54,046 bases of DNA, taken from assembly GCA_944323655.1 (NCBI GenBank), contig CALUTL010000014.1:1-54046 (forward strand), given 5' to 3'. Source of the stretch: Candidatus Gastranaerophilales bacterium (lineage in GTDB: Bacteria; Cyanobacteriota; Vampirovibrionia; Gastranaerophilales; Gastranaerophilaceae). Made by a program: the position numbers and the translations under genes. How positions within the stretch are numbered: position 1 is the stretch's first letter; each line of letters begins with the position of its first letter. This document shows positions 1 through 54,046 of the stretch, in pieces. The notes below the pieces were generated by a model. The model made no database searches. It had not been told where the DNA came from and was given only the letters and a program-made list of their open reading frames with translations.

Positions 1-120
1 TTATTGTTAACAATCTTGCCTGTGATGCTGACATTCCCATTGTCTTTAGGGTCCCTTTCGTTTATTTTTGTCGACTTATTCTCTTTATTAGTCGGATTTT
101 TTAGGGGTTTCTTTAATTAA
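1..120 (+). CDS. Possible 3' end of a membrane protein (partial)
   Basis: Frame 1 is open from the window edge to a TAA at 118-120 and would encode 39 mostly hydrophobic residues (Leu, Phe, Val rich), as expected for the last transmembrane segment of a membrane protein. It lies just upstream of a strong hairpin terminator at 185-215. The short length and the T-rich composition, which alone gives hydrophobic codons, make this weak; no family can be named. Confidence 0.25.
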   Translation, partial: LLLTILPVMLTFPLSLGSLSFIFVDLFSLLVGFFRGFFN

Positions 121-183
121 TACGCAAAATCGTTACATTTATTAACATCTCAAATCGCTTAAATTTTTCAGAATTGAACATTA

Positions 184-383
184 AAAAAACACAACTCCAA
201 AAGAGTTGTGTTTTTGGTGTACGGATGCGATTTTGTTACCTGCTGGTCTCGCAGGTGGGTGAGCGCCTTGACAAATCCGTTTCCCGCTGGCGATTTTAAT
301 CGGCGGGTATACTGCAATGTCATTGAGAGTCAACTCTCCCTTTTATAAAAAATGTAGGAACAAAATTGAACACCCGTACAGTA
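184..383 (-). ncRNA. Candidate 6S-like regulatory RNA
   Basis: A roughly 200-base non-coding transcript is bounded by a sigma70 promoter at 390-418 and the terminator at 185-215. The 5' and 3' ends pair in a long closing stem: 371-380 with 219-228 (10 bp including one G-U), continued by an A/T-rich helix of 6 bp. Further in, a small hairpin (6-bp stem) sits on the 3' side and an apical 7-bp GC-rich hairpin closes the rod. Known 6S RNAs (about 180-200 nt) are rods with a central bubble that mimic an open promoter and bind RNA polymerase; length and shape fit. I could not run a covariance model, so another structured RNA of similar size is possible. Confidence 0.5.
185..215. terminator. Bidirectional rho-independent terminator
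   Basis: A perfect 13-bp inverted repeat (185-197 with 203-215) with a 5-base loop, flanked by A and T runs, so it can act in both directions. On the minus strand it ends the 6S-like RNA candidate; on the plus strand it would end whatever finishes at 120. Confidence 0.8.
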
Positions 384-389
384 ATATGT

Positions 390-418
390 ATTCTAGCACA
401 TTATTTTTTATTGTTCAA
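390..418 (-). promoter_or_regulatory. Sigma70 promoter of the 6S-like RNA
   Basis: Read on the minus strand: -35 TTGAAC (413-418), 17-base spacer, -10 TAGAAT (390-395) preceded by TGC, which makes an extended -10. The predicted start is about 383, exactly where the closing stem of the RNA begins. Confidence 0.65.
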
Positions 419-436
419 TAGCTCTGAAAGATAATT

Positions 437-2632
437 TTACCATCTCATTGACAATGTTTCAGAAGCTTGTTTTTCTGCATCGTCGCATTTTTTCATTGCG
501 GCCGCAACTCCGGTATAATCCTCCTGTGGGCCGGGAAGCACCATATTTTCTGGGGACGGAACATATTTTGGCTTTGCAGGCTGCGGGGTTGACGGGTTTT
601 GAACTTCCGGTTTTATATTGCAATCCGGAGAAGGTATATAACTGTATGAACGAGTTTGAGGTACTTGACTGTTGTGGGTCAATTTTGCAGCCGCATCTCT
701 TACCATCGGAGAGGGTGACGATTGTTGAACATTTATCGGATGAGTACCTGCCGTTGCCTGCAAAAGAGGTGAAGTTTGATTTTGTATTGTCTTAGTTGTC
801 GTGGTTGAAGTTTGTTGAGTTGTTCTTGCTTGATTTACATATTGATTAATCAAGTTTGAAGAAGCTTGAGGAACTCTCGGAGGCTGGTTTTGAGCCTGAG
901 CCGCTTTTAACAAAGCTTCTTGAAGCGCCTTTTGCTGTTCCGGAGATATCTGTGGTTCCTTTGGAGTTTCTTCTTTATCTTCATCAAGAACTGATTTTGT
1001 CGGTTTGCCTAAGATTGCGTGAATGCCTTTGGTTGTCAATTTGGCTAAGAAAGGTGAAACTATTGCCAAAGGTATTGCTATTCTTAACGGAACACCTGCC
1101 AAGTTACGGAAGAAATTGCCTGATTTTCTTAAGAAATTCAAATTCCATTTAGCCGTTGATCTTCTTGCTAAAAGCGTTTCGTTACCTATGTTAATAAATC
1201 CGCCGATTTTCTTGAATAATTTTGTAATCGGATTTTTAACATTGGCTTTCAACATCTTTTTAAGTTCGGTTTTACGAGCCTTATAAAGTTTTTTATCAGA
1301 CAACAAGCCTGCTTTAACATCATTATTAAACGCTTCTCTTGCAGCACGGAACTTTTCAACCTGTTCGGCTGTCATGCCTGCATATTTCAAACCGCCGACT
1401 TTATGCATTGCAACAATACCGAGAGGCATTGCCATAAAGTAGGTAAAGTCGTTTACAAATCTTTCCGCTAAAGTTTTGCCTTTTTCGCCTTTTGGTGCTT
1501 TGAAGGTGTGAATAAGCATATCGGCAAAGATTCCGGCCTGCATAGCAACGGCAATTTTGCCGCCTGCAAACCTGTTTGTACATCCTTCAAGAAGCCATGA
1601 AAGCGCTTTGGGCAATGCTCTTCCAAGTGCCGTAGAATTTCCTTTGCCGAGTGCGGCTTTGTATTTGTTCAGGTATTCCTTGAACGAAACTTCACGGCCG
1701 AACATGTGGTGGATGAATTTTCCTAACTTACCGTCCTTTTTCCAGATTGATACTTTTATATCACCGTTTTTAGTCGCTTTTTCAAGCGCTTCCATAACTT
1801 TATCAGGATGAGCAACTATATCTTTCTTAACTGCTTCAAAATCCGCAACTGAGTCAAATCCCAATTTGCGAACTTTTAATCGGTATGCAAGTTTTTCCAT
1901 TGCACTTAAATTATTGTGTTTTGCCAAAGTTGAAGGCTTAACTCCCAAAAGTTCCAGCTCTTTTTTCTGCATCAAAAGCTGTTTTTCTGCAAATGTCTTG
2001 CCGTTTAGGGTTTTCTTAAATGCATTAATATCAGACTGCTGCATCCCTAAATTTTCCAAAACTTGAGGATTTACATCTTTTCCTCTTAACCACGAAAATT
2101 TATTTCTGTTCTGGCTTGCAGGTTTTAAATATTCATCAAACATCTGCTGCATATCCATCGCCAAAAATCCGTGAACACCTTTCCCCGGAGTCTTTGCAAA
2201 TCCCCATTCAGGCTGCGTTGAATGATTTGCCAATGAATAAGCTATGCTGTTTTTCTCAGTCATCCAATGCCCGAGATCCTTTGTCTTTTTACCCAATTTG
2301 CCGAATATCTCGCCTAACCAAGTCTTGCTAAAGGCATTTGAAACCCTATCCCCAAATGCTCCAAGTTTCCCAAATGCACTCTTTTCATAATCTACCGCAC
2401 ATTTTTTGTTGAAAACATCCATCCCCTGCGATATTCCATACCATATCGCAGCCCCTGTTCCTGCATACAATAACAGATTAGTTTCCTCGTCAGCAGATGC
2501 TTTTACACGGTTAGCTATATATGAATTGTCAACCCCCTCTTTAATCTTTTCCCTATCAATACCAACAGGAACCATCTGACCGTTCACTGCCTGCATCGGT
2601 ATATTATATTGTTGATTGTAATTACTAACCAT
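437..2632 (-). CDS. Large hypothetical protein, hydrophobic hairpins and Pro/Gln/Ser-rich tail
   Basis: 731 residues; not recognised. A short hydrophobic stretch near residues 52-70 is followed by a basic region. A hydrophobic pair around residues 355-410 (one segment, a Lys/Gly-rich loop, a second segment) and a further one around 510-535 look membrane-associated. The last 170 residues are rich in Pro, Gln, Ser and Thr and probably disordered. The same pattern of a hydrophobic pair around a charged loop is seen in the protein at 50106-51125, suggesting a shared module. The start is ATG with only a weak purine stretch upstream. It stands alone, with the small-protein gene divergent upstream. 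Confidence 0.8.
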   Translation of the reverse strand: MVSNYNQQYNIPMQAVNGQMVPVGIDREKIKEGVDNSYIANRVKASADEETNLLLYAGTGAAIWYGISQGMDVFNKKCAVDYEKSAFGKLGAFGDRVSNAFSKTWLGEIFGKLGKKTKDLGHWMTEKNSIAYSLANHSTQPEWGFAKTPGKGVHGFLAMDMQQMFDEYLKPASQNRNKFSWLRGKDVNPQVLENLGMQQSDINAFKKTLNGKTFAEKQLLMQKKELELLGVKPSTLAKHNNLSAMEKLAYRLKVRKLGFDSVADFEAVKKDIVAHPDKVMEALEKATKNGDIKVSIWKKDGKLGKFIHHMFGREVSFKEYLNKYKAALGKGNSTALGRALPKALSWLLEGCTNRFAGGKIAVAMQAGIFADMLIHTFKAPKGEKGKTLAERFVNDFTYFMAMPLGIVAMHKVGGLKYAGMTAEQVEKFRAAREAFNNDVKAGLLSDKKLYKARKTELKKMLKANVKNPITKLFKKIGGFINIGNETLLARRSTAKWNLNFLRKSGNFFRNLAGVPLRIAIPLAIVSPFLAKLTTKGIHAILGKPTKSVLDEDKEETPKEPQISPEQQKALQEALLKAAQAQNQPPRVPQASSNLINQYVNQARTTQQTSTTTTKTIQNQTSPLLQATAGTHPINVQQSSPSPMVRDAAAKLTHNSQVPQTRSYSYIPSPDCNIKPEVQNPSTPQPAKPKYVPSPENMVLPGPQEDYTGVAAAMKKCDDAEKQASETLSMRW

Positions 2633-2760
2633 TCCGCTAACCTACCTAACTCTATATAATTATAAAAACATGTCCTTAGCAAAAATTGCCTGCCTGTTTA
2701 AATTTTCAAACCTATTGTAAAGTTTTGTAACAACAAAGCCAAAAACTGAAATTTTAAAAA

Positions 2761-2783
2761 GTGTATATACTTTATATATACAC
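2761..2783. promoter_or_regulatory. Palindrome in the promoter region of the 54-residue gene
   Basis: A perfect 9-bp inverted repeat with a 5-base spacer (2761-2769 and 2775-2783) overlaps the only TATA-like sequences upstream of 2816. Its position, about 35 bases before the ATG, suits either an operator over the -10 region or a hairpin at the mRNA 5' end. Confidence 0.4.
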
Positions 2784-2815
2784 AAGATGAATTTAATGAA
2801 GAGAGGCTGAGAATT

Positions 2816-2980
2816 ATGGCAGTTGCAAATTTGAAAAAAATTGATGACAAACTGAAAGATATGTATCAGGATAAGCTTACGGCACCTGCGCCTCAGGCTT
2901 TCGAAGACAGATCAGAGGTTTTGCTTGCACAGATGAATTTTATCGCTATGGCAAACAGACAAGCTTTACACTTAATTTAA
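2816..2980 (+). CDS. Small protein, 54 residues, unknown
   Basis: ATG at 2816 is preceded by a purine-rich AGAGAGG site about 9-15 bases upstream and the frame runs to TAA at 2978-2980, followed by a clean terminator at 3041-3072. The product is soluble and amphipathic (starts MAVANLKKIDD, ends in HLI) with several Met and Gln. Promoter, ribosome site, frame and terminator make a complete monocistronic unit, so I consider it a real gene. No family recognised. Confidence 0.65.
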   Translation: MAVANLKKIDDKLKDMYQDKLTAPAPQAFEDRSEVLLAQMNFIAMANRQALHLI

Positions 2981-3040
2981 ATCTAACAATACTTACTATA
3001 AAATTTTAACTCCAATTAATTTTTCCCCTACAAATTTTGT

Positions 3041-3072
3041 ACCTGATTTTCCCCAAAAATCAGGTTTTTTTT
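3041..3072 (+). terminator. Rho-independent terminator
   Basis: A 10-bp stem (3041-3050 with 3056-3065), 5-base loop, then a run of eight T. It ends the small-protein transcript. Confidence 0.85.
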
Positions 3073-3105
3073 GTACTCGAAGTGTACTTTTTAATCTTAT
3101 AAACC

Positions 3106-3840
3106 CTAAATTATTTGTTCCTTAATTTTTTCTGAAATCGCATTTCTCGCCTTAATCTCAGGTAAATTTGCATAATCTTTAGGATTTATCGGCTCTTTTA
3201 CTTCAAGCTTAAATTCCGCCGTTTTTGCCCCCATATCACAAAATAACTGACCTTTTTGAAGAAAAGGGATATCCGTTGTGATTTTAACCGGAATTATCTC
3301 TACTCCTGAATTTAAAGCTATCGCTGATGAACCTTTATGTATTTTAAAATCTTCATCCGGCTTAGTTCGAGTTCCTGACGGAAATATTACAATATTAAAA
3401 CCTTCGGACAAATATTTTGCAGAATCTTCTTTTAATTTTTCAAGATCAATATCATTAATTATATATATTGATTTTACTATATTTCTAAAAAACGGATTTT
3501 TAAGAGTTGCTTTTTTGGCAAGACAAGTTGAATTAGGGATTAAGCCTATCAAAATCACGATATCAATAAAAGTCGGATGGTTTGCAACAATTACTTTTCC
3601 GGACAAATTTCGCAATTTATCTTTGTCAGAAATCTCAATATTCACAAGCCTTATTTTTATAAGAAGTCTTATAAAAAAGTTCCATGCCCGATGCACAACT
3701 TCAGAATAAGCTTTTTTTTGTTTATTTTCAGGTAGAAAAAAATGAATATACGGGAAAATTATAAAACTTATAACACCTGCCCCAAACCCAAAAAAAGTAA
3801 AACCTAACACCCCGATAAATGAGCGCCAAAGCCTTATCAT
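3106..3840 (-). CDS. PlsC-like 1-acyl-glycerol-phosphate acyltransferase family protein
   Basis: 244 residues with the LPLAT signature: NHPTFID at residues 87-93 (HX4D, with His88 and Asp93 catalytic) and FPSGTR at 153-158, a variant of the usual FPEGTR block, plus an N-terminal hydrophobic anchor at residues 8-35. The family moves acyl chains from ACP or CoA to a lysolipid or other hydroxyl acceptor at the membrane. It overlaps the chain-length-factor-like gene by four bases (ATGA) and is co-transcribed with it. In aryl-polyene loci an acyltransferase of this family is thought to attach the finished polyene to a lipid; here that is inference. A housekeeping role in phospholipid synthesis is the alternative. 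Confidence 0.85.
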   Translation of the reverse strand: MIRLWRSFIGVLGFTFFGFGAGVISFIIFPYIHFFLPENKQKKAYSEVVHRAWNFFIRLLIKIRLVNIEISDKDKLRNLSGKVIVANHPTFIDIVILIGLIPNSTCLAKKATLKNPFFRNIVKSIYIINDIDLEKLKEDSAKYLSEGFNIVIFPSGTRTKPDEDFKIHKGSSAIALNSGVEIIPVKITTDIPFLQKGQLFCDMGAKTAEFKLEVKEPINPKDYANLPEIKARNAISEKIKEQII

Positions 3841-4430
3841 CCAACTCTCCTTATTGTATAATACGGCGCAACAAATTCTAATGCATCTTTACTTAAAAAT
3901 TTCACAAATCTTTGATATTCATTATTTTGTACAGAATTTTGAGAAATAATCAATTCAAATTCTTCAGCACCCGCTTGAGGTTCTTTCCCGATTAAGCAGG
4001 CGGCTCCGCTTAATTCTGACAAAGTATCAGCGTAAATAAAAAGTGTTTTTTCCGTTTCCGCTATCGCATCCAGAAATCCTGCACTTAAGCTGTTTTCACC
4101 GGCAGATATTGCGTTATACTTGTTTTTTATCCCTTTAAAAAGTGAAAAAGCACCGACCGAAGCGTTATGAACGGAAGATCCGAATGAAATCGGCGAAACT
4201 TCACCGTCATTTGTGTACTGTGAAATTAAGCTCTCAAGCCTGTCCACTTCTCCGAATTGAGATGCAAAAACAAGATTGACCTCGTTTCCGTCATGACATT
4301 CGTTTAACAAAGCAAAAGTAATCCTTGCAATCGGACTCAATTTTCGCCTTGTCATCATCGGAACAAATGACAAATCAGGCTTTTCGTTTTTTAAAACTGA
4401 TGTTTTATATATGAAAAATTTCTGATTCAT
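3837..4430 (-). CDS. Beta-ketoacyl synthase-like chain length factor
   Basis: 197 residues resembling the N-terminal half of a ketosynthase in the form typical of the 'beta-ketoacyl synthase chain length factor' family (Ketoacyl-synt_2): FASQFGEVDRLESLI near residues 55-70, then SFGSSVHNASVGAFS. There is no nucleophilic Cys in the block where a ketosynthase has TACSSG, so it should not condense on its own. In aryl-polyene systems such a protein (ApeC) pairs with the active ketosynthase ApeO and sets chain length. Its start codon is only 29 bases from that of the divergent ketosynthase, so the arms share a promoter region. It is shorter than the usual ~240 residues. Confidence 0.8.
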   Translation of the reverse strand: MNQKFFIYKTSVLKNEKPDLSFVPMMTRRKLSPIARITFALLNECHDGNEVNLVFASQFGEVDRLESLISQYTNDGEVSPISFGSSVHNASVGAFSLFKGIKNKYNAISAGENSLSAGFLDAIAETEKTLFIYADTLSELSGAACLIGKEPQAGAEEFELIISQNSVQNNEYQRFVKFLSKDALEFVAPYYTIRRVG

Positions 4431-4459
4431 GATAACATATTATTATAGTTGGAGAGAAA

Positions 4460-5584
4460 ATGCAAAGCGGAATTTACATAACGAATTACGATGCAATATG
4501 CAATCTCGGCAATAACATCGACGAGATTTTTGAAAATGCACTTAAAGGTTCTAACGAATTTTTAAGTCCGCTTGAGGGAATCGTAAAAGATAAAAAATTT
4601 TATTTCGGAAAAGTAAATTGCGAATTGCCGCAAATTAAAGATGAAAGGTTTAACCTGCGTGTAAACAGGCTTCTTTTACATCTTTTGAACAATATGGAAG
4701 AAAAGCTTGAGGAACTATTCAAAAAATACCCCAAATCCCGAATCGGCACAGTAATTGCCACAACAAATTCAGGGATAGAAGAATACGAAAAATCAAGAAA
4801 TAAAAAACACTTTGAAATCGGGAACCCTGCGGAATTTATAAAGCATCAATTAGGACTTGAAAGTTTTTACTCAAGTGTTTCAACAGCCTGCTCATCAGGA
4901 ATAAAAGCTTTTGCGACGGCTAAAAAGCTTATAGACAGCGATGTTTGTGATGCGGTAATAGTCGGCGGCACAGATGCTCTTTCAAAACTTCCGATTTTCG
5001 GATTTCATTCGCTGGAAATTTTATCAGAAAAGAAAACAAACCCGTTTTCCAAAAACAGAAACGGCATAAACCTTGGCGAAGGTGCCGCACTTTTTATAGT
5101 GGAAAAAGATACCGAAGGGATTAAGATAAAAGGAATCGGCGAAACTTCAGACGCATATCATTCAGCAACCCCTGATCCAAAGGGAATTGAAGCAGAAAGA
5201 GCGATAAAAATTGCACTAAAAGAATCAAACCTTGTTCCGGACGCAATAGATTACATAAATTTACACGGAACAGGAACCAAAACAAACGACCTTATGGAAG
5301 CTAATGCATTATACAAGCTTTTTGGCTGCTGTACGGAAGTGAGTGCCACAAAACCGCTTACGGGACATTGTCTTGGAGCCGCAGCCTCAATAGAAACCGC
5401 ACTTTGCTGTCACATAATTAAAAATAACACAATAATTCCGCACGTATATGATGGTGAATACGATTACACTTTGCCTGAAATTAATTTAATTACAAAACCG
5501 GTTAACAAAAAAATAAACAATGTTTTATGTAACGCCTTCGGATTTGGCGGAACGAATGCGGTTATGATTATGGGGAGGGAATAA
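4460..5584 (+). CDS. Beta-ketoacyl-ACP synthase (ApeO/FabF-like)
   Basis: 374 residues, thiolase fold. Active-site Cys144 lies in STACSSG, His269 in LHGTGT, and Lys298 and His303 in KPLTGH, so the Cys-His-His machinery is intact. It catalyses decarboxylative condensation of malonyl-ACP with an acyl primer in the cytosol. Shine-Dalgarno GGAGAG lies just before the ATG. First gene of a tight four-gene operon (2-base gap to the dehydratase). Given the divergent chain length factor, it is the probable catalytic half of a KS-CLF heterodimer. Plain FabF for fatty-acid synthesis is the alternative, but a FabF-like gene is also present at 6757. Confidence 0.85.
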   Translation: MQSGIYITNYDAICNLGNNIDEIFENALKGSNEFLSPLEGIVKDKKFYFGKVNCELPQIKDERFNLRVNRLLLHLLNNMEEKLEELFKKYPKSRIGTVIATTNSGIEEYEKSRNKKHFEIGNPAEFIKHQLGLESFYSSVSTACSSGIKAFATAKKLIDSDVCDAVIVGGTDALSKLPIFGFHSLEILSEKKTNPFSKNRNGINLGEGAALFIVEKDTEGIKIKGIGETSDAYHSATPDPKGIEAERAIKIALKESNLVPDAIDYINLHGTGTKTNDLMEANALYKLFGCCTEVSATKPLTGHCLGAAASIETALCCHIIKNNTIIPHVYDGEYDYTLPEINLITKPVNKKINNVLCNAFGFGGTNAVMIMGRE

Positions 5585-5586
5585 TT

Positions 5587-6039
5587 GTGAATTATGATTT
5601 AGAAAAAGTTCTCCCGCACAACCACCCGATTATATTGATTGACGAAATTCTTGACTACAATCTTGAAGAACATACAGCAAGCACTCTTGTCAAAATCTAT
5701 GAAGATAAAATGTTTTTCGATAAAACTATTAACGGAATTTCTCCTGTTGTCGGAATTGAGTTTATGGCCCAAACTCTCGGCTGTTATTCATATTTTAAAA
5801 ACAACAACAAAACCCCGAAAATCGGATTTTTGCTCGGCACAAGACTATACAAAAACCACATTGACTGTTTTGAAAACAGTAAAGAATACCGAGTAGAGGC
5901 AAAAGAAGTTTTTTCGGATAACGAACTTGTTTCGTTTGAATGTTTTATTTATAATGGAGATGAAATTTGCGCCGAGGCAAGCATAAACGCATATATGCCG
6001 GCAAATCAGATAAATCTTATAGGTATGCTTAATGTCTAA
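5587..6039 (+). CDS. 3-hydroxyacyl-ACP dehydratase, hotdog fold (ApeP/FabZ-like)
   Basis: 150 residues from a GTG start, which has a strong GGGAGGG site 7 bases upstream. LPHNHPIILID at residues 9-19 matches the His-containing block of FabZ/ApeP dehydratases (His11/His13), and GIEFMAQ at 56-62 supplies the acidic residue (Glu58). It would dehydrate 3-hydroxyacyl-ACP to a trans-2-enoyl-ACP. No enoyl reductase is encoded nearby, so double bonds would be kept, as in polyene synthesis. It overlaps the ketoreductase by 8 bases. Confidence 0.82.
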   Translation: MNYDLEKVLPHNHPIILIDEILDYNLEEHTASTLVKIYEDKMFFDKTINGISPVVGIEFMAQTLGCYSYFKNNNKTPKIGFLLGTRLYKNHIDCFENSKEYRVEAKEVFSDNELVSFECFIYNGDEICAEASINAYMPANQINLIGMLNV

Positions 6040-6760
6040 ATATGTATTAGTAACAGGTTCAAGCCGCGGAATAGGAAGAGAAGTTGCAATATACCTTGCA
6101 AAGAACGGTTTTGATATTGTACTTCACTGCAACAGCAATCTTCAAAAAGCCCAAGAAACCGCAGATGAAATTAAAAAACTCGGACAAAATGCCAGAATTT
6201 TGCAGTTCGACATTTCAAAAAGAGAACAGTGCAAAGAAATCCTAACAAAAGATATAGAAGAAAACGGCTGTTATTACGGAGTTGTTTTAAACGCAGGAAT
6301 TTCTCGTGACAATGTATTTCCTGCAATGGAAGATACTGAGTGGGATGAGGTTTTAAGCACAAATCTCGGAGGATTTTATAATATTCTAAGACCTGTTGTA
6401 ATGCCTATGATATCTTCAAGGATTAAAGGAAGAATTGTCACGATGTCGTCGATTTCAGGGCTTTGCGGAAACAGAGGTCAGGTAAATTACAGCGCCTCAA
6501 AAGCCGGAATAATAGGAGCAACAAAAGCACTCGCACTTGAACTTGCCAAAAGAGGAATTACGGTAAACTGCGTCGCTCCAGGTGTTATTGAATCTGATAT
6601 GACCAAAAATCTTCCGGCAGATGAACTCAAAAAAGCAATTCCAATGAAACGTTTCGGCACCCCAAAAGAAGTCGCAAGCCTTGTTAATTATTTAATGAGT
6701 GAAGATGCCTCCTACATAACAGGTCAGGTAATCTCCGTAAACGGAGGACTTTACCAATGA
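6032..6760 (+). CDS. 3-oxoacyl-ACP reductase, SDR family (ApeQ/FabG-like)
   Basis: 242 residues, a complete classical short-chain dehydrogenase: the cofactor-binding TGSSRGIG at residues 8-15, NAGIS at 87-91, Asn111, Ser140 and the YSASK catalytic block with Tyr153 and Lys157. It should reduce 3-ketoacyl-ACP to 3-hydroxyacyl-ACP with NADPH. It overlaps the upstream dehydratase by 8 bases and the downstream ketosynthase by 4 (ATGA), so the set is translationally coupled. Place in the operon matches ApeQ between ApeP and ApeR. Confidence 0.9.
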   Translation: MSKYVLVTGSSRGIGREVAIYLAKNGFDIVLHCNSNLQKAQETADEIKKLGQNARILQFDISKREQCKEILTKDIEENGCYYGVVLNAGISRDNVFPAMEDTEWDEVLSTNLGGFYNILRPVVMPMISSRIKGRIVTMSSISGLCGNRGQVNYSASKAGIIGATKALALELAKRGITVNCVAPGVIESDMTKNLPADELKKAIPMKRFGTPKEVASLVNYLMSEDASYITGQVISVNGGLYQ

Positions 6761-7980
6761 AGCGTGTTGTCGTAACAGGTATGGCACTTGCAAGCCCTCT
6801 TGGGTGTGATGTAAAAGGTGCATTTGAAAGATTAAAAACTTATAAAAATTGCGTTAAATATACTTCTGAACTTGAACAGTACAGAAGATTAAACACAAAA
6901 CTTTCATCTCCTGTTCAAGGCTTTGCGGTTCCCGAGCATTACACGAGAAAAGTAACCCGCACGATGGGTGAAATTGCTCTAATGAGCGTTGCGACAACAG
7001 AAAAAGCCCTTGAAGATGCGGGATTATTAAATGATGAAATTATCACAAACGGCGAAACCGGAATTGCATACGGATCTTCCTCAGGCTCAATCACAACCCT
7101 GATTGATTTTTACGCAATGGAAGTTGACAAAGAAGTTAAAAATCTAAATTCGGGTTCTTATGTGAAAATGATGTCCCAAACAGCAGCAGTAAATATTTCG
7201 CTGTATTTTAAAACCAAAGGGAGATTAATTCCGACGTCTTCTGCTTGCACATCAGGCTCAATGGGTATCGGAGCAGCTTACGAAGCCATAAAAGACGGAT
7301 ATCAAACAATTATGATATCAGGCGGAGCGGAAGAACTTCAACCGACTCATATTGCAATTTTTGATACACTTTATGCCACAAGCTTAAAAAACGACACACC
7401 TGAACTTACGCCTTCTCCATTTGACAAAAACCGTGACGGGCTTGTAATCGGAGCAGGTGCTGGAACTTTAATTCTTGAAGAATATGAGCACGCTAAAAAG
7501 CGAGGAGCCAAGATTTACGCAGAAATAATCGGCTACGGCAACACAACCGACGGATGCCATATAACTAACCCAAATCCTGAAACTATGGGAAACGCTATGT
7601 CAGAAGCCTTAAAATACGCACAGATTTCCGCAGATGAAATAGGCTACATAAACGCCCACGGCACAGCAACAATCCAAGGAGATACAGCAGAAAGTGTTGC
7701 AACTTATAACGTGTTCAAGCGTGATGTTCCGATAAGTTCACTAAAAAGCTACACAGGACATACACTTGGTGCCTGCGGCGCAATAGAAGCAATAATGACA
7801 ATTGAGATGATGAACAATAACTGGTATCATCCGACGCTTAACCTTAACGAAGTCGACGAAAATTGTGCGCCCCTTGGTTATATAAAAAAAGAAGGGGTTG
7901 AAATGGATAACAAAATTGTAATGTCAAACAACTTTGCCTTCGGCGGAATTAACACTTCCTTAATATTCAAAAAAATCTAA
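6757..7980 (+). CDS. Beta-ketoacyl-ACP synthase II-like (ApeR/FabF-like)
   Basis: 407 residues, the usual FabF length. Cys164 in SACTSG, His301 in NAHGTAT, Lys330 and His335 in KSYTGH are all present. It is the last gene of the four-gene plus-strand operon, coupled by ATGA to the reductase. In aryl-polyene systems ApeR is a second ketosynthase, thought to act on the first condensations; the alternative is the general FabF of the cell. No terminator is obvious before the MFS gene 106 bases downstream, so partial read-through is possible. Confidence 0.88.
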   Translation: MKRVVVTGMALASPLGCDVKGAFERLKTYKNCVKYTSELEQYRRLNTKLSSPVQGFAVPEHYTRKVTRTMGEIALMSVATTEKALEDAGLLNDEIITNGETGIAYGSSSGSITTLIDFYAMEVDKEVKNLNSGSYVKMMSQTAAVNISLYFKTKGRLIPTSSACTSGSMGIGAAYEAIKDGYQTIMISGGAEELQPTHIAIFDTLYATSLKNDTPELTPSPFDKNRDGLVIGAGAGTLILEEYEHAKKRGAKIYAEIIGYGNTTDGCHITNPNPETMGNAMSEALKYAQISADEIGYINAHGTATIQGDTAESVATYNVFKRDVPISSLKSYTGHTLGACGAIEAIMTIEMMNNNWYHPTLNLNEVDENCAPLGYIKKEGVEMDNKIVMSNNFAFGGINTSLIFKKI

Positions 7981-8086
7981 TAGACATTTACTTGAAAAAA
8001 AAGTCCTGTTTTGTTAATTTATTAAATATAAGAGAGTAACTGGCGAAATATTAAAAATTCCGTTAATTTTCAGAATTGGAGAAAGA

Positions 8087-9637
8087 ATGACAAGCACCCC
8101 TGCGATTGAAGAATGGAAACCATCAAAAAATCCGTGGATAGTAATGATACCTGTTATGTTGTCGGTATTTATGTTTGCGCTTGATGAAACGATTTCAAAC
8201 GTTGCACTTCCTTATATGGCAGGAAGCTTCTCTATTAGCCACAATGAATCCACCTGGATTATCACAAGTTATCTGGTTGCATCGGGTGTTGTAATTCCTG
8301 CGGTAGATTTTTTCTGCAAACTTCTCGGCAGAAAAGCTTATCTTTTAATAAGTATCGTAATATTTACAATAGCATCGGTTTTGTGCGGATTATCAAATTC
8401 AATGGGCATGATGCTTTTTTCAAGAATCTTGCAGGGAATCGGAGGCGGCGGAATTATGCCGATTTCGCAGGCGATTATTTTTGAGATTTTCCCAAAAGAA
8501 AAACGTGCCGCTGCAATGGCAGTTTTTGGGCTTGGGGTTGTAATGGCGCCGATTATGGGACCTGCGCTTGGTGGATATTTAACAGAAACCTGGTCGTGGC
8601 CGTTTATTTATTTTATAAACGTTCCTTTTGGTATTATTGCACTTCATCTTACAAAAATGCTTGTTGAAGATCCGCCGTATGCCAAAAAGCAAAAAAATGT
8701 TACGATGGATTATTCGGGATTTTTCTTCCTGACGGTATGGCTATTAACTTTGCAGATTGTGCTTGATAAAGGTAACGATGCGGATTGGTTCGGAGCGGCT
8801 TGGATTTGCAAAACCTTTGCTATATCAATGATGGCAATGGTTGCTTTCTTTATGATTCAAATAAAAAAAGAAAAACCTTTAATTGATCTTTCTGTATTGA
8901 AAGACGGAAACTTCTTCTTCGGAACGATAGTTTTAATGGTATTGATGGGGGTAATGATGGCATCAGCGGCGATTTTGCCTTCAATGCTTCAGCAATTGAT
9001 GGGATATACTTCATTCTTAAGCGGAATTTCAATGGTGCCAAGAGGCGGAGGGTGTCTCCTTGCAACTGTACTTTGCGGGGCACTTACTTCTAAAATAGGT
9101 ATGAAACCTCTTATTATTGCAGGGCTGATAATCCTTGGAATAGGCGGATTGATGTTTGGTGAAATTAACACTCAAATTGCGCTCGTTGATATTGCGCTTC
9201 CGAATTTTGTATTCGGATTAGGTATGATTATGGCGATGGTTCCGATGATGAATCTTTCTTGCAGCACGCTTACAAATGATCAGCAAACAAACGCTGCGGG
9301 TGTACAAAACCTTCTTAAAAATATCGGTGCCGCTATCGGAACTTCTATTGCAACAACTATGATTTCAAGATTTGCTCAGGCTCATCAGATGATGATGGTC
9401 GGACATTTGAATTATTCAAATGATAACTTTGTTGCTAAAGCTAACGCTCTTGCAGGAAGCCTTTCTGCTATTACCGATATCTCTACAGCAAAAGAAATGG
9501 CTAATTATCAAATTTATCATCAGCTTCTCCAACAGGCAAACCTTTGGGGGTATGTCGAAACTTTCAGATATTTCGGGCTTATGGCTTTGGTAATTATTCC
9601 TCTTGTGCTTATAATCCGACAGAGAAAAGCTCATTAA
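8087..9637 (+). CDS. MFS drug exporter, DHA2 family (EmrB/QacA-like)
   Basis: 516 residues with about 14 hydrophobic segments. The first helix carries the DHA2 signature LDETISNVALPYMA, and motif C of antiporters is seen as GPALGGYL. The family exports hydrophobic compounds by proton antiport in the inner membrane; EmrB usually works with an EmrA adaptor, which is not present nearby. Shine-Dalgarno GGAG sits 8 bases upstream of the ATG. It follows the polyene-like operon in the same direction; a role in exporting its product is conceivable but not shown. Confidence 0.88.
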   Translation: MTSTPAIEEWKPSKNPWIVMIPVMLSVFMFALDETISNVALPYMAGSFSISHNESTWIITSYLVASGVVIPAVDFFCKLLGRKAYLLISIVIFTIASVLCGLSNSMGMMLFSRILQGIGGGGIMPISQAIIFEIFPKEKRAAAMAVFGLGVVMAPIMGPALGGYLTETWSWPFIYFINVPFGIIALHLTKMLVEDPPYAKKQKNVTMDYSGFFFLTVWLLTLQIVLDKGNDADWFGAAWICKTFAISMMAMVAFFMIQIKKEKPLIDLSVLKDGNFFFGTIVLMVLMGVMMASAAILPSMLQQLMGYTSFLSGISMVPRGGGCLLATVLCGALTSKIGMKPLIIAGLIILGIGGLMFGEINTQIALVDIALPNFVFGLGMIMAMVPMMNLSCSTLTNDQQTNAAGVQNLLKNIGAAIGTSIATTMISRFAQAHQMMMVGHLNYSNDNFVAKANALAGSLSAITDISTAKEMANYQIYHQLLQQANLWGYVETFRYFGLMALVIIPLVLIIRQRKAH

Positions 9638-9746
9638 TTTTATTTAAAAAAATTCAACCCGCAATCATTTTCCCCATCAGGAGAATAGCATTATCTATAA
9701 AAAGTTTTTAACTTAAAAATGTAATAATTTTTAAGGAGATTTTTTT

Positions 9747-10052
9747 ATGTTTTACAATGTTTTAAAAGCGAAAGAAATAGTAAATCTTGACGGCGGAAAA
9801 TTTGAAAGAAAAGTTTTACTTGAAAAAAACGAAAGCTGTTTGAGTATAATTGCGATTAAAAAAGAAGAAATAATTGACACTCACACATCCTCCTGTGATG
9901 CCGCAATTTATGTACTTGACGGTGAACTTGAACTTCATTTTGATGCTGAAAAATTCACTATCGGAAAAGGCGAAATTTTAATGTTCAAAAAAGATGAAGA
10001 ACACAAAGTTCTTGCCGTTAAAGACAGCAAATTTTTATTAATCAAAATTTAG
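9747..10052 (+). CDS. Small cupin-domain protein
   Basis: 101 residues folding as a single cupin_2 barrel: a first block around DTHTSSCDAAIYVLDGELEL (residues 45-64) and a second, GKGEILMFKKDEEHKV. His46 and His87 are candidate metal ligands, but the usual HxH pair is not intact, so it may bind a small ligand rather than catalyse. Strong AAGGAG site before the ATG. Standalone gene; substrate unknown. Confidence 0.75.
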   Translation: MFYNVLKAKEIVNLDGGKFERKVLLEKNESCLSIIAIKKEEIIDTHTSSCDAAIYVLDGELELHFDAEKFTIGKGEILMFKKDEEHKVLAVKDSKFLLIKI

Positions 10053-10077
10053 TTATCTAAAAAATCGCCAGAACTGT

Positions 10078-11121
10078 TTAATCAGGTTCGACAGCAACTT
10101 TCAAGCAGCCTGCGGGTTTTTCTTCAAACAACTTGTAGGCTGCTTCTATATCGCTCAATTTAAATTTGTGAGTAATCAAAAAGTCAGTCGAAATTTTCTT
10201 TTCTGCGATTAATTTTACAAGCTTTTCACAATGAACAGCATCAACTCCGCCGGTTTTAAATGTCAGATTTTTGCCATACATTTGAGGAAGCGGAAGCGTC
10301 ATATTTTCCTCATACATTGCAACAACTCCGACAACAGAATTCGGTCTGGCAATTCTCCAAGCCATATTAAAAGTTTCCTTTGTGCCTGCGCATTCTATAA
10401 CCCCGTCGGCCCCTCTTGCTTCCGTCAAATTTTTAATTTCTTTTTCCACATCGCACCTTGCAGGATTAAATGTATAATCTGCAATTCCGTTTTCCAAAGC
10501 GATTTTCAATCTCAAATCTTCAATGTCGACAGCGATAATTTTTTCGGCTCCCAAATATTTTGCACACATCATTGCGCACAACCCGACAGGCCCTGCGCCT
10601 ATTACGGCAACAGTATCGCCAAATTTAATCTCACACATCTCAGCCCCAAAATATCCGCTCGATAAAATATCCCCCACAAACAAAGCATTCTCATAACTTA
10701 CACCCTCCGGAAGCTTTGTTAATCCGTTATCAGCATAAGGAACTCTTACATATTCACACTGACACCCGTCAATTTTACACCCTAATTCCCAGCCTCCATG
10801 GATGCAGTTATTTATAAATCCTCTTTTGCAAAAATAACACTCCCCGCAAAAAGTTTCACAATTTGCGCTAACCCTGTCGCCGACTGATATCTTTTTAACC
10901 TCACTTCCGACTTCAACAACTTCTCCAACAAATTCATGACCTAAAATTACACCGTTTTTCGCCAACGGCACAAAACCTTTCTTTATATGTAAATCACTTG
11001 TGCAAATAGCAGATAGCTTAACCTTTACTATCGCATCTTTTGAATCTTTAATTTGAGGCTTCTCTCTTTCACAAAGCTTTATTCCGCCCTCAAAATCTTT
11101 ATTATAAACAAGCCCCTTCAT
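10078..11121 (-). CDS. Zinc-dependent alcohol dehydrogenase, MDR family
   Basis: 347 residues from ATG 11121, chosen because AAGGAG lies 7 bases upstream; an ATG 27 bases further up lacks a site. Catalytic zinc ligands are the Cys in ICTSD and the GHE block; four Cys in the segment CETFCGECYFC...C hold the structural zinc; GAGPVG is the nucleotide-binding turn. The closest described enzymes are sorbitol/threonine/butanediol-type dehydrogenases, which oxidise or reduce secondary alcohols with NAD(P)H. In a fermenter it may dispose of reducing equivalents; the actual substrate cannot be read from sequence. Confidence 0.87.
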   Translation of the reverse strand: MKGLVYNKDFEGGIKLCEREKPQIKDSKDAIVKVKLSAICTSDLHIKKGFVPLAKNGVILGHEFVGEVVEVGSEVKKISVGDRVSANCETFCGECYFCKRGFINNCIHGGWELGCKIDGCQCEYVRVPYADNGLTKLPEGVSYENALFVGDILSSGYFGAEMCEIKFGDTVAVIGAGPVGLCAMMCAKYLGAEKIIAVDIEDLRLKIALENGIADYTFNPARCDVEKEIKNLTEARGADGVIECAGTKETFNMAWRIARPNSVVGVVAMYEENMTLPLPQMYGKNLTFKTGGVDAVHCEKLVKLIAEKKISTDFLITHKFKLSDIEAAYKLFEEKPAGCLKVAVEPD

Positions 11122-11208
11122 ATAAATCTCCTTTTTTATAAATAACAACCCGAATATATAATATCAAAAAATACATATAAATTCTTTTTTCATTAAACTT
11201 TCCTCCGA

Positions 11209-11236
11209 TTAAACGACTAAAAAAATAAACTATAAT
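11209..11236 (+). promoter_or_regulatory. Promoter of the Lys/Glu-rich small protein
   Basis: TTAAAC (11209-11214), 16-base spacer, perfect TATAAT (11231-11236); leader of about 40 bases with GGGAG site before the ATG at 11284. Confidence 0.55.
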
Positions 11237-11283
11237 CAATTTGTGAATAGCAAATATCACACACAAATAAGGGAGATGAAAAA

Positions 11284-11526
11284 ATGAAAGAAACACTAAA
11301 AGAAAAAGCCGAACACACTGCCGAAAATATTAAACAAAAAACAGACGAAATTAAAGAAAATGTCAAACAAGGGGCAGAACACATTAAAGAAAAACTGGAA
11401 GCCAAAGCGGATGAAATACAAGAAAAACACGAATTAAAAAAAGAAGAAAAAGCTGAAAAAACACAAGAAGAACATACCCGCAAAAAGGCCGAAAAACAAG
11501 AAAAAGAAAAAATGGCTGAAAAATAA
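11284..11526 (+). CDS. Lys/Glu-rich helical protein, LEA/YtxH-like composition
   Basis: 80 residues, more than half Lys and Glu, almost no hydrophobic residues and repeated heptad-like KEK/AEH units, so it is probably a long charged helix or disordered. Similar composition is seen in LEA-like and YtxH-like stress proteins, but composition alone proves no homology. It has its own promoter, a GGGAG ribosome site and a strong terminator, so it is a real monocistronic gene and possibly well expressed. Confidence 0.8.
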   Translation: MKETLKEKAEHTAENIKQKTDEIKENVKQGAEHIKEKLEAKADEIQEKHELKKEEKAEKTQEEHTRKKAEKQEKEKMAEK

Positions 11527-11532
11527 AAGGGA

Positions 11533-11567
11533 AAAGCGGGCGGAGCAAAATTTGCTCCGCCCGCTTT
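11533..11567. terminator. Strong bidirectional terminator
   Basis: A perfect 17-bp inverted repeat (11533-11549 with 11551-11567) with a GC-rich core and A/T flanks. It lies between convergent genes and can serve both. Confidence 0.85.
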
Positions 11568-11583
11568 ATCCTAAAAATATTAT

Positions 11584-11982
11584 TTATGCAATCACGTTTA
11601 ATTTATTACCGTTTTGCGGGTGGTTATTTTTATAATTCTGCGCCTGAAATTTAATTTGTCTTGCCTGATTAGCTACCCTAAAATCCTGATCGGAAGGGTC
11701 TGTCGGCGCCATAGCGGAGCTTATTACGGTATTTGCATCCTTAATTGTTTTATCAGGGTTATTCTTATCCAAAACCGGCATTCTAATCGGCACATGCCCG
11801 CCAATCGGAATCCCGTTTTTATCCCGTTCGATTACGATACCGCCTGCAAGACTGCCGCCGGCTCTCTGGTGCGCAAGTTCGTGTGAATAAATCTCGTTAT
11901 ACCTTTGATTAATCATATCCTGACGCGCTTGATTTTGGGCCGAAGCGTAATTATTTGCAAACATTTTAACAGCACTAATCAT
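11584..11982 (-). CDS. SprA-related putative metalloprotease
   Basis: 132 residues. YNEIYSHELAHQRAGG near residues 28-43 contains an HExxH motif (HELAH) followed by the RAGG that marks the SprA-related family (PF12118), also called the putative metalloprotease CJM1_0395 family. The GGHVPIRMP block and the C-terminal APTDPSDQDFRVANQA block of that family are also present. The family's N-terminal extension is missing, so this is a short member. Activity is unproven for the family. ATG start without a strong ribosome site. Standalone. Confidence 0.75.
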   Translation of the reverse strand: MISAVKMFANNYASAQNQARQDMINQRYNEIYSHELAHQRAGGSLAGGIVIERDKNGIPIGGHVPIRMPVLDKNNPDKTIKDANTVISSAMAPTDPSDQDFRVANQARQIKFQAQNYKNNHPQNGNKLNVIA

Positions 11983-12063
11983 AAATCCTGACTCCTAACC
12001 TTCACTGCTATAATTGTAGCAAATTTTTGTTAACTTGGCAATAGCTCTTTTGAATTACTTAGA

Positions 12064-12091
12064 TTGTTTTCAAAATAATTTCTGCTATAAT
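12064..12091 (+). promoter_or_regulatory. Promoter of the small secreted protein
   Basis: TTGTTT (12064-12069), 16-base spacer, TATAAT (12086-12091) with the extended -10 TG at 12083-12084. Confidence 0.6.
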
Positions 12092-12133
12092 GTAGTTAAT
12101 AAAGGGTTAGTCAAAATCTCTAACGGAGGGTTA

Positions 12134-12517
12134 ATGATAAAAAAAGTTTTCGGTTTAGCAATTTGTATGGCATTAATGGCACCTGCTGTAATGGCAGAGG
12201 GCAGAGGTAATTCTAACAATTACGTTCCGCCTGAAGGTTACGGTCAGGATTTGAACAGTTATATGTATATGAATTACAAAAACAGCGAAGCTCAAGATGA
12301 TGCTGATGATTATGCAATGCCTGTTCCGAAATTTTTCCAACGTAACAAAGAGGAAGCCGCCGCAAAACGTGAACCCCACGAAATTAAGAAAAATTCAGAC
12401 GGAAGAATGAAAACCGCTCCAATGAGTTTTGATCAATTCCCGCAGAATTACGACAGCAGCCAGCAGATGTTTATGATGCAAAACGGTATGCAAAATATGT
12501 ACGGAATGCCGTTCTAA
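12134..12517 (+). CDS. Small secreted protein, Met/Asn/Gln-rich
   Basis: 127 residues from the ATG at 12134, chosen because GGAGGG lies 3-8 bases upstream and the product then begins with a clear signal peptide (MIKKVFGLAICMALMAPAVMA, cut after AMA-like VMA). The mature part is polar, with an acidic centre and a tail very rich in Met, Gln and Asn. No domain recognised. Its stop codon overlaps the stop of the convergent gene by 3 bases. Confidence 0.75.
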   Translation: MIKKVFGLAICMALMAPAVMAEGRGNSNNYVPPEGYGQDLNSYMYMNYKNSEAQDDADDYAMPVPKFFQRNKEEAAAKREPHEIKKNSDGRMKTAPMSFDQFPQNYDSSQQMFMMQNGMQNMYGMPF

Positions 12518-13083
12518 GGTGTCAATTCCTTCTCTACTATCGGCGGAATCGGGGATGTAATTAACATCGTCATATATTTGTCGTTGTCGGCTTTTACTTT
12601 TTCTGCTATCTTAAATATTTCATCGTTATTCTTGAAGAAATACTTAACGGCATACCTGAATTCCGTAATCCCTTCAATCGGATTTTTTTCGTACTTGTAA
12701 ACGTTATATGTAAAGAAATTTTTGCCGTTTTCGCTTCCGTTTTCCAAGTAACTGATCACCGCCTGATCTGTCTTTTTGTTTTCAGCAAATTTTAACAGCA
12801 AACATGTGTCATCGCTTTCAATTTCTTTATCAATATCCTTAGCGTAATCAATCGGGTCTTTATTATCAGGCAAATGATAAACCCCTATCATTTTCGTCCA
12901 GGAATTGTGGTTTTCACCTGTCGGAAAATACTCGTTCATTGCGTTTGGAAGATTCAAAGATTGTGCAGTCGCTTTCAAAGTAAAATTCTGATTATCAAAC
13001 TTAATCTCATTTGCTTCCGCACCGTACATAAAAGATATTGTCACCAAAAGCGACAGGGCTAATATATTTAAAATATTCTTCAT
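12514..13083 (-). CDS. Secreted hypothetical protein
   Basis: 189 residues from ATG 13083, preceded by AGGA; a longer in-frame ATG 36 bases upstream would only add a basic extension. N-terminal signal peptide ends around GAEA. The mature domain is charged, with one Cys, and resembles no family I know. It converges on the gene at 12134 with overlapping TAG/TAA stops and no terminator between. Confidence 0.75.
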   Translation of the reverse strand: MKNILNILALSLLVTISFMYGAEANEIKFDNQNFTLKATAQSLNLPNAMNEYFPTGENHNSWTKMIGVYHLPDNKDPIDYAKDIDKEIESDDTCLLLKFAENKKTDQAVISYLENGSENGKNFFTYNVYKYEKNPIEGITEFRYAVKYFFKNNDEIFKIAEKVKADNDKYMTMLITSPIPPIVEKELTP

Positions 13084-13186
13084 TATAATTTTTCCTTTTC
13101 TGCTTATCATTTTAAACACATCGTAAAAAGAAAAAATTACACTTGTTACTGATTTACAAGGCGAATTTTTAGATTTTTAAATTAAA

Positions 13187-13822
13187 TTACCTATTAAAAT
13201 AATCATACATTTCGGACTGCAAAAGATTATCCATCAGCTTGGCACAATCCTTGACGTCTGAAGGATTATGCATTCTTCTTGCTTCATTATAATAGTTTTC
13301 ACCGAAGATTTTCTTTAAATCATCACCCATGCACATCCCTTTACTTAATTCTTCACTCGCCAAATAATCTTCATTAATAACAAATTTTTCTTCGGGTTTT
13401 TGTGAAATTTCTCTTATTGTCCTTGCAAGGTATGTAAATAACGGAAGATTTTTGTCTTTAATCATAATATCCCTATCATTAATAGAGAAAATTGTATCTT
13501 TTAAAATCTTCCCGTTTTCTTTATAAAATTCACGATTAAAGAAAATGTTTAAAAAATTATTATTTATAGGATTTCTAAAATCCGAAAGAGACAAATTTGA
13601 TTTTTCAAGCGCATTTTTAAATTCCGTATAATGCTTACCGTTAAAATCATCAGTAAGCTGCATATTCAATAAATACCCTTCTTCTAGCTGAAAATCAGGT
13701 CCGGTCATCTGAAAAATCCTCTTCCAGCTTTGATCATTTTCCTTTATCATATTTAATTTTGCGTAGTCAAACGATGTTTTTATATATCCGATATTTTTTA
13801 TTCCGGTAAATGAAACTTGCAT
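13187..13822 (-). CDS. Hypothetical protein with N-terminal SFTG motif
   Basis: 211 residues, no membrane segment or known domain. It begins MQVSFTGIKN, and two other unrelated proteins in this window also carry SF-R/T-G near the N-terminus (41865-42356 and 47966-48295). Acidic/Asn-rich composition. Shine-Dalgarno AGGAAGG lies upstream of the ATG. Confidence 0.75.
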   Translation of the reverse strand: MQVSFTGIKNIGYIKTSFDYAKLNMIKENDQSWKRIFQMTGPDFQLEEGYLLNMQLTDDFNGKHYTEFKNALEKSNLSLSDFRNPINNNFLNIFFNREFYKENGKILKDTIFSINDRDIMIKDKNLPLFTYLARTIREISQKPEEKFVINEDYLASEELSKGMCMGDDLKKIFGENYYNEARRMHNPSDVKDCAKLMDNLLQSEMYDYFNR

Positions 13823-13925
13823 TGATATCCTTCCTGTAAAAAATCTATATCAATATTAAACCTGATAAAAATATTTTTTGCGATTAAATTTAATTTTTTT
13901 ACAAATTTTATGCTACCCTGAAATT

Positions 13926-14279
13926 ATGTACGACGAAATTTTCGAAAAACTAAAGAAATCCGAATTCAGAAGTCGATTTAAATTAAAAGCAAAAGATAGA
14001 GAATATCTTTTCTCAAAGGGTTTTGAAACTATTAAAAATCACGCACGGGATTTTATCTCCAAGAGGATTGCGCCTGCAAACCCGTCAAACGACGGCAAAC
14101 AAACACCGACCAAAAGTCATCCGGTTTTTATCGCACAGCATGCAACCGCCTGCTGCTGCAGAGGCTGCATAAACAAATGGCACAAATTCCCCAAAAACGT
14201 TCTCCTAACCCGAGAACAACAAGAATATTTGGTTGAAATTATTATGGAATGGTTAAGAAGACAAGTTGAAAAAGAATAA
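13926..14279 (+). CDS. DUF4186 family protein
   Basis: 117 residues from ATG 13926; the start is placed here because the family begins close to this Met and a -10-like TATGCT lies just 11 bases upstream. The DUF4186 signature is clear: a run with NDGKQTP, then HPVFIAQHATACCCRGC and KWHKFP. Conserved Cys (residues 75-80) and His residues suggest metal binding; the function of the family is unknown. No Shine-Dalgarno site. 18 bases before ybaK, probably one transcript. Confidence 0.85.
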   Translation: MYDEIFEKLKKSEFRSRFKLKAKDREYLFSKGFETIKNHARDFISKRIAPANPSNDGKQTPTKSHPVFIAQHATACCCRGCINKWHKFPKNVLLTREQQEYLVEIIMEWLRRQVEKE

Positions 14280-14297
14280 AAAGTTTTTAGAGGTTTT

Positions 14298-14768
14298 ATG
14301 GAATTTAAAACAAATGTAATGCGAATGCTTGATAAATTAAAAATTAATTATAAACACTACACTTACTCAGACACTGATGCCGTAAGCGGAATTGAAGTTG
14401 CGACTGTACTTAATCAAAATCCTGCACAAGTGTTTAAAACTCTTGTAACTGTTTCAAAATCAAAAAAATATTATGTTTTTATGCTACCTGTCGCCGAAGA
14501 ATTGGACTTAAAAAAAGCAGCCCACGCTGTTGGCGAAAAGTCAATAGAAATGCTTAAATCAAAAGAGCTTTTGCCGCTGACAGGCTACATTCACGGAGGC
14601 TGCTCGCCTATCGGGATGAAAAAGTTTTTCCCGACGACAATTGACAAATCCGCCGAAAATTTCAGCACAATAATTTTCAGCGCAGGCAAAATCGGTTATC
14701 AGGTAGAATTGAGCCTTGGAGATCTTTCAAAAGTTATTAATTTCCAGATTGCTGATATTACGGTCTAG
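14298..14768 (+). CDS. ybaK: Cys-tRNA(Pro)/Cys-tRNA(Cys) deacylase YbaK
   Basis: 156 residues, standard length for the YbaK/EbsC branch of the YbaK/ProRS-associated editing domain. Seen: the N-terminal TDAVSGIEVA segment, VFKTLV with the conserved Lys (residues 45-50) and GYIHGGCSPIGMKK near residues 95-108. The family hydrolyses Cys-tRNA(Pro) made in error by prolyl-tRNA synthetase. Its stop overlaps the stop of the convergent GNAT gene by 3 bases. Confidence 0.9.
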   Translation: MEFKTNVMRMLDKLKINYKHYTYSDTDAVSGIEVATVLNQNPAQVFKTLVTVSKSKKYYVFMLPVAEELDLKKAAHAVGEKSIEMLKSKELLPLTGYIHGGCSPIGMKKFFPTTIDKSAENFSTIIFSAGKIGYQVELSLGDLSKVINFQIADITV

Positions 14769-15262
14769 ACGTTTAAAATATTAAAAACACTGTGATAATG
14801 AACAGTTTTATTCTGCCATTTTGAATTGTTGTAAGAAATAGCCATAAAATATTCATCCGGCACATCATACGTTGACTTTAAACCTCTTGCCGGGGCCGGC
14901 TGAAAACCGAATCTTGAATAATATTTGTTGTCCCCCAGAACAACAATTAAATTGTAGCTTTTTAATTCTTCAAGAGTATGGTTAATGAGTTTAGAACCGA
15001 TTCCTTTATGTTGATATTCAGGCAGAACTGCGACAGGTGCAAGCCCGAGACCGGCAGGTTTGCCGTCAATATATACGGTTGAATACATAATATGCCCTGC
15101 AAGTTTTCCTTCTGCAATTGCTACAAATGAAAAATATTCGGCATCAGATTCTCTTATTTTGTCAACAAGTTCTGCCTCCAAACCATTGTTAAAGGCAAGT
15201 TTATTTAATTTAAAAATTTCATCTTTATCTGATAATTTCTCTTTCCGTATCGTAATTTCCAT
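14765..15262 (-). CDS. GNAT N-acetyltransferase, YhbS-like
   Basis: 165 residues. Acetyl-CoA-binding motif A is seen as VLPEYQHKGIGSKLI around residues 79-93, and YYSRFGF lies where YhbS-type proteins have theirs. Cytosolic acetyltransferase of unknown substrate. 12 bases downstream of the HD-domain gene on the same strand, so probably one operon. Confidence 0.85.
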   Translation of the reverse strand: MEITIRKEKLSDKDEIFKLNKLAFNNGLEAELVDKIRESDAEYFSFVAIAEGKLAGHIMYSTVYIDGKPAGLGLAPVAVLPEYQHKGIGSKLINHTLEELKSYNLIVVLGDNKYYSRFGFQPAPARGLKSTYDVPDEYFMAISYNNSKWQNKTVHYHSVFNILNV

Positions 15263-15274
15263 AAATTCACCGGA

Positions 15275-16081
15275 TTACAAATAGCACTTGCGCTCCTGCC
15301 CTTCGACGCCGGCATAGAGTTCCACGTATTGTTTAGCGGGGCTTGAATCAATCTTCGTCAGCAAAACTTCTTCCACTTGGAAAAACCCGACATCCCCCGA
15401 CATTTCAACGTCAATTTTTATAGGTTTTCTTTCGCCGTGATGAATGCCGATACGGTTTATGGCATTTGCGGAATATTTGTGAATATCACCGACACGCGGG
15501 GTTTTATTTATAGACATCGGAATTCTTGCTCTGCCTTTTGTCATATCGCAGCCGTCTGCAATTAGGATTATTCCCGCTTCTATTGAGTGGATTTTAGTAG
15601 TCGACATATGCCCGATAATCGCTTCGGTCGCAAGTGATTTTATAATTACTCTTTTGTGAAGATTATCAGGGAAAATATGTTTTAAAGCTCTTTCAATCAA
15701 GGGTTGAGCCAAAATTGCGGACATATCTTCATGTCCCTGACGTCCTATCATCATTCCTAAATCATGCATCAAGCCAGCCAAAATTACCGCACACATGCTA
15801 TCTTCAAAAGTTCCTGTTTCTTCGGCCTCAAGTGAAGTTTTTATGTTGCTGTCGTGAAGAATATTCAACATCTTTATTGCATTTCCGACAACCTGCCTCA
15901 TATGAACAGGCCCGTGGTCGTTATAACCTAAGCGTTTTATAGAAACAGTGTTTGCATAATCCTGCATCTCTTGCAATTCTTCGTCAGCAAAAAGATAATT
16001 TACTAACTCAAGACATTTGGGGCTTTTTTCTAATCTTCGTTGAATTTTTGATTCAATCGAAACTTCTTTAACCGATTTCAT
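15275..16081 (-). CDS. HD-domain phosphohydrolase
   Basis: 268 residues with metal-binding HD superfamily motifs: His in GPVHMRQV (residues 57-64), the HD pair in LAGLMHDLGMM (near residue 105), GHE further on and a terminal Asp in IADGCDMTKGRARI (near residue 180). The family hydrolyses phosphoesters of nucleotides or signalling molecules; substrate not predictable. Standalone HD proteins of this sort occur in archaea and cyanobacteria. Confidence 0.85.
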   Translation of the reverse strand: MKSVKEVSIESKIQRRLEKSPKCLELVNYLFADEELQEMQDYANTVSIKRLGYNDHGPVHMRQVVGNAIKMLNILHDSNIKTSLEAEETGTFEDSMCAVILAGLMHDLGMMIGRQGHEDMSAILAQPLIERALKHIFPDNLHKRVIIKSLATEAIIGHMSTTKIHSIEAGIILIADGCDMTKGRARIPMSINKTPRVGDIHKYSANAINRIGIHHGERKPIKIDVEMSGDVGFFQVEEVLLTKIDSSPAKQYVELYAGVEGQERKCYL

Positions 16082-16239
16082 AATATTTATTCCTTATCAA
16101 AAAATCTCTTCTATTTATATAATACCCTATTTTTAAGAAAACTTAAAGCCCGATATTTAAAATTTTAACCAAAGTTGCGGAAAAACACTTGTTTTTATTA
16201 TACAATATCAGGCGAGAAATGAGCGGAGGTTATTTTTCA

Positions 16240-17406
16240 ATGCGAAAATCAACATGCCTATTACCCCTTGCACTCGGAACATTCGGACTGGGGCTTGCGG
16301 AATTTGTAATGATGGGAGTCCTGCCTGACGTTGCAAAGGCTATGAATGTGCCCATTCCGTCTGCCGGAAATTTTATATCATTTTATGCACTCGGAGTGGT
16401 TTTCGGCTCAATTTTGCTTGTAATTTTCGGAAGAAAACAGCCCTTAAAGAAAATTTTAATCATTTTAGTTTCAATTTTTACAATTGCAAACCTTGCTTCT
16501 GCTTTTGCTAAAAACTATTACATATTTTGCCTGTTAAGATTTACCGCAGGACTTCCGCACGGGTGCTTTTTCGGTGTCGGTTCAATTGTAGCCGATAAGC
16601 TTGCAGACACGAATAAAGGAAATCAAGCTGTTGCAAAAATGTTTTTCGGAATGACCGTCGCAAATCTTGGCGGAATCCCAATCGGTACATTTTTAAGCCA
16701 TAGTTTTTCGTGGAGATTAACCTTTTTACTTATCGGAATTTACGGACTTTTGGTTTTATATTCGGCAAGAAAGCTTATTCCTGCAGTTAAACCGCTTCCT
16801 GACAAAGGTTTTCGAGGACAATTCGGCATATTCAAATCTCTTGCGCCATGGTTATTGATTTTGGCGGTAATCCTCGGTAACGGCGGGATTTTCTGCTTGT
16901 ATAGCTATATAAATCCGCTTCTTGTAAAAGTTTCTCATATTGAGCCAAAATTTATTTCTCTGATAATGATTCTTGCTGGTGCCGGAATGTGCACGGGAAA
17001 TATTATAAGCGGAAAGCTTTCGGATAAGTTTTCACCCTCAAAAGTCGCTGGATTTACTCAACTTATTGCAGCGATTGCGCTTGCGGGAATGTTCTTTTTC
17101 TCGTCAAATCCTTTTATTGCAGTGACTTTGATGTGTGTCTGTACCGCTTGTCTGTTTGCTGTTTCAGTCCCTCAGCAGGTGCTTTTGATTAAAAACTCAA
17201 AAGGCGGCGAAATCCTCGGGGCGTCTTGCGCTCAAATTTCTTTTAATCTTGGAAATGCCATCGGCGCTTACATTGGCGGGATCCCCATAACTCTCGGGTT
17301 AGGTTATCAATATACCGCAATCCCCGGAATTTTATTTGCATTTACCGGATTTTTGATTTTATTCGGGTTCTACATCAGATACAAAAAATTCCCCGAAAAA
17401 ATATAA
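16240..17406 (+). CDS. MFS transporter, AraJ-like (DHA1)
   Basis: 388 residues from ATG 16240, which has GGAGG 10 bases upstream; in-frame starts at 16189 and 16219 lack a better site. Twelve hydrophobic segments, the early GTFGLGLAEFVMMGVLPDVA block and the PHGCFFGVGS segment are typical of AraJ/sugar-efflux DHA1 members. Inner-membrane efflux carrier; substrate unknown. It converges on ispE with a 7-base gap. Confidence 0.85.
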   Translation: MRKSTCLLPLALGTFGLGLAEFVMMGVLPDVAKAMNVPIPSAGNFISFYALGVVFGSILLVIFGRKQPLKKILIILVSIFTIANLASAFAKNYYIFCLLRFTAGLPHGCFFGVGSIVADKLADTNKGNQAVAKMFFGMTVANLGGIPIGTFLSHSFSWRLTFLLIGIYGLLVLYSARKLIPAVKPLPDKGFRGQFGIFKSLAPWLLILAVILGNGGIFCLYSYINPLLVKVSHIEPKFISLIMILAGAGMCTGNIISGKLSDKFSPSKVAGFTQLIAAIALAGMFFFSSNPFIAVTLMCVCTACLFAVSVPQQVLLIKNSKGGEILGASCAQISFNLGNAIGAYIGGIPITLGLGYQYTAIPGILFAFTGFLILFGFYIRYKKFPEKI

Positions 17407-17413
17407 TTTGATT

Positions 17414-18202
17414 TTATATAATTCTAACCCCAAACGGAACAGATTTTAGACCATTTTTTATTAAATAACCGTCAATTTCTTCAAAGTCTCCGCCGATTAA
17501 AAAATAAGAGGAGCCTGAACCTGACATAATTGAATTCGGGTAAAGTGATTTTATCTTTTGAAGTTCGTCATAATCATCAATCACTGCCCACTCCAAATCA
17601 TTTTTAAAATTTTCACGTCCTGCCTTATTTTCGGATTTTTTAAGCGAAAACTTTGTATAAGCTTCTTTTGCACTAATTCCAAGCCCAAAAGGCTTTATTA
17701 AAGAGACCTCAAACTCCTCAAACGGCAAAGTCTCAAGAATTTCACCTCTGCCTGTTGCAAGCTGTCTTCCGCCTTCCAGACAAAAATTCAAATCAGAACC
17801 AAGTTTTGCACATAATTTGTGAAGTTCATCTTGAGATAGAGGATCGTTAAAATAACTGTTTAATCCCTTAAAAATCCCTGCTGCATTAGTGCTTCCGCCC
17901 GCAAGCCCCGCCGATACCGGAATATTTTTTTCGATATAAACCGAAATCCTGTGTGGTGAAAGATTTACCCGTTCTATAAAAAGCATTATGGCTTTGTAGA
18001 CCAAATTTTTCTCGTTATAAGGAATTTCATCACTTGTCCCGCTCAAATTAATTTCAAATTTCTTTGAAGGCTCCGCCTCAAGCGTCAAATAATCGTACAA
18101 ACTTATCGTCTGCATTATACTTTCAATATTATGAAAACCGTCAGGACGTTTTGAGGTTACTTTTAAGGTCAGGTTAATCTTTGCTGGACACTGGATTTTC
18201 AT
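17414..18202 (-). CDS. ispE: 4-diphosphocytidyl-2-C-methyl-D-erythritol kinase
   Basis: 262 residues, a GHMP kinase. PAKINLTL at residues 6-13 holds the catalytic Lys; the ATP-binding GHMP motif is PVSAGLAGGSTNAAG at 95-109; GSDLNFCLEGG carries the catalytic Asp; GSGSSYF is the C-terminal GHMP block. It phosphorylates CDP-ME in the MEP pathway of isoprenoid synthesis, to which dxr at 42470 also belongs. It overlaps rsmA by 29 bases, a pairing (rsmA-ispE) common in bacteria. Confidence 0.96.
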   Translation of the reverse strand: MKIQCPAKINLTLKVTSKRPDGFHNIESIMQTISLYDYLTLEAEPSKKFEINLSGTSDEIPYNEKNLVYKAIMLFIERVNLSPHRISVYIEKNIPVSAGLAGGSTNAAGIFKGLNSYFNDPLSQDELHKLCAKLGSDLNFCLEGGRQLATGRGEILETLPFEEFEVSLIKPFGLGISAKEAYTKFSLKKSENKAGRENFKNDLEWAVIDDYDELQKIKSLYPNSIMSGSGSSYFLIGGDFEEIDGYLIKNGLKSVPFGVRII

Positions 18203-19034
18203 TCTTTAAAAGCTCCTCTGATAATTTTCCGAAAGTTTCAATCGAAAGTTTTTCGCCTCTGGTGTTTTCATCAATATTGAGTGCGGCAAGCGACTTTTGC
18301 ACATTTTCTTTTAAAAATCCGCCGTGAAGCAGGCAGTTTTTAATATTTTTTCTTCTCTGAGAAAACGCCGCTTTAACCGTTTTTCTAAAATGTTTATAAT
18401 CATTCAATTCAAGCTTCGGCTGCTCTCTTACAACAAGCTTTACAAGTGCTGAATTAACCTTCGGGGCAGGATAAAATGATTTTCTGCCGACTTTTTTAAA
18501 GACTTCAACCTCTGCCCAAAACTGTGACAAAATTGTCAACAACCCGTATTGTTTTGACGGTGAATTTTCATCCGCCGCCATCCTTAGGGCAACTTCCTCC
18601 TGAACCATCAATATTATATCTTTTATCAGGTTTCTATTTTTATTGTTTAAATCATCAACTTCACCAAGCAAATGCGCAATTATTGGGCTTGTAATATAGT
18701 AAGGAATGTTTGCAACAATTTTAACCTTTTCATCAGTCAATTCAGAAAAATCCGTTTTCAAAATATCTTTATGAATAATTTCTAAATTCGGAGCATTCAA
18801 CTTTTGAAGTTCCTTAACAGCCTCCTCATCAAGTTCTATTGCAATAACTTTTTTGGCGTATTTTACAAGCTGCTCTGTCACAAACCCGACTCCGGGGCCG
18901 ATTTCAATAACAGTATCTTCAGGCGTAATTTCAGCCTTTTCAATTATTGCAGAAATCACATCGGGATTTATTAAAAAGTTCTGCCCGAGGCGTTTTTTGG
19001 TCTTAAAAAATTTTGCACGTTCAAAATAGTTCAT
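18174..19034 (-). CDS. rsmA: 16S rRNA dimethyladenosine transferase RsmA (KsgA)
   Basis: 286 residues. KKRLGQNFL at residues 13-21 is the family N-terminal mark, EIGPGVG (44-50) binds S-adenosylmethionine and NIPYYI (109-114) is the catalytic motif for N6,N6-dimethylation of the two adjacent adenines near the 3' end of 16S rRNA. It lies upstream of ispE. There is no Shine-Dalgarno site; a perfect TATAAT sits only 7 bases before the ATG, so the mRNA is probably leaderless. Confidence 0.96.
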   Translation of the reverse strand: MNYFERAKFFKTKKRLGQNFLINPDVISAIIEKAEITPEDTVIEIGPGVGFVTEQLVKYAKKVIAIELDEEAVKELQKLNAPNLEIIHKDILKTDFSELTDEKVKIVANIPYYITSPIIAHLLGEVDDLNNKNRNLIKDIILMVQEEVALRMAADENSPSKQYGLLTILSQFWAEVEVFKKVGRKSFYPAPKVNSALVKLVVREQPKLELNDYKHFRKTVKAAFSQRRKNIKNCLLHGGFLKENVQKSLAALNIDENTRGEKLSIETFGKLSEELLKNENPVSSKD

Positions 19035-19041
19035 CTTGACT

Positions 19042-19047
19042 ATTATA
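19042..19047 (-). promoter_or_regulatory. -10 box for a leaderless rsmA-ispE transcript
   Basis: Perfect TATAAT on the minus strand with 7 bases between it and the rsmA ATG, placing the expected transcription start at or one base before the start codon. No good -35. Confidence 0.5.
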
Positions 19048-19083
19048 ATACCACAGACAGGCTAATGTTTATTAATATTATAT

Positions 19084-19113
19084 TTGATATTTTAACAATG
19101 GTTATAGTATTAT
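19084..19113 (+). promoter_or_regulatory. Promoter of the glutamate-cysteine ligase gene
   Basis: TTGATA (19084-19089), 18-base spacer, TATTAT (19108-19113). It lies inside what would be the coding region if an upstream ATG at 19065 were used, supporting the TTG start at 19134. Confidence 0.5.
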
Positions 19114-19133
19114 ATTTTTTAACGGAGGCAGTC

Positions 19134-20459
19134 TTGAGTAATCTTCAAACTAAACAAAAACTTGAAAAAAGTGATATCCTAAAACTTTTTACATCCGGAT
19201 GTAAAACTTCTAACGATTTGAATGTCGGAATTGAATACGAAAGGCTTCCGATTTCAAAATTAACCAATACGGCTGTCCCGTATGAGGGAGATTTCGGGAT
19301 TTGCGATTTTTTAAGAACCTTCGCTAAAAAAGAAAACTGGGATTATATCACAGACGACTACAACATTATCGGGCTTAAACAAAACCATGACACTATTACT
19401 CTTGAACCCGGATGTCAGGTTGAATTGAGCGTAAAACCCGAAAAAACAATTTTCGACCTTAAAAATAAAATAGATTCTCTCAACAAAAAAATGGAACCTG
19501 TTTTGGAAAAATTCGGAATTAACCTTCTTGAATACGGGGTTTCACCGCTTTCGACTCACAAAAATATCCGGCTTATTCCTAAAAAACGCTACAAAATTAT
19601 GGCAGGATATCTATGGGGTATTCTATCAGATGTTATGATGAGAGAAACCGCCGGAATACAAGGCGCATTCGACTTTACTGATGAAGAAGATGCAATGAGA
19701 AAGTTTACTATCGCAAACAAGCTCTCTCCGTTTATCACAGCTATATTTGCAAATTCTCCCATCCGAGGCGGAGTAGAAACAGGGTATAAAACTTTTCGCG
19801 CCTTAAGCTGGCTTAACACTGACAACGACCGCTGCGGTTTCTGCGGAAATATGCAGGACGATTTTTCTTTTGAAAAATATGTTGATAATGTTCTCAAAAG
19901 CCCGATGATTTTTATTAACCGAAACGGCGCTCCGATTCCATTAAAAGGAAAAATTAATTTTGAAGAATTTATGCAAAAAGGATTTGGAGATTTTGATGCT
20001 GAAATTGATGACTTTAATCTTCACGCAAATCTTTATTTTCCTGAAGTTCGCCTCAGAAACTTTATCGAAATCCGAAATCACGATTGCGCAGGAAATGATT
20101 TAATCTACGCCGTTCTTGCAATTTACAAAGGGATTCTATACAACAAATCCGCAATGGATGAAATTGATGAGCTTTTTGCAAGATTCACTTACGAAGATTT
20201 TGCGGAATTAAGATACAATGTTCCAAAAAACGCTCTTGATAGTGAAATTTGCGGAACCAAAATCTCTAATATTGCAAAAGAAATTCTCTACATCGCAGAA
20301 AAATCCCTTATCGAAAAGGATACAAGAGAAGAAAAATTCTTAGATCCGATAAAAGAGCTTACTCTCGAAAACCTCTGCCCCGCTGATATAATCCTGCGCA
20401 ACTGGAACGGATTATGGAATAAAGATGTTTCTAAATTAGTCAAATATTTAAGCAAATAA
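19134..20459 (+). CDS. gshA: Glutamate-cysteine ligase, plant/proteobacterial type (GCS2-like)
   Basis: 441 residues from a TTG start at 19134: GGAGG is 5 bases upstream and a promoter at 19084-19113 excludes the ATG at 19065, which would add an implausible hydrophobic leader. Seen: VGIEYERLP (substrate Glu/metal-binding block), TLEPGCQVELS, RYKIMAGYL, then FANSPIRGG and the Tyr/Arg-rich TGYKTFRALSW. The enzyme joins glutamate to cysteine with ATP, the first step of glutathione synthesis. No gshB is in the window, so the end product could be gamma-glutamylcysteine or glutathione. It converges on bioY with a 1-base gap. Confidence 0.85.
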   Translation: MSNLQTKQKLEKSDILKLFTSGCKTSNDLNVGIEYERLPISKLTNTAVPYEGDFGICDFLRTFAKKENWDYITDDYNIIGLKQNHDTITLEPGCQVELSVKPEKTIFDLKNKIDSLNKKMEPVLEKFGINLLEYGVSPLSTHKNIRLIPKKRYKIMAGYLWGILSDVMMRETAGIQGAFDFTDEEDAMRKFTIANKLSPFITAIFANSPIRGGVETGYKTFRALSWLNTDNDRCGFCGNMQDDFSFEKYVDNVLKSPMIFINRNGAPIPLKGKINFEEFMQKGFGDFDAEIDDFNLHANLYFPEVRLRNFIEIRNHDCAGNDLIYAVLAIYKGILYNKSAMDEIDELFARFTYEDFAELRYNVPKNALDSEICGTKISNIAKEILYIAEKSLIEKDTREEKFLDPIKELTLENLCPADIILRNWNGLWNKDVSKLVKYLSK

Positions 20460-20460
20460 C

Positions 20461-21123
20461 CTACATATATAACCAAAGAATAAGTCTTAAATATTTTGCC
20501 GCAAGCGCAAGAAGATAACTGAATATAAAATCATAAATAATTTTAACTCCGCTTTGTGCTAAAATCCAGCCCGTAATAAACATTAGACCTTCATGCTTAA
20601 TCCCCGCAACCGCAAGCATATAAAGGATTCCTATTATATGAATCGTAAAAATTCCGACAAAAACAGCTTTCCCGACATTTTTATAAGTAAATCCGGATTT
20701 TAAAATAGTTCCGGTCAAAAATACCGCAGGAATATAAGCTAAAATATACCCGAATCCATATTCTCCTATATATCTCCAGCCTCCGCCAAGCGCAAAAACA
20801 GGCAGAATAAAAAGTCCCGTCAAAATATAAATTAAGACACTTGCAAGACCGAATTTTCTTCCCAAAAGCGCCGCTATAAACATAACCGCAGGAACCTGAG
20901 GTATTAGATTAAAGGTGTGAATGTAATCCTGTATCTTCAATTCGTGTCCCGAAAAAAGCTCCGACGGAATTGAAAAATGAATTATGTTAAGCTGAATAAA
21001 CGTCGATACTACAAGCAAAAACGAACAAAAAATTATCAATACAAGACTGCTTAAACTAAACTTTAGCCCTGATCTAACATTTGCGGCTGTTTTTACCCGA
21101 GGTTGTACGGCTTCTTCTGTCAT
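20461..21123 (-). CDS. bioY: Biotin transporter substrate-binding subunit BioY
   Basis: 220 residues with six hydrophobic segments. The BioY signature is visible as GLFILPVFALGGGW, YIGEYGFGYILAYIPA, and a late ILAQSGVKIIYDF. BioY captures biotin in the membrane and may work alone or with an ECF energising module, which is not present here. Its start overlaps the rimI stop (ATGA), so the two are co-translated. No biotin biosynthesis genes in the window. Confidence 0.88.
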   Translation of the reverse strand: MTEEAVQPRVKTAANVRSGLKFSLSSLVLIIFCSFLLVVSTFIQLNIIHFSIPSELFSGHELKIQDYIHTFNLIPQVPAVMFIAALLGRKFGLASVLIYILTGLFILPVFALGGGWRYIGEYGFGYILAYIPAVFLTGTILKSGFTYKNVGKAVFVGIFTIHIIGILYMLAVAGIKHEGLMFITGWILAQSGVKIIYDFIFSYLLALAAKYLRLILWLYM

Positions 21124-21656
21124 AATATATATGTAATCCCTGCTTTTTCGTTCAAATTCTTCAAATTTTGCGAGTATATACTCTTAAATTTATCGTAAAA
21201 TATGTTTTCTGTCCACATTATTAAGGCATCTTCATCATTATCCTGATAGTAGCCCTTTCGTGTTCCAAGAGATCTGAAACCGTATTTTTCATACAATTTT
21301 ATCGCAGGTTCGTTTGAAACCCTGACTTCCAGCGTTATATATTTAACCATTGATTTGCGGCAAGATTCTATTAAAACCATCAAAAGCGATTCTCCGATAT
21401 GCTTGCGTCTAAAATCAGGCGAAACCGCTATATTTGTTATATGCGCCTCCTCCAAAATCTGCCAGCAGCCTGCATATCCAACTAACTCGCCCTTGTCGTT
21501 AAAAGCACAATAATATTTCGCAATCTCACTGTTTAATTCATTAAAAAAAGATTCCTTTGACCAATGATGAGGCCCGTATGCTTTTTCTTCCACTACCATT
21601 ACATCGTCCAGGTAATCCCTTTGCATCGGTTCAATTTTCAACAAAACTTTTTCCAT
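21120..21656 (-). CDS. rimI: [Ribosomal protein S18]-alanine N-acetyltransferase RimI
   Basis: 178 residues. GNAT motif A is ITNIAVSPDFRRKHIGESLL, followed by LEVRVSNEPAIKLYEKYGF, the pair that marks RimI. It acetylates the N-terminal alanine of S18, or other proteins. The 30-residue C-terminal tail is longer than in E. coli RimI. Coupled by ATGA to bioY. Confidence 0.9.
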   Translation of the reverse strand: MEKVLLKIEPMQRDYLDDVMVVEEKAYGPHHWSKESFFNELNSEIAKYYCAFNDKGELVGYAGCWQILEEAHITNIAVSPDFRRKHIGESLLMVLIESCRKSMVKYITLEVRVSNEPAIKLYEKYGFRSLGTRKGYYQDNDEDALIMWTENIFYDKFKSIYSQNLKNLNEKAGITYIL

Positions 21657-21694
21657 AAAAAAATTCTATCACGACATTTTATAAGGGGCAATTA

Positions 21695-22597
21695 TTAAAT
21701 TTTACGCGTTAATTGTAAAAGATCCGATATTTTTAATATAAAATCAAATTGATTATACATCTTTTCAAAAAGTTTTTTGTCATCTGTACGTCTGCCAAGC
21801 TTTGCAATATTGAAAGAATCTCTTCCAATGTCAACTGCTATATAAAGATGATTCTTAAAAAACGAAAGTGCTATGCTCTTTGCATCAAACAAAATCTTTA
21901 ATGCCTTTAACTTCTCCATAAATCCCACCGTCAAAATATAACGGCATTCTATTTGGTTATTTGAATATACATTAAACATTCTGTTAAAGTCCGCATCTTC
22001 AAGTATAACTTTTTCATATCCTTTTGGTGCAAAAAGTCCGCTGTCTTTGACTATTATTTCAGCAGGAAACAAAAACTTGTCTTTAAAATCATACTCTATT
22101 ACTATTCCGTTAAATACATTTGTTTTGTAAATTCCTTGCCCTACCTTTAATGTCTGCTCACTGATTTTTACGGAAATTCCTTTATACGTCCCCACAAAAT
22201 TGTCATCAGAATAGTTCTCTTGAAAATTCGGTAATATTTTTGTAGATTTTAAAGTTTTACTATCAATTTGACTGTCGTTTAATGTCCAGCATTCCCAGTC
22301 AAAATCACTGAAACACTCCATAAAATCTTCAATAATTCTTTTTTTTATTTTTATCTCAAATTCTTTTTTTATATAAGAATAAATGAAGCTTCCGATAATT
22401 ACCATTACAAAAATGACTTTAATATGATTTGCACTGCGCAATGTCAAAACACTTTCATAAAACCAGTATATTATTGCAGCTGCAATCACAATTTCCGAAA
22501 TTAATACGAGCATAAGAAACCCTATTCTAATTAACTCGTAACTCTTTAAATTAGGCTCTATACGTTTATAAAATTTTTCGAAAACTTCATCCGTCAT
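21695..22597 (-). CDS. DUF3137 membrane protein
   Basis: 300 residues from ATG 22597 (a TTG two codons up is possible). Two transmembrane helices at about residues 24-47 and 55-75, then a soluble domain with the DUF3137 pattern: NFVGTYKGISVKISEQTL, a later KVILEDADFNRMFNVYSNNQIECRYILT. Function of the family unknown. No clear ribosome site; 19 bases after the upstream gene, so translation may be coupled. Confidence 0.8.
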   Translation of the reverse strand: MTDEVFEKFYKRIEPNLKSYELIRIGFLMLVLISEIVIAAAIIYWFYESVLTLRSANHIKVIFVMVIIGSFIYSYIKKEFEIKIKKRIIEDFMECFSDFDWECWTLNDSQIDSKTLKSTKILPNFQENYSDDNFVGTYKGISVKISEQTLKVGQGIYKTNVFNGIVIEYDFKDKFLFPAEIIVKDSGLFAPKGYEKVILEDADFNRMFNVYSNNQIECRYILTVGFMEKLKALKILFDAKSIALSFFKNHLYIAVDIGRDSFNIAKLGRRTDDKKLFEKMYNQFDFILKISDLLQLTRKI

Positions 22598-22615
22598 AAC
22601 CAAATAATTTTTAAT

Positions 22616-23047
22616 CTAATCTTCTCTAAAACTTATATTAAAATCGTCAACTTTCTCTTGAATTTTGGACATCAATTCCTTATCGTCCAATTTTTCCAAA
22701 ATATCATCTTTAGTCCCGCGTTTTAAAATTACGCTTGAAGTCTGACCTTTGGGGCCTTCTCCGACAAGCTCCAAATAACGAAGCTTCTCAAAATTTTCAA
22801 CTTCACCCTTCAAAACATTCGGCAGCGGAGTTACCTGCAAAGTTAATTCTTTTACCAAACTTTCTTTATTCTGCGGTTTTAAGTTTTCTTTCACTATTTT
22901 AAAACTCCCGTACTCGCAAACTTCTCTTTCAGCACGTGTTTTAAGATTTTTAATCATTGCCGAAATCTTATTTTCAAACTTTTCCATTTTAACTTTCGCT
23001 CCGGTTTGGCTTATTTTATTCAGTTTTGAAGGATTTATACGTTCCAT
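22616..23047 (-). CDS. Hypothetical charged protein
   Basis: 143 residues, Lys/Glu rich, no hydrophobic segment, no domain I recognise. GAGGA lies 6 bases before the ATG. It sits 27 bases after the 1178-residue gene and before the DUF3137 gene on the same strand, so it is probably part of that transcript; a chaperone or partner role is only a guess. Confidence 0.75.
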   Translation of the reverse strand: MERINPSKLNKISQTGAKVKMEKFENKISAMIKNLKTRAEREVCEYGSFKIVKENLKPQNKESLVKELTLQVTPLPNVLKGEVENFEKLRYLELVGEGPKGQTSSVILKRGTKDDILEKLDDKELMSKIQEKVDDFNISFRED

Positions 23048-23074
23048 AATTCTATCCTCATTTTTTATTATACA

Positions 23075-26000
23075 TTAATTTGGAATATATTCTATATCCG
23101 TAAATAAATTTAACGCAAGCGGTATTTCTTTATTTTGTTTTAAACATTCTTCAATCATAACATGTTTTTCAGGCGAAACAGCTTTGAAGCCTTGTTTATA
23201 GTAAAACTCAATATTTGTTAACTTGCCGTTCAGCCCTTTCATCGGACTTGCCGTTGCAATCAGTCTTCCGCCAAATCCGTGAGCATTACTTATTTTTGCC
23301 AGTTCTTTAATTAATTTTGTGCCAATACCTATTCCTTGAACATTTGATACCAATCCTTCAAAATAAATACAAGGCTCGCCTGATTTATTGTTCCTTACAT
23401 CAAAAGTTACATTGCCTAAAATATTGCCGAACTCATCCTCTATTGATATACTTCCTGCATTTAAATATTCATTGGTATTAACTTTAATTTTGTCTACATC
23501 AACTTTTACAGGCTTGTTTGTTTTTTGGTCCAATACATAGCCTTTTTCCAGTTGGACATCATCGGCACTTAATTTTCCTGACGGAATATTAATACTTTTT
23601 TCCGTTTTCACGAAATATTTGGATAAAGCTGTTTGTTTATCAATTTTACCTTTCTTCAAGCCGTCTGAGAGTTCGTGAAGAAGCTCAAGATTTTCTGCCT
23701 TTAACTTTGGATCTGTCAGACCAAAATCCTCAAGTTTCGGCGGTGTGCTTTCAAATCCTAGCTCAAGCTTTCTCAAATGTTCGTAATGCGCTGTTAAATA
23801 TTCGTTATACAAGTCGTATTCTTCAGGCGACAAAGCTTTTACTGCATTTTCTATCGGTGAATACAATTCTTTCAACAACGGATTTCCGCCGGTTACGTCT
23901 TTGCCTTCTCTTATGTCATAAGGTACATGCTCGCATTCGGCAAACTTGTTTACTTTTGAACCCCTTAACTGCCACTCAAATATAAACCCGTCTTTCGTCA
24001 CGAAATTCATCTGCAATGCCGTATAGCCTGACGGTCTGACTTTTGTAAGTTTGTTTTTTACATTAAGCTCAATACCAAATTGCGCCGCATAATCTCTTAA
24101 TACTGCAACTTGTTTTTCCGAAAAATAAGGGATTCCGTCTTTGCCCATATAGTTTGAAATGTTTATCGCACCTATGGCTGCACCGTTTGGATCTTCTGCT
24201 TGAAGTCTGATTACCTCTTTAACTTTTGCCGCATATTCCTCCGATTGCCTTTCAGCAGCCATTTGAATCGCTTTTTTAGGATCTTTTTTGTACATTTCTA
24301 CAATATCGGGATGTTTTTTGTAATCAAAATCTCCAAGTTCTGTTCTTGTACCGACGGCATCTCTGACTGATTTTACGGCATCCTGGAATGTTGCGGGAGA
24401 TTTTATATCCGTTAATGCATTTCTGATTTTGTCATATAAGCTTTGAGCGCTTTTTGGACGATGTGTCATATTTACGCCGGATTTGCCAAGTCCTGCTTTT
24501 TCCATCAAATCAACAATACCTGCTTCAGCTTTAACTGCTTTTTCATGTATTTCATCGGCTGAAGCCCTTGCTCTTGCTTCGCCTTCTTCATTCAAAACTA
24601 AAATCTTCTCACCCTTAGCATTCAATGCTTCTCGGGTAAGCGGAACTTCCTTTGAAGCTTCAACTTCTGCTGTTTTTGAGGCTTTTGCAGGTTTTGCCGG
24701 CTCTGAGGCTTTACTTACCTTTGCAGGTTCGGTCGTTTCTACGGATTTTGGAGCCTCTGTCGTTTCGGTCGTATTTGCAGGTGCTATCGTTTCTGCTGCC
24801 ATTGCCGGCTCACTCGTCTTGCCGGCTTTTGAAGTTTCTTTGGCTCTTTTTTCTTCCGCTAATCTATGTACATCTAAAAGCGCCTTAGATGCTTTCTCTA
24901 ATTCTTCTTTAGACATATTCGGATTTGCTTCAAGAAGCCCTTTTTGTATTACTTTAACCTTTTCAGCATCCGAAATATTTGCAAAAGTCTTATGCATAAC
25001 GGTTCCCATCAAGGCTCCGTTTGCTGATCCGATATAATCCATTAAGGTCATCTTTTCCCCTTGAGAGGCTTGAATTGCAAAAGTTGCGATTACATCTGCC
25101 GTGAATTCCGCTCCCATTCCGCTTACTTTAGAAGCGTTTTCAATTAACCCAAGAGATTTACCGAGATTTGCGGGAAGTTTATGACCTGATTTATATAAAT
25201 CTATAAGCTCGGTTACCGATTTACCCGTATTTTTGGCAACTTGCGAAAGTCCTTTTTGTCCCAAAAATAACCTTGCTTTATCACCGACAACACCTGTTGC
25301 CATACCTAAAGCCATCCACATAGCGCCTTCTGCAACACTCATTCCGTAAGATTTCCAATCAGGTTCTTTTGATGTCAAATTCTCCGTCAAATCAACCGGA
25401 CGTGTAACTTGTACGGCTATCGCAGCAGGTACAACTTTTGATGCTGCATTTGTTGCTGCTGTTGCGGCTCTAAGCATTGCACCGCCTTTTGATAACAAAC
25501 TTGCGCCTTTTAAAATTAATCCGCTTCCCATAAACATTGTCGCCATGGAAATTACATCAAGTGTCGTCTGGGCATAACCCGCACCTTGCTTCTGTGACAT
25601 TATGTAATTATCAGCCATCGTTTCTATATTTCTTTTCCCGTAAGCTGATTCAAATGATTTATTATATTCGGTTTTCAAGTTGTTATATTTTTTATCTATT
25701 AAATTCTCAATTTCTTTACTTGTCGCAGTTTCCGAAATTTCAATCCCCATTGCGGCTGCCGCAGTTCTGTTTAACCGCAGCTCCATCTCCTCGGCTATAA
25801 GTTTTAACTGCTCAGTATTTGCCGTTACATCTTTCCCTCTTGGATTCGTTGTTTTTAAAGTATAATCACCAAAATAATTTTTCTCAAATCTAAAATCTCC
25901 GCCGAATTTTTTAATCGCTTCATCATCTTTGTGCGTTAACTCTATATCTTTTAAAATTTCGTTTACCTGTTTTTCATCTTCTATCCCTAGCGCTTGAAAT

Positions 26001-26611
26001 GCCTGCAAAATCCCGTTGTTCAAATCCCTGAAATCAGTTGTCGTCAAATTTGACTTAATCCCATCAATTACGCCTTTTATATTATCCGCATTATTAAAAA
26101 TTTCAGCCTTCTGAGCACAATCCTTAATCTTTGCCGATGAAAATTCAACTCCCCTGAATTTTTTAAACTTGGCTTTAAAATCCTCCGGTGACTCAGCTTT
26201 TTCAAGTGCAGAAATCTCTCTTTCAGTTCTTAAAATTTCACTTTCACTGTCAGATTTTTTATTTTCTAAATCAAAATTCTCCTTAATACGGTTGAATGTT
26301 CTTGCAAAAAATCCGTCATAATTATCCTGTTCCGCAAGCTTCTGCCTTGCATTCATTACCGTTGCATTCAAAACGGAAAGGCTCCGGTCAAAGGCTTTTT
26401 TATCCGTTTCCCACATCGGAATTACCTGAATATTGCTTGCATATCCCGTATCAAACGTCGAATTCTTAAGATATTCCGACGCATCAGCTTGACTGATTAC
26501 GCCCTGCATAACCATTATCGTTATAATTTTGCTTTTCGGTAAAGATTTTAATTCCTTATTCTTCGCCAAAAATGCACGAATTTCTGCATTTATTTTACTA
26601 ACCTCTGACAT
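23075..26611 (-). CDS. Large multidomain protein with RelA/SpoT-like synthetase domain and C-terminal GNAT-like domain
   Basis: 1178 residues. The N-terminal 330 residues are charged and helical. About 345-545 is an Ala/Gly-rich hydrophobic region. About 590-655 is a Thr/Ala/Pro/Lys-rich repeat linker. About 715-905 resembles the alarmone synthetase domain: RPKSAQSLYDKI, then DAVGTRTEL, SGYTALQ, FEWQLRG (compare EIQIRT, catalytic Glu kept) and FAECEHVPYDI (compare WAxxEHxxYxK). The usual His of the YxSxH block is Gln. About 1050-1178 has GNAT features: GIGIGTKLIKELAK and NIEFYYKQGF. This order (delivery-like region, linker, enzyme) recalls large effectors, but no secretion signal is visible. 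No HD hydrolase domain, so only synthesis or another nucleotidyl transfer is expected. Start supported by AAGAGAG. Confidence 0.72.
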   Translation of the reverse strand: MSEVSKINAEIRAFLAKNKELKSLPKSKIITIMVMQGVISQADASEYLKNSTFDTGYASNIQVIPMWETDKKAFDRSLSVLNATVMNARQKLAEQDNYDGFFARTFNRIKENFDLENKKSDSESEILRTEREISALEKAESPEDFKAKFKKFRGVEFSSAKIKDCAQKAEIFNNADNIKGVIDGIKSNLTTTDFRDLNNGILQAFQALGIEDEKQVNEILKDIELTHKDDEAIKKFGGDFRFEKNYFGDYTLKTTNPRGKDVTANTEQLKLIAEEMELRLNRTAAAAMGIEISETATSKEIENLIDKKYNNLKTEYNKSFESAYGKRNIETMADNYIMSQKQGAGYAQTTLDVISMATMFMGSGLILKGASLLSKGGAMLRAATAATNAASKVVPAAIAVQVTRPVDLTENLTSKEPDWKSYGMSVAEGAMWMALGMATGVVGDKARLFLGQKGLSQVAKNTGKSVTELIDLYKSGHKLPANLGKSLGLIENASKVSGMGAEFTADVIATFAIQASQGEKMTLMDYIGSANGALMGTVMHKTFANISDAEKVKVIQKGLLEANPNMSKEELEKASKALLDVHRLAEEKRAKETSKAGKTSEPAMAAETIAPANTTETTEAPKSVETTEPAKVSKASEPAKPAKASKTAEVEASKEVPLTREALNAKGEKILVLNEEGEARARASADEIHEKAVKAEAGIVDLMEKAGLGKSGVNMTHRPKSAQSLYDKIRNALTDIKSPATFQDAVKSVRDAVGTRTELGDFDYKKHPDIVEMYKKDPKKAIQMAAERQSEEYAAKVKEVIRLQAEDPNGAAIGAINISNYMGKDGIPYFSEKQVAVLRDYAAQFGIELNVKNKLTKVRPSGYTALQMNFVTKDGFIFEWQLRGSKVNKFAECEHVPYDIREGKDVTGGNPLLKELYSPIENAVKALSPEEYDLYNEYLTAHYEHLRKLELGFESTPPKLEDFGLTDPKLKAENLELLHELSDGLKKGKIDKQTALSKYFVKTEKSINIPSGKLSADDVQLEKGYVLDQKTNKPVKVDVDKIKVNTNEYLNAGSISIEDEFGNILGNVTFDVRNNKSGEPCIYFEGLVSNVQGIGIGTKLIKELAKISNAHGFGGRLIATASPMKGLNGKLTNIEFYYKQGFKAVSPEKHVMIEECLKQNKEIPLALNLFTDIEYIPN

Positions 26612-26672
26612 AATAATCTCTCTTACGGCAAATTAATATCTAACTTTAATTTTGTTAAAACTTTGTTACAAA

Positions 26673-26702
26673 TTGGTTTTAAATATTACAGCGTGATAAA
26701 AT
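26673..26702 (+). promoter_or_regulatory. Promoter of the GGDEF gene
   Basis: TTGGTT (26673-26678), 18-base spacer, TAAAAT (26697-26702) with extended -10 TG at 26694-26695. Confidence 0.55.
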
Positions 26703-26736
26703 GCATATAAGAGTAAGTTGACAGTAAGGATTAGAG

Positions 26737-27609
26737 ATGAGAAATATTATCGTTTATACAAGCAAAAAATCTTCCTCGCTTGCGGATGTTTTGTCAGGAA
26801 TTGAGGAGGTAAACGTAAGAATTGAGGATGCTTCAAAACTTAGAGATTACGAAACACTTAATGCCGCATTGTTAGTAATTGAAGATGTTCCGGATATTAA
26901 AGATGTTTTGATGGTCGTTAAGTTCAAAGTTCCTGTACTTTTTATCGGAGAAGTTTTCAAAGGTTCAACAGTCAGAGCGTACACCTACGATATGATTAAA
27001 ACTCCGGTTGATAACGATGAACTCCTAATCAGAGTTAAATCACTTCTTAAAATTCGTGATTTAAGAGAAAAACTTTTACAAGTTTCAACAACGGATGAAC
27101 TTACAGGACTTCATAACAGAAAATATCTTCACGAACGCTTGGAACAGGAAATGTCCAGAGCTAAACGTTACGGAACTAAATTGTCCTGCTTGTTGTTCGA
27201 TTTAGACTTTTTCAAAGTTGTAAACGATATCTACGGCTACGATTGGGGAGATGTTTTATTACGTTCTATCGCTGACAAGCTTAAACAGCTTATCAGAAAA
27301 GAAGATATTCTGACTCGTTACGGGGATGAGGAATTTTTGCTGATTCTTCCAAATACATCAGAAGAAAACGCATTCCTTTTTGCTGAAAGATTCAGACGTG
27401 ATATTGAAAAAATGGAATTCATCCCGGCAGGAGAAGAAGAAAGACATCCGATAACTATTTCAGGCGGAATTTCAACTTATCCGTGCCTTGAAGATACAGA
27501 AGAAGATGTCAATACTATAATCCGTTATGCTGAACACGCATTATACAATGCTAAAAAACGAGGTAAAAATAAAATCGTTCAATTCTCTCAATTGAATTTG
27601 GGCGACTAA
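26737..27609 (+). CDS. Diguanylate cyclase with N-terminal receiver-like domain
   Basis: 290 residues. Residues 1-110 look like a response-regulator fold, but no clear phospho-acceptor Asp is visible (ending in KTPVDNDELLIRVKSLL, as receiver domains do). Residues 120-285 are a full GGDEF domain: TDELTGLHNRKYL, DLDFFKVVND, and the active loop RYGDEEF, i.e. GDEEF instead of GGDEF. Such G-D/G-E-EF variants can still be active, but this is not certain. c-di-GMP or a related product would be made in the cytosol. AAGGA before ATG. Confidence 0.88.
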   Translation: MRNIIVYTSKKSSSLADVLSGIEEVNVRIEDASKLRDYETLNAALLVIEDVPDIKDVLMVVKFKVPVLFIGEVFKGSTVRAYTYDMIKTPVDNDELLIRVKSLLKIRDLREKLLQVSTTDELTGLHNRKYLHERLEQEMSRAKRYGTKLSCLLFDLDFFKVVNDIYGYDWGDVLLRSIADKLKQLIRKEDILTRYGDEEFLLILPNTSEENAFLFAERFRRDIEKMEFIPAGEEERHPITISGGISTYPCLEDTEEDVNTIIRYAEHALYNAKKRGKNKIVQFSQLNLGD

Positions 27610-27618
27610 TTCAATAAT

Positions 27619-27681
27619 CTTCATTTTAAAATGAAGAAAACACAAGAAATATTAGGGATAATTTTGTAAATTTTACAAAAT
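27619..27681 (+). repeat. Two AT-rich palindromes downstream of the GGDEF gene
   Basis: A perfect 18-base palindrome (27619-27636) and a 10-bp inverted repeat with a 1-base centre (27661-27681). Neither is followed by a T run, so they are not standard terminators; they may be protein-binding sites or RNA 3'-end structures. The rest of 27682-27824 has a short hairpin (stem ACACT/AGTGT) and no open frame. Confidence 0.5.
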
Positions 27682-27824
27682 AAAATCAGAGAGTATTAAT
27701 TTAACAACCGGTTTTTAGAATCGGCAAAGCATAAAATAAATTGCAACAGGATGATTTCAATTCATCGTAAGCAATAACAAAAGACTTCCTTTCTGAACAC
27801 TTACATAGTGTAAATCTGGTTATC

Positions 27825-27860
27825 AGGCGATTTCAAACAAAATCGCCTTTTTACTTTTTT
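27825..27860 (+). terminator. Rho-independent terminator
   Basis: 9-bp stem (27825-27833 with 27840-27848), 6-base loop, then T5-AC-T6. It acts on the plus strand only, about 215 bases after the GGDEF stop, so it ends a long 3' UTR or an unrecognised small RNA. Confidence 0.75.
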
Positions 27861-27867
27861 ATAAAGC

Positions 27868-29634
27868 TCATGAAAGTCTTCTAATCATTTCGTGCGCTTC
27901 TTCCAAATCCGGAAATATCTCAACCGCTTTCTCTAACTCTGCAAGTGCTGAGACATTATCATTCATCCCTTCAAAACATTTTGCACGATTCAGCATAAGA
28001 TTAATATTGCCGGGGTTAGACTTCAAAAGGTTCTCAAAAATAACATTCGCCTGCCCGAAATTTCCAAGCTCCATATAGCAAATTCCTAGAAGATTTTCTA
28101 CATCCTCAATTTTCTCTAACTCATAAGATTTAATCAAAAAAGTCTTTGCTTCTTCATAATTTTTCATTGCAAATCTGACTTTTCCTGCTATATAAAGCAT
28201 AAAAGCATTGTGAACAGAATGTTCAATTGCATGATTTATCTGTTCTAAAGCTTTTTCATAATCATTAGTATGAAGCTTATTTAATGCAGAAAATGCCAGA
28301 GCTTCCGCATTCTCAGGCTCAATTTCTAAAGCTCTCGCATACATCTCATCAGCTTTCTTAAAATCAGTTGTTGCGTGAAGATAATTCGCATATTCAAAAA
28401 TAATGCTGAAATTGTCAGGTGCAGCTTTGTATGCCATCTCAAACTCGTCTTTTGCATAATCAAAAAGTCTTTTACTTAAATAAATTACGCCTAAATCTTT
28501 ATGAGCCTGTGCATGATTAGGGTTAAGCTCAACAACCTTTTTCAAAATCTTCTCTGCTTTATCTGTATCATTTGTAACCACACAAATATGAGCAAATTCA
28601 TAATACAAATCTTCATTTACATTTCCTTGAAGAAGAATTTTTTCGTAAATTTCTTTCGCTTGAATAGGCTTTTTAACTTTCACATAAAGATTTGCAAGCT
28701 TCTGCGCCATCGAAACAGATTTAGGATTAAGCATTACAAGATGCGCTAAAATTCCTATTGCGTAGTTGTAATCTTCTTTTAATTCATAACAGCATGCCAG
28801 ATTATATTGATAAGTATCTTTTTCCGGATGATGACTTATAAGAATTTTATAATGATTTATCGCACTGTCATATTTTCCGCACTTTGTTTCAGAAAGAGCA
28901 AGAGCAACCAAATAACTGTCCGAAGGCTCGATTGCATAAGCTTTTTCAAAATAATCGCAAGCTTTTTTGTGCTTATTTTTAAGCTGCAAAATTGATGCTA
29001 TGTTAAAATAAGTGATTGAATTATTCGGATCAAGCTCGCTTGCTTTCACAAAATTTTTGTAAGCTTTATCAAGTTTTCCGATAGTTATATAAGAAGTTCC
29101 AAGATTGTTGTAAAGCTGAGAATGCTCAGGATTTAATTCTAAAGCCTTCTCAAGATATTTTACACTGTCTTCAAAATTTTTCTTGGACATATAAGCCGTT
29201 CCGACAATGTAATAAAGAGTATAATCTTCCTTCTCGAATTCTAAAGCCTTCTTAGCAAGCTCAATTGCATTATCAGGCTCGTCACATCTGACGTAAAGCA
29301 CGCAAAGACTTTTATACGCATCAAGAAAATTTTCTCTTAATTCAATAACTTTTAAATAAGCTGACTTTGCATGAAGCGTATCATCCAAATTGTCATAACA
29401 ACTGGCAAGATAAAACCAGCTTGAAGCATCTTCAGGGTCGTATTTGACAACGGTTTCAAAATTCTTTTGACCGTCTTTGTAAAGCTCCAAATTGACATTA
29501 CAAAGCCCGAGAAGCTTTAAAGCCTCAAGTTCTTTTTCTTCATCCAAATTATATTTTACAAGCTCATTTTTAGCTTCTTCAAATTTTTTTTCAACAATAA
29601 GTTGATTAATTTCATCTAATATCTTCTTATCCAT
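27868..29634 (-). CDS. TPR-repeat protein
   Basis: 588 residues made almost entirely of 34-residue tetratricopeptide repeats, about 15 of them, recognisable from patterns such as AYKNFVKASELDPNN and YYIVGTAYMSKKNFEDSVKYLEKALELNPEHSQ. No signal peptide, so a cytosolic protein-protein interaction scaffold. No Shine-Dalgarno; a perfect TATAAT at 29641-29646 lies 6 bases from the ATG, so the mRNA is probably leaderless. Partner unknown. Confidence 0.9.
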   Translation of the reverse strand: MDKKILDEINQLIVEKKFEEAKNELVKYNLDEEKELEALKLLGLCNVNLELYKDGQKNFETVVKYDPEDASSWFYLASCYDNLDDTLHAKSAYLKVIELRENFLDAYKSLCVLYVRCDEPDNAIELAKKALEFEKEDYTLYYIVGTAYMSKKNFEDSVKYLEKALELNPEHSQLYNNLGTSYITIGKLDKAYKNFVKASELDPNNSITYFNIASILQLKNKHKKACDYFEKAYAIEPSDSYLVALALSETKCGKYDSAINHYKILISHHPEKDTYQYNLACCYELKEDYNYAIGILAHLVMLNPKSVSMAQKLANLYVKVKKPIQAKEIYEKILLQGNVNEDLYYEFAHICVVTNDTDKAEKILKKVVELNPNHAQAHKDLGVIYLSKRLFDYAKDEFEMAYKAAPDNFSIIFEYANYLHATTDFKKADEMYARALEIEPENAEALAFSALNKLHTNDYEKALEQINHAIEHSVHNAFMLYIAGKVRFAMKNYEEAKTFLIKSYELEKIEDVENLLGICYMELGNFGQANVIFENLLKSNPGNINLMLNRAKCFEGMNDNVSALAELEKAVEIFPDLEEAHEMIRRLS

Positions 29635-29640
29635 ATTTTA

Positions 29641-29646
29641 ATTATA
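29641..29646 (-). promoter_or_regulatory. -10 box for a leaderless TPR transcript
   Basis: TATAAT on the minus strand, 6 bases before the ATG at 29634; a second overlapping TATAAT lies 5 bases further up. Confidence 0.5.
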
Positions 29647-29671
29647 TTATAAAAAAACAAAATATTGCGAC

Positions 29672-29701
29672 TGGACAGAAATTAAAGTCCTATGTTATAA
29701 T
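29672..29701 (+). promoter_or_regulatory. Promoter of the 214-residue gene
   Basis: TGGACA (29672-29677), 18-base spacer, perfect TATAAT (29696-29701) with extended -10 TG. In the leader, 29735-29741 can pair with 29756-29762, which covers the AAGGG ribosome site. Confidence 0.6.
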
Positions 29702-29766
29702 AAATATGCGCCTTAACACATATCATCAAATGTTGTCCCTTATTTAAACATAAGAAAGGGACAAAA

Positions 29767-30411
29767 ATGGGAAAATCATCAAAACCCGCATACTCAGGCG
29801 GTGTCGTAACAATTAACGGAGAAGAAAAAGCTTCACAATACAAAGACGGCAACAACATTTATTCAAATTACAATATGTCAGATGCCGAAAAGCAAATCTA
29901 TGATTATGCGCAGAATTCTTTTTTGGAAAATCTTCCAAAAATCAATACTTTTTCTGAGGAAACGCAAAAAGACCTGCAAAACCAGCTTAACGCATACACT
30001 CAAAAGGGCATAGATACGATTAATGACATCTACACCCCGATGCTGAACGATATGAAAACTGATATAGCATCACGCTTCGGCAATTTTGACAATTCAATAT
30101 TTATGAACAACCTTAACACAATTGAATCAAACAGAGCCGATGCAATTAATTCACTATCACAAGACATTCTGGCAAAGCAAAATGAACTTGTAAACGACGA
30201 GTTAAACCGACGCTACGATTACATGAATTTCTTAAACGGAGTTCAAAACCAAACAGTCGGAAATATTTTAAGCTTTTTACAACAGGCTTCCAACAACAGC
30301 AACTCAGGCAATTCTTACAACAACAGTAATTACTCAAATTCATCAAATTTTGGTGATTACACAAGACTTGCCTCAAGTATTGCCTCAGCATTACTTTCGC
30401 TAAAAATGTAA
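29767..30411 (+). CDS. Hypothetical Asn-rich protein, resembling phage virion-associated proteins
   Basis: 214 residues. Starts MGKSSKPAYSGG, then a helical middle with SRFGNFDNSIFMNNL, a pattern I associate with small structural or ejection proteins of podovirus-like phages, and a tail of Asn/Ser repeats (residues 175-200). No signal peptide. No other phage genes are nearby, so it could be a domesticated single gene or a cellular protein of the same fold. AAAGGG before the ATG can be hidden in a leader hairpin. Confidence 0.65.
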   Translation: MGKSSKPAYSGGVVTINGEEKASQYKDGNNIYSNYNMSDAEKQIYDYAQNSFLENLPKINTFSEETQKDLQNQLNAYTQKGIDTINDIYTPMLNDMKTDIASRFGNFDNSIFMNNLNTIESNRADAINSLSQDILAKQNELVNDELNRRYDYMNFLNGVQNQTVGNILSFLQQASNNSNSGNSYNNSNYSNSSNFGDYTRLASSIASALLSLKM

Positions 30412-30428
30412 AGATATTTCATTAAATA

Positions 30429-30466
30429 AAAAAGGGCGGATTTATAATATAACTCCGTCCTTTTTT
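30429..30466 (+). terminator. Rho-independent terminator
   Basis: About 12-bp stem (30429-30440 with 30454-30465, one G-U), followed by T run. It ends the 29767 gene immediately before the mnmE -10 box. Confidence 0.8.
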
Positions 30467-30470
30467 AGTG

Positions 30471-30476
30471 TATAAT
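30471..30476 (+). promoter_or_regulatory. -10 box for leaderless mnmE
   Basis: TATAAT with 6 bases to the mnmE ATG; the -35 region falls in the terminator hairpin and is poor. Confidence 0.5.
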
Positions 30477-30482
30477 CGTTTT

Positions 30483-31817
30483 ATGAATATTTTACAGGAA
30501 TTTGACACAATAGCGGCAATAGCAACTCCTCTTGGAACGGGAGGAGTTGGCGTAATAAGAATTTCAGGCGAAAAAAGTTTTGAGATAGCAGACAAAATAT
30601 TTTCAAAACACAATCTTGAAGCCGGGAAAATTGCGCACGGCTGGATTGTGGACGGAGAAAAAAAAGTCGATGAAGTTATTGTATTGCCGTTCAGAAATCC
30701 TCACAGCTACACAGGCGAAGACGTAATCGAAATTCACTGCCACGGGGGAGTGAATGTCGTAAAAAATATTCTTTCGCTTGTCCTCAAAAACGGAGCAAGA
30801 ACGGCAGAGCGAGGAGAATTTACAAAGCGTGCGTTTTTGAATAAAAAAATGGACTTATCGCAAGCAGAAGCGGTAGCTGACCTGATTCACGCAAAAACCC
30901 GTAATTTTGCGCTTCAATCAGCCAAAAACCTTTCCGGAGTTTTAAGCGAAAAGATATCGCAAATCAGAGGACAAATTTTTGAAACTTTATCAAGAATAGT
31001 TGCCGGAATTGATTTTCCGGAAGATGTTGCCGAGCCTGAATATTCATATCTTATTGAAAGTTTTGAGAAGTCGCTTTCGGAAATCGACAAAATTTTATCC
31101 TGCGCGCAATCTTCAAATATTTTGCGGCAGGGAATAAAAGTTGCAATAGTCGGACGCCCGAATGTCGGCAAATCGTCGCTTTTCAACACTTTATTAAACG
31201 CAAACCGCGCAATAGTAACGGATATAGCAGGCACAACCCGTGACGTAATCAAAGAAACCCTTGATCTTGACGTTGCCGTAACCCTGATTGATACAGCAGG
31301 AATTCGTGACACAGATGAAGTCGGCAAAGTTGAAGAAATCGGGATTGAATTTTCAAAACAATCGGCAGATGAGGCGGATTTGGTAATTTTTCTTTATGAC
31401 TCCTCAAAAGGGATTACAGAAGAAGATAAAGAGATATATGAATTTATAAAAAACAAACCGCACCTTGAAGTTGCGAACAAATGCGACTTGATTGAAAAAA
31501 AATCCGAGGATAAGATTTACATTTCAACCAAAACAGGAGAAGGCATTTCGGAACTTCGAGAGCTGATCAAATCAAAAGTCTGCGATTTTTCAATAGAAGA
31601 TACCGAATACATAACAAACGAAAGACAGGTTGACTGTCTTGAAAAATGCAAAGAAAGCCTGACCAATGCCCTTGAAGCTGCCAAAAGATTTGAACTTCAA
31701 GACCTTATTTCAATAGACTTAAAATCCGCACTTCTTTTCTTGGACGAAATCACAGGCGAAGTAATAACCGATGATATATTAAACAACATTTTTGACCATT
31801 TTTGTATCGGGAAATAA
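30483..31817 (+). CDS. mnmE: tRNA modification GTPase MnmE
   Basis: 444 residues from ATG 30483, matching the family N-terminus DTIAAIATPLGTGG; a GTG five codons up overlaps the -10 box. N-terminal folate-binding domain 1-117; helical domain; G domain with GRPNVGKSS (224-232), DIAGTTRD, DTAGIRD and NKCD; and the family-specific C-terminal FCIGK whose Cys takes part in modification. With MnmG it makes 5-carboxymethylaminomethyl uridine at wobble position 34. No ribosome site, so leaderless translation is likely. Confidence 0.96.
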   Translation: MNILQEFDTIAAIATPLGTGGVGVIRISGEKSFEIADKIFSKHNLEAGKIAHGWIVDGEKKVDEVIVLPFRNPHSYTGEDVIEIHCHGGVNVVKNILSLVLKNGARTAERGEFTKRAFLNKKMDLSQAEAVADLIHAKTRNFALQSAKNLSGVLSEKISQIRGQIFETLSRIVAGIDFPEDVAEPEYSYLIESFEKSLSEIDKILSCAQSSNILRQGIKVAIVGRPNVGKSSLFNTLLNANRAIVTDIAGTTRDVIKETLDLDVAVTLIDTAGIRDTDEVGKVEEIGIEFSKQSADEADLVIFLYDSSKGITEEDKEIYEFIKNKPHLEVANKCDLIEKKSEDKIYISTKTGEGISELRELIKSKVCDFSIEDTEYITNERQVDCLEKCKESLTNALEAAKRFELQDLISIDLKSALLFLDEITGEVITDDILNNIFDHFCIGK

Positions 31818-31852
31818 CGGGGCAAAACCCACATTTCAATGGAGCATTAATC

Positions 31853-32605
31853 TTACACAATGCTAAACTTTTTCATATCAAGAGCGGAAACCGTTTTCAA
31901 CTTTTCAAGACGGGATTTAATAAATTGTGCTTGAGATGAAAGCGGGTTGTTTTGGAGGAATTTTCTGTAATATCTTTGCGCCTCAATTCTTTTACCGAGT
32001 TTGTCAAAGCATACCCCGATACCTGCAAAAGCTTCCGTATCATCGGGATTACGCCTTAAAAGCTCATTTAAAACAAGCGACGCATCTTTATAGCGATTCA
32101 TTTTCATTAACAAAGTCGATTTATGTTCATAAGCCTTTTTATATTCAGGTGAATTTTCGATAAGCTTTTGATAAATCATAAGTGCCATATCATATTCTTC
32201 GCAAGTTTCATGAGCAATTCCAAGCTGCAAAATAGCATCTGGATTGTCAGGGTTAACTTGAACTGCACGGACGAAATTCTTAATAGCTCCGCACGGAATC
32301 CCCTCTAAAAGATGGCATATACCGAGTTCATAGTAAGCATCAAAATAATTTTCATCAATTTTTACGGCTTTATCGAGGTATTTTATGGCTTTAGCGTAAT
32401 TTTTGGTATTTTTATAACACATTCCAAGCCCGAAATACGATTTAGCATCATCTCTTGAGATGAGTATAGCATTAAGATAATTTTTGGCAGCTTCTTTGTA
32501 GGACTTGTCCTTCAAGAGATTTGCAGCCTTTTCGTAAAAATCAGAATCCTTTTTAACGGATTTTGCAGACATATATTTCAATTTGTTAAAATTATCGTTA
32601 CCCAA
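31853..32605 (-). CDS. TPR-repeat protein
   Basis: 250 residues with about five TPR units (for example AKSYFGLGMCYKNTKNYAKAIKYLD). A TTG start at 32605 has AAGAGG 6 bases upstream and a promoter behind it (TTAAAC at 32654-32659, 17-base spacer, TATAAT at 32631-32636); an internal ATG at 32572 has no site. Cytosolic; partner unknown. Confidence 0.85.
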   Translation of the reverse strand: MGNDNFNKLKYMSAKSVKKDSDFYEKAANLLKDKSYKEAAKNYLNAILISRDDAKSYFGLGMCYKNTKNYAKAIKYLDKAVKIDENYFDAYYELGICHLLEGIPCGAIKNFVRAVQVNPDNPDAILQLGIAHETCEEYDMALMIYQKLIENSPEYKKAYEHKSTLLMKMNRYKDASLVLNELLRRNPDDTEAFAGIGVCFDKLGKRIEAQRYYRKFLQNNPLSSQAQFIKSRLEKLKTVSALDMKKFSIV

Positions 32606-32689
32606 CCTCGGCCTCTTTTCTAATACTTAGATTATACTTTTCAGGGCAATTGAGTTTAACCATCATTTGGTGTAGAGCAAACTCAATCA

Positions 32690-32719
32690 TTGGATTTATT
32701 TATTTGGTTGTGCTATAAG
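32690..32719 (+). promoter_or_regulatory. Promoter of the tandem paralogue operon, leaderless
   Basis: TTGGAT (32690-32695), 18-base spacer, TATAAG (32714-32719) with extended -10 TG; only 7 bases separate it from the ATG at 32727. Confidence 0.55.
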
Positions 32720-32726
32720 TATAGTT

Positions 32727-33539
32727 ATGAGAAAGCTGTTAATTTTGTTTATTCTGTTAGCGGGTATGCCTGTATTAGCGGGTGGAGATGTTGTAACACT
32801 TAAGGGTGTAGAGAAGCAGCAGATAGAGCTTCCGAAAAACAACGTCAAGATGAAAGATTCAATCATCATAAGCGACGAGCAGGTAATGCAGGAGCTTATC
32901 AAGCGACAGAAAGAAAAAGATCTTGAAGATATTGAAAATTTATGGCAGGGAACAGTAGATAACAATCAGGTTATAGGATTTGCGCTAAAAAAACTTGCAA
33001 CCCCCGAAAGTCAAAGGAGAATACATTCATCTCTAATGGCAAAAACGCTTAATGCGGTAATTGCAGGGGCATCATTTGCGCCAATGATGATGGGAACGGA
33101 TTACATGGTTCAATCGTCAGCATTTGCAGCGGGAAGATTAGCCCAGAACCTTATCAACCGCAAAAACATGCCGCAGGAAATTCCGCTTACCGACACGGAA
33201 TTGATTGAACTTGCAGGGCTAATCGAAAATCTTCAGGATAAAATAATTGACGCTTACTACAATTATAAAAGCTCTCTCACCCAATTAAAAGAAACAAGAG
33301 AAAGGCTTCTTTTATATAACAAGAATTACTCAAAAGCGCTTGAAACCGATGATTTGCTGGAGATAACAATTTCATCATCCCTATATGACAATATGGCGCT
33401 TGAAGAATTTTACTATATGCAAAACGCAAAGAAATATCATCTGGAGCTTCAGCGTCTTGCGGGGAAAAAAGTAGTGGATAATTTGAATTTATACCAATAT
33501 AATTTTGATTCGGCACTTGTAAAAGGAGCGGAAAAATAA
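32727..33539 (+). CDS. Secreted coiled-coil protein, paralogue 1
   Basis: 270 residues with a signal peptide (MRKLLILFILLAGMPVLAGG). The mature part is helical with a short hydrophobic stretch at about 105-130 and a long coiled-coil-like C-terminus. It shares with the next gene product the order LWxG...IGFALKKL...TP, then LTDTELIELAGLIENLQ and YYNYKSS...NYSKA, so the two arose by tandem duplication. Reminiscent in helix content of envelope adaptor or TolC-like helices, but no family recognised. Overlaps the next gene by one base. Confidence 0.78.
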   Translation: MRKLLILFILLAGMPVLAGGDVVTLKGVEKQQIELPKNNVKMKDSIIISDEQVMQELIKRQKEKDLEDIENLWQGTVDNNQVIGFALKKLATPESQRRIHSSLMAKTLNAVIAGASFAPMMMGTDYMVQSSAFAAGRLAQNLINRKNMPQEIPLTDTELIELAGLIENLQDKIIDAYYNYKSSLTQLKETRERLLLYNKNYSKALETDDLLEITISSSLYDNMALEEFYYMQNAKKYHLELQRLAGKKVVDNLNLYQYNFDSALVKGAEK

Positions 33540-34420
33540 TGAAGAAGCTATTAATTTTGTTATTATTAATTTCGATTTGTACGCCGTCATTTGCCGTAAC
33601 ACTGGATGAAATGACCGATCCGAAACCTCCGGCATACAGAACAGGTTTATCGGAAATTCCGGAGAAGAAATATATTGAAGAAGTAGCTCCTCTTGAGCAG
33701 GAGTACGTCAAAAAAGAAGAAACCGACTACAATTCAACAGACTTAACCTATGCAGATTTAAGCATAAAAAAGATATCAAAAGAAGTAGCCCAAGACTTAG
33801 GCTATGATGAAAAAGTTATGATGGATGACTTGTCGCTCTTATGGCGCGGAGCGGCCTCAAAAAGTGACACGATAGCCTTTGCGCTTTACAAACTTTCAAA
33901 CCCAGATGAGGATAAACCGAACGAAAAATCAATTAAAAACATTTTAACAACAATAGCAAGCATGTCAACGCTTGTAGGCGCAGGAGTGGGCAATCCGATT
34001 TTAGCGACCGGTTCTCTTATCGGCGGAAACATTCTCGGGATAATGTCGCAGGATACAAAAGCCATAAACTACAAATATACAAGGGTTACAGATGCTGATA
34101 TGATTATACTTGTCAGGAAAATTGAAGAACTTCAGCAGACAACCGTAAACCTTTATTATAATTACATGACCTCACGTAAAATGCTTGGTTTGATAGATAA
34201 AGTCGTAGTTCAGCGCCGCAAAAATTACGACATGGCGCAGGATGAATCAAGAGAGGTTATAATGATAACCGACGCTTACTATCGTTCTGCAATAGACCAG
34301 CAAATAAAAGCCCGCTCTGACTTTATGGCAAAACGAGCAGCTTTAGAGCAGTTTGTCGGCAACGAAACTTTTGTGGAATTTGAAAAGATTTTGAGCGAAA
34401 GAGATAAAAAAGAACAGTGA
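33539..34420 (+). CDS. Secreted coiled-coil protein, paralogue 2
   Basis: 293 residues with a signal peptide ending near SFA. Same plan as the upstream paralogue: acidic N-terminal region, LWRGAASKSDTIAFALYKLSNP (residues 97-117), a Gly/Ala-rich hydrophobic stretch at 142-168, VTDADMIILVRKIEELQ and YYNYMTSRK, then coiled coil ending in LEQFVGNETF. GGAGCGG ribosome site; TAATG overlap with paralogue 1. Probably an envelope protein pair that form a complex; function unknown. Confidence 0.78.
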   Translation: MKKLLILLLLISICTPSFAVTLDEMTDPKPPAYRTGLSEIPEKKYIEEVAPLEQEYVKKEETDYNSTDLTYADLSIKKISKEVAQDLGYDEKVMMDDLSLLWRGAASKSDTIAFALYKLSNPDEDKPNEKSIKNILTTIASMSTLVGAGVGNPILATGSLIGGNILGIMSQDTKAINYKYTRVTDADMIILVRKIEELQQTTVNLYYNYMTSRKMLGLIDKVVVQRRKNYDMAQDESREVIMITDAYYRSAIDQQIKARSDFMAKRAALEQFVGNETFVEFEKILSERDKKEQ

Positions 34421-35067
34421 AATTCATACCCTACGAAGTAAAAACAGGCACAGAAAATATGCGCCGAGATGCAGAACTGCTTGAAAAAGCAATAGAAACG
34501 CACGAAGAAGATGCAATTTTTCGGCTATACGGCTGGTCACCGGCTTGCGTATCTTTAGGACGAAACCAAAGAGAAGATTTTCTGGACAAAGATTTTCTAA
34601 GCGCCAAAAATATAGATATTGTAAGGCGTCTTACAGGCGGCCGAGCATTACTGCACGACAAAGAACTAACGTATAGTTTTATCTGCCCCGTTAAATACCT
34701 TAACCACGGCGAAAACGTAAAAGAATCCTATAAAGAGATTTCTGAATTTTTAATAAAAAAGCTGGATGAAATAGGGATTCACACAGACTTTGGCGGACAA
34801 AAACCTGTAAATACAAAATTCGATTATTGTATGCTTTTATCAACAGGCGCAGACCTATGTTACAAAGGTAAAAAGCTTATAGGCTCTGCTCAATGCCGCA
34901 AAAACGGTTATATTCTCCAACACGGATCCATACTTCTTGATTACGACAAGAAGCTTCTGGAAGAAATCTTTCAAGAAGAAGTAACCACGGATGAAATCAC
35001 ATCAATAAAAGAAATTAACCCCGATATCAAAATAGAAACCTTGATTGAATTATTCTCCAAATATTAA
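34417..35067 (+). CDS. Lipoate-protein ligase / octanoyltransferase (LplA-LipM-like)
   Basis: 216 residues, GTG start inside GTGA overlapping the upstream stop by 4 bases. BPL/LplA/LipB fold: RRLTGGRALLHDKELTYSF (lipoyl-binding loop), KLIGSAQCRKNGYILQHGSILLD (with the conserved Lys). A Cys in FDYCMLL is where LipM-type octanoyltransferases have their nucleophile, so this may transfer octanoate from ACP rather than use ATP and free lipoate. Its lipoylated targets are not in the window. Confidence 0.82.
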   Translation: MKFIPYEVKTGTENMRRDAELLEKAIETHEEDAIFRLYGWSPACVSLGRNQREDFLDKDFLSAKNIDIVRRLTGGRALLHDKELTYSFICPVKYLNHGENVKESYKEISEFLIKKLDEIGIHTDFGGQKPVNTKFDYCMLLSTGADLCYKGKKLIGSAQCRKNGYILQHGSILLDYDKKLLEEIFQEEVTTDEITSIKEINPDIKIETLIELFSKY

Positions 35068-35157
35068 GTATTATTAAGCAATAAAAAACCAAAATAGCAA
35101 TACCTGACCAAAAAAAAACTTTATATAATTACGGGAATAATTAAGGAGAATAAAGTT

Positions 35158-36345
35158 ATGTCAGGCGACAGCATATCTGTTAACGTAAATCCGTATTTAT
35201 GGATGTCAATGGGGCCTTATGCATGGTCATCACACTACGGTTATGAACTTCAATTAAATGTACTTCCTGAATTCTTTTCACCTCAGGAAGCACAACTTTT
35301 CCATGGCATACTGAACCCAAACCACGTAAGCCAGTGGAATCCGTTATTCTCCGTTCCGTTTGATAACAATATTACCAATCCGTATCTTACAGAAAAAGGC
35401 TTGGAAGCAGCAAAAGAATGGGGAATTAACACATTTGAAACAGCTTTAAGAGGAATTAAATTTAATGAATCCACCCAAAAAATCAGTCAGATTAAAGGGC
35501 AATTCAGCGCATTAATAAAAGATAAAAATTTAAATGATGCACAAAAAGCAAAACTTCAAGAAATCATAGATGAAGCAACAGCAATCCAAAAAAGATTAAC
35601 CGAATACCAAAAGAAAATACAAAAGAAGGATGCAGATAAAAAAGCCTTAAATGCAGAATTTGAACAAATCAACGAAGATATACAAACACTTCATGATAAA
35701 GCAACGACAGTTGTAGAAAAAATAAAAGAGGAACTGGAGGGAACAGCCAATCCGGATGATGAAGATCCGAATGGAGTAGAAGATCCGGATGGCACAGAAA
35801 ATACCCCCGGGACAGAAAATGATCCAGGGACAGAAAATACCCCAGGATCACAAAATACTCCAGGAACACAAAATGCTCAAACCTCAAACCAGCCACAGGC
35901 GGCAAACACAAGCAAAATTACAGGAGATCCTGGGCCAAATAACACAATAGTTAAGGATGGCAAGTACTATTCCGCATACTACGGAACAGAACTTAATCCT
36001 CAATATGCATTGGGTACAGAAATGAAATTAAAAGACGGATACTCAGTAAGAGTCTGGGCAAACGGAGAAAATGTAGTTTACCGTGATTCAAACGGCAAGC
36101 AAATAATGGATCCAAAAGAATTCATTAAAAAATATCCTGATGAATACATAAAAATAATGCTTCAGCAGTTTAACAATGCACTTCCGGAAAACACAGGCGA
36201 AATAAACTATAAAAAACAAACTAATGATAAAGGTGAATTAGAAAAAATTGAATTCACATACAATGACAAGAAAGTTGTTGGAAAAGTTCCGGTTGACGTA
36301 AAGAAAATTCTTGAAAAACTGGGAGTCAAGACACAAAAAGCTTAA
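35158..36345 (+). CDS. Hypothetical protein with repeat linker
   Basis: 395 residues. N-terminal 95 residues rich in aromatic residues; coiled coil at about 100-195; acidic Pro/Gly/Asn/Thr linker 196-255 with a six-residue period (TENTPG-like); C-terminal 135-residue domain. No signal peptide, so surface location is unproved, though the coil-linker-domain layout is common in adhesins and other surface proteins. AAGGAGA site before the ATG. Long 3' UTR follows. Confidence 0.75.
   Translation: MSGDSISVNVNPYLWMSMGPYAWSSHYGYELQLNVLPEFFSPQEAQLFHGILNPNHVSQWNPLFSVPFDNNITNPYLTEKGLEAAKEWGINTFETALRGIKFNESTQKISQIKGQFSALIKDKNLNDAQKAKLQEIIDEATAIQKRLTEYQKKIQKKDADKKALNAEFEQINEDIQTLHDKATTVVEKIKEELEGTANPDDEDPNGVEDPDGTENTPGTENDPGTENTPGSQNTPGTQNAQTSNQPQAANTSKITGDPGPNNTIVKDGKYYSAYYGTELNPQYALGTEMKLKDGYSVRVWANGENVVYRDSNGKQIMDPKEFIKKYPDEYIKIMLQQFNNALPENTGEINYKKQTNDKGELEKIEFTYNDKKVVGKVPVDVKKILEKLGVKTQKA
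35794..35883 (+). repeat. Tandem 18-base repeats inside a linker
   Basis: Five head-to-tail 18-base units (35794, 35812, 35830, 35848, 35866), the first three beginning ACAGAAAAT, the last two diverged, coding for six-residue units. Copy number could vary without breaking the frame. Confidence 0.75.
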
Positions 36346-36556
36346 TAGAAAAAGAAATGACATGCATTCTGTTCAGGGAAAATTACGGAAAAAAGAAATT
36401 TTCAAAGATTTAGGAGAAAAAAAGAAAAACCCGACAAAAGCTTACCCAAAAGAGAATTTTGAGTAAAGCTTCTTGTGACAAACCATAAAATAAAGGTTTG
36501 GTAATTCCTCAAAATCGCGTAGAAATTGGACAGAAGTGAAGAGCAGGTCAGTGCTT
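36346..36556 (+). other. 3' UTR with two hairpins, no gene
   Basis: No open frame with a start site. A long hairpin (36438-36451 with 36457-36471, one bulge and one mismatch) and a second small one (36479-36484 with 36495-36500) precede the terminator. I see no known riboswitch or T-box motif; a 3'-UTR-derived small RNA is possible. Confidence 0.4.
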
Positions 36557-36588
36557 AAAGGATCCTTAAAAAATTAAGGGTCCTTTTC
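36557..36588 (+). terminator. Rho-independent terminator before the hydrogenase module
   Basis: 13-bp stem (36557-36569 with 36574-36586, one G-U), 4-base loop and a short T run. Confidence 0.75.
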
Positions 36589-36618
36589 ATAATGAAAATA
36601 TCTAAAATTGAATAGAGC

Positions 36619-36647
36619 TTGCTTTAAAAAATTAATTGAAGTAGAAT
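36619..36647 (+). promoter_or_regulatory. Promoter of the hydrogen-sensing operon
   Basis: TTGCTT (36619-36624), 17-base spacer, TAGAAT (36642-36647), 43 bases before the first ATG. Confidence 0.6.
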
Positions 36648-36689
36648 ATAGAAAGGAATGTAAGTCAGGTAGACTTGTTTGAGGTAATC

Positions 36690-36938
36690 ATGTCGAAATT
36701 AAATATAACAGTATGTATGGGAAGTTCATGTTTTGCACGCGGGAATGAGTCAAACCTTGAGTTTATTGAGAATTACATTAAAGAAAACGGACTGGACGCA
36801 GAGATAGATTTAGCCGGCGCACGTTGCGAAGGGAAATGCATTACAGGGCCAAATATCACCATCAACGGGGTTGAATATACCGAAGTTGATGAAGAAAAGC
36901 TTAAACAAGCATTAGATGAACTTGTCAAAGTGAAATAA
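36690..36938 (+). CDS. Thioredoxin-like [2Fe-2S] ferredoxin (NuoE/HydC-like)
   Basis: 82 residues from ATG 36690, preceded by GAGGT at 4 bases; an upstream TTG lacks support. Four Cys in the pattern CMGSSC...ARCEGKC bind a [2Fe-2S] cluster in the thioredoxin-like fold shared with NuoE/HydC C-terminal parts. It would pass electrons to or from the sensory hydrogenase encoded 59 bases downstream. A second copy occurs at 39946. Confidence 0.85.
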   Translation: MSKLNITVCMGSSCFARGNESNLEFIENYIKENGLDAEIDLAGARCEGKCITGPNITINGVEYTEVDEEKLKQALDELVKVK

Positions 36939-36997
36939 TGAAATAAATATATTTTATAAAGAACATCCTTACAATAGAAAAAAATACAGGGGTTAAG

Positions 36998-38719
36998 ATG
37001 AATAGTACAAATCCGGTTTACACACTTTCAAACGAGTGTCACGACTGTTATAAATGTATCCGAGAATGTCCGGTAAAGGCGATAAAGATAGAAAACGGTC
37101 ACGCATCAGTAATAGGGGAACGCTGTATAGCATGCGGGAATTGTGTAAAAGCATGTCCCTCAAATGCAAAGCGCGTAAGAACCGATATAGATAAAGCAAA
37201 GAACTTAATCCGAGCGCAGAAAGACGTGTATGTATCGCTGGCACCGAGTTGGAGCGGAGTATTTGAGATAGATTCAGAAAAGATGGTATCCGTACTAAAG
37301 AAACTTGGCTTTAAGGGGGTATCAGAAACTGCACTTGGCGCACAGGAGGTTTCGATAAAAACGGCAGAAATGCTAAATAATGCGGAGAAAGGATTATTCA
37401 TATCGAGTGCGTGTCCCGTAATTGTGAATTTCATCCGCAAATATCATCCTGAATTTGCACCTTGCGTAACGCCGGTTGGCTCACCCGCAATGACGCATGC
37501 CAAAATGCTTAAAGAGCAATACGGAGAAGACATTTCGATTGTATTTATCGGGCCATGCATAGGGAAAAAGACAGAAGCAGATGAATTCAAACTTTTTGAT
37601 GTAGCGCTGACCTTTGAGGAGCTGCGCCTTTGGCTGAATGATGAAGCCGTAGACATCACATCAATTCCGGCGAATCCGGAGAATAAATTTGTACCAAGAA
37701 GTGCTTATGAAGGTTCGCTTTACCCGATAGACGGCGGTATGAACGAAACAATCCGCAAAATAGGTGTAAAACCGGAAGTTCAGTTAATGGATATAAGCGG
37801 CCTTTTATCATTTGAAAGGGCTTTAAACCAGCTTAATCCTGAAAAACTTGATAAAGTAATCTTTGTGGAAGCATTATCTTGTGAAGGCGGATGCGTAGCA
37901 GGGCCTTGCATTTCGACAGAAAAAGCCGGAATAAGCATTGTATCGGACGTATTATCGAACGTAAAAACAAGGGAAATAGTTCCCAAAGTTCCGCAAACGG
38001 TAGTAGAGATGGCAATAGTACCGAAAAAAGTTGTGACAAGTGAATATCCGATAGAAGACATTCTAAAAACCCTTAAAAAAATAGGCAAACACACCGTTGA
38101 TGATGAACTCAACTGCGGCGGGTGCGGATATGCAACTTGTCGAGATTTAGCAAAAGCTCTTCTTGACGGGGATGCAGAGACATCAATGTGCGTTTCATAT
38201 ATGAGAAAAATTGCGATGAGAAAGGCAGCAGCGATGTTAAGATGTATGCCTTCAGCAACGGTTATGGTTGACAGCAATATGAACATTCTTGAAGCAAATG
38301 ACGCCTTTATGAGAATGTTTACCGGCGATATGTATGAGGTATTTAAAGCAAGACCTGACGGAGTGACAGGAGCTGCAATCGACAGGATAGTAGATTTTGC
38401 CGACATTTTTAAAACCATACTTGATACAGGCAAAGATCTTCACAAAGAGCATTACCCGAGCAAAAACAGGCTATACGACATCAGCGCATTTACGATTGAA
38501 GAAAACGAAATTGTAGGCGCCGTCATAACCGACGTAACCCAAACGGAAGCCAATAGAGAAAAGATTTCTCAAAAAGCGCACGAGGTAATCTCTAAAAACA
38601 TTTCAATTGTACAGGAAATTGCGTGTCTTTTAGGAGAACACATGGTAGAGACAGAAACTCTGTTAAGCAGTATCGCAAACGACTTTGACGATAAAGATGA
38701 GTCAGAAGAAAATAAATAA
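36998..38719 (+). CDS. Sensory [FeFe]-hydrogenase, group C-like, with PAS domain
   Basis: 573 residues. Two [4Fe-4S] motifs (Cys14, 17, 20, 24 and 43, 46, 49, 53), then an H-cluster domain with degenerate motifs: L1 SSACPVIV (Cys139), L2 GPCIGKK (Cys187), L3 SCEGGCVAGPC (Cys295, 299). A further four-Cys cluster follows (NCGGCGYATC, 373-398), and a PAS domain (about 415-510) and a helical tail. Catalytic hydrogenases have TSCCPxW and FxPCxxKK; the changed L1 and the PAS domain point to a putative H2 sensor, not a main catalyst. In known group C3 loci the partner is a PP2C/SpoIIE phosphatase, encoded next here. Confidence 0.87.
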   Translation: MNSTNPVYTLSNECHDCYKCIRECPVKAIKIENGHASVIGERCIACGNCVKACPSNAKRVRTDIDKAKNLIRAQKDVYVSLAPSWSGVFEIDSEKMVSVLKKLGFKGVSETALGAQEVSIKTAEMLNNAEKGLFISSACPVIVNFIRKYHPEFAPCVTPVGSPAMTHAKMLKEQYGEDISIVFIGPCIGKKTEADEFKLFDVALTFEELRLWLNDEAVDITSIPANPENKFVPRSAYEGSLYPIDGGMNETIRKIGVKPEVQLMDISGLLSFERALNQLNPEKLDKVIFVEALSCEGGCVAGPCISTEKAGISIVSDVLSNVKTREIVPKVPQTVVEMAIVPKKVVTSEYPIEDILKTLKKIGKHTVDDELNCGGCGYATCRDLAKALLDGDAETSMCVSYMRKIAMRKAAAMLRCMPSATVMVDSNMNILEANDAFMRMFTGDMYEVFKARPDGVTGAAIDRIVDFADIFKTILDTGKDLHKEHYPSKNRLYDISAFTIEENEIVGAVITDVTQTEANREKISQKAHEVISKNISIVQEIACLLGEHMVETETLLSSIANDFDDKDESEENK

Positions 38720-38752
38720 AACAAAATCCGCAAAACAAAACAGGAATAAAAA

Positions 38753-39916
38753 ATGTTTATTGACATAGATTGCAATCAAATGAAAAAATATAATCAAAAT
38801 GCATACGGGGATTATTTTGTATCCAAAAGATATCCTGATGAAGCACGTTTGATTGCGGTATTATCAGACGGATTAGGAAGCGGGATTAAGGCAAATATTT
38901 TATCCTGTATGACAGCCACAATGTTATTAAGATTCATAGAGAACGGTCAAATTCCGATAAGAAAAGCAGCCGAAATTATTATGAATTCTCTTCCCGTATG
39001 CAAAGTTCGTCACATAAGCTACTCAACATTTTCGGCAATAGATTGCGATGATTACGGAAGAGCCAAGATAGTAGAAGAAGGCAATCCTGAATTTATTTGG
39101 ATTCGGAATAACGAGGTAATGCAGCCTGAATACGAAACCATTCAATCAAAGACTTTTAAAAACCGCAAAATGCGTTTATACAAATTACAGTTAAGATTAG
39201 GTGACAGGCTAATTTTTTGTTCGGACGGAGTAACCCAATCAGGCCTGGGGGGCGGAAGATTAAAACTTGGACTTAGACGTGAAGGGTTAATTGTACTTTT
39301 GGAGGACAAATTAAAGGAACATCCTGATATATCAAGTTCAGAGCTTTCGCAATACATAGTAAACCAAGCCCGTAATATTGAAACCGACAGAAACCCAAAA
39401 GATGATATATCAGCTTGTGTATTGTATTTCAGAGAGCCGAGAGAGTCATTAATATTTACAGGCCCTCCGTATCACCAGCAAAAAGATGCTGAGTATGCAA
39501 AATTATTTGCGAATTTCAAAGGTAAAAAAGCGATCTGCGGGGGTACGACAGCGAATTTAATTTCAAGAGAGCTTAATCGTCCGATAGAAATGGATTCGAC
39601 GATAAGTATCGGCAAACTTCCGTCCTGCTCATATATGGAAGGGGTAGATTTGGTAACAGAGGGTATTTTGACATTAACCAAAACATTAGAATATCTTGAA
39701 TCAAACACTCCGGATATTGACAATGCCGCAGGGAAGTTGGTAAAATTCTTGTTAGATAGTGATTGTATAAATTTCATGGTCGGGGCAAAGTTAAATCAAG
39801 CACATTATGATCCTGCGCTTCCGATAGAGATAGAGATCCGCAAAAACATAATCAAAAAAATGGCTGCGATATTGCAGGATAAATATTTCAAGAAGGTTAG
39901 TATACAATATATGTGA
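38753..39916 (+). CDS. SpoIIE-type serine phosphatase with extra C-terminal domain
   Basis: 387 residues. PP2C-like metal-binding residues: Asp39 in LSDGLGSG, Asp158 in FCSDGVTQSG, Asp217/218 in PKDDISA. Residues 1-230 form the phosphatase; 230-387 form a second domain with GGTTANLI whose role I do not know. SpoIIE-like enzymes dephosphorylate anti-anti-sigma factors, so the output may be sigma-factor control. It lies 33 bases after the sensory hydrogenase, and its activity is the likely read-out of H2. Confidence 0.88.
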   Translation: MFIDIDCNQMKKYNQNAYGDYFVSKRYPDEARLIAVLSDGLGSGIKANILSCMTATMLLRFIENGQIPIRKAAEIIMNSLPVCKVRHISYSTFSAIDCDDYGRAKIVEEGNPEFIWIRNNEVMQPEYETIQSKTFKNRKMRLYKLQLRLGDRLIFCSDGVTQSGLGGGRLKLGLRREGLIVLLEDKLKEHPDISSSELSQYIVNQARNIETDRNPKDDISACVLYFREPRESLIFTGPPYHQQKDAEYAKLFANFKGKKAICGGTTANLISRELNRPIEMDSTISIGKLPSCSYMEGVDLVTEGILTLTKTLEYLESNTPDIDNAAGKLVKFLLDSDCINFMVGAKLNQAHYDPALPIEIEIRKNIIKKMAAILQDKYFKKVSIQYM

Positions 39917-39945
39917 GGACACCCGCACAAGTTAGGAAGGTAAAA

Positions 39946-40212
39946 ATGGAGAAAAAAATTAGTGTAAAAGTATGTTTAGGAACGACTTGTTTTGTAATGG
40001 GTTCTGCGAACTTGCAGGAATTAATCGAAATGGTTCCCAAGAAATACGGCGAAAAAGTTGAAGTAACAGGAGTTCCCTGCTTAGGCTTATGCTCAATCGA
40101 CTGGGAATTTTCAAAAGCACCTTACGTAAAAGTTGACGAAGATGTAATAAAAGAAGCGACAGTAGAAAAAGTTTTAAAAGCAATTGACGACAAACTTGAA
40201 GCTATGAAATAG
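39946..40212 (+). CDS. Thioredoxin-like [2Fe-2S] ferredoxin, second copy
   Basis: 88 residues from ATG 39946, with AGGAAGG 5-6 bases upstream; an in-frame ATG 33 bases earlier overlaps the phosphatase gene. Cys pattern CLGTTC...GVPCLGLC. Paralogue of the protein at 36690 (similar length and cluster-binding pattern). Last gene before a terminator, so part of the sensory operon; could deliver electrons to either hydrogenase. Confidence 0.85.
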   Translation: MEKKISVKVCLGTTCFVMGSANLQELIEMVPKKYGEKVEVTGVPCLGLCSIDWEFSKAPYVKVDEDVIKEATVEKVLKAIDDKLEAMK

Positions 40213-40236
40213 TTATAGAATATCGGAATTAATAGA

Positions 40237-40266
40237 AATCCCCCATTTAGAAATGAGGGATTTTTA
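40237..40266 (+). terminator. Rho-independent terminator
   Basis: 12-bp stem with one mismatch (40237-40248 with 40251-40262), followed by T5. Separates the sensory operon from the group-B-like hydrogenase. Confidence 0.75.
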
Positions 40267-40276
40267 TTAATGAAAA

Positions 40277-40304
40277 TTGAAAAAAATCTTGTTCATGAGA
40301 TAAT
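40277..40304 (+). promoter_or_regulatory. Promoter of the group-B-like hydrogenase
   Basis: TTGAAA (40277-40282), 16-base spacer, GATAAT (40299-40304), 39 bases before the ATG. Confidence 0.5.
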
Positions 40305-40342
40305 AGTTTTATAGTGGAATAAAAAATAAGGAAATTAGGAAT

Positions 40343-41809
40343 ATGGCAATAAACACCCCAAAACAAACATCTCACTTAAAAAGAGAAATACTTGTCAGAT
40401 TAATCAGAGCATTTTTAAGTGACAATTTTGCAGAGAACGCAAGATTAATCCCGTACGATATGCGTCCGAAAGGTCATGAAGTTCCATACAGATGCTGCAT
40501 ATATAAAGAGCGTGCGATTTTAAGAGACAGAGCAGTAGCAGGCTTAGGACATTCAATAGAAGAAACTGATGACAGCACATTGCTATCGAATTTGGCAGAG
40601 AAAGCACTTGAAAGAACTGAACCTGATGAAAAACCTTTAACTGTATTAACAACAGCTTGCAAAGGCTGCGTACCGTCAAGAATTTACGTAACTGATTTAT
40701 GCCAAGGATGTGTTGCAAGACCTTGCGTAAACACGTGTAAATTCGGAGCGATAAGCGTAATCAACGGTAAATCGGTAATAGATCCTGCAAAATGCAAGAA
40801 TTGCGGAATGTGCGCTCAAGTATGTCCATATCAGGCAATACAAAAAATCATAGTACCATGTGAGAATGCTTGTCCTGTCGGGGCGATTACAAAAGGAGAA
40901 GACGGACATGCCAAAATCGACTTTGAGAAATGTATATCTTGCGGCAAATGTGTATCAGCTTGCCCGTTTGGTGCAGTACACGAAAAAAGTCAGATAATAG
41001 ACGTATTAAAGAACATCAAAGCCGGCAAAAAGGTAATAGCAATGTTAGCACCTGCAATAATGGGTCAGTTACCCTGCACACCGCAGCAGTTAAAAGAAGC
41101 TATTCAAGAATTAGGTTTTGCAGACGTATACGAAGTGGCTCAAGGGGCTGATGTTACGACGAAAACCGAAGCGGCAGAATTTGTAGAACGAATGGAAAAA
41201 GGTGAAGAATTTATGACAACATCTTGCTGTGCAGGATACAATGAACTTGTAGACAAGCACATGCCGGAGATGAAGAAATTCAGATCCGACACAAAAACTC
41301 CGCTATATTACACAGCAGAGATTGTAAAAAAAGAAAATCCGGGAGCCGTAACCGTATTTTTCAGTCCTTGTGTAGCAAAACGCCGTGAAGCATTACAGAA
41401 TCCGAATGTAGATTATGTATTAAATTACGAAGAAGTAGGCGCGTGGTTTGTAGCGACAGGAATCCAAGTTGCAGAATGTTCAGAAAGCAAATTTAAAACC
41501 GAAGCTTCCGCAGAAGGCAGAAATTATGCAGTAACCGGAGGAGTTGCAGGAGCAGTTCAAAAACTTTTACCTGAAGAAATTCCGGCACACCCTGTAATAG
41601 TAAACGGTCTTGATAAACAATCAATCAGGGATTTGAAAAAATACGCTAAAAACGGAATGTGCGAGCTTGGGAATTTGATAGAAGTAATGGCTTGTACCGG
41701 CGGATGTCTTGGCGGAAACGCTACGGTAAACGCTTATAAACCTGCACTAAAACAGCTGACCAATTATGTTAATGCAAGTGAATCAATTAAAGAAAATTCT
41801 AAAGCATAA
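40343..41809 (+). CDS. [FeFe]-hydrogenase, group B-like
   Basis: 488 residues. N-terminal 100 residues without clusters; a Cys-rich block (106-132, CKGC...CQGC...CVNTC), then [4Fe-4S] motifs (151-161 and 197-207) with an extra CENAC between, then the H-cluster domain: L1 TTSCCAGY (Cys295, 296), L2 FSPCVAKRREA (Cys343), L3 EVMACTGGCLGG (Cys451, 455). L1 and L3 are of the group B type seen in anaerobes. It should reduce protons with ferredoxin electrons, the expected H2 source for the sensor next door. Own promoter and terminator. The maturases HydE, HydF and HydG are not in the window. Confidence 0.9.
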   Translation: MAINTPKQTSHLKREILVRLIRAFLSDNFAENARLIPYDMRPKGHEVPYRCCIYKERAILRDRAVAGLGHSIEETDDSTLLSNLAEKALERTEPDEKPLTVLTTACKGCVPSRIYVTDLCQGCVARPCVNTCKFGAISVINGKSVIDPAKCKNCGMCAQVCPYQAIQKIIVPCENACPVGAITKGEDGHAKIDFEKCISCGKCVSACPFGAVHEKSQIIDVLKNIKAGKKVIAMLAPAIMGQLPCTPQQLKEAIQELGFADVYEVAQGADVTTKTEAAEFVERMEKGEEFMTTSCCAGYNELVDKHMPEMKKFRSDTKTPLYYTAEIVKKENPGAVTVFFSPCVAKRREALQNPNVDYVLNYEEVGAWFVATGIQVAECSESKFKTEASAEGRNYAVTGGVAGAVQKLLPEEIPAHPVIVNGLDKQSIRDLKKYAKNGMCELGNLIEVMACTGGCLGGNATVNAYKPALKQLTNYVNASESIKENSKA

Positions 41810-41815
41810 TAATTA

Positions 41816-41850
41816 AAAGAAGCCCGAAATTAAAAATTTCGGGCTTCTTT
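41816..41850. terminator. Bidirectional terminator
   Basis: Perfect 16-bp stem (41816-41831 with 41835-41850), 3-base loop, A and T flanks. Serves the hydrogenase gene and the convergent gene at 41865. Confidence 0.85.
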
Positions 41851-41864
41851 AATAAAATTCGAAC

Positions 41865-42356
41865 TTATTTTTCGGGTATAAACAAAGGCATATATTGTTT
41901 AATAAATTTTTCTGCAGTAGCCAAAATTGACGGATTTTCGTCCATTTTTCTGTAATCTTGAATTTTATAAACATCCAGCGGAGTAACTTCTCTGAAGTTT
42001 ACTTTTTCACTTGCGGAAGGCTTATCAAACTCAACATAACTCCAATTTCTCCAATCCTGTTCAGATTCTGTATATTGAGTTGTCATAGCCCTTAAATGAT
42101 ATTTCATATCGGGTTGATCCTTAATCTGAAGTTCAACCATACTTCCATCCGGAGATTTTGCACGCAAAGTAACGGTGTCGCCGACATACAATGCACCTTT
42201 ACCATGCCTGATATTTTTAACTTCATTGTATGCAGAATTTATTTCCTGAATACCTTTATCAAGAAGTTTTTGAGATTCAGAGCTTAAAATTTTTCTTGTG
42301 CCTGTGTGGTATCCTCTAAAACTTACACTATTTCCAATAGGATTTACTGATAACAT
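41865..42356 (-). CDS. Hypothetical protein with N-terminal SFRG motif
   Basis: 163 residues, no membrane segment. Starts MLSVNPIGNSVSFRGYHTG; the SFRG at residues 12-15 recurs in other proteins here. The rest is a small mixed domain (VGDTVTLRAKSPDGSMVELQI). AAAGGAG 5 bases before ATG. No family recognised. Confidence 0.75.
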   Translation of the reverse strand: MLSVNPIGNSVSFRGYHTGTRKILSSESQKLLDKGIQEINSAYNEVKNIRHGKGALYVGDTVTLRAKSPDGSMVELQIKDQPDMKYHLRAMTTQYTESEQDWRNWSYVEFDKPSASEKVNFREVTPLDVYKIQDYRKMDENPSILATAEKFIKQYMPLFIPEK

Positions 42357-42457
42357 ATATACTCCTTTCTGTCCCTATTATTACCTATAATTTGTTGCGT
42401 TCATTATAATACGGGAAATTAGAAAATACAAATTAAAAGCCGAAATTCTTTTTGTAA

Positions 42458-42463
42458 TATAAT
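42458..42463 (+). promoter_or_regulatory. -10 box for leaderless dxr
   Basis: TATAAT with exactly 6 bases to the ATG at 42470; no Shine-Dalgarno and no clear -35. Confidence 0.5.
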
Positions 42464-42469
42464 AAGATT

Positions 42470-43603
42470 ATGGACAAGAAGAGAAAAATAAGCATAATCG
42501 GTTCAACCGGTTCAATCGGAACTCAGGCTTTGGAAGTAATTGAAAAATTACGTGATAAATTTGAGATTATAGCGCTTGCCGGCGGAAACAATGTCGAACT
42601 TTTAAAACAACAGGCAGAAAAGTTCAAACCGAAATTTGTTTATGCACAAAAAGATGTAAAAATTGACGGGATAAAAAGTTTAACAAGTCTTGATGAAATT
42701 GCCGAAAATCAGGAGAATGATATTATTTTAGTTGCCTGTTCCGGAAAAATCGGATTAAAACCGACCTTAAAAGCAATTGAAAACGGAATTGACATAGCAC
42801 TTGCAAACAAAGAAACCCTTGTAATGGCAGGCGATATTGTGATGAAAAAAGCAAATGGAAACGGGGTTAAGATAATTCCTGTTGACAGTGAGCATTGCGC
42901 AATTCATCAGTGTATTAAAGACATTTCGCAAGTAGAAAAGTTGATTATCACAGCAAGCGGCGGCCCGTTTTTACATAAAAGCATTGAAGAAATGAAATCT
43001 GCGACCGTCAAAGAAGCTTTAGCACATCCAAGATGGAATATGGGGAAAAAGATTACTGTTGATAGCGCAACTTTGATGAATAAAGGATTAGAAATTATTG
43101 AAGCGCATCATCTTTTCGGAATGGATTATGATGATATAGAGGTTGTAATTCACCCGCAAAGCATTGTGCATTCTGCTATTGAATACAAAGACGGGAGTGT
43201 AATTGCACAGCTTGGACTTCCAAGTATGCACATTCCGATTCAATACGCAATTTCATACCCCGAAAGATTTGAGGGAATTAAATCAAAAAGCTTTAGTTTT
43301 TCGGAAATTGCACGGCTTGATTTTGAAAAACCTGATTTTGAAAAGTTCCCGACCGTTAAACTTGCCTACAAAGCAGGCAGAATGGGCGGGACAGCAACAG
43401 CTTGTCTTAACGCAGCAAACGAAGAAGCAGTATTTGCATTTCTTGACGGGAAAATAAACTTATATCAAATTTACGAAATTACAAAAGAAATTTTTGATAA
43501 TCATAAACTAATTCAAAACCCGACTATTGATGAAATTTTTGAAGTAGATGAAAAAATAAGACTTCAGACAAAAGAATTAATTGAAAAAATTACCCAAAAA
43601 TAA
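42470..43603 (+). CDS. dxr: 1-deoxy-D-xylulose 5-phosphate reductoisomerase
   Basis: 377 residues. NADPH site GSTGSIGTQ (11-19), ALANKETLVMAG (110-121), metal-binding Asp139 and Glu141 in DSEHCAIHQ, ASGGPF, HPRWNMGKKITVDSATLMNKGLE and the Glu in the following helix. It makes MEP from DXP, the committed step of the non-mevalonate pathway that ispE (17414) continues. Complete. Confidence 0.97.
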   Translation: MDKKRKISIIGSTGSIGTQALEVIEKLRDKFEIIALAGGNNVELLKQQAEKFKPKFVYAQKDVKIDGIKSLTSLDEIAENQENDIILVACSGKIGLKPTLKAIENGIDIALANKETLVMAGDIVMKKANGNGVKIIPVDSEHCAIHQCIKDISQVEKLIITASGGPFLHKSIEEMKSATVKEALAHPRWNMGKKITVDSATLMNKGLEIIEAHHLFGMDYDDIEVVIHPQSIVHSAIEYKDGSVIAQLGLPSMHIPIQYAISYPERFEGIKSKSFSFSEIARLDFEKPDFEKFPTVKLAYKAGRMGGTATACLNAANEEAVFAFLDGKINLYQIYEITKEIFDNHKLIQNPTIDEIFEVDEKIRLQTKELIEKITQK

Positions 43604-43644
43604 TAAGCGGTGTACTACGTTTTGACTTACTAAATTTTCCAAAA

Positions 43645-45870
43645 CTATAAAATATCCAGAGGATCAACGTCTACAGTAAGTTTTACATCTTTTGGCATTG
43701 TTATTCTGTTCAAAAAATTTGAAACAAATTGATGCCCCTTCTCGCCCATTTTGTTTTTTATAATAATCTGAAACCTGTACATCCCGTTAATTCTTTCAAT
43801 TACACAAGGTGTCGGGCCTAAGACTTCAAGCCTTTCTGAAATCCCGTATTTTTCAACCATTGTACACATCCTTAAAGCAATTTCCTGAGCTGATTTTTCT
43901 GCTCTAAAGTTGTTCTGTCCGCTTAGGATAAGTCTTACAATCTGGCTGAACGGAGGGTAGTCAAATTCTTCTCTTGCAATAATTTCCGTTGCATAAAATT
44001 CGTCATAATTTTGCGCCTTTGCACTTGCTAAAGCGTAATAATCAGGGTTGTAAGTTTGGAAGAAAACTTTTCCCGAAAATTCCCCTCGACCGGCACGCCC
44101 TGCAACTTGGGTAAGAAGCTGAAAACCTCTTTCGCTTGCTCTAAAATCAGGCAGGTTAAAACTTGCATCCGCTGAAATTACTCCAACAAGCGTGACGTTC
44201 GGATTATCAAGCCCTTTTGCTATCATTTGAGTCCCGACAAGAATATCAATGTCGCCTTTTTGGAATTTTTCCAAAAGTCTTATATGCTCACCTTTTCTGA
44301 CCAGAATATCGCTGTCAATTCTTTCAACATTTTTGTCAGGGAAAAGATCTTGAATATACTGTTCAATTTTCTGCGTTCCTGTTCCGCTGTTTTTAAGCGC
44401 ATCCGAACCGCATTCAGGACAAAAATCAGGAAAATATTCGCTGTGGTTACAGTAATGACACTTAAGCATTTGATCTTTGCTGTGCCAAATCATCGGAATT
44501 GCGCAATTCGGACATTCAATTACATGCCCGCAAGACTTGCACTGCGTAAATGTCGAAAATCCTCTGCGATTTATCAAAAGAATTACCTGTTGTTTGTTTT
44601 CTAACGTTTCTTTTATAGCATTTTGCAAAGGAATAGAAATAACGTTTTTATAAGCTGCCCGACCGTATTCCTGCATATTAATTACGGTCACAGGCGGAAC
44701 TTTTGCATCATTAAAACGCTTTTTCAATTCAAAAAGATTACCTGAATTTGTCGCCCGATAATAAGAGGAAATATCAGGAGTAGCAGAGCCTAAAAGAAGC
44801 GAGCATTTATGAAATTCCGCTAATTTTTGCGCCACAACCCTTGCATCATACCTCGGTGCGGGCGAAGTTTGTTTATAAGCCCCTTCATGCTCCTCATCAA
44901 TTATAATAAGCCCGATATCCTTTAAGGGCGCAAACACTGCTGATCTTGCGCCTGCAAGAATTTTAATTTCATTTTTATAAAGCTTTTGCCAAACATCATA
45001 CCGCTCGCCGTCAGAAATACTGCTGTGCCAGATTGCGACATCTTCCGTCCCAAATTTTTTGGCTAACCTTTTGGTTAATTGTGAAGCAAGCGCAATTTCA
45101 GGTGCTAGAAAAAGAACATTTTTGCCTGCATCAATACAATCTTTTATAAGTTTAAAATAAACTTCCGTTTTTCCGGATGCTGTCACCCCATGCAATAAAA
45201 TAGTCTGAGGAAGCATCTCGTCTTTTGGAAGATTAAACCCGCCGATTTTTTCCTTAATCCCTTTATAAACTTTTTCCTGCTCGCCGGACAATTCAAACAA
45301 AGGTTCCTTTTCCGAAATTCTTAAAATATCAAGCGGGTTTCTGTAAATATTTTCTTCAGCAAGTTTTAAACACCCCAAAGTTTCCAATTTTTTTACTGTT
45401 GCTCTTGTTGTTTTTGCCATCTTTTCAAAACTAATAAGTGGCATTTTGCCTGAATTTTTTAAGATTTCCAAAACTTCCGCCTGACGCTTTGTAGCTCCCT
45501 CAAAAGTTACAAATTCTACAGAAAACTCGGTTTTAGAGGCTTTTTCAATTAATTTCATCGGGATTGCTGCGTTTAAGACAGTCACCAAATCGCAACAATA
45601 ATAGTTTGCTACCCACTCTAACAATTTTAAATAATCAATAGAAAAAAGCGGGGTTTCATCAAGGATTTTACTCACCCTTTTGGCTTTAATGCCTTCAGGT
45701 AAATAATCAGAAAACCCCACGCAAAAAGCATTAATAAGCCCTTGTCTTCCAAACGGCACAAGAATCGCCTGACCTATTTGGATTTTGTCTTTCATTTCGT
45801 CGGGAATTAAGTAGCTGAATGTCTTAACTCCAAGACCGGTAATGTTTACAAGTGCAAGGGCGTATTTCAT
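43645..45870 (-). CDS. priA: Primosomal helicase PriA
   Basis: 741 residues. N-terminal 3'BD-like domain; Walker A in GVTASGKTEVY (near residue 228); DEEH box in IIDEEHEGAYKQ; paired zinc clusters in about residues 446-480 (CKSC, CPNC, CHYC, CPEC); helicase motifs VGTQMIAKGLD and GRAGR. Restarts stalled replication forks. Overlaps the PC4-like gene by one base (TAATG). Confidence 0.96.
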   Translation of the reverse strand: MKYALALVNITGLGVKTFSYLIPDEMKDKIQIGQAILVPFGRQGLINAFCVGFSDYLPEGIKAKRVSKILDETPLFSIDYLKLLEWVANYYCCDLVTVLNAAIPMKLIEKASKTEFSVEFVTFEGATKRQAEVLEILKNSGKMPLISFEKMAKTTRATVKKLETLGCLKLAEENIYRNPLDILRISEKEPLFELSGEQEKVYKGIKEKIGGFNLPKDEMLPQTILLHGVTASGKTEVYFKLIKDCIDAGKNVLFLAPEIALASQLTKRLAKKFGTEDVAIWHSSISDGERYDVWQKLYKNEIKILAGARSAVFAPLKDIGLIIIDEEHEGAYKQTSPAPRYDARVVAQKLAEFHKCSLLLGSATPDISSYYRATNSGNLFELKKRFNDAKVPPVTVINMQEYGRAAYKNVISIPLQNAIKETLENKQQVILLINRRGFSTFTQCKSCGHVIECPNCAIPMIWHSKDQMLKCHYCNHSEYFPDFCPECGSDALKNSGTGTQKIEQYIQDLFPDKNVERIDSDILVRKGEHIRLLEKFQKGDIDILVGTQMIAKGLDNPNVTLVGVISADASFNLPDFRASERGFQLLTQVAGRAGRGEFSGKVFFQTYNPDYYALASAKAQNYDEFYATEIIAREEFDYPPFSQIVRLILSGQNNFRAEKSAQEIALRMCTMVEKYGISERLEVLGPTPCVIERINGMYRFQIIIKNKMGEKGHQFVSNFLNRITMPKDVKLTVDVDPLDIL

Positions 45871-46100
45871 TATACTTCCATAAATTCTTTTTTAGCTTCC
45901 TGAATAGCTTCTTCCAACAAGTCAAGCTGGTCAGGGCTGAAAGTTACGCCTTTTTTGGTCGGAAGCCAGGTTGCACCTTCGTCGGTTGTGTAGAATATTC
46001 TCATATTCAAATAGCTTCTTCCTTTGTATTCGCTAACGGAAATTTGAAGCTGTTCAGTGTCACTTCTTTCGATAGTTGCCAAAATTTTTGCATCTGCCAT
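45870..46100 (-). CDS. PC4/YdbC-type single-strand DNA-binding coactivator
   Basis: 76 residues resembling the PC4 (p15) family: ISVSEYKGRSYLNMRIFY, then WLPTKKGVTFSPDQLDLL, typical of YdbC-like bacterial homologues that bind single-stranded DNA. Coupled to priA, consistent with a replication or repair role. AGGAG before the ATG. Confidence 0.8.
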   Translation of the reverse strand: MADAKILATIERSDTEQLQISVSEYKGRSYLNMRIFYTTDEGATWLPTKKGVTFSPDQLDLLEEAIQEAKKEFMEV

Positions 46101-46152
46101 TTTTCGCTCTCCTAATTTTAATATAACAAACTAATACTATCACAAAAATAGT

Positions 46153-46181
46153 TTACAAAAACCTAATTTGTGTGCTAAAAT
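46153..46181 (+). promoter_or_regulatory. Promoter of the prepilin-like gene
   Basis: TTACAA (46153-46158), 17-base spacer, TAAAAT (46176-46181) with extended -10 TG at 46173-46174. Confidence 0.6.
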
Positions 46182-46215
46182 ATAAAAGTTAATAATTAAT
46201 CATTGGAGGTTTGAA

Positions 46216-47017
46216 ATGCAGACTATAACTGAATTACAGCGAGGGGGGGGGGGCACCCGATTCTAAATATTTTAAGGTAAAAAATGTAGGATTTACATTA
46301 GCGGAAGTTTTGATAACAATTGGAATATTAGGGGTAGTTATTGCTATGACTTTACCAGCTATCATTGGCAGCTACAAAGAAAAAGCCGCTACTACCCAAT
46401 TAAAAAAAACTTATTCTATATTATCACAAGCCTTTAACCAAATTGTAAGTGAAACCGGCGCTGATCCGCGTGGTTGGGGCATGGGAGATATGAATGACGC
46501 AAACACGCATATAATAATGGCTAATCAATTTGTTCCGTATTTAAATATTATGTACAATTGCGTTGGAAAAGATCAGGAATATACAAAAAAACATTGTATT
46601 GCCAATCCTGATTATTCTGATCCTACATATCGTGCAATTGTAAGATTAATAGATGGGACAACTTTAAGTTTTAGAAACTGGTTTGCAACTTGCAGCGGTA
46701 AATATGGAAATAATAAATATCTCCAAAATGTTTGTGGAGCTATAACGGTAGATATAAACGGACAAAAAAATCCTAATTTATATGGAAATGATATGTTCAT
46801 TTTTTATATGACAACTTACGGTATTTATCCGATTGGAACAGAATATGAAACCAGATTAACTTTTAGTGATTATTGTGATAAAACAAAAGGATGGGGAACT
46901 CTGTATAATAGTTTCAACAATGGTATAAGCTGCACTGCTTGGGTAATATACAACGAAAATATGGAATATCTCAAATGTACAGGATTAAATTGGGGCGGAA
47001 AAAAGAAATGCAGATAA
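46216..47017 (+). CDS. Type IV prepilin-like protein, frame broken at a G11 tract
   Basis: ATG 46216 has GGAGG 6 bases upstream and a promoter at 46153-46181, but its frame stops after 21 codons. Removing one G from the run at 46243-46253 joins it to the long frame ending at 47017, giving about 266 residues: a leader of about 29 residues with GGG encoded by the tract, cleavage site VG/FTLAEVL (Glu at +5), the hydrophobic helix LITIGILGVVIAMTLPA and a Cys-containing globular domain. Pilins of this type are cut and N-methylated by prepilin peptidase. As assembled it is out of frame: phase-variable OFF state, or a homopolymer sequencing error. Internal initiation at TTG 46310 would lose the leader. 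Confidence 0.8.
46243..46253 (+). repeat. Run of 11 G in the coding leader
   Basis: Eleven G in an otherwise AT-rich window, inside the leader-coding region of the prepilin-like gene; the kind of tract in which slipped-strand mispairing switches genes on and off. Confidence 0.9.
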
Positions 47018-47144
47018 TTGTTTAATAAATTTTTGTTTAAATAATACAAGAGTCTGTGATAGTTTTTTAGAATAACATATTTTACAAAAAGTGATTTTTG
47101 TTTTATCCTTTGAAAAAAAACATAAAGTAAAAGGAGAGAAAATT

Positions 47145-47894
47145 ATGATAAAAGTTGCAGTATGCGGAGCTTTGGGAAGAATGGGACAAGAAGTTGTCCA
47201 AGCAGTTGAAAATGCGGAAGATATGGAGCTTGTCGCAAAAATTGACATCGCAGCAGACAACATGTACCGAACTATTGAAGAAGCCGCAAGAGTTGAAGAT
47301 ATTGATCTTCTCGTAGATTTTACCCAGCCTAAATCAATTTACGAAAACGCCTTGTATTGCTTAAACAATGGCATAAAAATCGTTATCGGAACAACAGGCC
47401 TAACAGATGAGCAAATTCAAGAATTAAGAAAACTTTCACTTCAAAAAAATACAGGCTGTTTTATTGCACCAAACTTTTCCACAGGAGCGGTTTTGATGAT
47501 GATGTTTGCCCGTCAGGCTGCAAAATATTTCGATAATTCCGAAATTATAGAATTTCACCACAACAAGAAAAAAGATGCACCCTCCGGAACTGCAGTCAAA
47601 ACTGCGCAAATGATGGCTGAAGAAAAATCCGATTTTGCCCTTGAAAATACCGACGAAGTTGAAACTATCGAAGGTGCAAGAGGCGGAGAGGCTTACTCTA
47701 ATATCCACATTCATTCTGTCAGAATGCCGGGATTTATGGCATCTCAAGAGGTTATCTTCGGCTCTCTGGGGCAGATTCTCACAATAAGACACGATTCTTC
47801 CGACAGAAAATGCTATATGCCGGGAGTTCTTCTTGCTGTCAGACACACTGCTCACGCAAATAATTTCGTCTATGGGTTAGATAATATTTTATAA
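47145..47894 (+). CDS. dapB: 4-hydroxy-tetrahydrodipicolinate reductase
   Basis: 249 residues from ATG 47145, preceded by AAAGGAG; the in-frame extension upstream has no site. GALGRMGQ (residues 7-14) binds NAD(P)H; FHHNKKKDAPSGTA holds catalytic His and Lys; RMPGFMASQEVIFGS and RHDSSDR are family blocks. Lysine/diaminopimelate pathway, cytosolic. Confidence 0.96.
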   Translation: MIKVAVCGALGRMGQEVVQAVENAEDMELVAKIDIAADNMYRTIEEAARVEDIDLLVDFTQPKSIYENALYCLNNGIKIVIGTTGLTDEQIQELRKLSLQKNTGCFIAPNFSTGAVLMMMFARQAAKYFDNSEIIEFHHNKKKDAPSGTAVKTAQMMAEEKSDFALENTDEVETIEGARGGEAYSNIHIHSVRMPGFMASQEVIFGSLGQILTIRHDSSDRKCYMPGVLLAVRHTAHANNFVYGLDNIL

Positions 47895-47921
47895 CTTTTT
47901 TGAATTAATTATTGATTAAAT

Positions 47922-47956
47922 AAAAGCGATACTTTTTTAAGTACCGCTTTTATTTT
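47922..47956 (+). terminator. Terminator of dapB
   Basis: 13-bp stem with one mismatch (47922-47934 with 47939-47951) and T run. Also close to the end of the convergent gene. Confidence 0.7.
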
Positions 47957-47965
47957 GTGTAAATT

Positions 47966-48295
47966 TTATATTGATAAATTACCTTTTCTTAAACCCTTTT
48001 TTAAATCATCAAGCTTGATTTTTTTAGCTTTCTCACGAAAAATTTTTTCTATATTTTCTTTCAACTTCATAATACTCATTTCGCCAAAATGCTTCAAAAA
48101 TTTATCTTTATGTTTGCCCGTTAGAATAAAATAAGTATTCTTGTTTTTTATTTTCCCGTCCCATAAAATATAACAATTCGGTAAGCAGTCTTTAACCCCA
48201 CGCTTAAGTTGTTTTGCTTCACTTCGATCACACTTAAACTTCGCAAATCCGCGAAAACTTGGGCTTGATGTTGGGGTATTTACATTTAAGTTCAT
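47966..48295 (-). CDS. Small basic protein with N-terminal SFRG motif
   Basis: 109 residues, Lys-rich, starts MNLNVNTPTSSPSFRGFAK. No membrane segment or known fold; two Cys in CDRSEAKQLKRGVKDC. Upstream sequence has a purine run but no classical ribosome site. SFRG as in 41865-42356. Confidence 0.68.
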   Translation of the reverse strand: MNLNVNTPTSSPSFRGFAKFKCDRSEAKQLKRGVKDCLPNCYILWDGKIKNKNTYFILTGKHKDKFLKHFGEMSIMKLKENIEKIFREKAKKIKLDDLKKGLRKGNLSI

Positions 48296-48387
48296 ATTTT
48301 CTCCAAAGCTTTTACAATTAAACTAAAAATGCTAATTTTTTTTTTTGCCCCGTATTCTAAAATTTGTTATTTATCTTTACAAATATT

Positions 48388-48963
48388 TTAATTCCAATTA
48401 GGATGATATTTTATAGTAATTATATTTTTTGATTTCAGCTTAACATGCCCGCCCTTTATAAAGTTTGTTAAAGTTCCGGTCGGAGGCAAAATCGTTAATG
48501 CCCACTTTATCGGGTACACCATAAGGCTTAAGTCCAGCCCGAATTTTTCATAATTGCTTGTTAATTTCGACCAGGGAACTCCTTCTATATTAAAATCCCC
48601 GAAAACTACACTTGCCGGAATACCATTCATCCCATTTGCTATTATGGTTTCCACTCTTGCTGTCGCTATTGTACCGTGTTTTATTACAATCTCATTTTGA
48701 TACTTTACATCCCGAACCACTTGAAATTTAATAATTTGACCTTCGTGAAGATATTTCTCATTTTTTATATCCTCTAAAACCGATAGCTTTACGTCCACCG
48801 TATCCGTGTCTTCATAATTGTAATCTAAATTTGTGTAGGGTTTTTCAATATTCTTATTAGATAAAGTCGTTTTAACAAGCTCATCTTCAGTCAATGCAAA
48901 CGATTTGCCGAATGACAAAAATAATAAAACTAATATTAAAAACACTCGGCCCAGTCTATTCAT
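48388..48963 (-). CDS. Secreted hypothetical protein
   Basis: 191 residues. Signal peptide of about 23 residues (…FLSFGKSFA). The mature part is beta-rich (EGQIIKFQVVRDV, GTIATARVETII), with a hydrophobic YPIKWALTILPP near residue 152. Overlaps the upstream pseudo-protease gene by 8 bases, so the two are co-expressed and both exported. No family recognised. Confidence 0.75.
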   Translation of the reverse strand: MNRLGRVFLILVLLFLSFGKSFALTEDELVKTTLSNKNIEKPYTNLDYNYEDTDTVDVKLSVLEDIKNEKYLHEGQIIKFQVVRDVKYQNEIVIKHGTIATARVETIIANGMNGIPASVVFGDFNIEGVPWSKLTSNYEKFGLDLSLMVYPIKWALTILPPTGTLTNFIKGGHVKLKSKNIITIKYHPNWN

Positions 48964-49648
48964 ACTTTACCCTTCCGGTTGAACCGCTTTCAATCTTTTC
49001 CTGAAGCTTCTTCCGATTTTCTAAAGAAGTTAATAAAAAGTTCTGGTAATGAACATTCTCTAAATACGTATTATTTACAAGGAAATACGGGTATTTTGTA
49101 TAAATATACTCATAAATTATCGCTAATCTCTTTGATGTCAGGTTTTTAGTCGAAACCATATCATATCTCTTTTGCGGGTAAACTTTTTGGATGTAAGTAA
49201 TAAGCCCAAGAGGATTGTAACCGGCTTTCACCATTAAATCAACAGCCGTTTTATCTGCTACAATTTCAAACTTTTTCGGCGCTGCTTTTATCTGTAAAGC
49301 CCTTAAACTTCCATTTAAAATACCGTCATAGGATCTTGTTGATATTGCAATTTCTCTCGACAATACCGCAGCTAATTCATCCTCGCTGTCTACAAATTTG
49401 TATAAACCTGAATATACTACTACCTGACGCCTTGTCAAATCTTTATCAATCTCCAAAAGCCCGCTTTTTTCAGCCTCGTTGTATGCAAATATAACTCTTT
49501 CTTCTATTTTATTCGCATTTAAAATCCTTGCCCCGCAATCGTCTATCCGGCTTTGTATGCTCTGTACCTGAGCCAGTTTCGTCTCTTCCGTAGCAAAAGC
49601 AGGAGTTAAAATAAACATTAAAACAATGGCCAGTATAATATTTTTCAT
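48956..49648 (-). CDS. Secreted M48-like pseudoprotease
   Basis: 230 residues from ATG 49648 (GGAG 8 bases upstream); a TTG four codons up would be weaker. Signal peptide ends at PAFA. The segment DELAAVLSREIAIS aligns with the M48 motif DELAAVLAHEIAH, but both zinc His are replaced (Arg, Ser). The later EIVADKTAVDLMVKAGYNP keeps the E-x3-D and AGYNP of that family. So an inactive M48 homologue, perhaps a binding protein. Coupled to the next secreted gene. Confidence 0.78.
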   Translation of the reverse strand: MKNIILAIVLMFILTPAFATEETKLAQVQSIQSRIDDCGARILNANKIEERVIFAYNEAEKSGLLEIDKDLTRRQVVVYSGLYKFVDSEDELAAVLSREIAISTRSYDGILNGSLRALQIKAAPKKFEIVADKTAVDLMVKAGYNPLGLITYIQKVYPQKRYDMVSTKNLTSKRLAIIYEYIYTKYPYFLVNNTYLENVHYQNFLLTSLENRKKLQEKIESGSTGRVKYE

Positions 49649-49748
49649 AACCTTCTCCAACTTCTTAAGCTTTCTTATTTTGAATATTTTATGTTTGTCT
49701 TTATATTGGATTTTAGTATATCATAACCTAAAAATAATTCAAATTCCA

Positions 49749-49934
49749 CTATAATGTCTTTTTAAGTTTTAATACCATACCATCAATAATTTCCAATAAA
49801 TCTCTCCCTGATTTTGTGAATAGAGAATTTATATTTTCCTCAAAATTTTCAGGCAAAACTTTACAAAAATCTTTTGCGTATTTTACCAATCTTTTTTCAC
49901 CCGGATGAAAATAATCACATAACCCCCGTAATCT
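49749..49934 (-). pseudogene. Possible gene remnant without start codon
   Basis: Open frame of 61 codons on the minus strand ending in TAG, with a protein-like sequence (FHPGEKRLVKYAKDF, SGRDLLEIIDG) but no ATG, GTG or useful TTG at its head. Probably the 3' end of a truncated gene. The rest of 49649-50050 holds nothing I can identify. Confidence 0.35.
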
Positions 49935-50050
49935 TTACTATTCTAATCCAAAAAACTATAAATATAAATGATTTGTAAATATTGTTTAAAATTTTACTCA
50001 AAATCCGCAAAACTTATCATTTTTAGATTATTATAAACTAACGGACATAA

Positions 50051-50079
50051 TTGAAATAAGTTATGTATATTTTTAATAT
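50051..50079 (+). promoter_or_regulatory. Promoter of the 339-residue gene
   Basis: TTGAAA (50051-50056), 17-base spacer, TAATAT (50074-50079); GGGAG follows at 50090-50094. Confidence 0.55.
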
Positions 50080-50105
50080 TACTTATTTCGGGAGAATAGC
50101 AAACA

Positions 50106-51125
50106 TTGATAAACAACACCCCTTATTTTTTATCCGCAAAAAATATTGAAAAGATTAAGAATGCAAACGTTTCCATTGAAGGCAGACATCCCAAAAAGGA
50201 TTATAATGATCCGTTAACAAAATGGCCAGCAAGAGGACTTGCTTATTCTAATGAAATCGGTGCTGCCATAAGTGAAGTTGCCCCTAAAACAGGTCTTTTA
50301 TTATGGATTCCTGCATTGCTATATTTCGGTGCAGATATTTATGACAAATACAAAAATGATAAAAATTCTTATGACCCAAGCACAAGACGAGGAACAAAAC
50401 AAGCAATATTCCAGCTTTTTGCAAGCGTAATTCTTCCGACAGCTGCGGTTAAATTAGGTCAAAAAGCAGCCTCTGCATTCGCTCTGAAAGGCAAACACGG
50501 ACTGACTCTTCAATCCCAGGAAGAATTGCACCGCTTCACAATCGATTACATTAAACAAAATAAATTACGCAAGTATGCAAATAAACAAAACGAATATTAT
50601 GACAAATTCGCAGAAAAATTAGCAAACCATATTGATGAAACAAAAAAAGAAAGCAAGTTTGAAAATATAATCAAACGTGCAGTTAACTGGTTATTTGACC
50701 GTGAGCAACCGGAAGCCGTTACCCGTTCAACTTACAAAAAAATTGAAAAATTTACAAAAGCCAATATTGAACAAATTTTTAAAATTCGTGAAAAACTAAT
50801 GAGCGACACAAAACCTGAAGAATTTTCAGATAAACTTTTCCGAAAATTTAAACAAGTTGAGCAGGAATTTAAATCCCAAAAAGGCTACACCGGAAACGCC
50901 AAGGAAGACGCTGCTAAACACGTTATTAAAATGTTTCAGGAAAAACAAATTTTTAAAAACAAACTTCTAAAAACTGTTGGAGGCTTTATAGCTCTGGGGC
51001 TGCTTGTAAAACCTATCGACAAATTTGTTGAACATTTTGTGATTGATAAATTTGTAGAACCCGGATTAACTATGCTTGAGAAAACACAAATAAAAGAATT
51101 TAAAGAAAAAAATATGGCGGCTTAA
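50106..51125 (+). CDS. Hypothetical membrane-associated protein
   Basis: 339 residues from a TTG start, supported by the promoter and GGGAG upstream; no Met occurs early in the frame. Hydrophobic pair at about residues 60-80 and 98-118 separated by a Lys/Asp/Arg-rich loop, then a long basic helical region and a further hydrophobic stretch at 292-305 (TVGGFIALGLLVKP). The layout parallels that of the protein at 437-2632. No family recognised. Confidence 0.72.
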   Translation: MINNTPYFLSAKNIEKIKNANVSIEGRHPKKDYNDPLTKWPARGLAYSNEIGAAISEVAPKTGLLLWIPALLYFGADIYDKYKNDKNSYDPSTRRGTKQAIFQLFASVILPTAAVKLGQKAASAFALKGKHGLTLQSQEELHRFTIDYIKQNKLRKYANKQNEYYDKFAEKLANHIDETKKESKFENIIKRAVNWLFDREQPEAVTRSTYKKIEKFTKANIEQIFKIREKLMSDTKPEEFSDKLFRKFKQVEQEFKSQKGYTGNAKEDAAKHVIKMFQEKQIFKNKLLKTVGGFIALGLLVKPIDKFVEHFVIDKFVEPGLTMLEKTQIKEFKEKNMAA

Positions 51126-51198
51126 AATATTTTTATAAATATGCTGCCAATTTTTATCAGAATTTTTTTTAAATCTTAGACCTGAAATTTATAAAAAA

Positions 51199-51226
51199 TT
51201 GAAGATTTATAATTTTATGCTAAAAT
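51199..51226 (+). promoter_or_regulatory. Promoter of the DNA glycosylase gene, near-leaderless
   Basis: TTGAAG (51199-51204), 16-base spacer, TAAAAT (51221-51226) with extended -10 TG; 7 bases to the ATG at 51234. Confidence 0.55.
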
Positions 51227-51233
51227 TCCTGTA

Positions 51234-51728
51234 ATGGAAATTTGTAAAAGCTTTTCTCCAAATATAGATGAAAACTCTAAAATACTAATTTTGGGTTCAA
51301 TGCCCGGAACAAGATCATTAGAACAGCAACAATATTACGCTCATCCTCAAAACCGTTTTTGGAAAGTAATCGGGAAATGCTGCAATTTCGATAATTTACA
51401 AGAATTAAATTATTCGGATAAATTGAATTTTTTACTTAACAACCAAATAGCACTTTGGGATGTCATAAAATCCTGCAAAAGAACAGGCAGTCTTGATTCT
51501 AATATTAAATCGGAAAAACCAAATGACATCCGAGCTTTATTGAAAAAATATAATATTAAAAGGATTTGCCTGAATGGAAACAAATCTTACTCAGCCTTTA
51601 AAAAGCATTTTCCGGAATTATTGAAACAGTATGCTTGTTATAAATTACCCTCTACAAGCCCAGCCAATGCTAAATATAAACCGGAGGATTTATACCTTGA
51701 ATGGGCAAAAGCTATCTTAAAAAATTAA
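51234..51728 (+). CDS. DNA-deoxyinosine glycosylase (UDG/MUG superfamily)
   Basis: 164 residues. GSMPGTRSLEQQQYYAHPQNRFWK is the N-terminal catalytic block of hypoxanthine-DNA glycosylases; LPSTSPAN is the C-terminal DNA-binding block. It removes deaminated purines (hypoxanthine) from DNA for base excision repair. No ribosome site; leaderless transcript likely. Confidence 0.87.
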   Translation: MEICKSFSPNIDENSKILILGSMPGTRSLEQQQYYAHPQNRFWKVIGKCCNFDNLQELNYSDKLNFLLNNQIALWDVIKSCKRTGSLDSNIKSEKPNDIRALLKKYNIKRICLNGNKSYSAFKKHFPELLKQYACYKLPSTSPANAKYKPEDLYLEWAKAILKN

Positions 51729-51752
51729 TAAAAATTTTAAAGGAATTAAAAA

Positions 51753-52577
51753 ATGACACAAAATTTCGACTATAAAAAATTTGCGGAAGATATTAAACAA
51801 AACGCCGAAAACCTTTTGCCTGATGAAATTAAAGATAAAGAATACATTATAAATTCCGTATACAATTTCACTTTAACCTCAGCAGAAGCATTATCGAATG
51901 ATTCAGATTTAATGCTTGATGAAGAACAAATTATTTTTATATCCCGAAATGTTGCAAAATACATTTTTGAAAAAGCAAAAGACTTAGAATTATCTTACAG
52001 TTTTGACAAAGAAAAAAAAGATATTATTTTACAAAACGTCGCTTATATAGTGTTTGAAATAGCAAGAGAACATATTTTATCCGGCAGAAAGAACCGTTAC
52101 AAATTTGATGATCCGGATAATCAAGTTAATAAAACTTACCTAAAGGCTATTGACGATATCTTAAACCCTAAAGAATATTATTTAGATTCTGATTTTGAGA
52201 TAGACCTTGATGAATATTCACAAAAGCTTAAGGGAATTACTAATGCTATCAATGCAAATCCAGATTGCATAGAGAATTATGAAGAAAGAGTTGATTTATG
52301 TGAAACAATATGCTCATTTATTGAAGAAGAAAATGCTGTCGAATATAGAAAATTACTTATAGAGGATTACCAAAAATTAATAGAACTCAAACCTGAAAAG
52401 TCTTCTGATTGGTATTATTTTTTGTATAAATCCTATTATCATCTTGGAAATAATGATGAAGCATATTTATCACTAACAAAATCAATAAATCTAACAAAAG
52501 ATACCGAAGAAAAGTCAGCATATATAGAAGAATTTCGTGCAGTATTTGAAAAAATATCAAATTATAATAATGATTAG
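51753..52577 (+). CDS. Hypothetical acidic helical protein with TPR-like end
   Basis: 274 residues, Asp/Glu/Lys rich. Residues 225-265 (SDWYYFLYKSYYHLGNNDE...) look like one or two TPR units. No signal peptide. AAAGGA 8 bases before ATG. 24 bases after the glycosylase gene. Function unknown. Confidence 0.72.
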   Translation: MTQNFDYKKFAEDIKQNAENLLPDEIKDKEYIINSVYNFTLTSAEALSNDSDLMLDEEQIIFISRNVAKYIFEKAKDLELSYSFDKEKKDIILQNVAYIVFEIAREHILSGRKNRYKFDDPDNQVNKTYLKAIDDILNPKEYYLDSDFEIDLDEYSQKLKGITNAINANPDCIENYEERVDLCETICSFIEEENAVEYRKLLIEDYQKLIELKPEKSSDWYYFLYKSYYHLGNNDEAYLSLTKSINLTKDTEEKSAYIEEFRAVFEKISNYNND

Positions 52578-52612
52578 AATCAAGAAATTTTTAATAATAA
52601 GGAGTAAAATTA

Positions 52613-53801
52613 GTGCCTAAATTATCAATAGTTCTGCCCGTATACAATGTATCAGCATATTTAAAACAATCTTTAGAGTGGCCTGATACATCAAACATTA
52701 AAGGATATTGAAATAATATGTGTAGATGACGGCTCAAGCGATGATTCCGTAGATATTATTAAAACCTTTATTGATAGGGATTCAAGAGTAAAACTGCTGA
52801 TGAATAAACATTCTTATGCCGGAGGTGCAAGAAATGCAGGATTAGATATCTCACAAAGTGATTACATAATGTTTTTAGATCCTGATGATTATTATGAAAC
52901 TGATATGTGTGAGGTTTTATACAATAAAATTTTGAAAGATAAAACTGATATTACAATATGCGGAATATATGAATTATTCCCCAAAAGCATTAAATATACA
53001 CCACCATCTTCAATACGAAAAATAAATAATTTATTTAATAATAAAATATTTTCTATTGATGATATCGGCGATGATATCTGGTTTTTTTTAGTTTATCCGT
53101 ATAATAAAATTTACAAAAAAAGTTTTTTAACAAAGAATAACATAAGGTTTCAAACTATACAAAATACAAACGATGCCAGTTTTGCCTTTGAATCATTAAT
53201 AGCGGCTGATAAAATTTCTTTATTAAATAAAGCATATTACTATTATCGGCGTTTAAGACCCAATAATATCCGATTAACAAAAGGTAATTCATTGGAATGC
53301 GTAATACAAGCATATGAATACGCTTATAACAAGTGCAAAAACTATCCTAATTTTTCTAAAGTTGAGCTAGGGTTCAAGTCGGTAATAATTATCAATCTAG
53401 CTTGGCATTTGCATACATACTGTAGCAACTATGATATTAAATATGAAAATTTCTATAATTATATTAAAGCCCTTTTAAACAAAGAATTTTTAAATAATTC
53501 TGTTCTAATGTAAAAATTAAAAAAATCTAATTTTTGTCAATATTGCATAAGTAATTTAGTTTTGCAAAATGATTATAAAAATTTTACAAAGAAATTAAAT
53601 AAAAAAAATCTTATTAAAATCGTTTTGCGTAATTCAAAATACATTTTAAAATTTTTATTTATACCCATTTATAGTCATTATTGTAATTTTAATAAAGAAA
53701 AATATTTTATATTGGGTATACCTGTTTATGTAGAGAAAATTATTGATAATAAAATTAAAAAATATATTTTAGGTATAAAAATATCAGAATCATCTTTATA
53801 A
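52613..53801 (+). pseudogene. Family 2 glycosyltransferase, frameshifted and interrupted
   Basis: GTG 52613 (GGAG upstream) begins MPKLSIVLPVYNVSAYLKQSLE, the usual GT2 N-terminus. After 52680 the frame is lost by one base (an extra G in GTGGCC would explain it). In the +1 frame the protein goes on with LIHQTLKDIEIICVDDGSSDDS and the DXD motif DPDDYYE. That frame stops at TAA 53511-53513 but stays open beyond it to 53801 with a coherent sequence (LNKKNLIKIVLRN, ILGIPVYV) typical of GT2 C-termini. Repaired, it would be about 396 residues transferring sugar from a nucleotide donor at the inner membrane. Two independent lesions favour decay over a sequencing error. Confidence 0.8.
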
Positions 53802-54046
53802 ATAAAATATTTACATTTATTTTTTCCATTTCTTTATATAACATCAAGCGAAAAAATATATGCCCTCAACACCTATAAGGTTTAATGAGACATTTGAGTT
53901 GTAGAATAATAGCCTTAATTAGGCAGTATGTTTGAATATTAGCGGTATTTTTTAAATTGACTGTAATTACTCAAATTGGTCTTTTGCTACTCTTTTTGTC
54001 TCTCAAAATCCAACAAAAATTCAAATAAGCTACCTGAAATTTAAGC
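53802..54046. other. No gene seen at the window end
   Basis: AT-rich with short palindromic pieces. The minus strand is open for about 25 codons from the window edge, too little to call. Confidence 0.5.

Follow-up and report, generated by a model that had tools for sequence, protein, structure and literature searches.

The window that we analyzed, a 54,046-nucleotide stretch that is contig C14 of a Candidatus Gastranaerophilales genome (family Gastranaerophilaceae; 1.95 Mb in 33 contigs), carries a prepilin gene whose reading frame is broken by eleven consecutive G residues in its removable leader. This arrangement is confirmed. Comparison of the related sequences makes it probable, in our judgment, that the gene belongs to a default-off family of slippage-switched pilins whose resident tract is poised one slip from the ON length; the switching itself we infer.

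The pilin gene of the window

The gene lies between priA (43645-45870, reverse strand) and dapB (47145-47894, forward strand), and it and its features listed in this paragraph and the next are on the forward strand. Its Shine-Dalgarno sequence, GGAGG (46205-46209), and the ATG at 46216 were read directly, as a first-pass annotation of this DNA had described them. Translated from this ATG as assembled, the leader ORF (46216-46266) encodes MQTITELQRGGGGTRF and ends at a stop codon at 46264-46266. Within it are exactly 11 G (46243-46253), the run to which the annotation had attributed the break in frame. The long prepilin ORF, recognized by translation, the N_methyl match, and dN/dS, is open from at least 46265, has its stop codon at 47015-47017, and is displaced by one base from the frame of the ATG, so that it requires one G fewer than the assembled tract. 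Translation of all frames showed that a change in length toggles the gene, with G11 out of frame and G10 and G13 in frame. The in-frame product at G10 (or at G7 or G13) is MQTITELQRGGGAPDSKYFKVKNVG followed by the mature part, which begins FTLAEVLITIG. The annotation had expected both a prepilin with a cleavage site at G10 and a tract coding only for glycine in the part that is removed, and both expectations were borne out at this locus: the tract sits ahead of the predicted cleavage between G and F (46291/46292), after which the predicted mature pilin, assigned from the prepilin motif and the AlphaFold model, occupies 46292-47017.

The "complete promoter" also claimed for the gene fared less well. 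A sigma-70-like site, TTTACA-18-TAAAAT, was found at 46152-46181 (10/12 in a consensus scan), in a stretch largely retained in two other species (G001 and G002). Because such sites are hardly more common in the region than in shuffled sequence (8 found vs 6.3 expected), the promoter is plausible only.

The predicted prepilin has a class III signal, with the G/F cleavage site ahead of FTLAEVLITIGILGVVIAMTLP, E5, and a hydrophobic stretch. In the genome scan it scored 25.0 bits with the Pfam family N_methyl (cut-off 21.2), and a shorter test gave 19, just below the cut-off. An AlphaFold model made with 22 relatives contains a long N-terminal helix (residues 12-64) and a globular domain with conserved cysteines (pLDDT 83, pTM 0.80), residues 1-27 being of low confidence. 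The best solved-structure match was the gonococcal pilin 1ay2, which was not significant (E 0.44), and sequence matches to solved pilins mainly cover the N-terminal helix. None of the fold matches was significant, and naming the pilin class by this route was abandoned. For prepilin peptidase, the source genome has one Peptidase_A24 gene above cut-off.

The locus is retained between priA and dapB in G001 and G002, with the Shine-Dalgarno sequence preserved and a protein identity of 87-89%. All three orthologues have G11 and all are out of frame, and dN/dS across the pilin ORF in the three species is 0.17-0.39. Judged by these ratios, the out-of-frame pilin ORF is under purifying selection. With every copy OFF, it would follow that the lineages pass through ON states or that the out-of-frame state gives some product.

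At 35.8% GC, the expected number of G or C runs of at least 11 is 0.02 per genome and 0.0005 in the window. The source genome has seven runs of at least 11 G, every one in a prepilin leader (7/7), which rules out a chance run or a GC-rich island as the origin of the window tract. The sole other run of at least nine is a G9 within a Mur-ligase-like ORF. An eighth tract-bearing prepilin, on contig C11, has G8 in its leader, and two of the eight are in frame. The genome encodes about 27-30 prepilins, of which nearly all without a tract have short ordinary leaders.

Tracts and reading frames across the relatives

The first-pass annotation had proposed a search for other genes with the same kind of leader and G run, and had named a lack of the tract in related genomes as the finding that would speak against it. 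Seven more such genes are present in the source genome and hundreds in its relatives, most of which have tracts, and the window locus itself is kept in the two other species. Sequence records were scanned with a DNA pattern of G10, a gap of 12-42 nt, and FT-x-AE codons. Almost all of the matches listed were from Candidatus Gastranaerophilales; among them, three strays (Bifidobacterium, Coriobacteriales, and Treponema) had no prepilin at the site. In 241 sampled genomes of the order, the pattern occurred in 62 of about 219 genomes of the same family vs 1 of 22 in sister families, as counted with a pattern of at least 10 G that undersamples shorter tracts, and the reversed pattern had zero matches. 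The genomes compared are all assemblies, mostly MAGs, with one per species.

Tract number varies widely. Inside the source genus there are from 0 to about 63 runs of at least 10 G per genome. The two genomes with the most tracts are G022, with roughly 100 as estimated from overlapping matches, and G122 (BRZ_EH__bin71), with about 155 of at least seven. Prepilin counts track this richness, with 9-13 in tract-poor genomes, 27 in the source genome, and 71-149 in tract-rich genomes. Two members of the source genus lie at the poor end: G002, where the one run of at least 10 G in view is the orthologue of the window locus, has 13 prepilins, and G005, with no such run in view, has 9.

Across the relatives, 287 of 351 distinct runs of at least eight are in prepilin leaders, in a collection made partly with the pilin pattern. 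In a 400-kb sample of G122 chosen by position and not by pilin pattern, 50 of the 59 runs were likewise in prepilin leaders. Strict confinement to pilins was rejected, since the other nine of these 59, and two in G022, are elsewhere. The runs outside prepilins have 10-14 G and are located at L292:16436, L293:4437 and 17056, L294:2585 and 6066, L300:471 and 19368, L309:10923, and L311:1251 in G122 and at L094:8249 and L095:7384 in G022. Some lie within another long ORF or at its beginning, and in G122 the runs outside prepilins too are exactly C-G10-C.

Several records titled "Fusobacterium sp." (L125, L137, L139, and L203 of CAG:439; L113, L132, and L140 of NALB_7963_5) share their prepilin leaders and G runs with the Gastranaerophilales, and these titles are probably wrong. 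In Candidatus Gastranaerophilus phascolarctosicola Zag_221 (L134, L165, L183, L187, L199, and L217), assembly gaps (NN) fall inside or beside the G runs of prepilin leaders. The gaps may be caused by mixed tract lengths in the reads, or merely by sequencing difficulty.

Of the 272 tract-bearing prepilins with a Shine-Dalgarno sequence and ATG to which we assigned reading frames, 40 proved to be in frame; an extra G was counted in 115 and a missing one (equivalent to two extra) in 117, these calls resting on the choice of the ATG that carries the Shine-Dalgarno sequence. The source genus has 12 in frame, 64 with one too many, and 6 other (n=82), and the relatives of G022 have 10, 24, and 2, respectively. 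Among the relatives of G122 (n=93), 7 are in frame, none has one too many, and 86 have one too few, with a tract of G10 in 85 of the 93. In-frame copies are thus depleted (40/272 vs one third, or about 91 by chance; p 4e-12), and in the source genus each gene's tract varies with the length that would put the gene in frame, such lengths of 10, 11, and 12 being paired mostly with tracts of 11, 12, and 13 (p 2e-12); these p-values overstate independence, because the leader cassettes partly share descent. All 60 genes examined in G122 would be in frame at a length of 11 (or 8), even though their leader lengths differ modulo 3. A stop codon follows the tract by no more than 12 nt in the resident frame of 62/70 genes of the source genus and 77/86 of the G122 relatives; the third frame has one that close in 7/70 and 8/86, respectively. 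This early stop is not conserved in the G022 relatives, and so is a feature of two of the three groups.

Of 61 pairs of near-identical paralogues (at least 90% flank identity), 22 have tracts of unequal length, so the G run changes faster than its surroundings. In one pair the flanks match without exception for 77 nt upstream and for 64 nt downstream, yet one copy has G12 (OFF) and the other G11 (ON). Both ON and OFF copies occur among the paralogues, in-frame copies are found in most genomes, and a single tract shortened to G6 (L168) is in frame.

With the leading strand inferred from GC skew, the G run was on the skew-positive strand in four of the six genomes tested (56/59, 24/25, 18/18, and 13/14). 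The count for G022 was 19/26, and most of the exceptions belonged to a second leader type, whose runs are shorter. Leaders of this type (L102, L105, L108, and L109) have 46-49 nt from ATG to tract and 11-12 G and are on the opposite strand; the usual type has 27-33 nt and 13 G. The skews of G012 are near zero, which makes the test uninformative there. In prepilin genes on the other strand of G122, poly-C (proline) replaces poly-G (glycine), so that the strand of the G run is constant in either gene direction. The leaders at L262, L273, L279, L284, L285, and L290 have C10 (proline), and the motif that flanks the tract on the G strand is unchanged. Strand polarity and the poly-C genes therefore indicate a constraint at the DNA level, plausibly due to replication, and speak against a purely translational device.

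A probable account of the resident out-of-frame state

We picture the window gene as belonging to a large prepilin family, specific to the Gastranaerophilaceae lineage, in which a mutable run of G in the leader gates expression. With the resident run one base from coding length, translation would end just past the tract and the pilin would not be made, which would be the default OFF state. Occasional replication slippage to an in-frame length would yield a normal prepilin, and the glycines would leave with the leader, so that the mature pilin would be unchanged. Selection would preserve every gene intact and hold its tract at a length from which one favoured slip gives ON, and a population would contain rare cells displaying different pilins. 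A useful slippage rate in living populations, pilin production by ON cells, and the function of the pilin are likewise parts of this picture that we infer.

The direction of slippage is consistent with such poising. Short poly-G runs (up to G10 in the meningococcus, 8-9 in C. jejuni) slip by insertion and longer ones (10-11 in C. jejuni) by deletion (PMC4085013). Genes with a resident G10 are one insertion away from ON, and those with G11-G13 are one deletion away; the OFF length is therefore roughly on the side where the favoured slip would give ON.

Several observations count against this explanation. The three orthologues of the window locus differ neither in tract length nor in their OFF frame, and G10 in 85 of 93 genes of the G122 relatives is tighter than expected of a freely mutating tract. 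Plain phase variation does not require the early stop conserved in two of the three groups. MutS1 and MutL should lower slippage, and both are present in nine of nine genomes tested (the mutS ORF of the source genome is open over 878 codons), so loss of mismatch repair was rejected as a cause and slippage rates may be modest. The switch proposed in the first-pass annotation is accordingly only partly upheld: it was right about the prepilin, the leader, and the out-of-frame run, but simple random switching does not predict a fixed OFF class or G11 in all three orthologues. Those three out-of-frame orthologues and the nearly constant OFF class of each genus are better accounted for by a default OFF state from which one slip leads to ON than by a switch that flickers freely.

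A stronger version, which we put forward tentatively, is that the off-by-one state is itself selected throughout the family. A strand-polar, length-controlled G tract would then silence as many as about 150 genes in a genome, the majority of them for pilins, as a germline-like store that throws off rare ON cells or as a recoding site.

The off-by-one tract could also be the working state, with ribosomal frameshifting on the run, or RNA polymerase slippage by which some transcripts would gain or lose a G, giving a low, steady amount of pilin that in-frame alleles would over-express. An early stop in the starting frame behind a slippery run is the layout of programmed frameshift sites, and in the source genus and the G122 relatives the resident frame has such a stop far more often than the third frame does. 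The genes are like dnaX and prfB in this respect and in having an off-frame ORF behind the run. Recoding would also suit an out-of-frame class that is nearly fixed per genus (64 vs 6; 0 vs 86) and shared by three orthologues under purifying selection. We nevertheless consider it unlikely. The required shift is opposite in sign between genera, the poly-C (proline) genes of G122 obey the same rule as the poly-G genes, the early stop is not conserved in the G022 relatives, strand polarity is a DNA property, and in-frame copies occur in most genomes. Unlike dnaX and prfB, the Gastranaerophilaceae genes change shift direction with genus, vary in tract length and orientation, and include in-frame alleles.

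Two related devices were examined and rejected. One was a translation start within the pilin frame, but a search for an in-frame Shine-Dalgarno sequence with a start found none for most out-of-frame copies. The other was masking of the Shine-Dalgarno sequence by GCTCC 3' of the tract. Although conspicuous at many loci, this motif is missing from the window locus, and a related GCT motif at the same position beside the poly-C genes of G122 cannot mask the site, so masking is not a general device. In L064-L091 (G000, G001, and G008), GCTCC between the tract and the pilin is kept in three reading frames; it is complementary to the Shine-Dalgarno sequence AAGGAGC, with a possible hairpin.

It is improbable that the G runs are primarily a DNA element, that is, a strand-polar motif for replication, recombination, or pilin cassette exchange, with the effect on frame being secondary. 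The motif C-G10-C in G122 is nearly invariant, strand-polar, and present also outside pilin genes, and leader cassettes are common to paralogues with diverged pilin parts, as such an element would have it. However, each gene has its own Shine-Dalgarno sequence, start, and full ORF, promoterless cassettes feeding an expression site were not seen, and the source-genus tract length follows the reading frame, which a pure DNA element would not need. Homopolymer errors in sequencing or assembly, with the true lengths in frame, are a still less probable cause, even though all of the genomes are assemblies, mostly from metagenomes, and homopolymers are error-prone. The error would have to add one base in some genera and remove one in others, agree among independent assemblies in one genus (G122, CALUYO, and CAG:439), and spare the 15% minority; it is the change of sign by genus and the agreement across independent assemblies that make it unlikely. 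Least probable of all is that the tract-bearing copies are decaying and permanently silent, since, despite most being out of frame as assembled, they have long intact ORFs with dN/dS of 0.17-0.39, an intact Shine-Dalgarno sequence and start, and a single preferred OFF class.

Known phase-variable systems and the Gastranaerophilaceae

We found no paper in the open-access literature on phase variation in the Gastranaerophilales. The surface pilin diversity of the family is like that of Neisseria pilE/pilS, in which one expressed gene undergoes gene conversion from silent cassettes; in the Gastranaerophilaceae, by contrast, the genes are separate and complete, and every one has a start and a G run of its own. 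Meningococcal and gonococcal genomes contain an average of 15-18 poly-G tracts (PMC5953494). The poly-G and poly-C loci of Neisseria, among them pilC and the pgl pilin glycosyltransferases (PMC5953494), are similar in run length, in being intragenic in surface or pilus genes, and in ON/OFF control by frame. They differ in that the 15-18 tracts are spread over many functions, whereas in the Gastranaerophilaceae, where a genome has up to about 155, prepilin leaders hold most of them, a single OFF class is preferred, and the tracts are strand-polar. The product of pilC is associated with the pilus and is not a prepilin family like the one described here.

Campylobacter jejuni NCTC11168 has 29 phase-variable poly-G/poly-C loci (PMC4965091). 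It resembles the Gastranaerophilaceae in its intragenic poly-G runs of about equal length, in frame switching, and in being an AT-rich gut colonist. Its phase-variable loci are described as mostly surface-modifying enzymes (PMC8437040). The Gastranaerophilaceae differ in having their tracts in one structural protein family, inside a cleaved leader, and in the presence of MutS1 and MutL.

If the preferred reading, that of a default-off family of slippage-switched pilins, is true, these gut relatives of cyanobacteria, which are common but barely cultured, hold phase-variation repertoires several times those of Neisseria or Campylobacter. The repertoire would be concentrated in one surface-filament family, with the variable repeat removed along with the leader, and tract length in metagenome reads would be a sequence-readable handle on surface variation within the host. 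With one out-of-frame class fixed and the tracts strand-polar, the co-evolution of mutation bias and reading frame becomes testable. If the off-by-one state is itself selected, the family would have a switch system that spans the genome and serves almost one purpose, whereas the contingency loci described to date are scattered.
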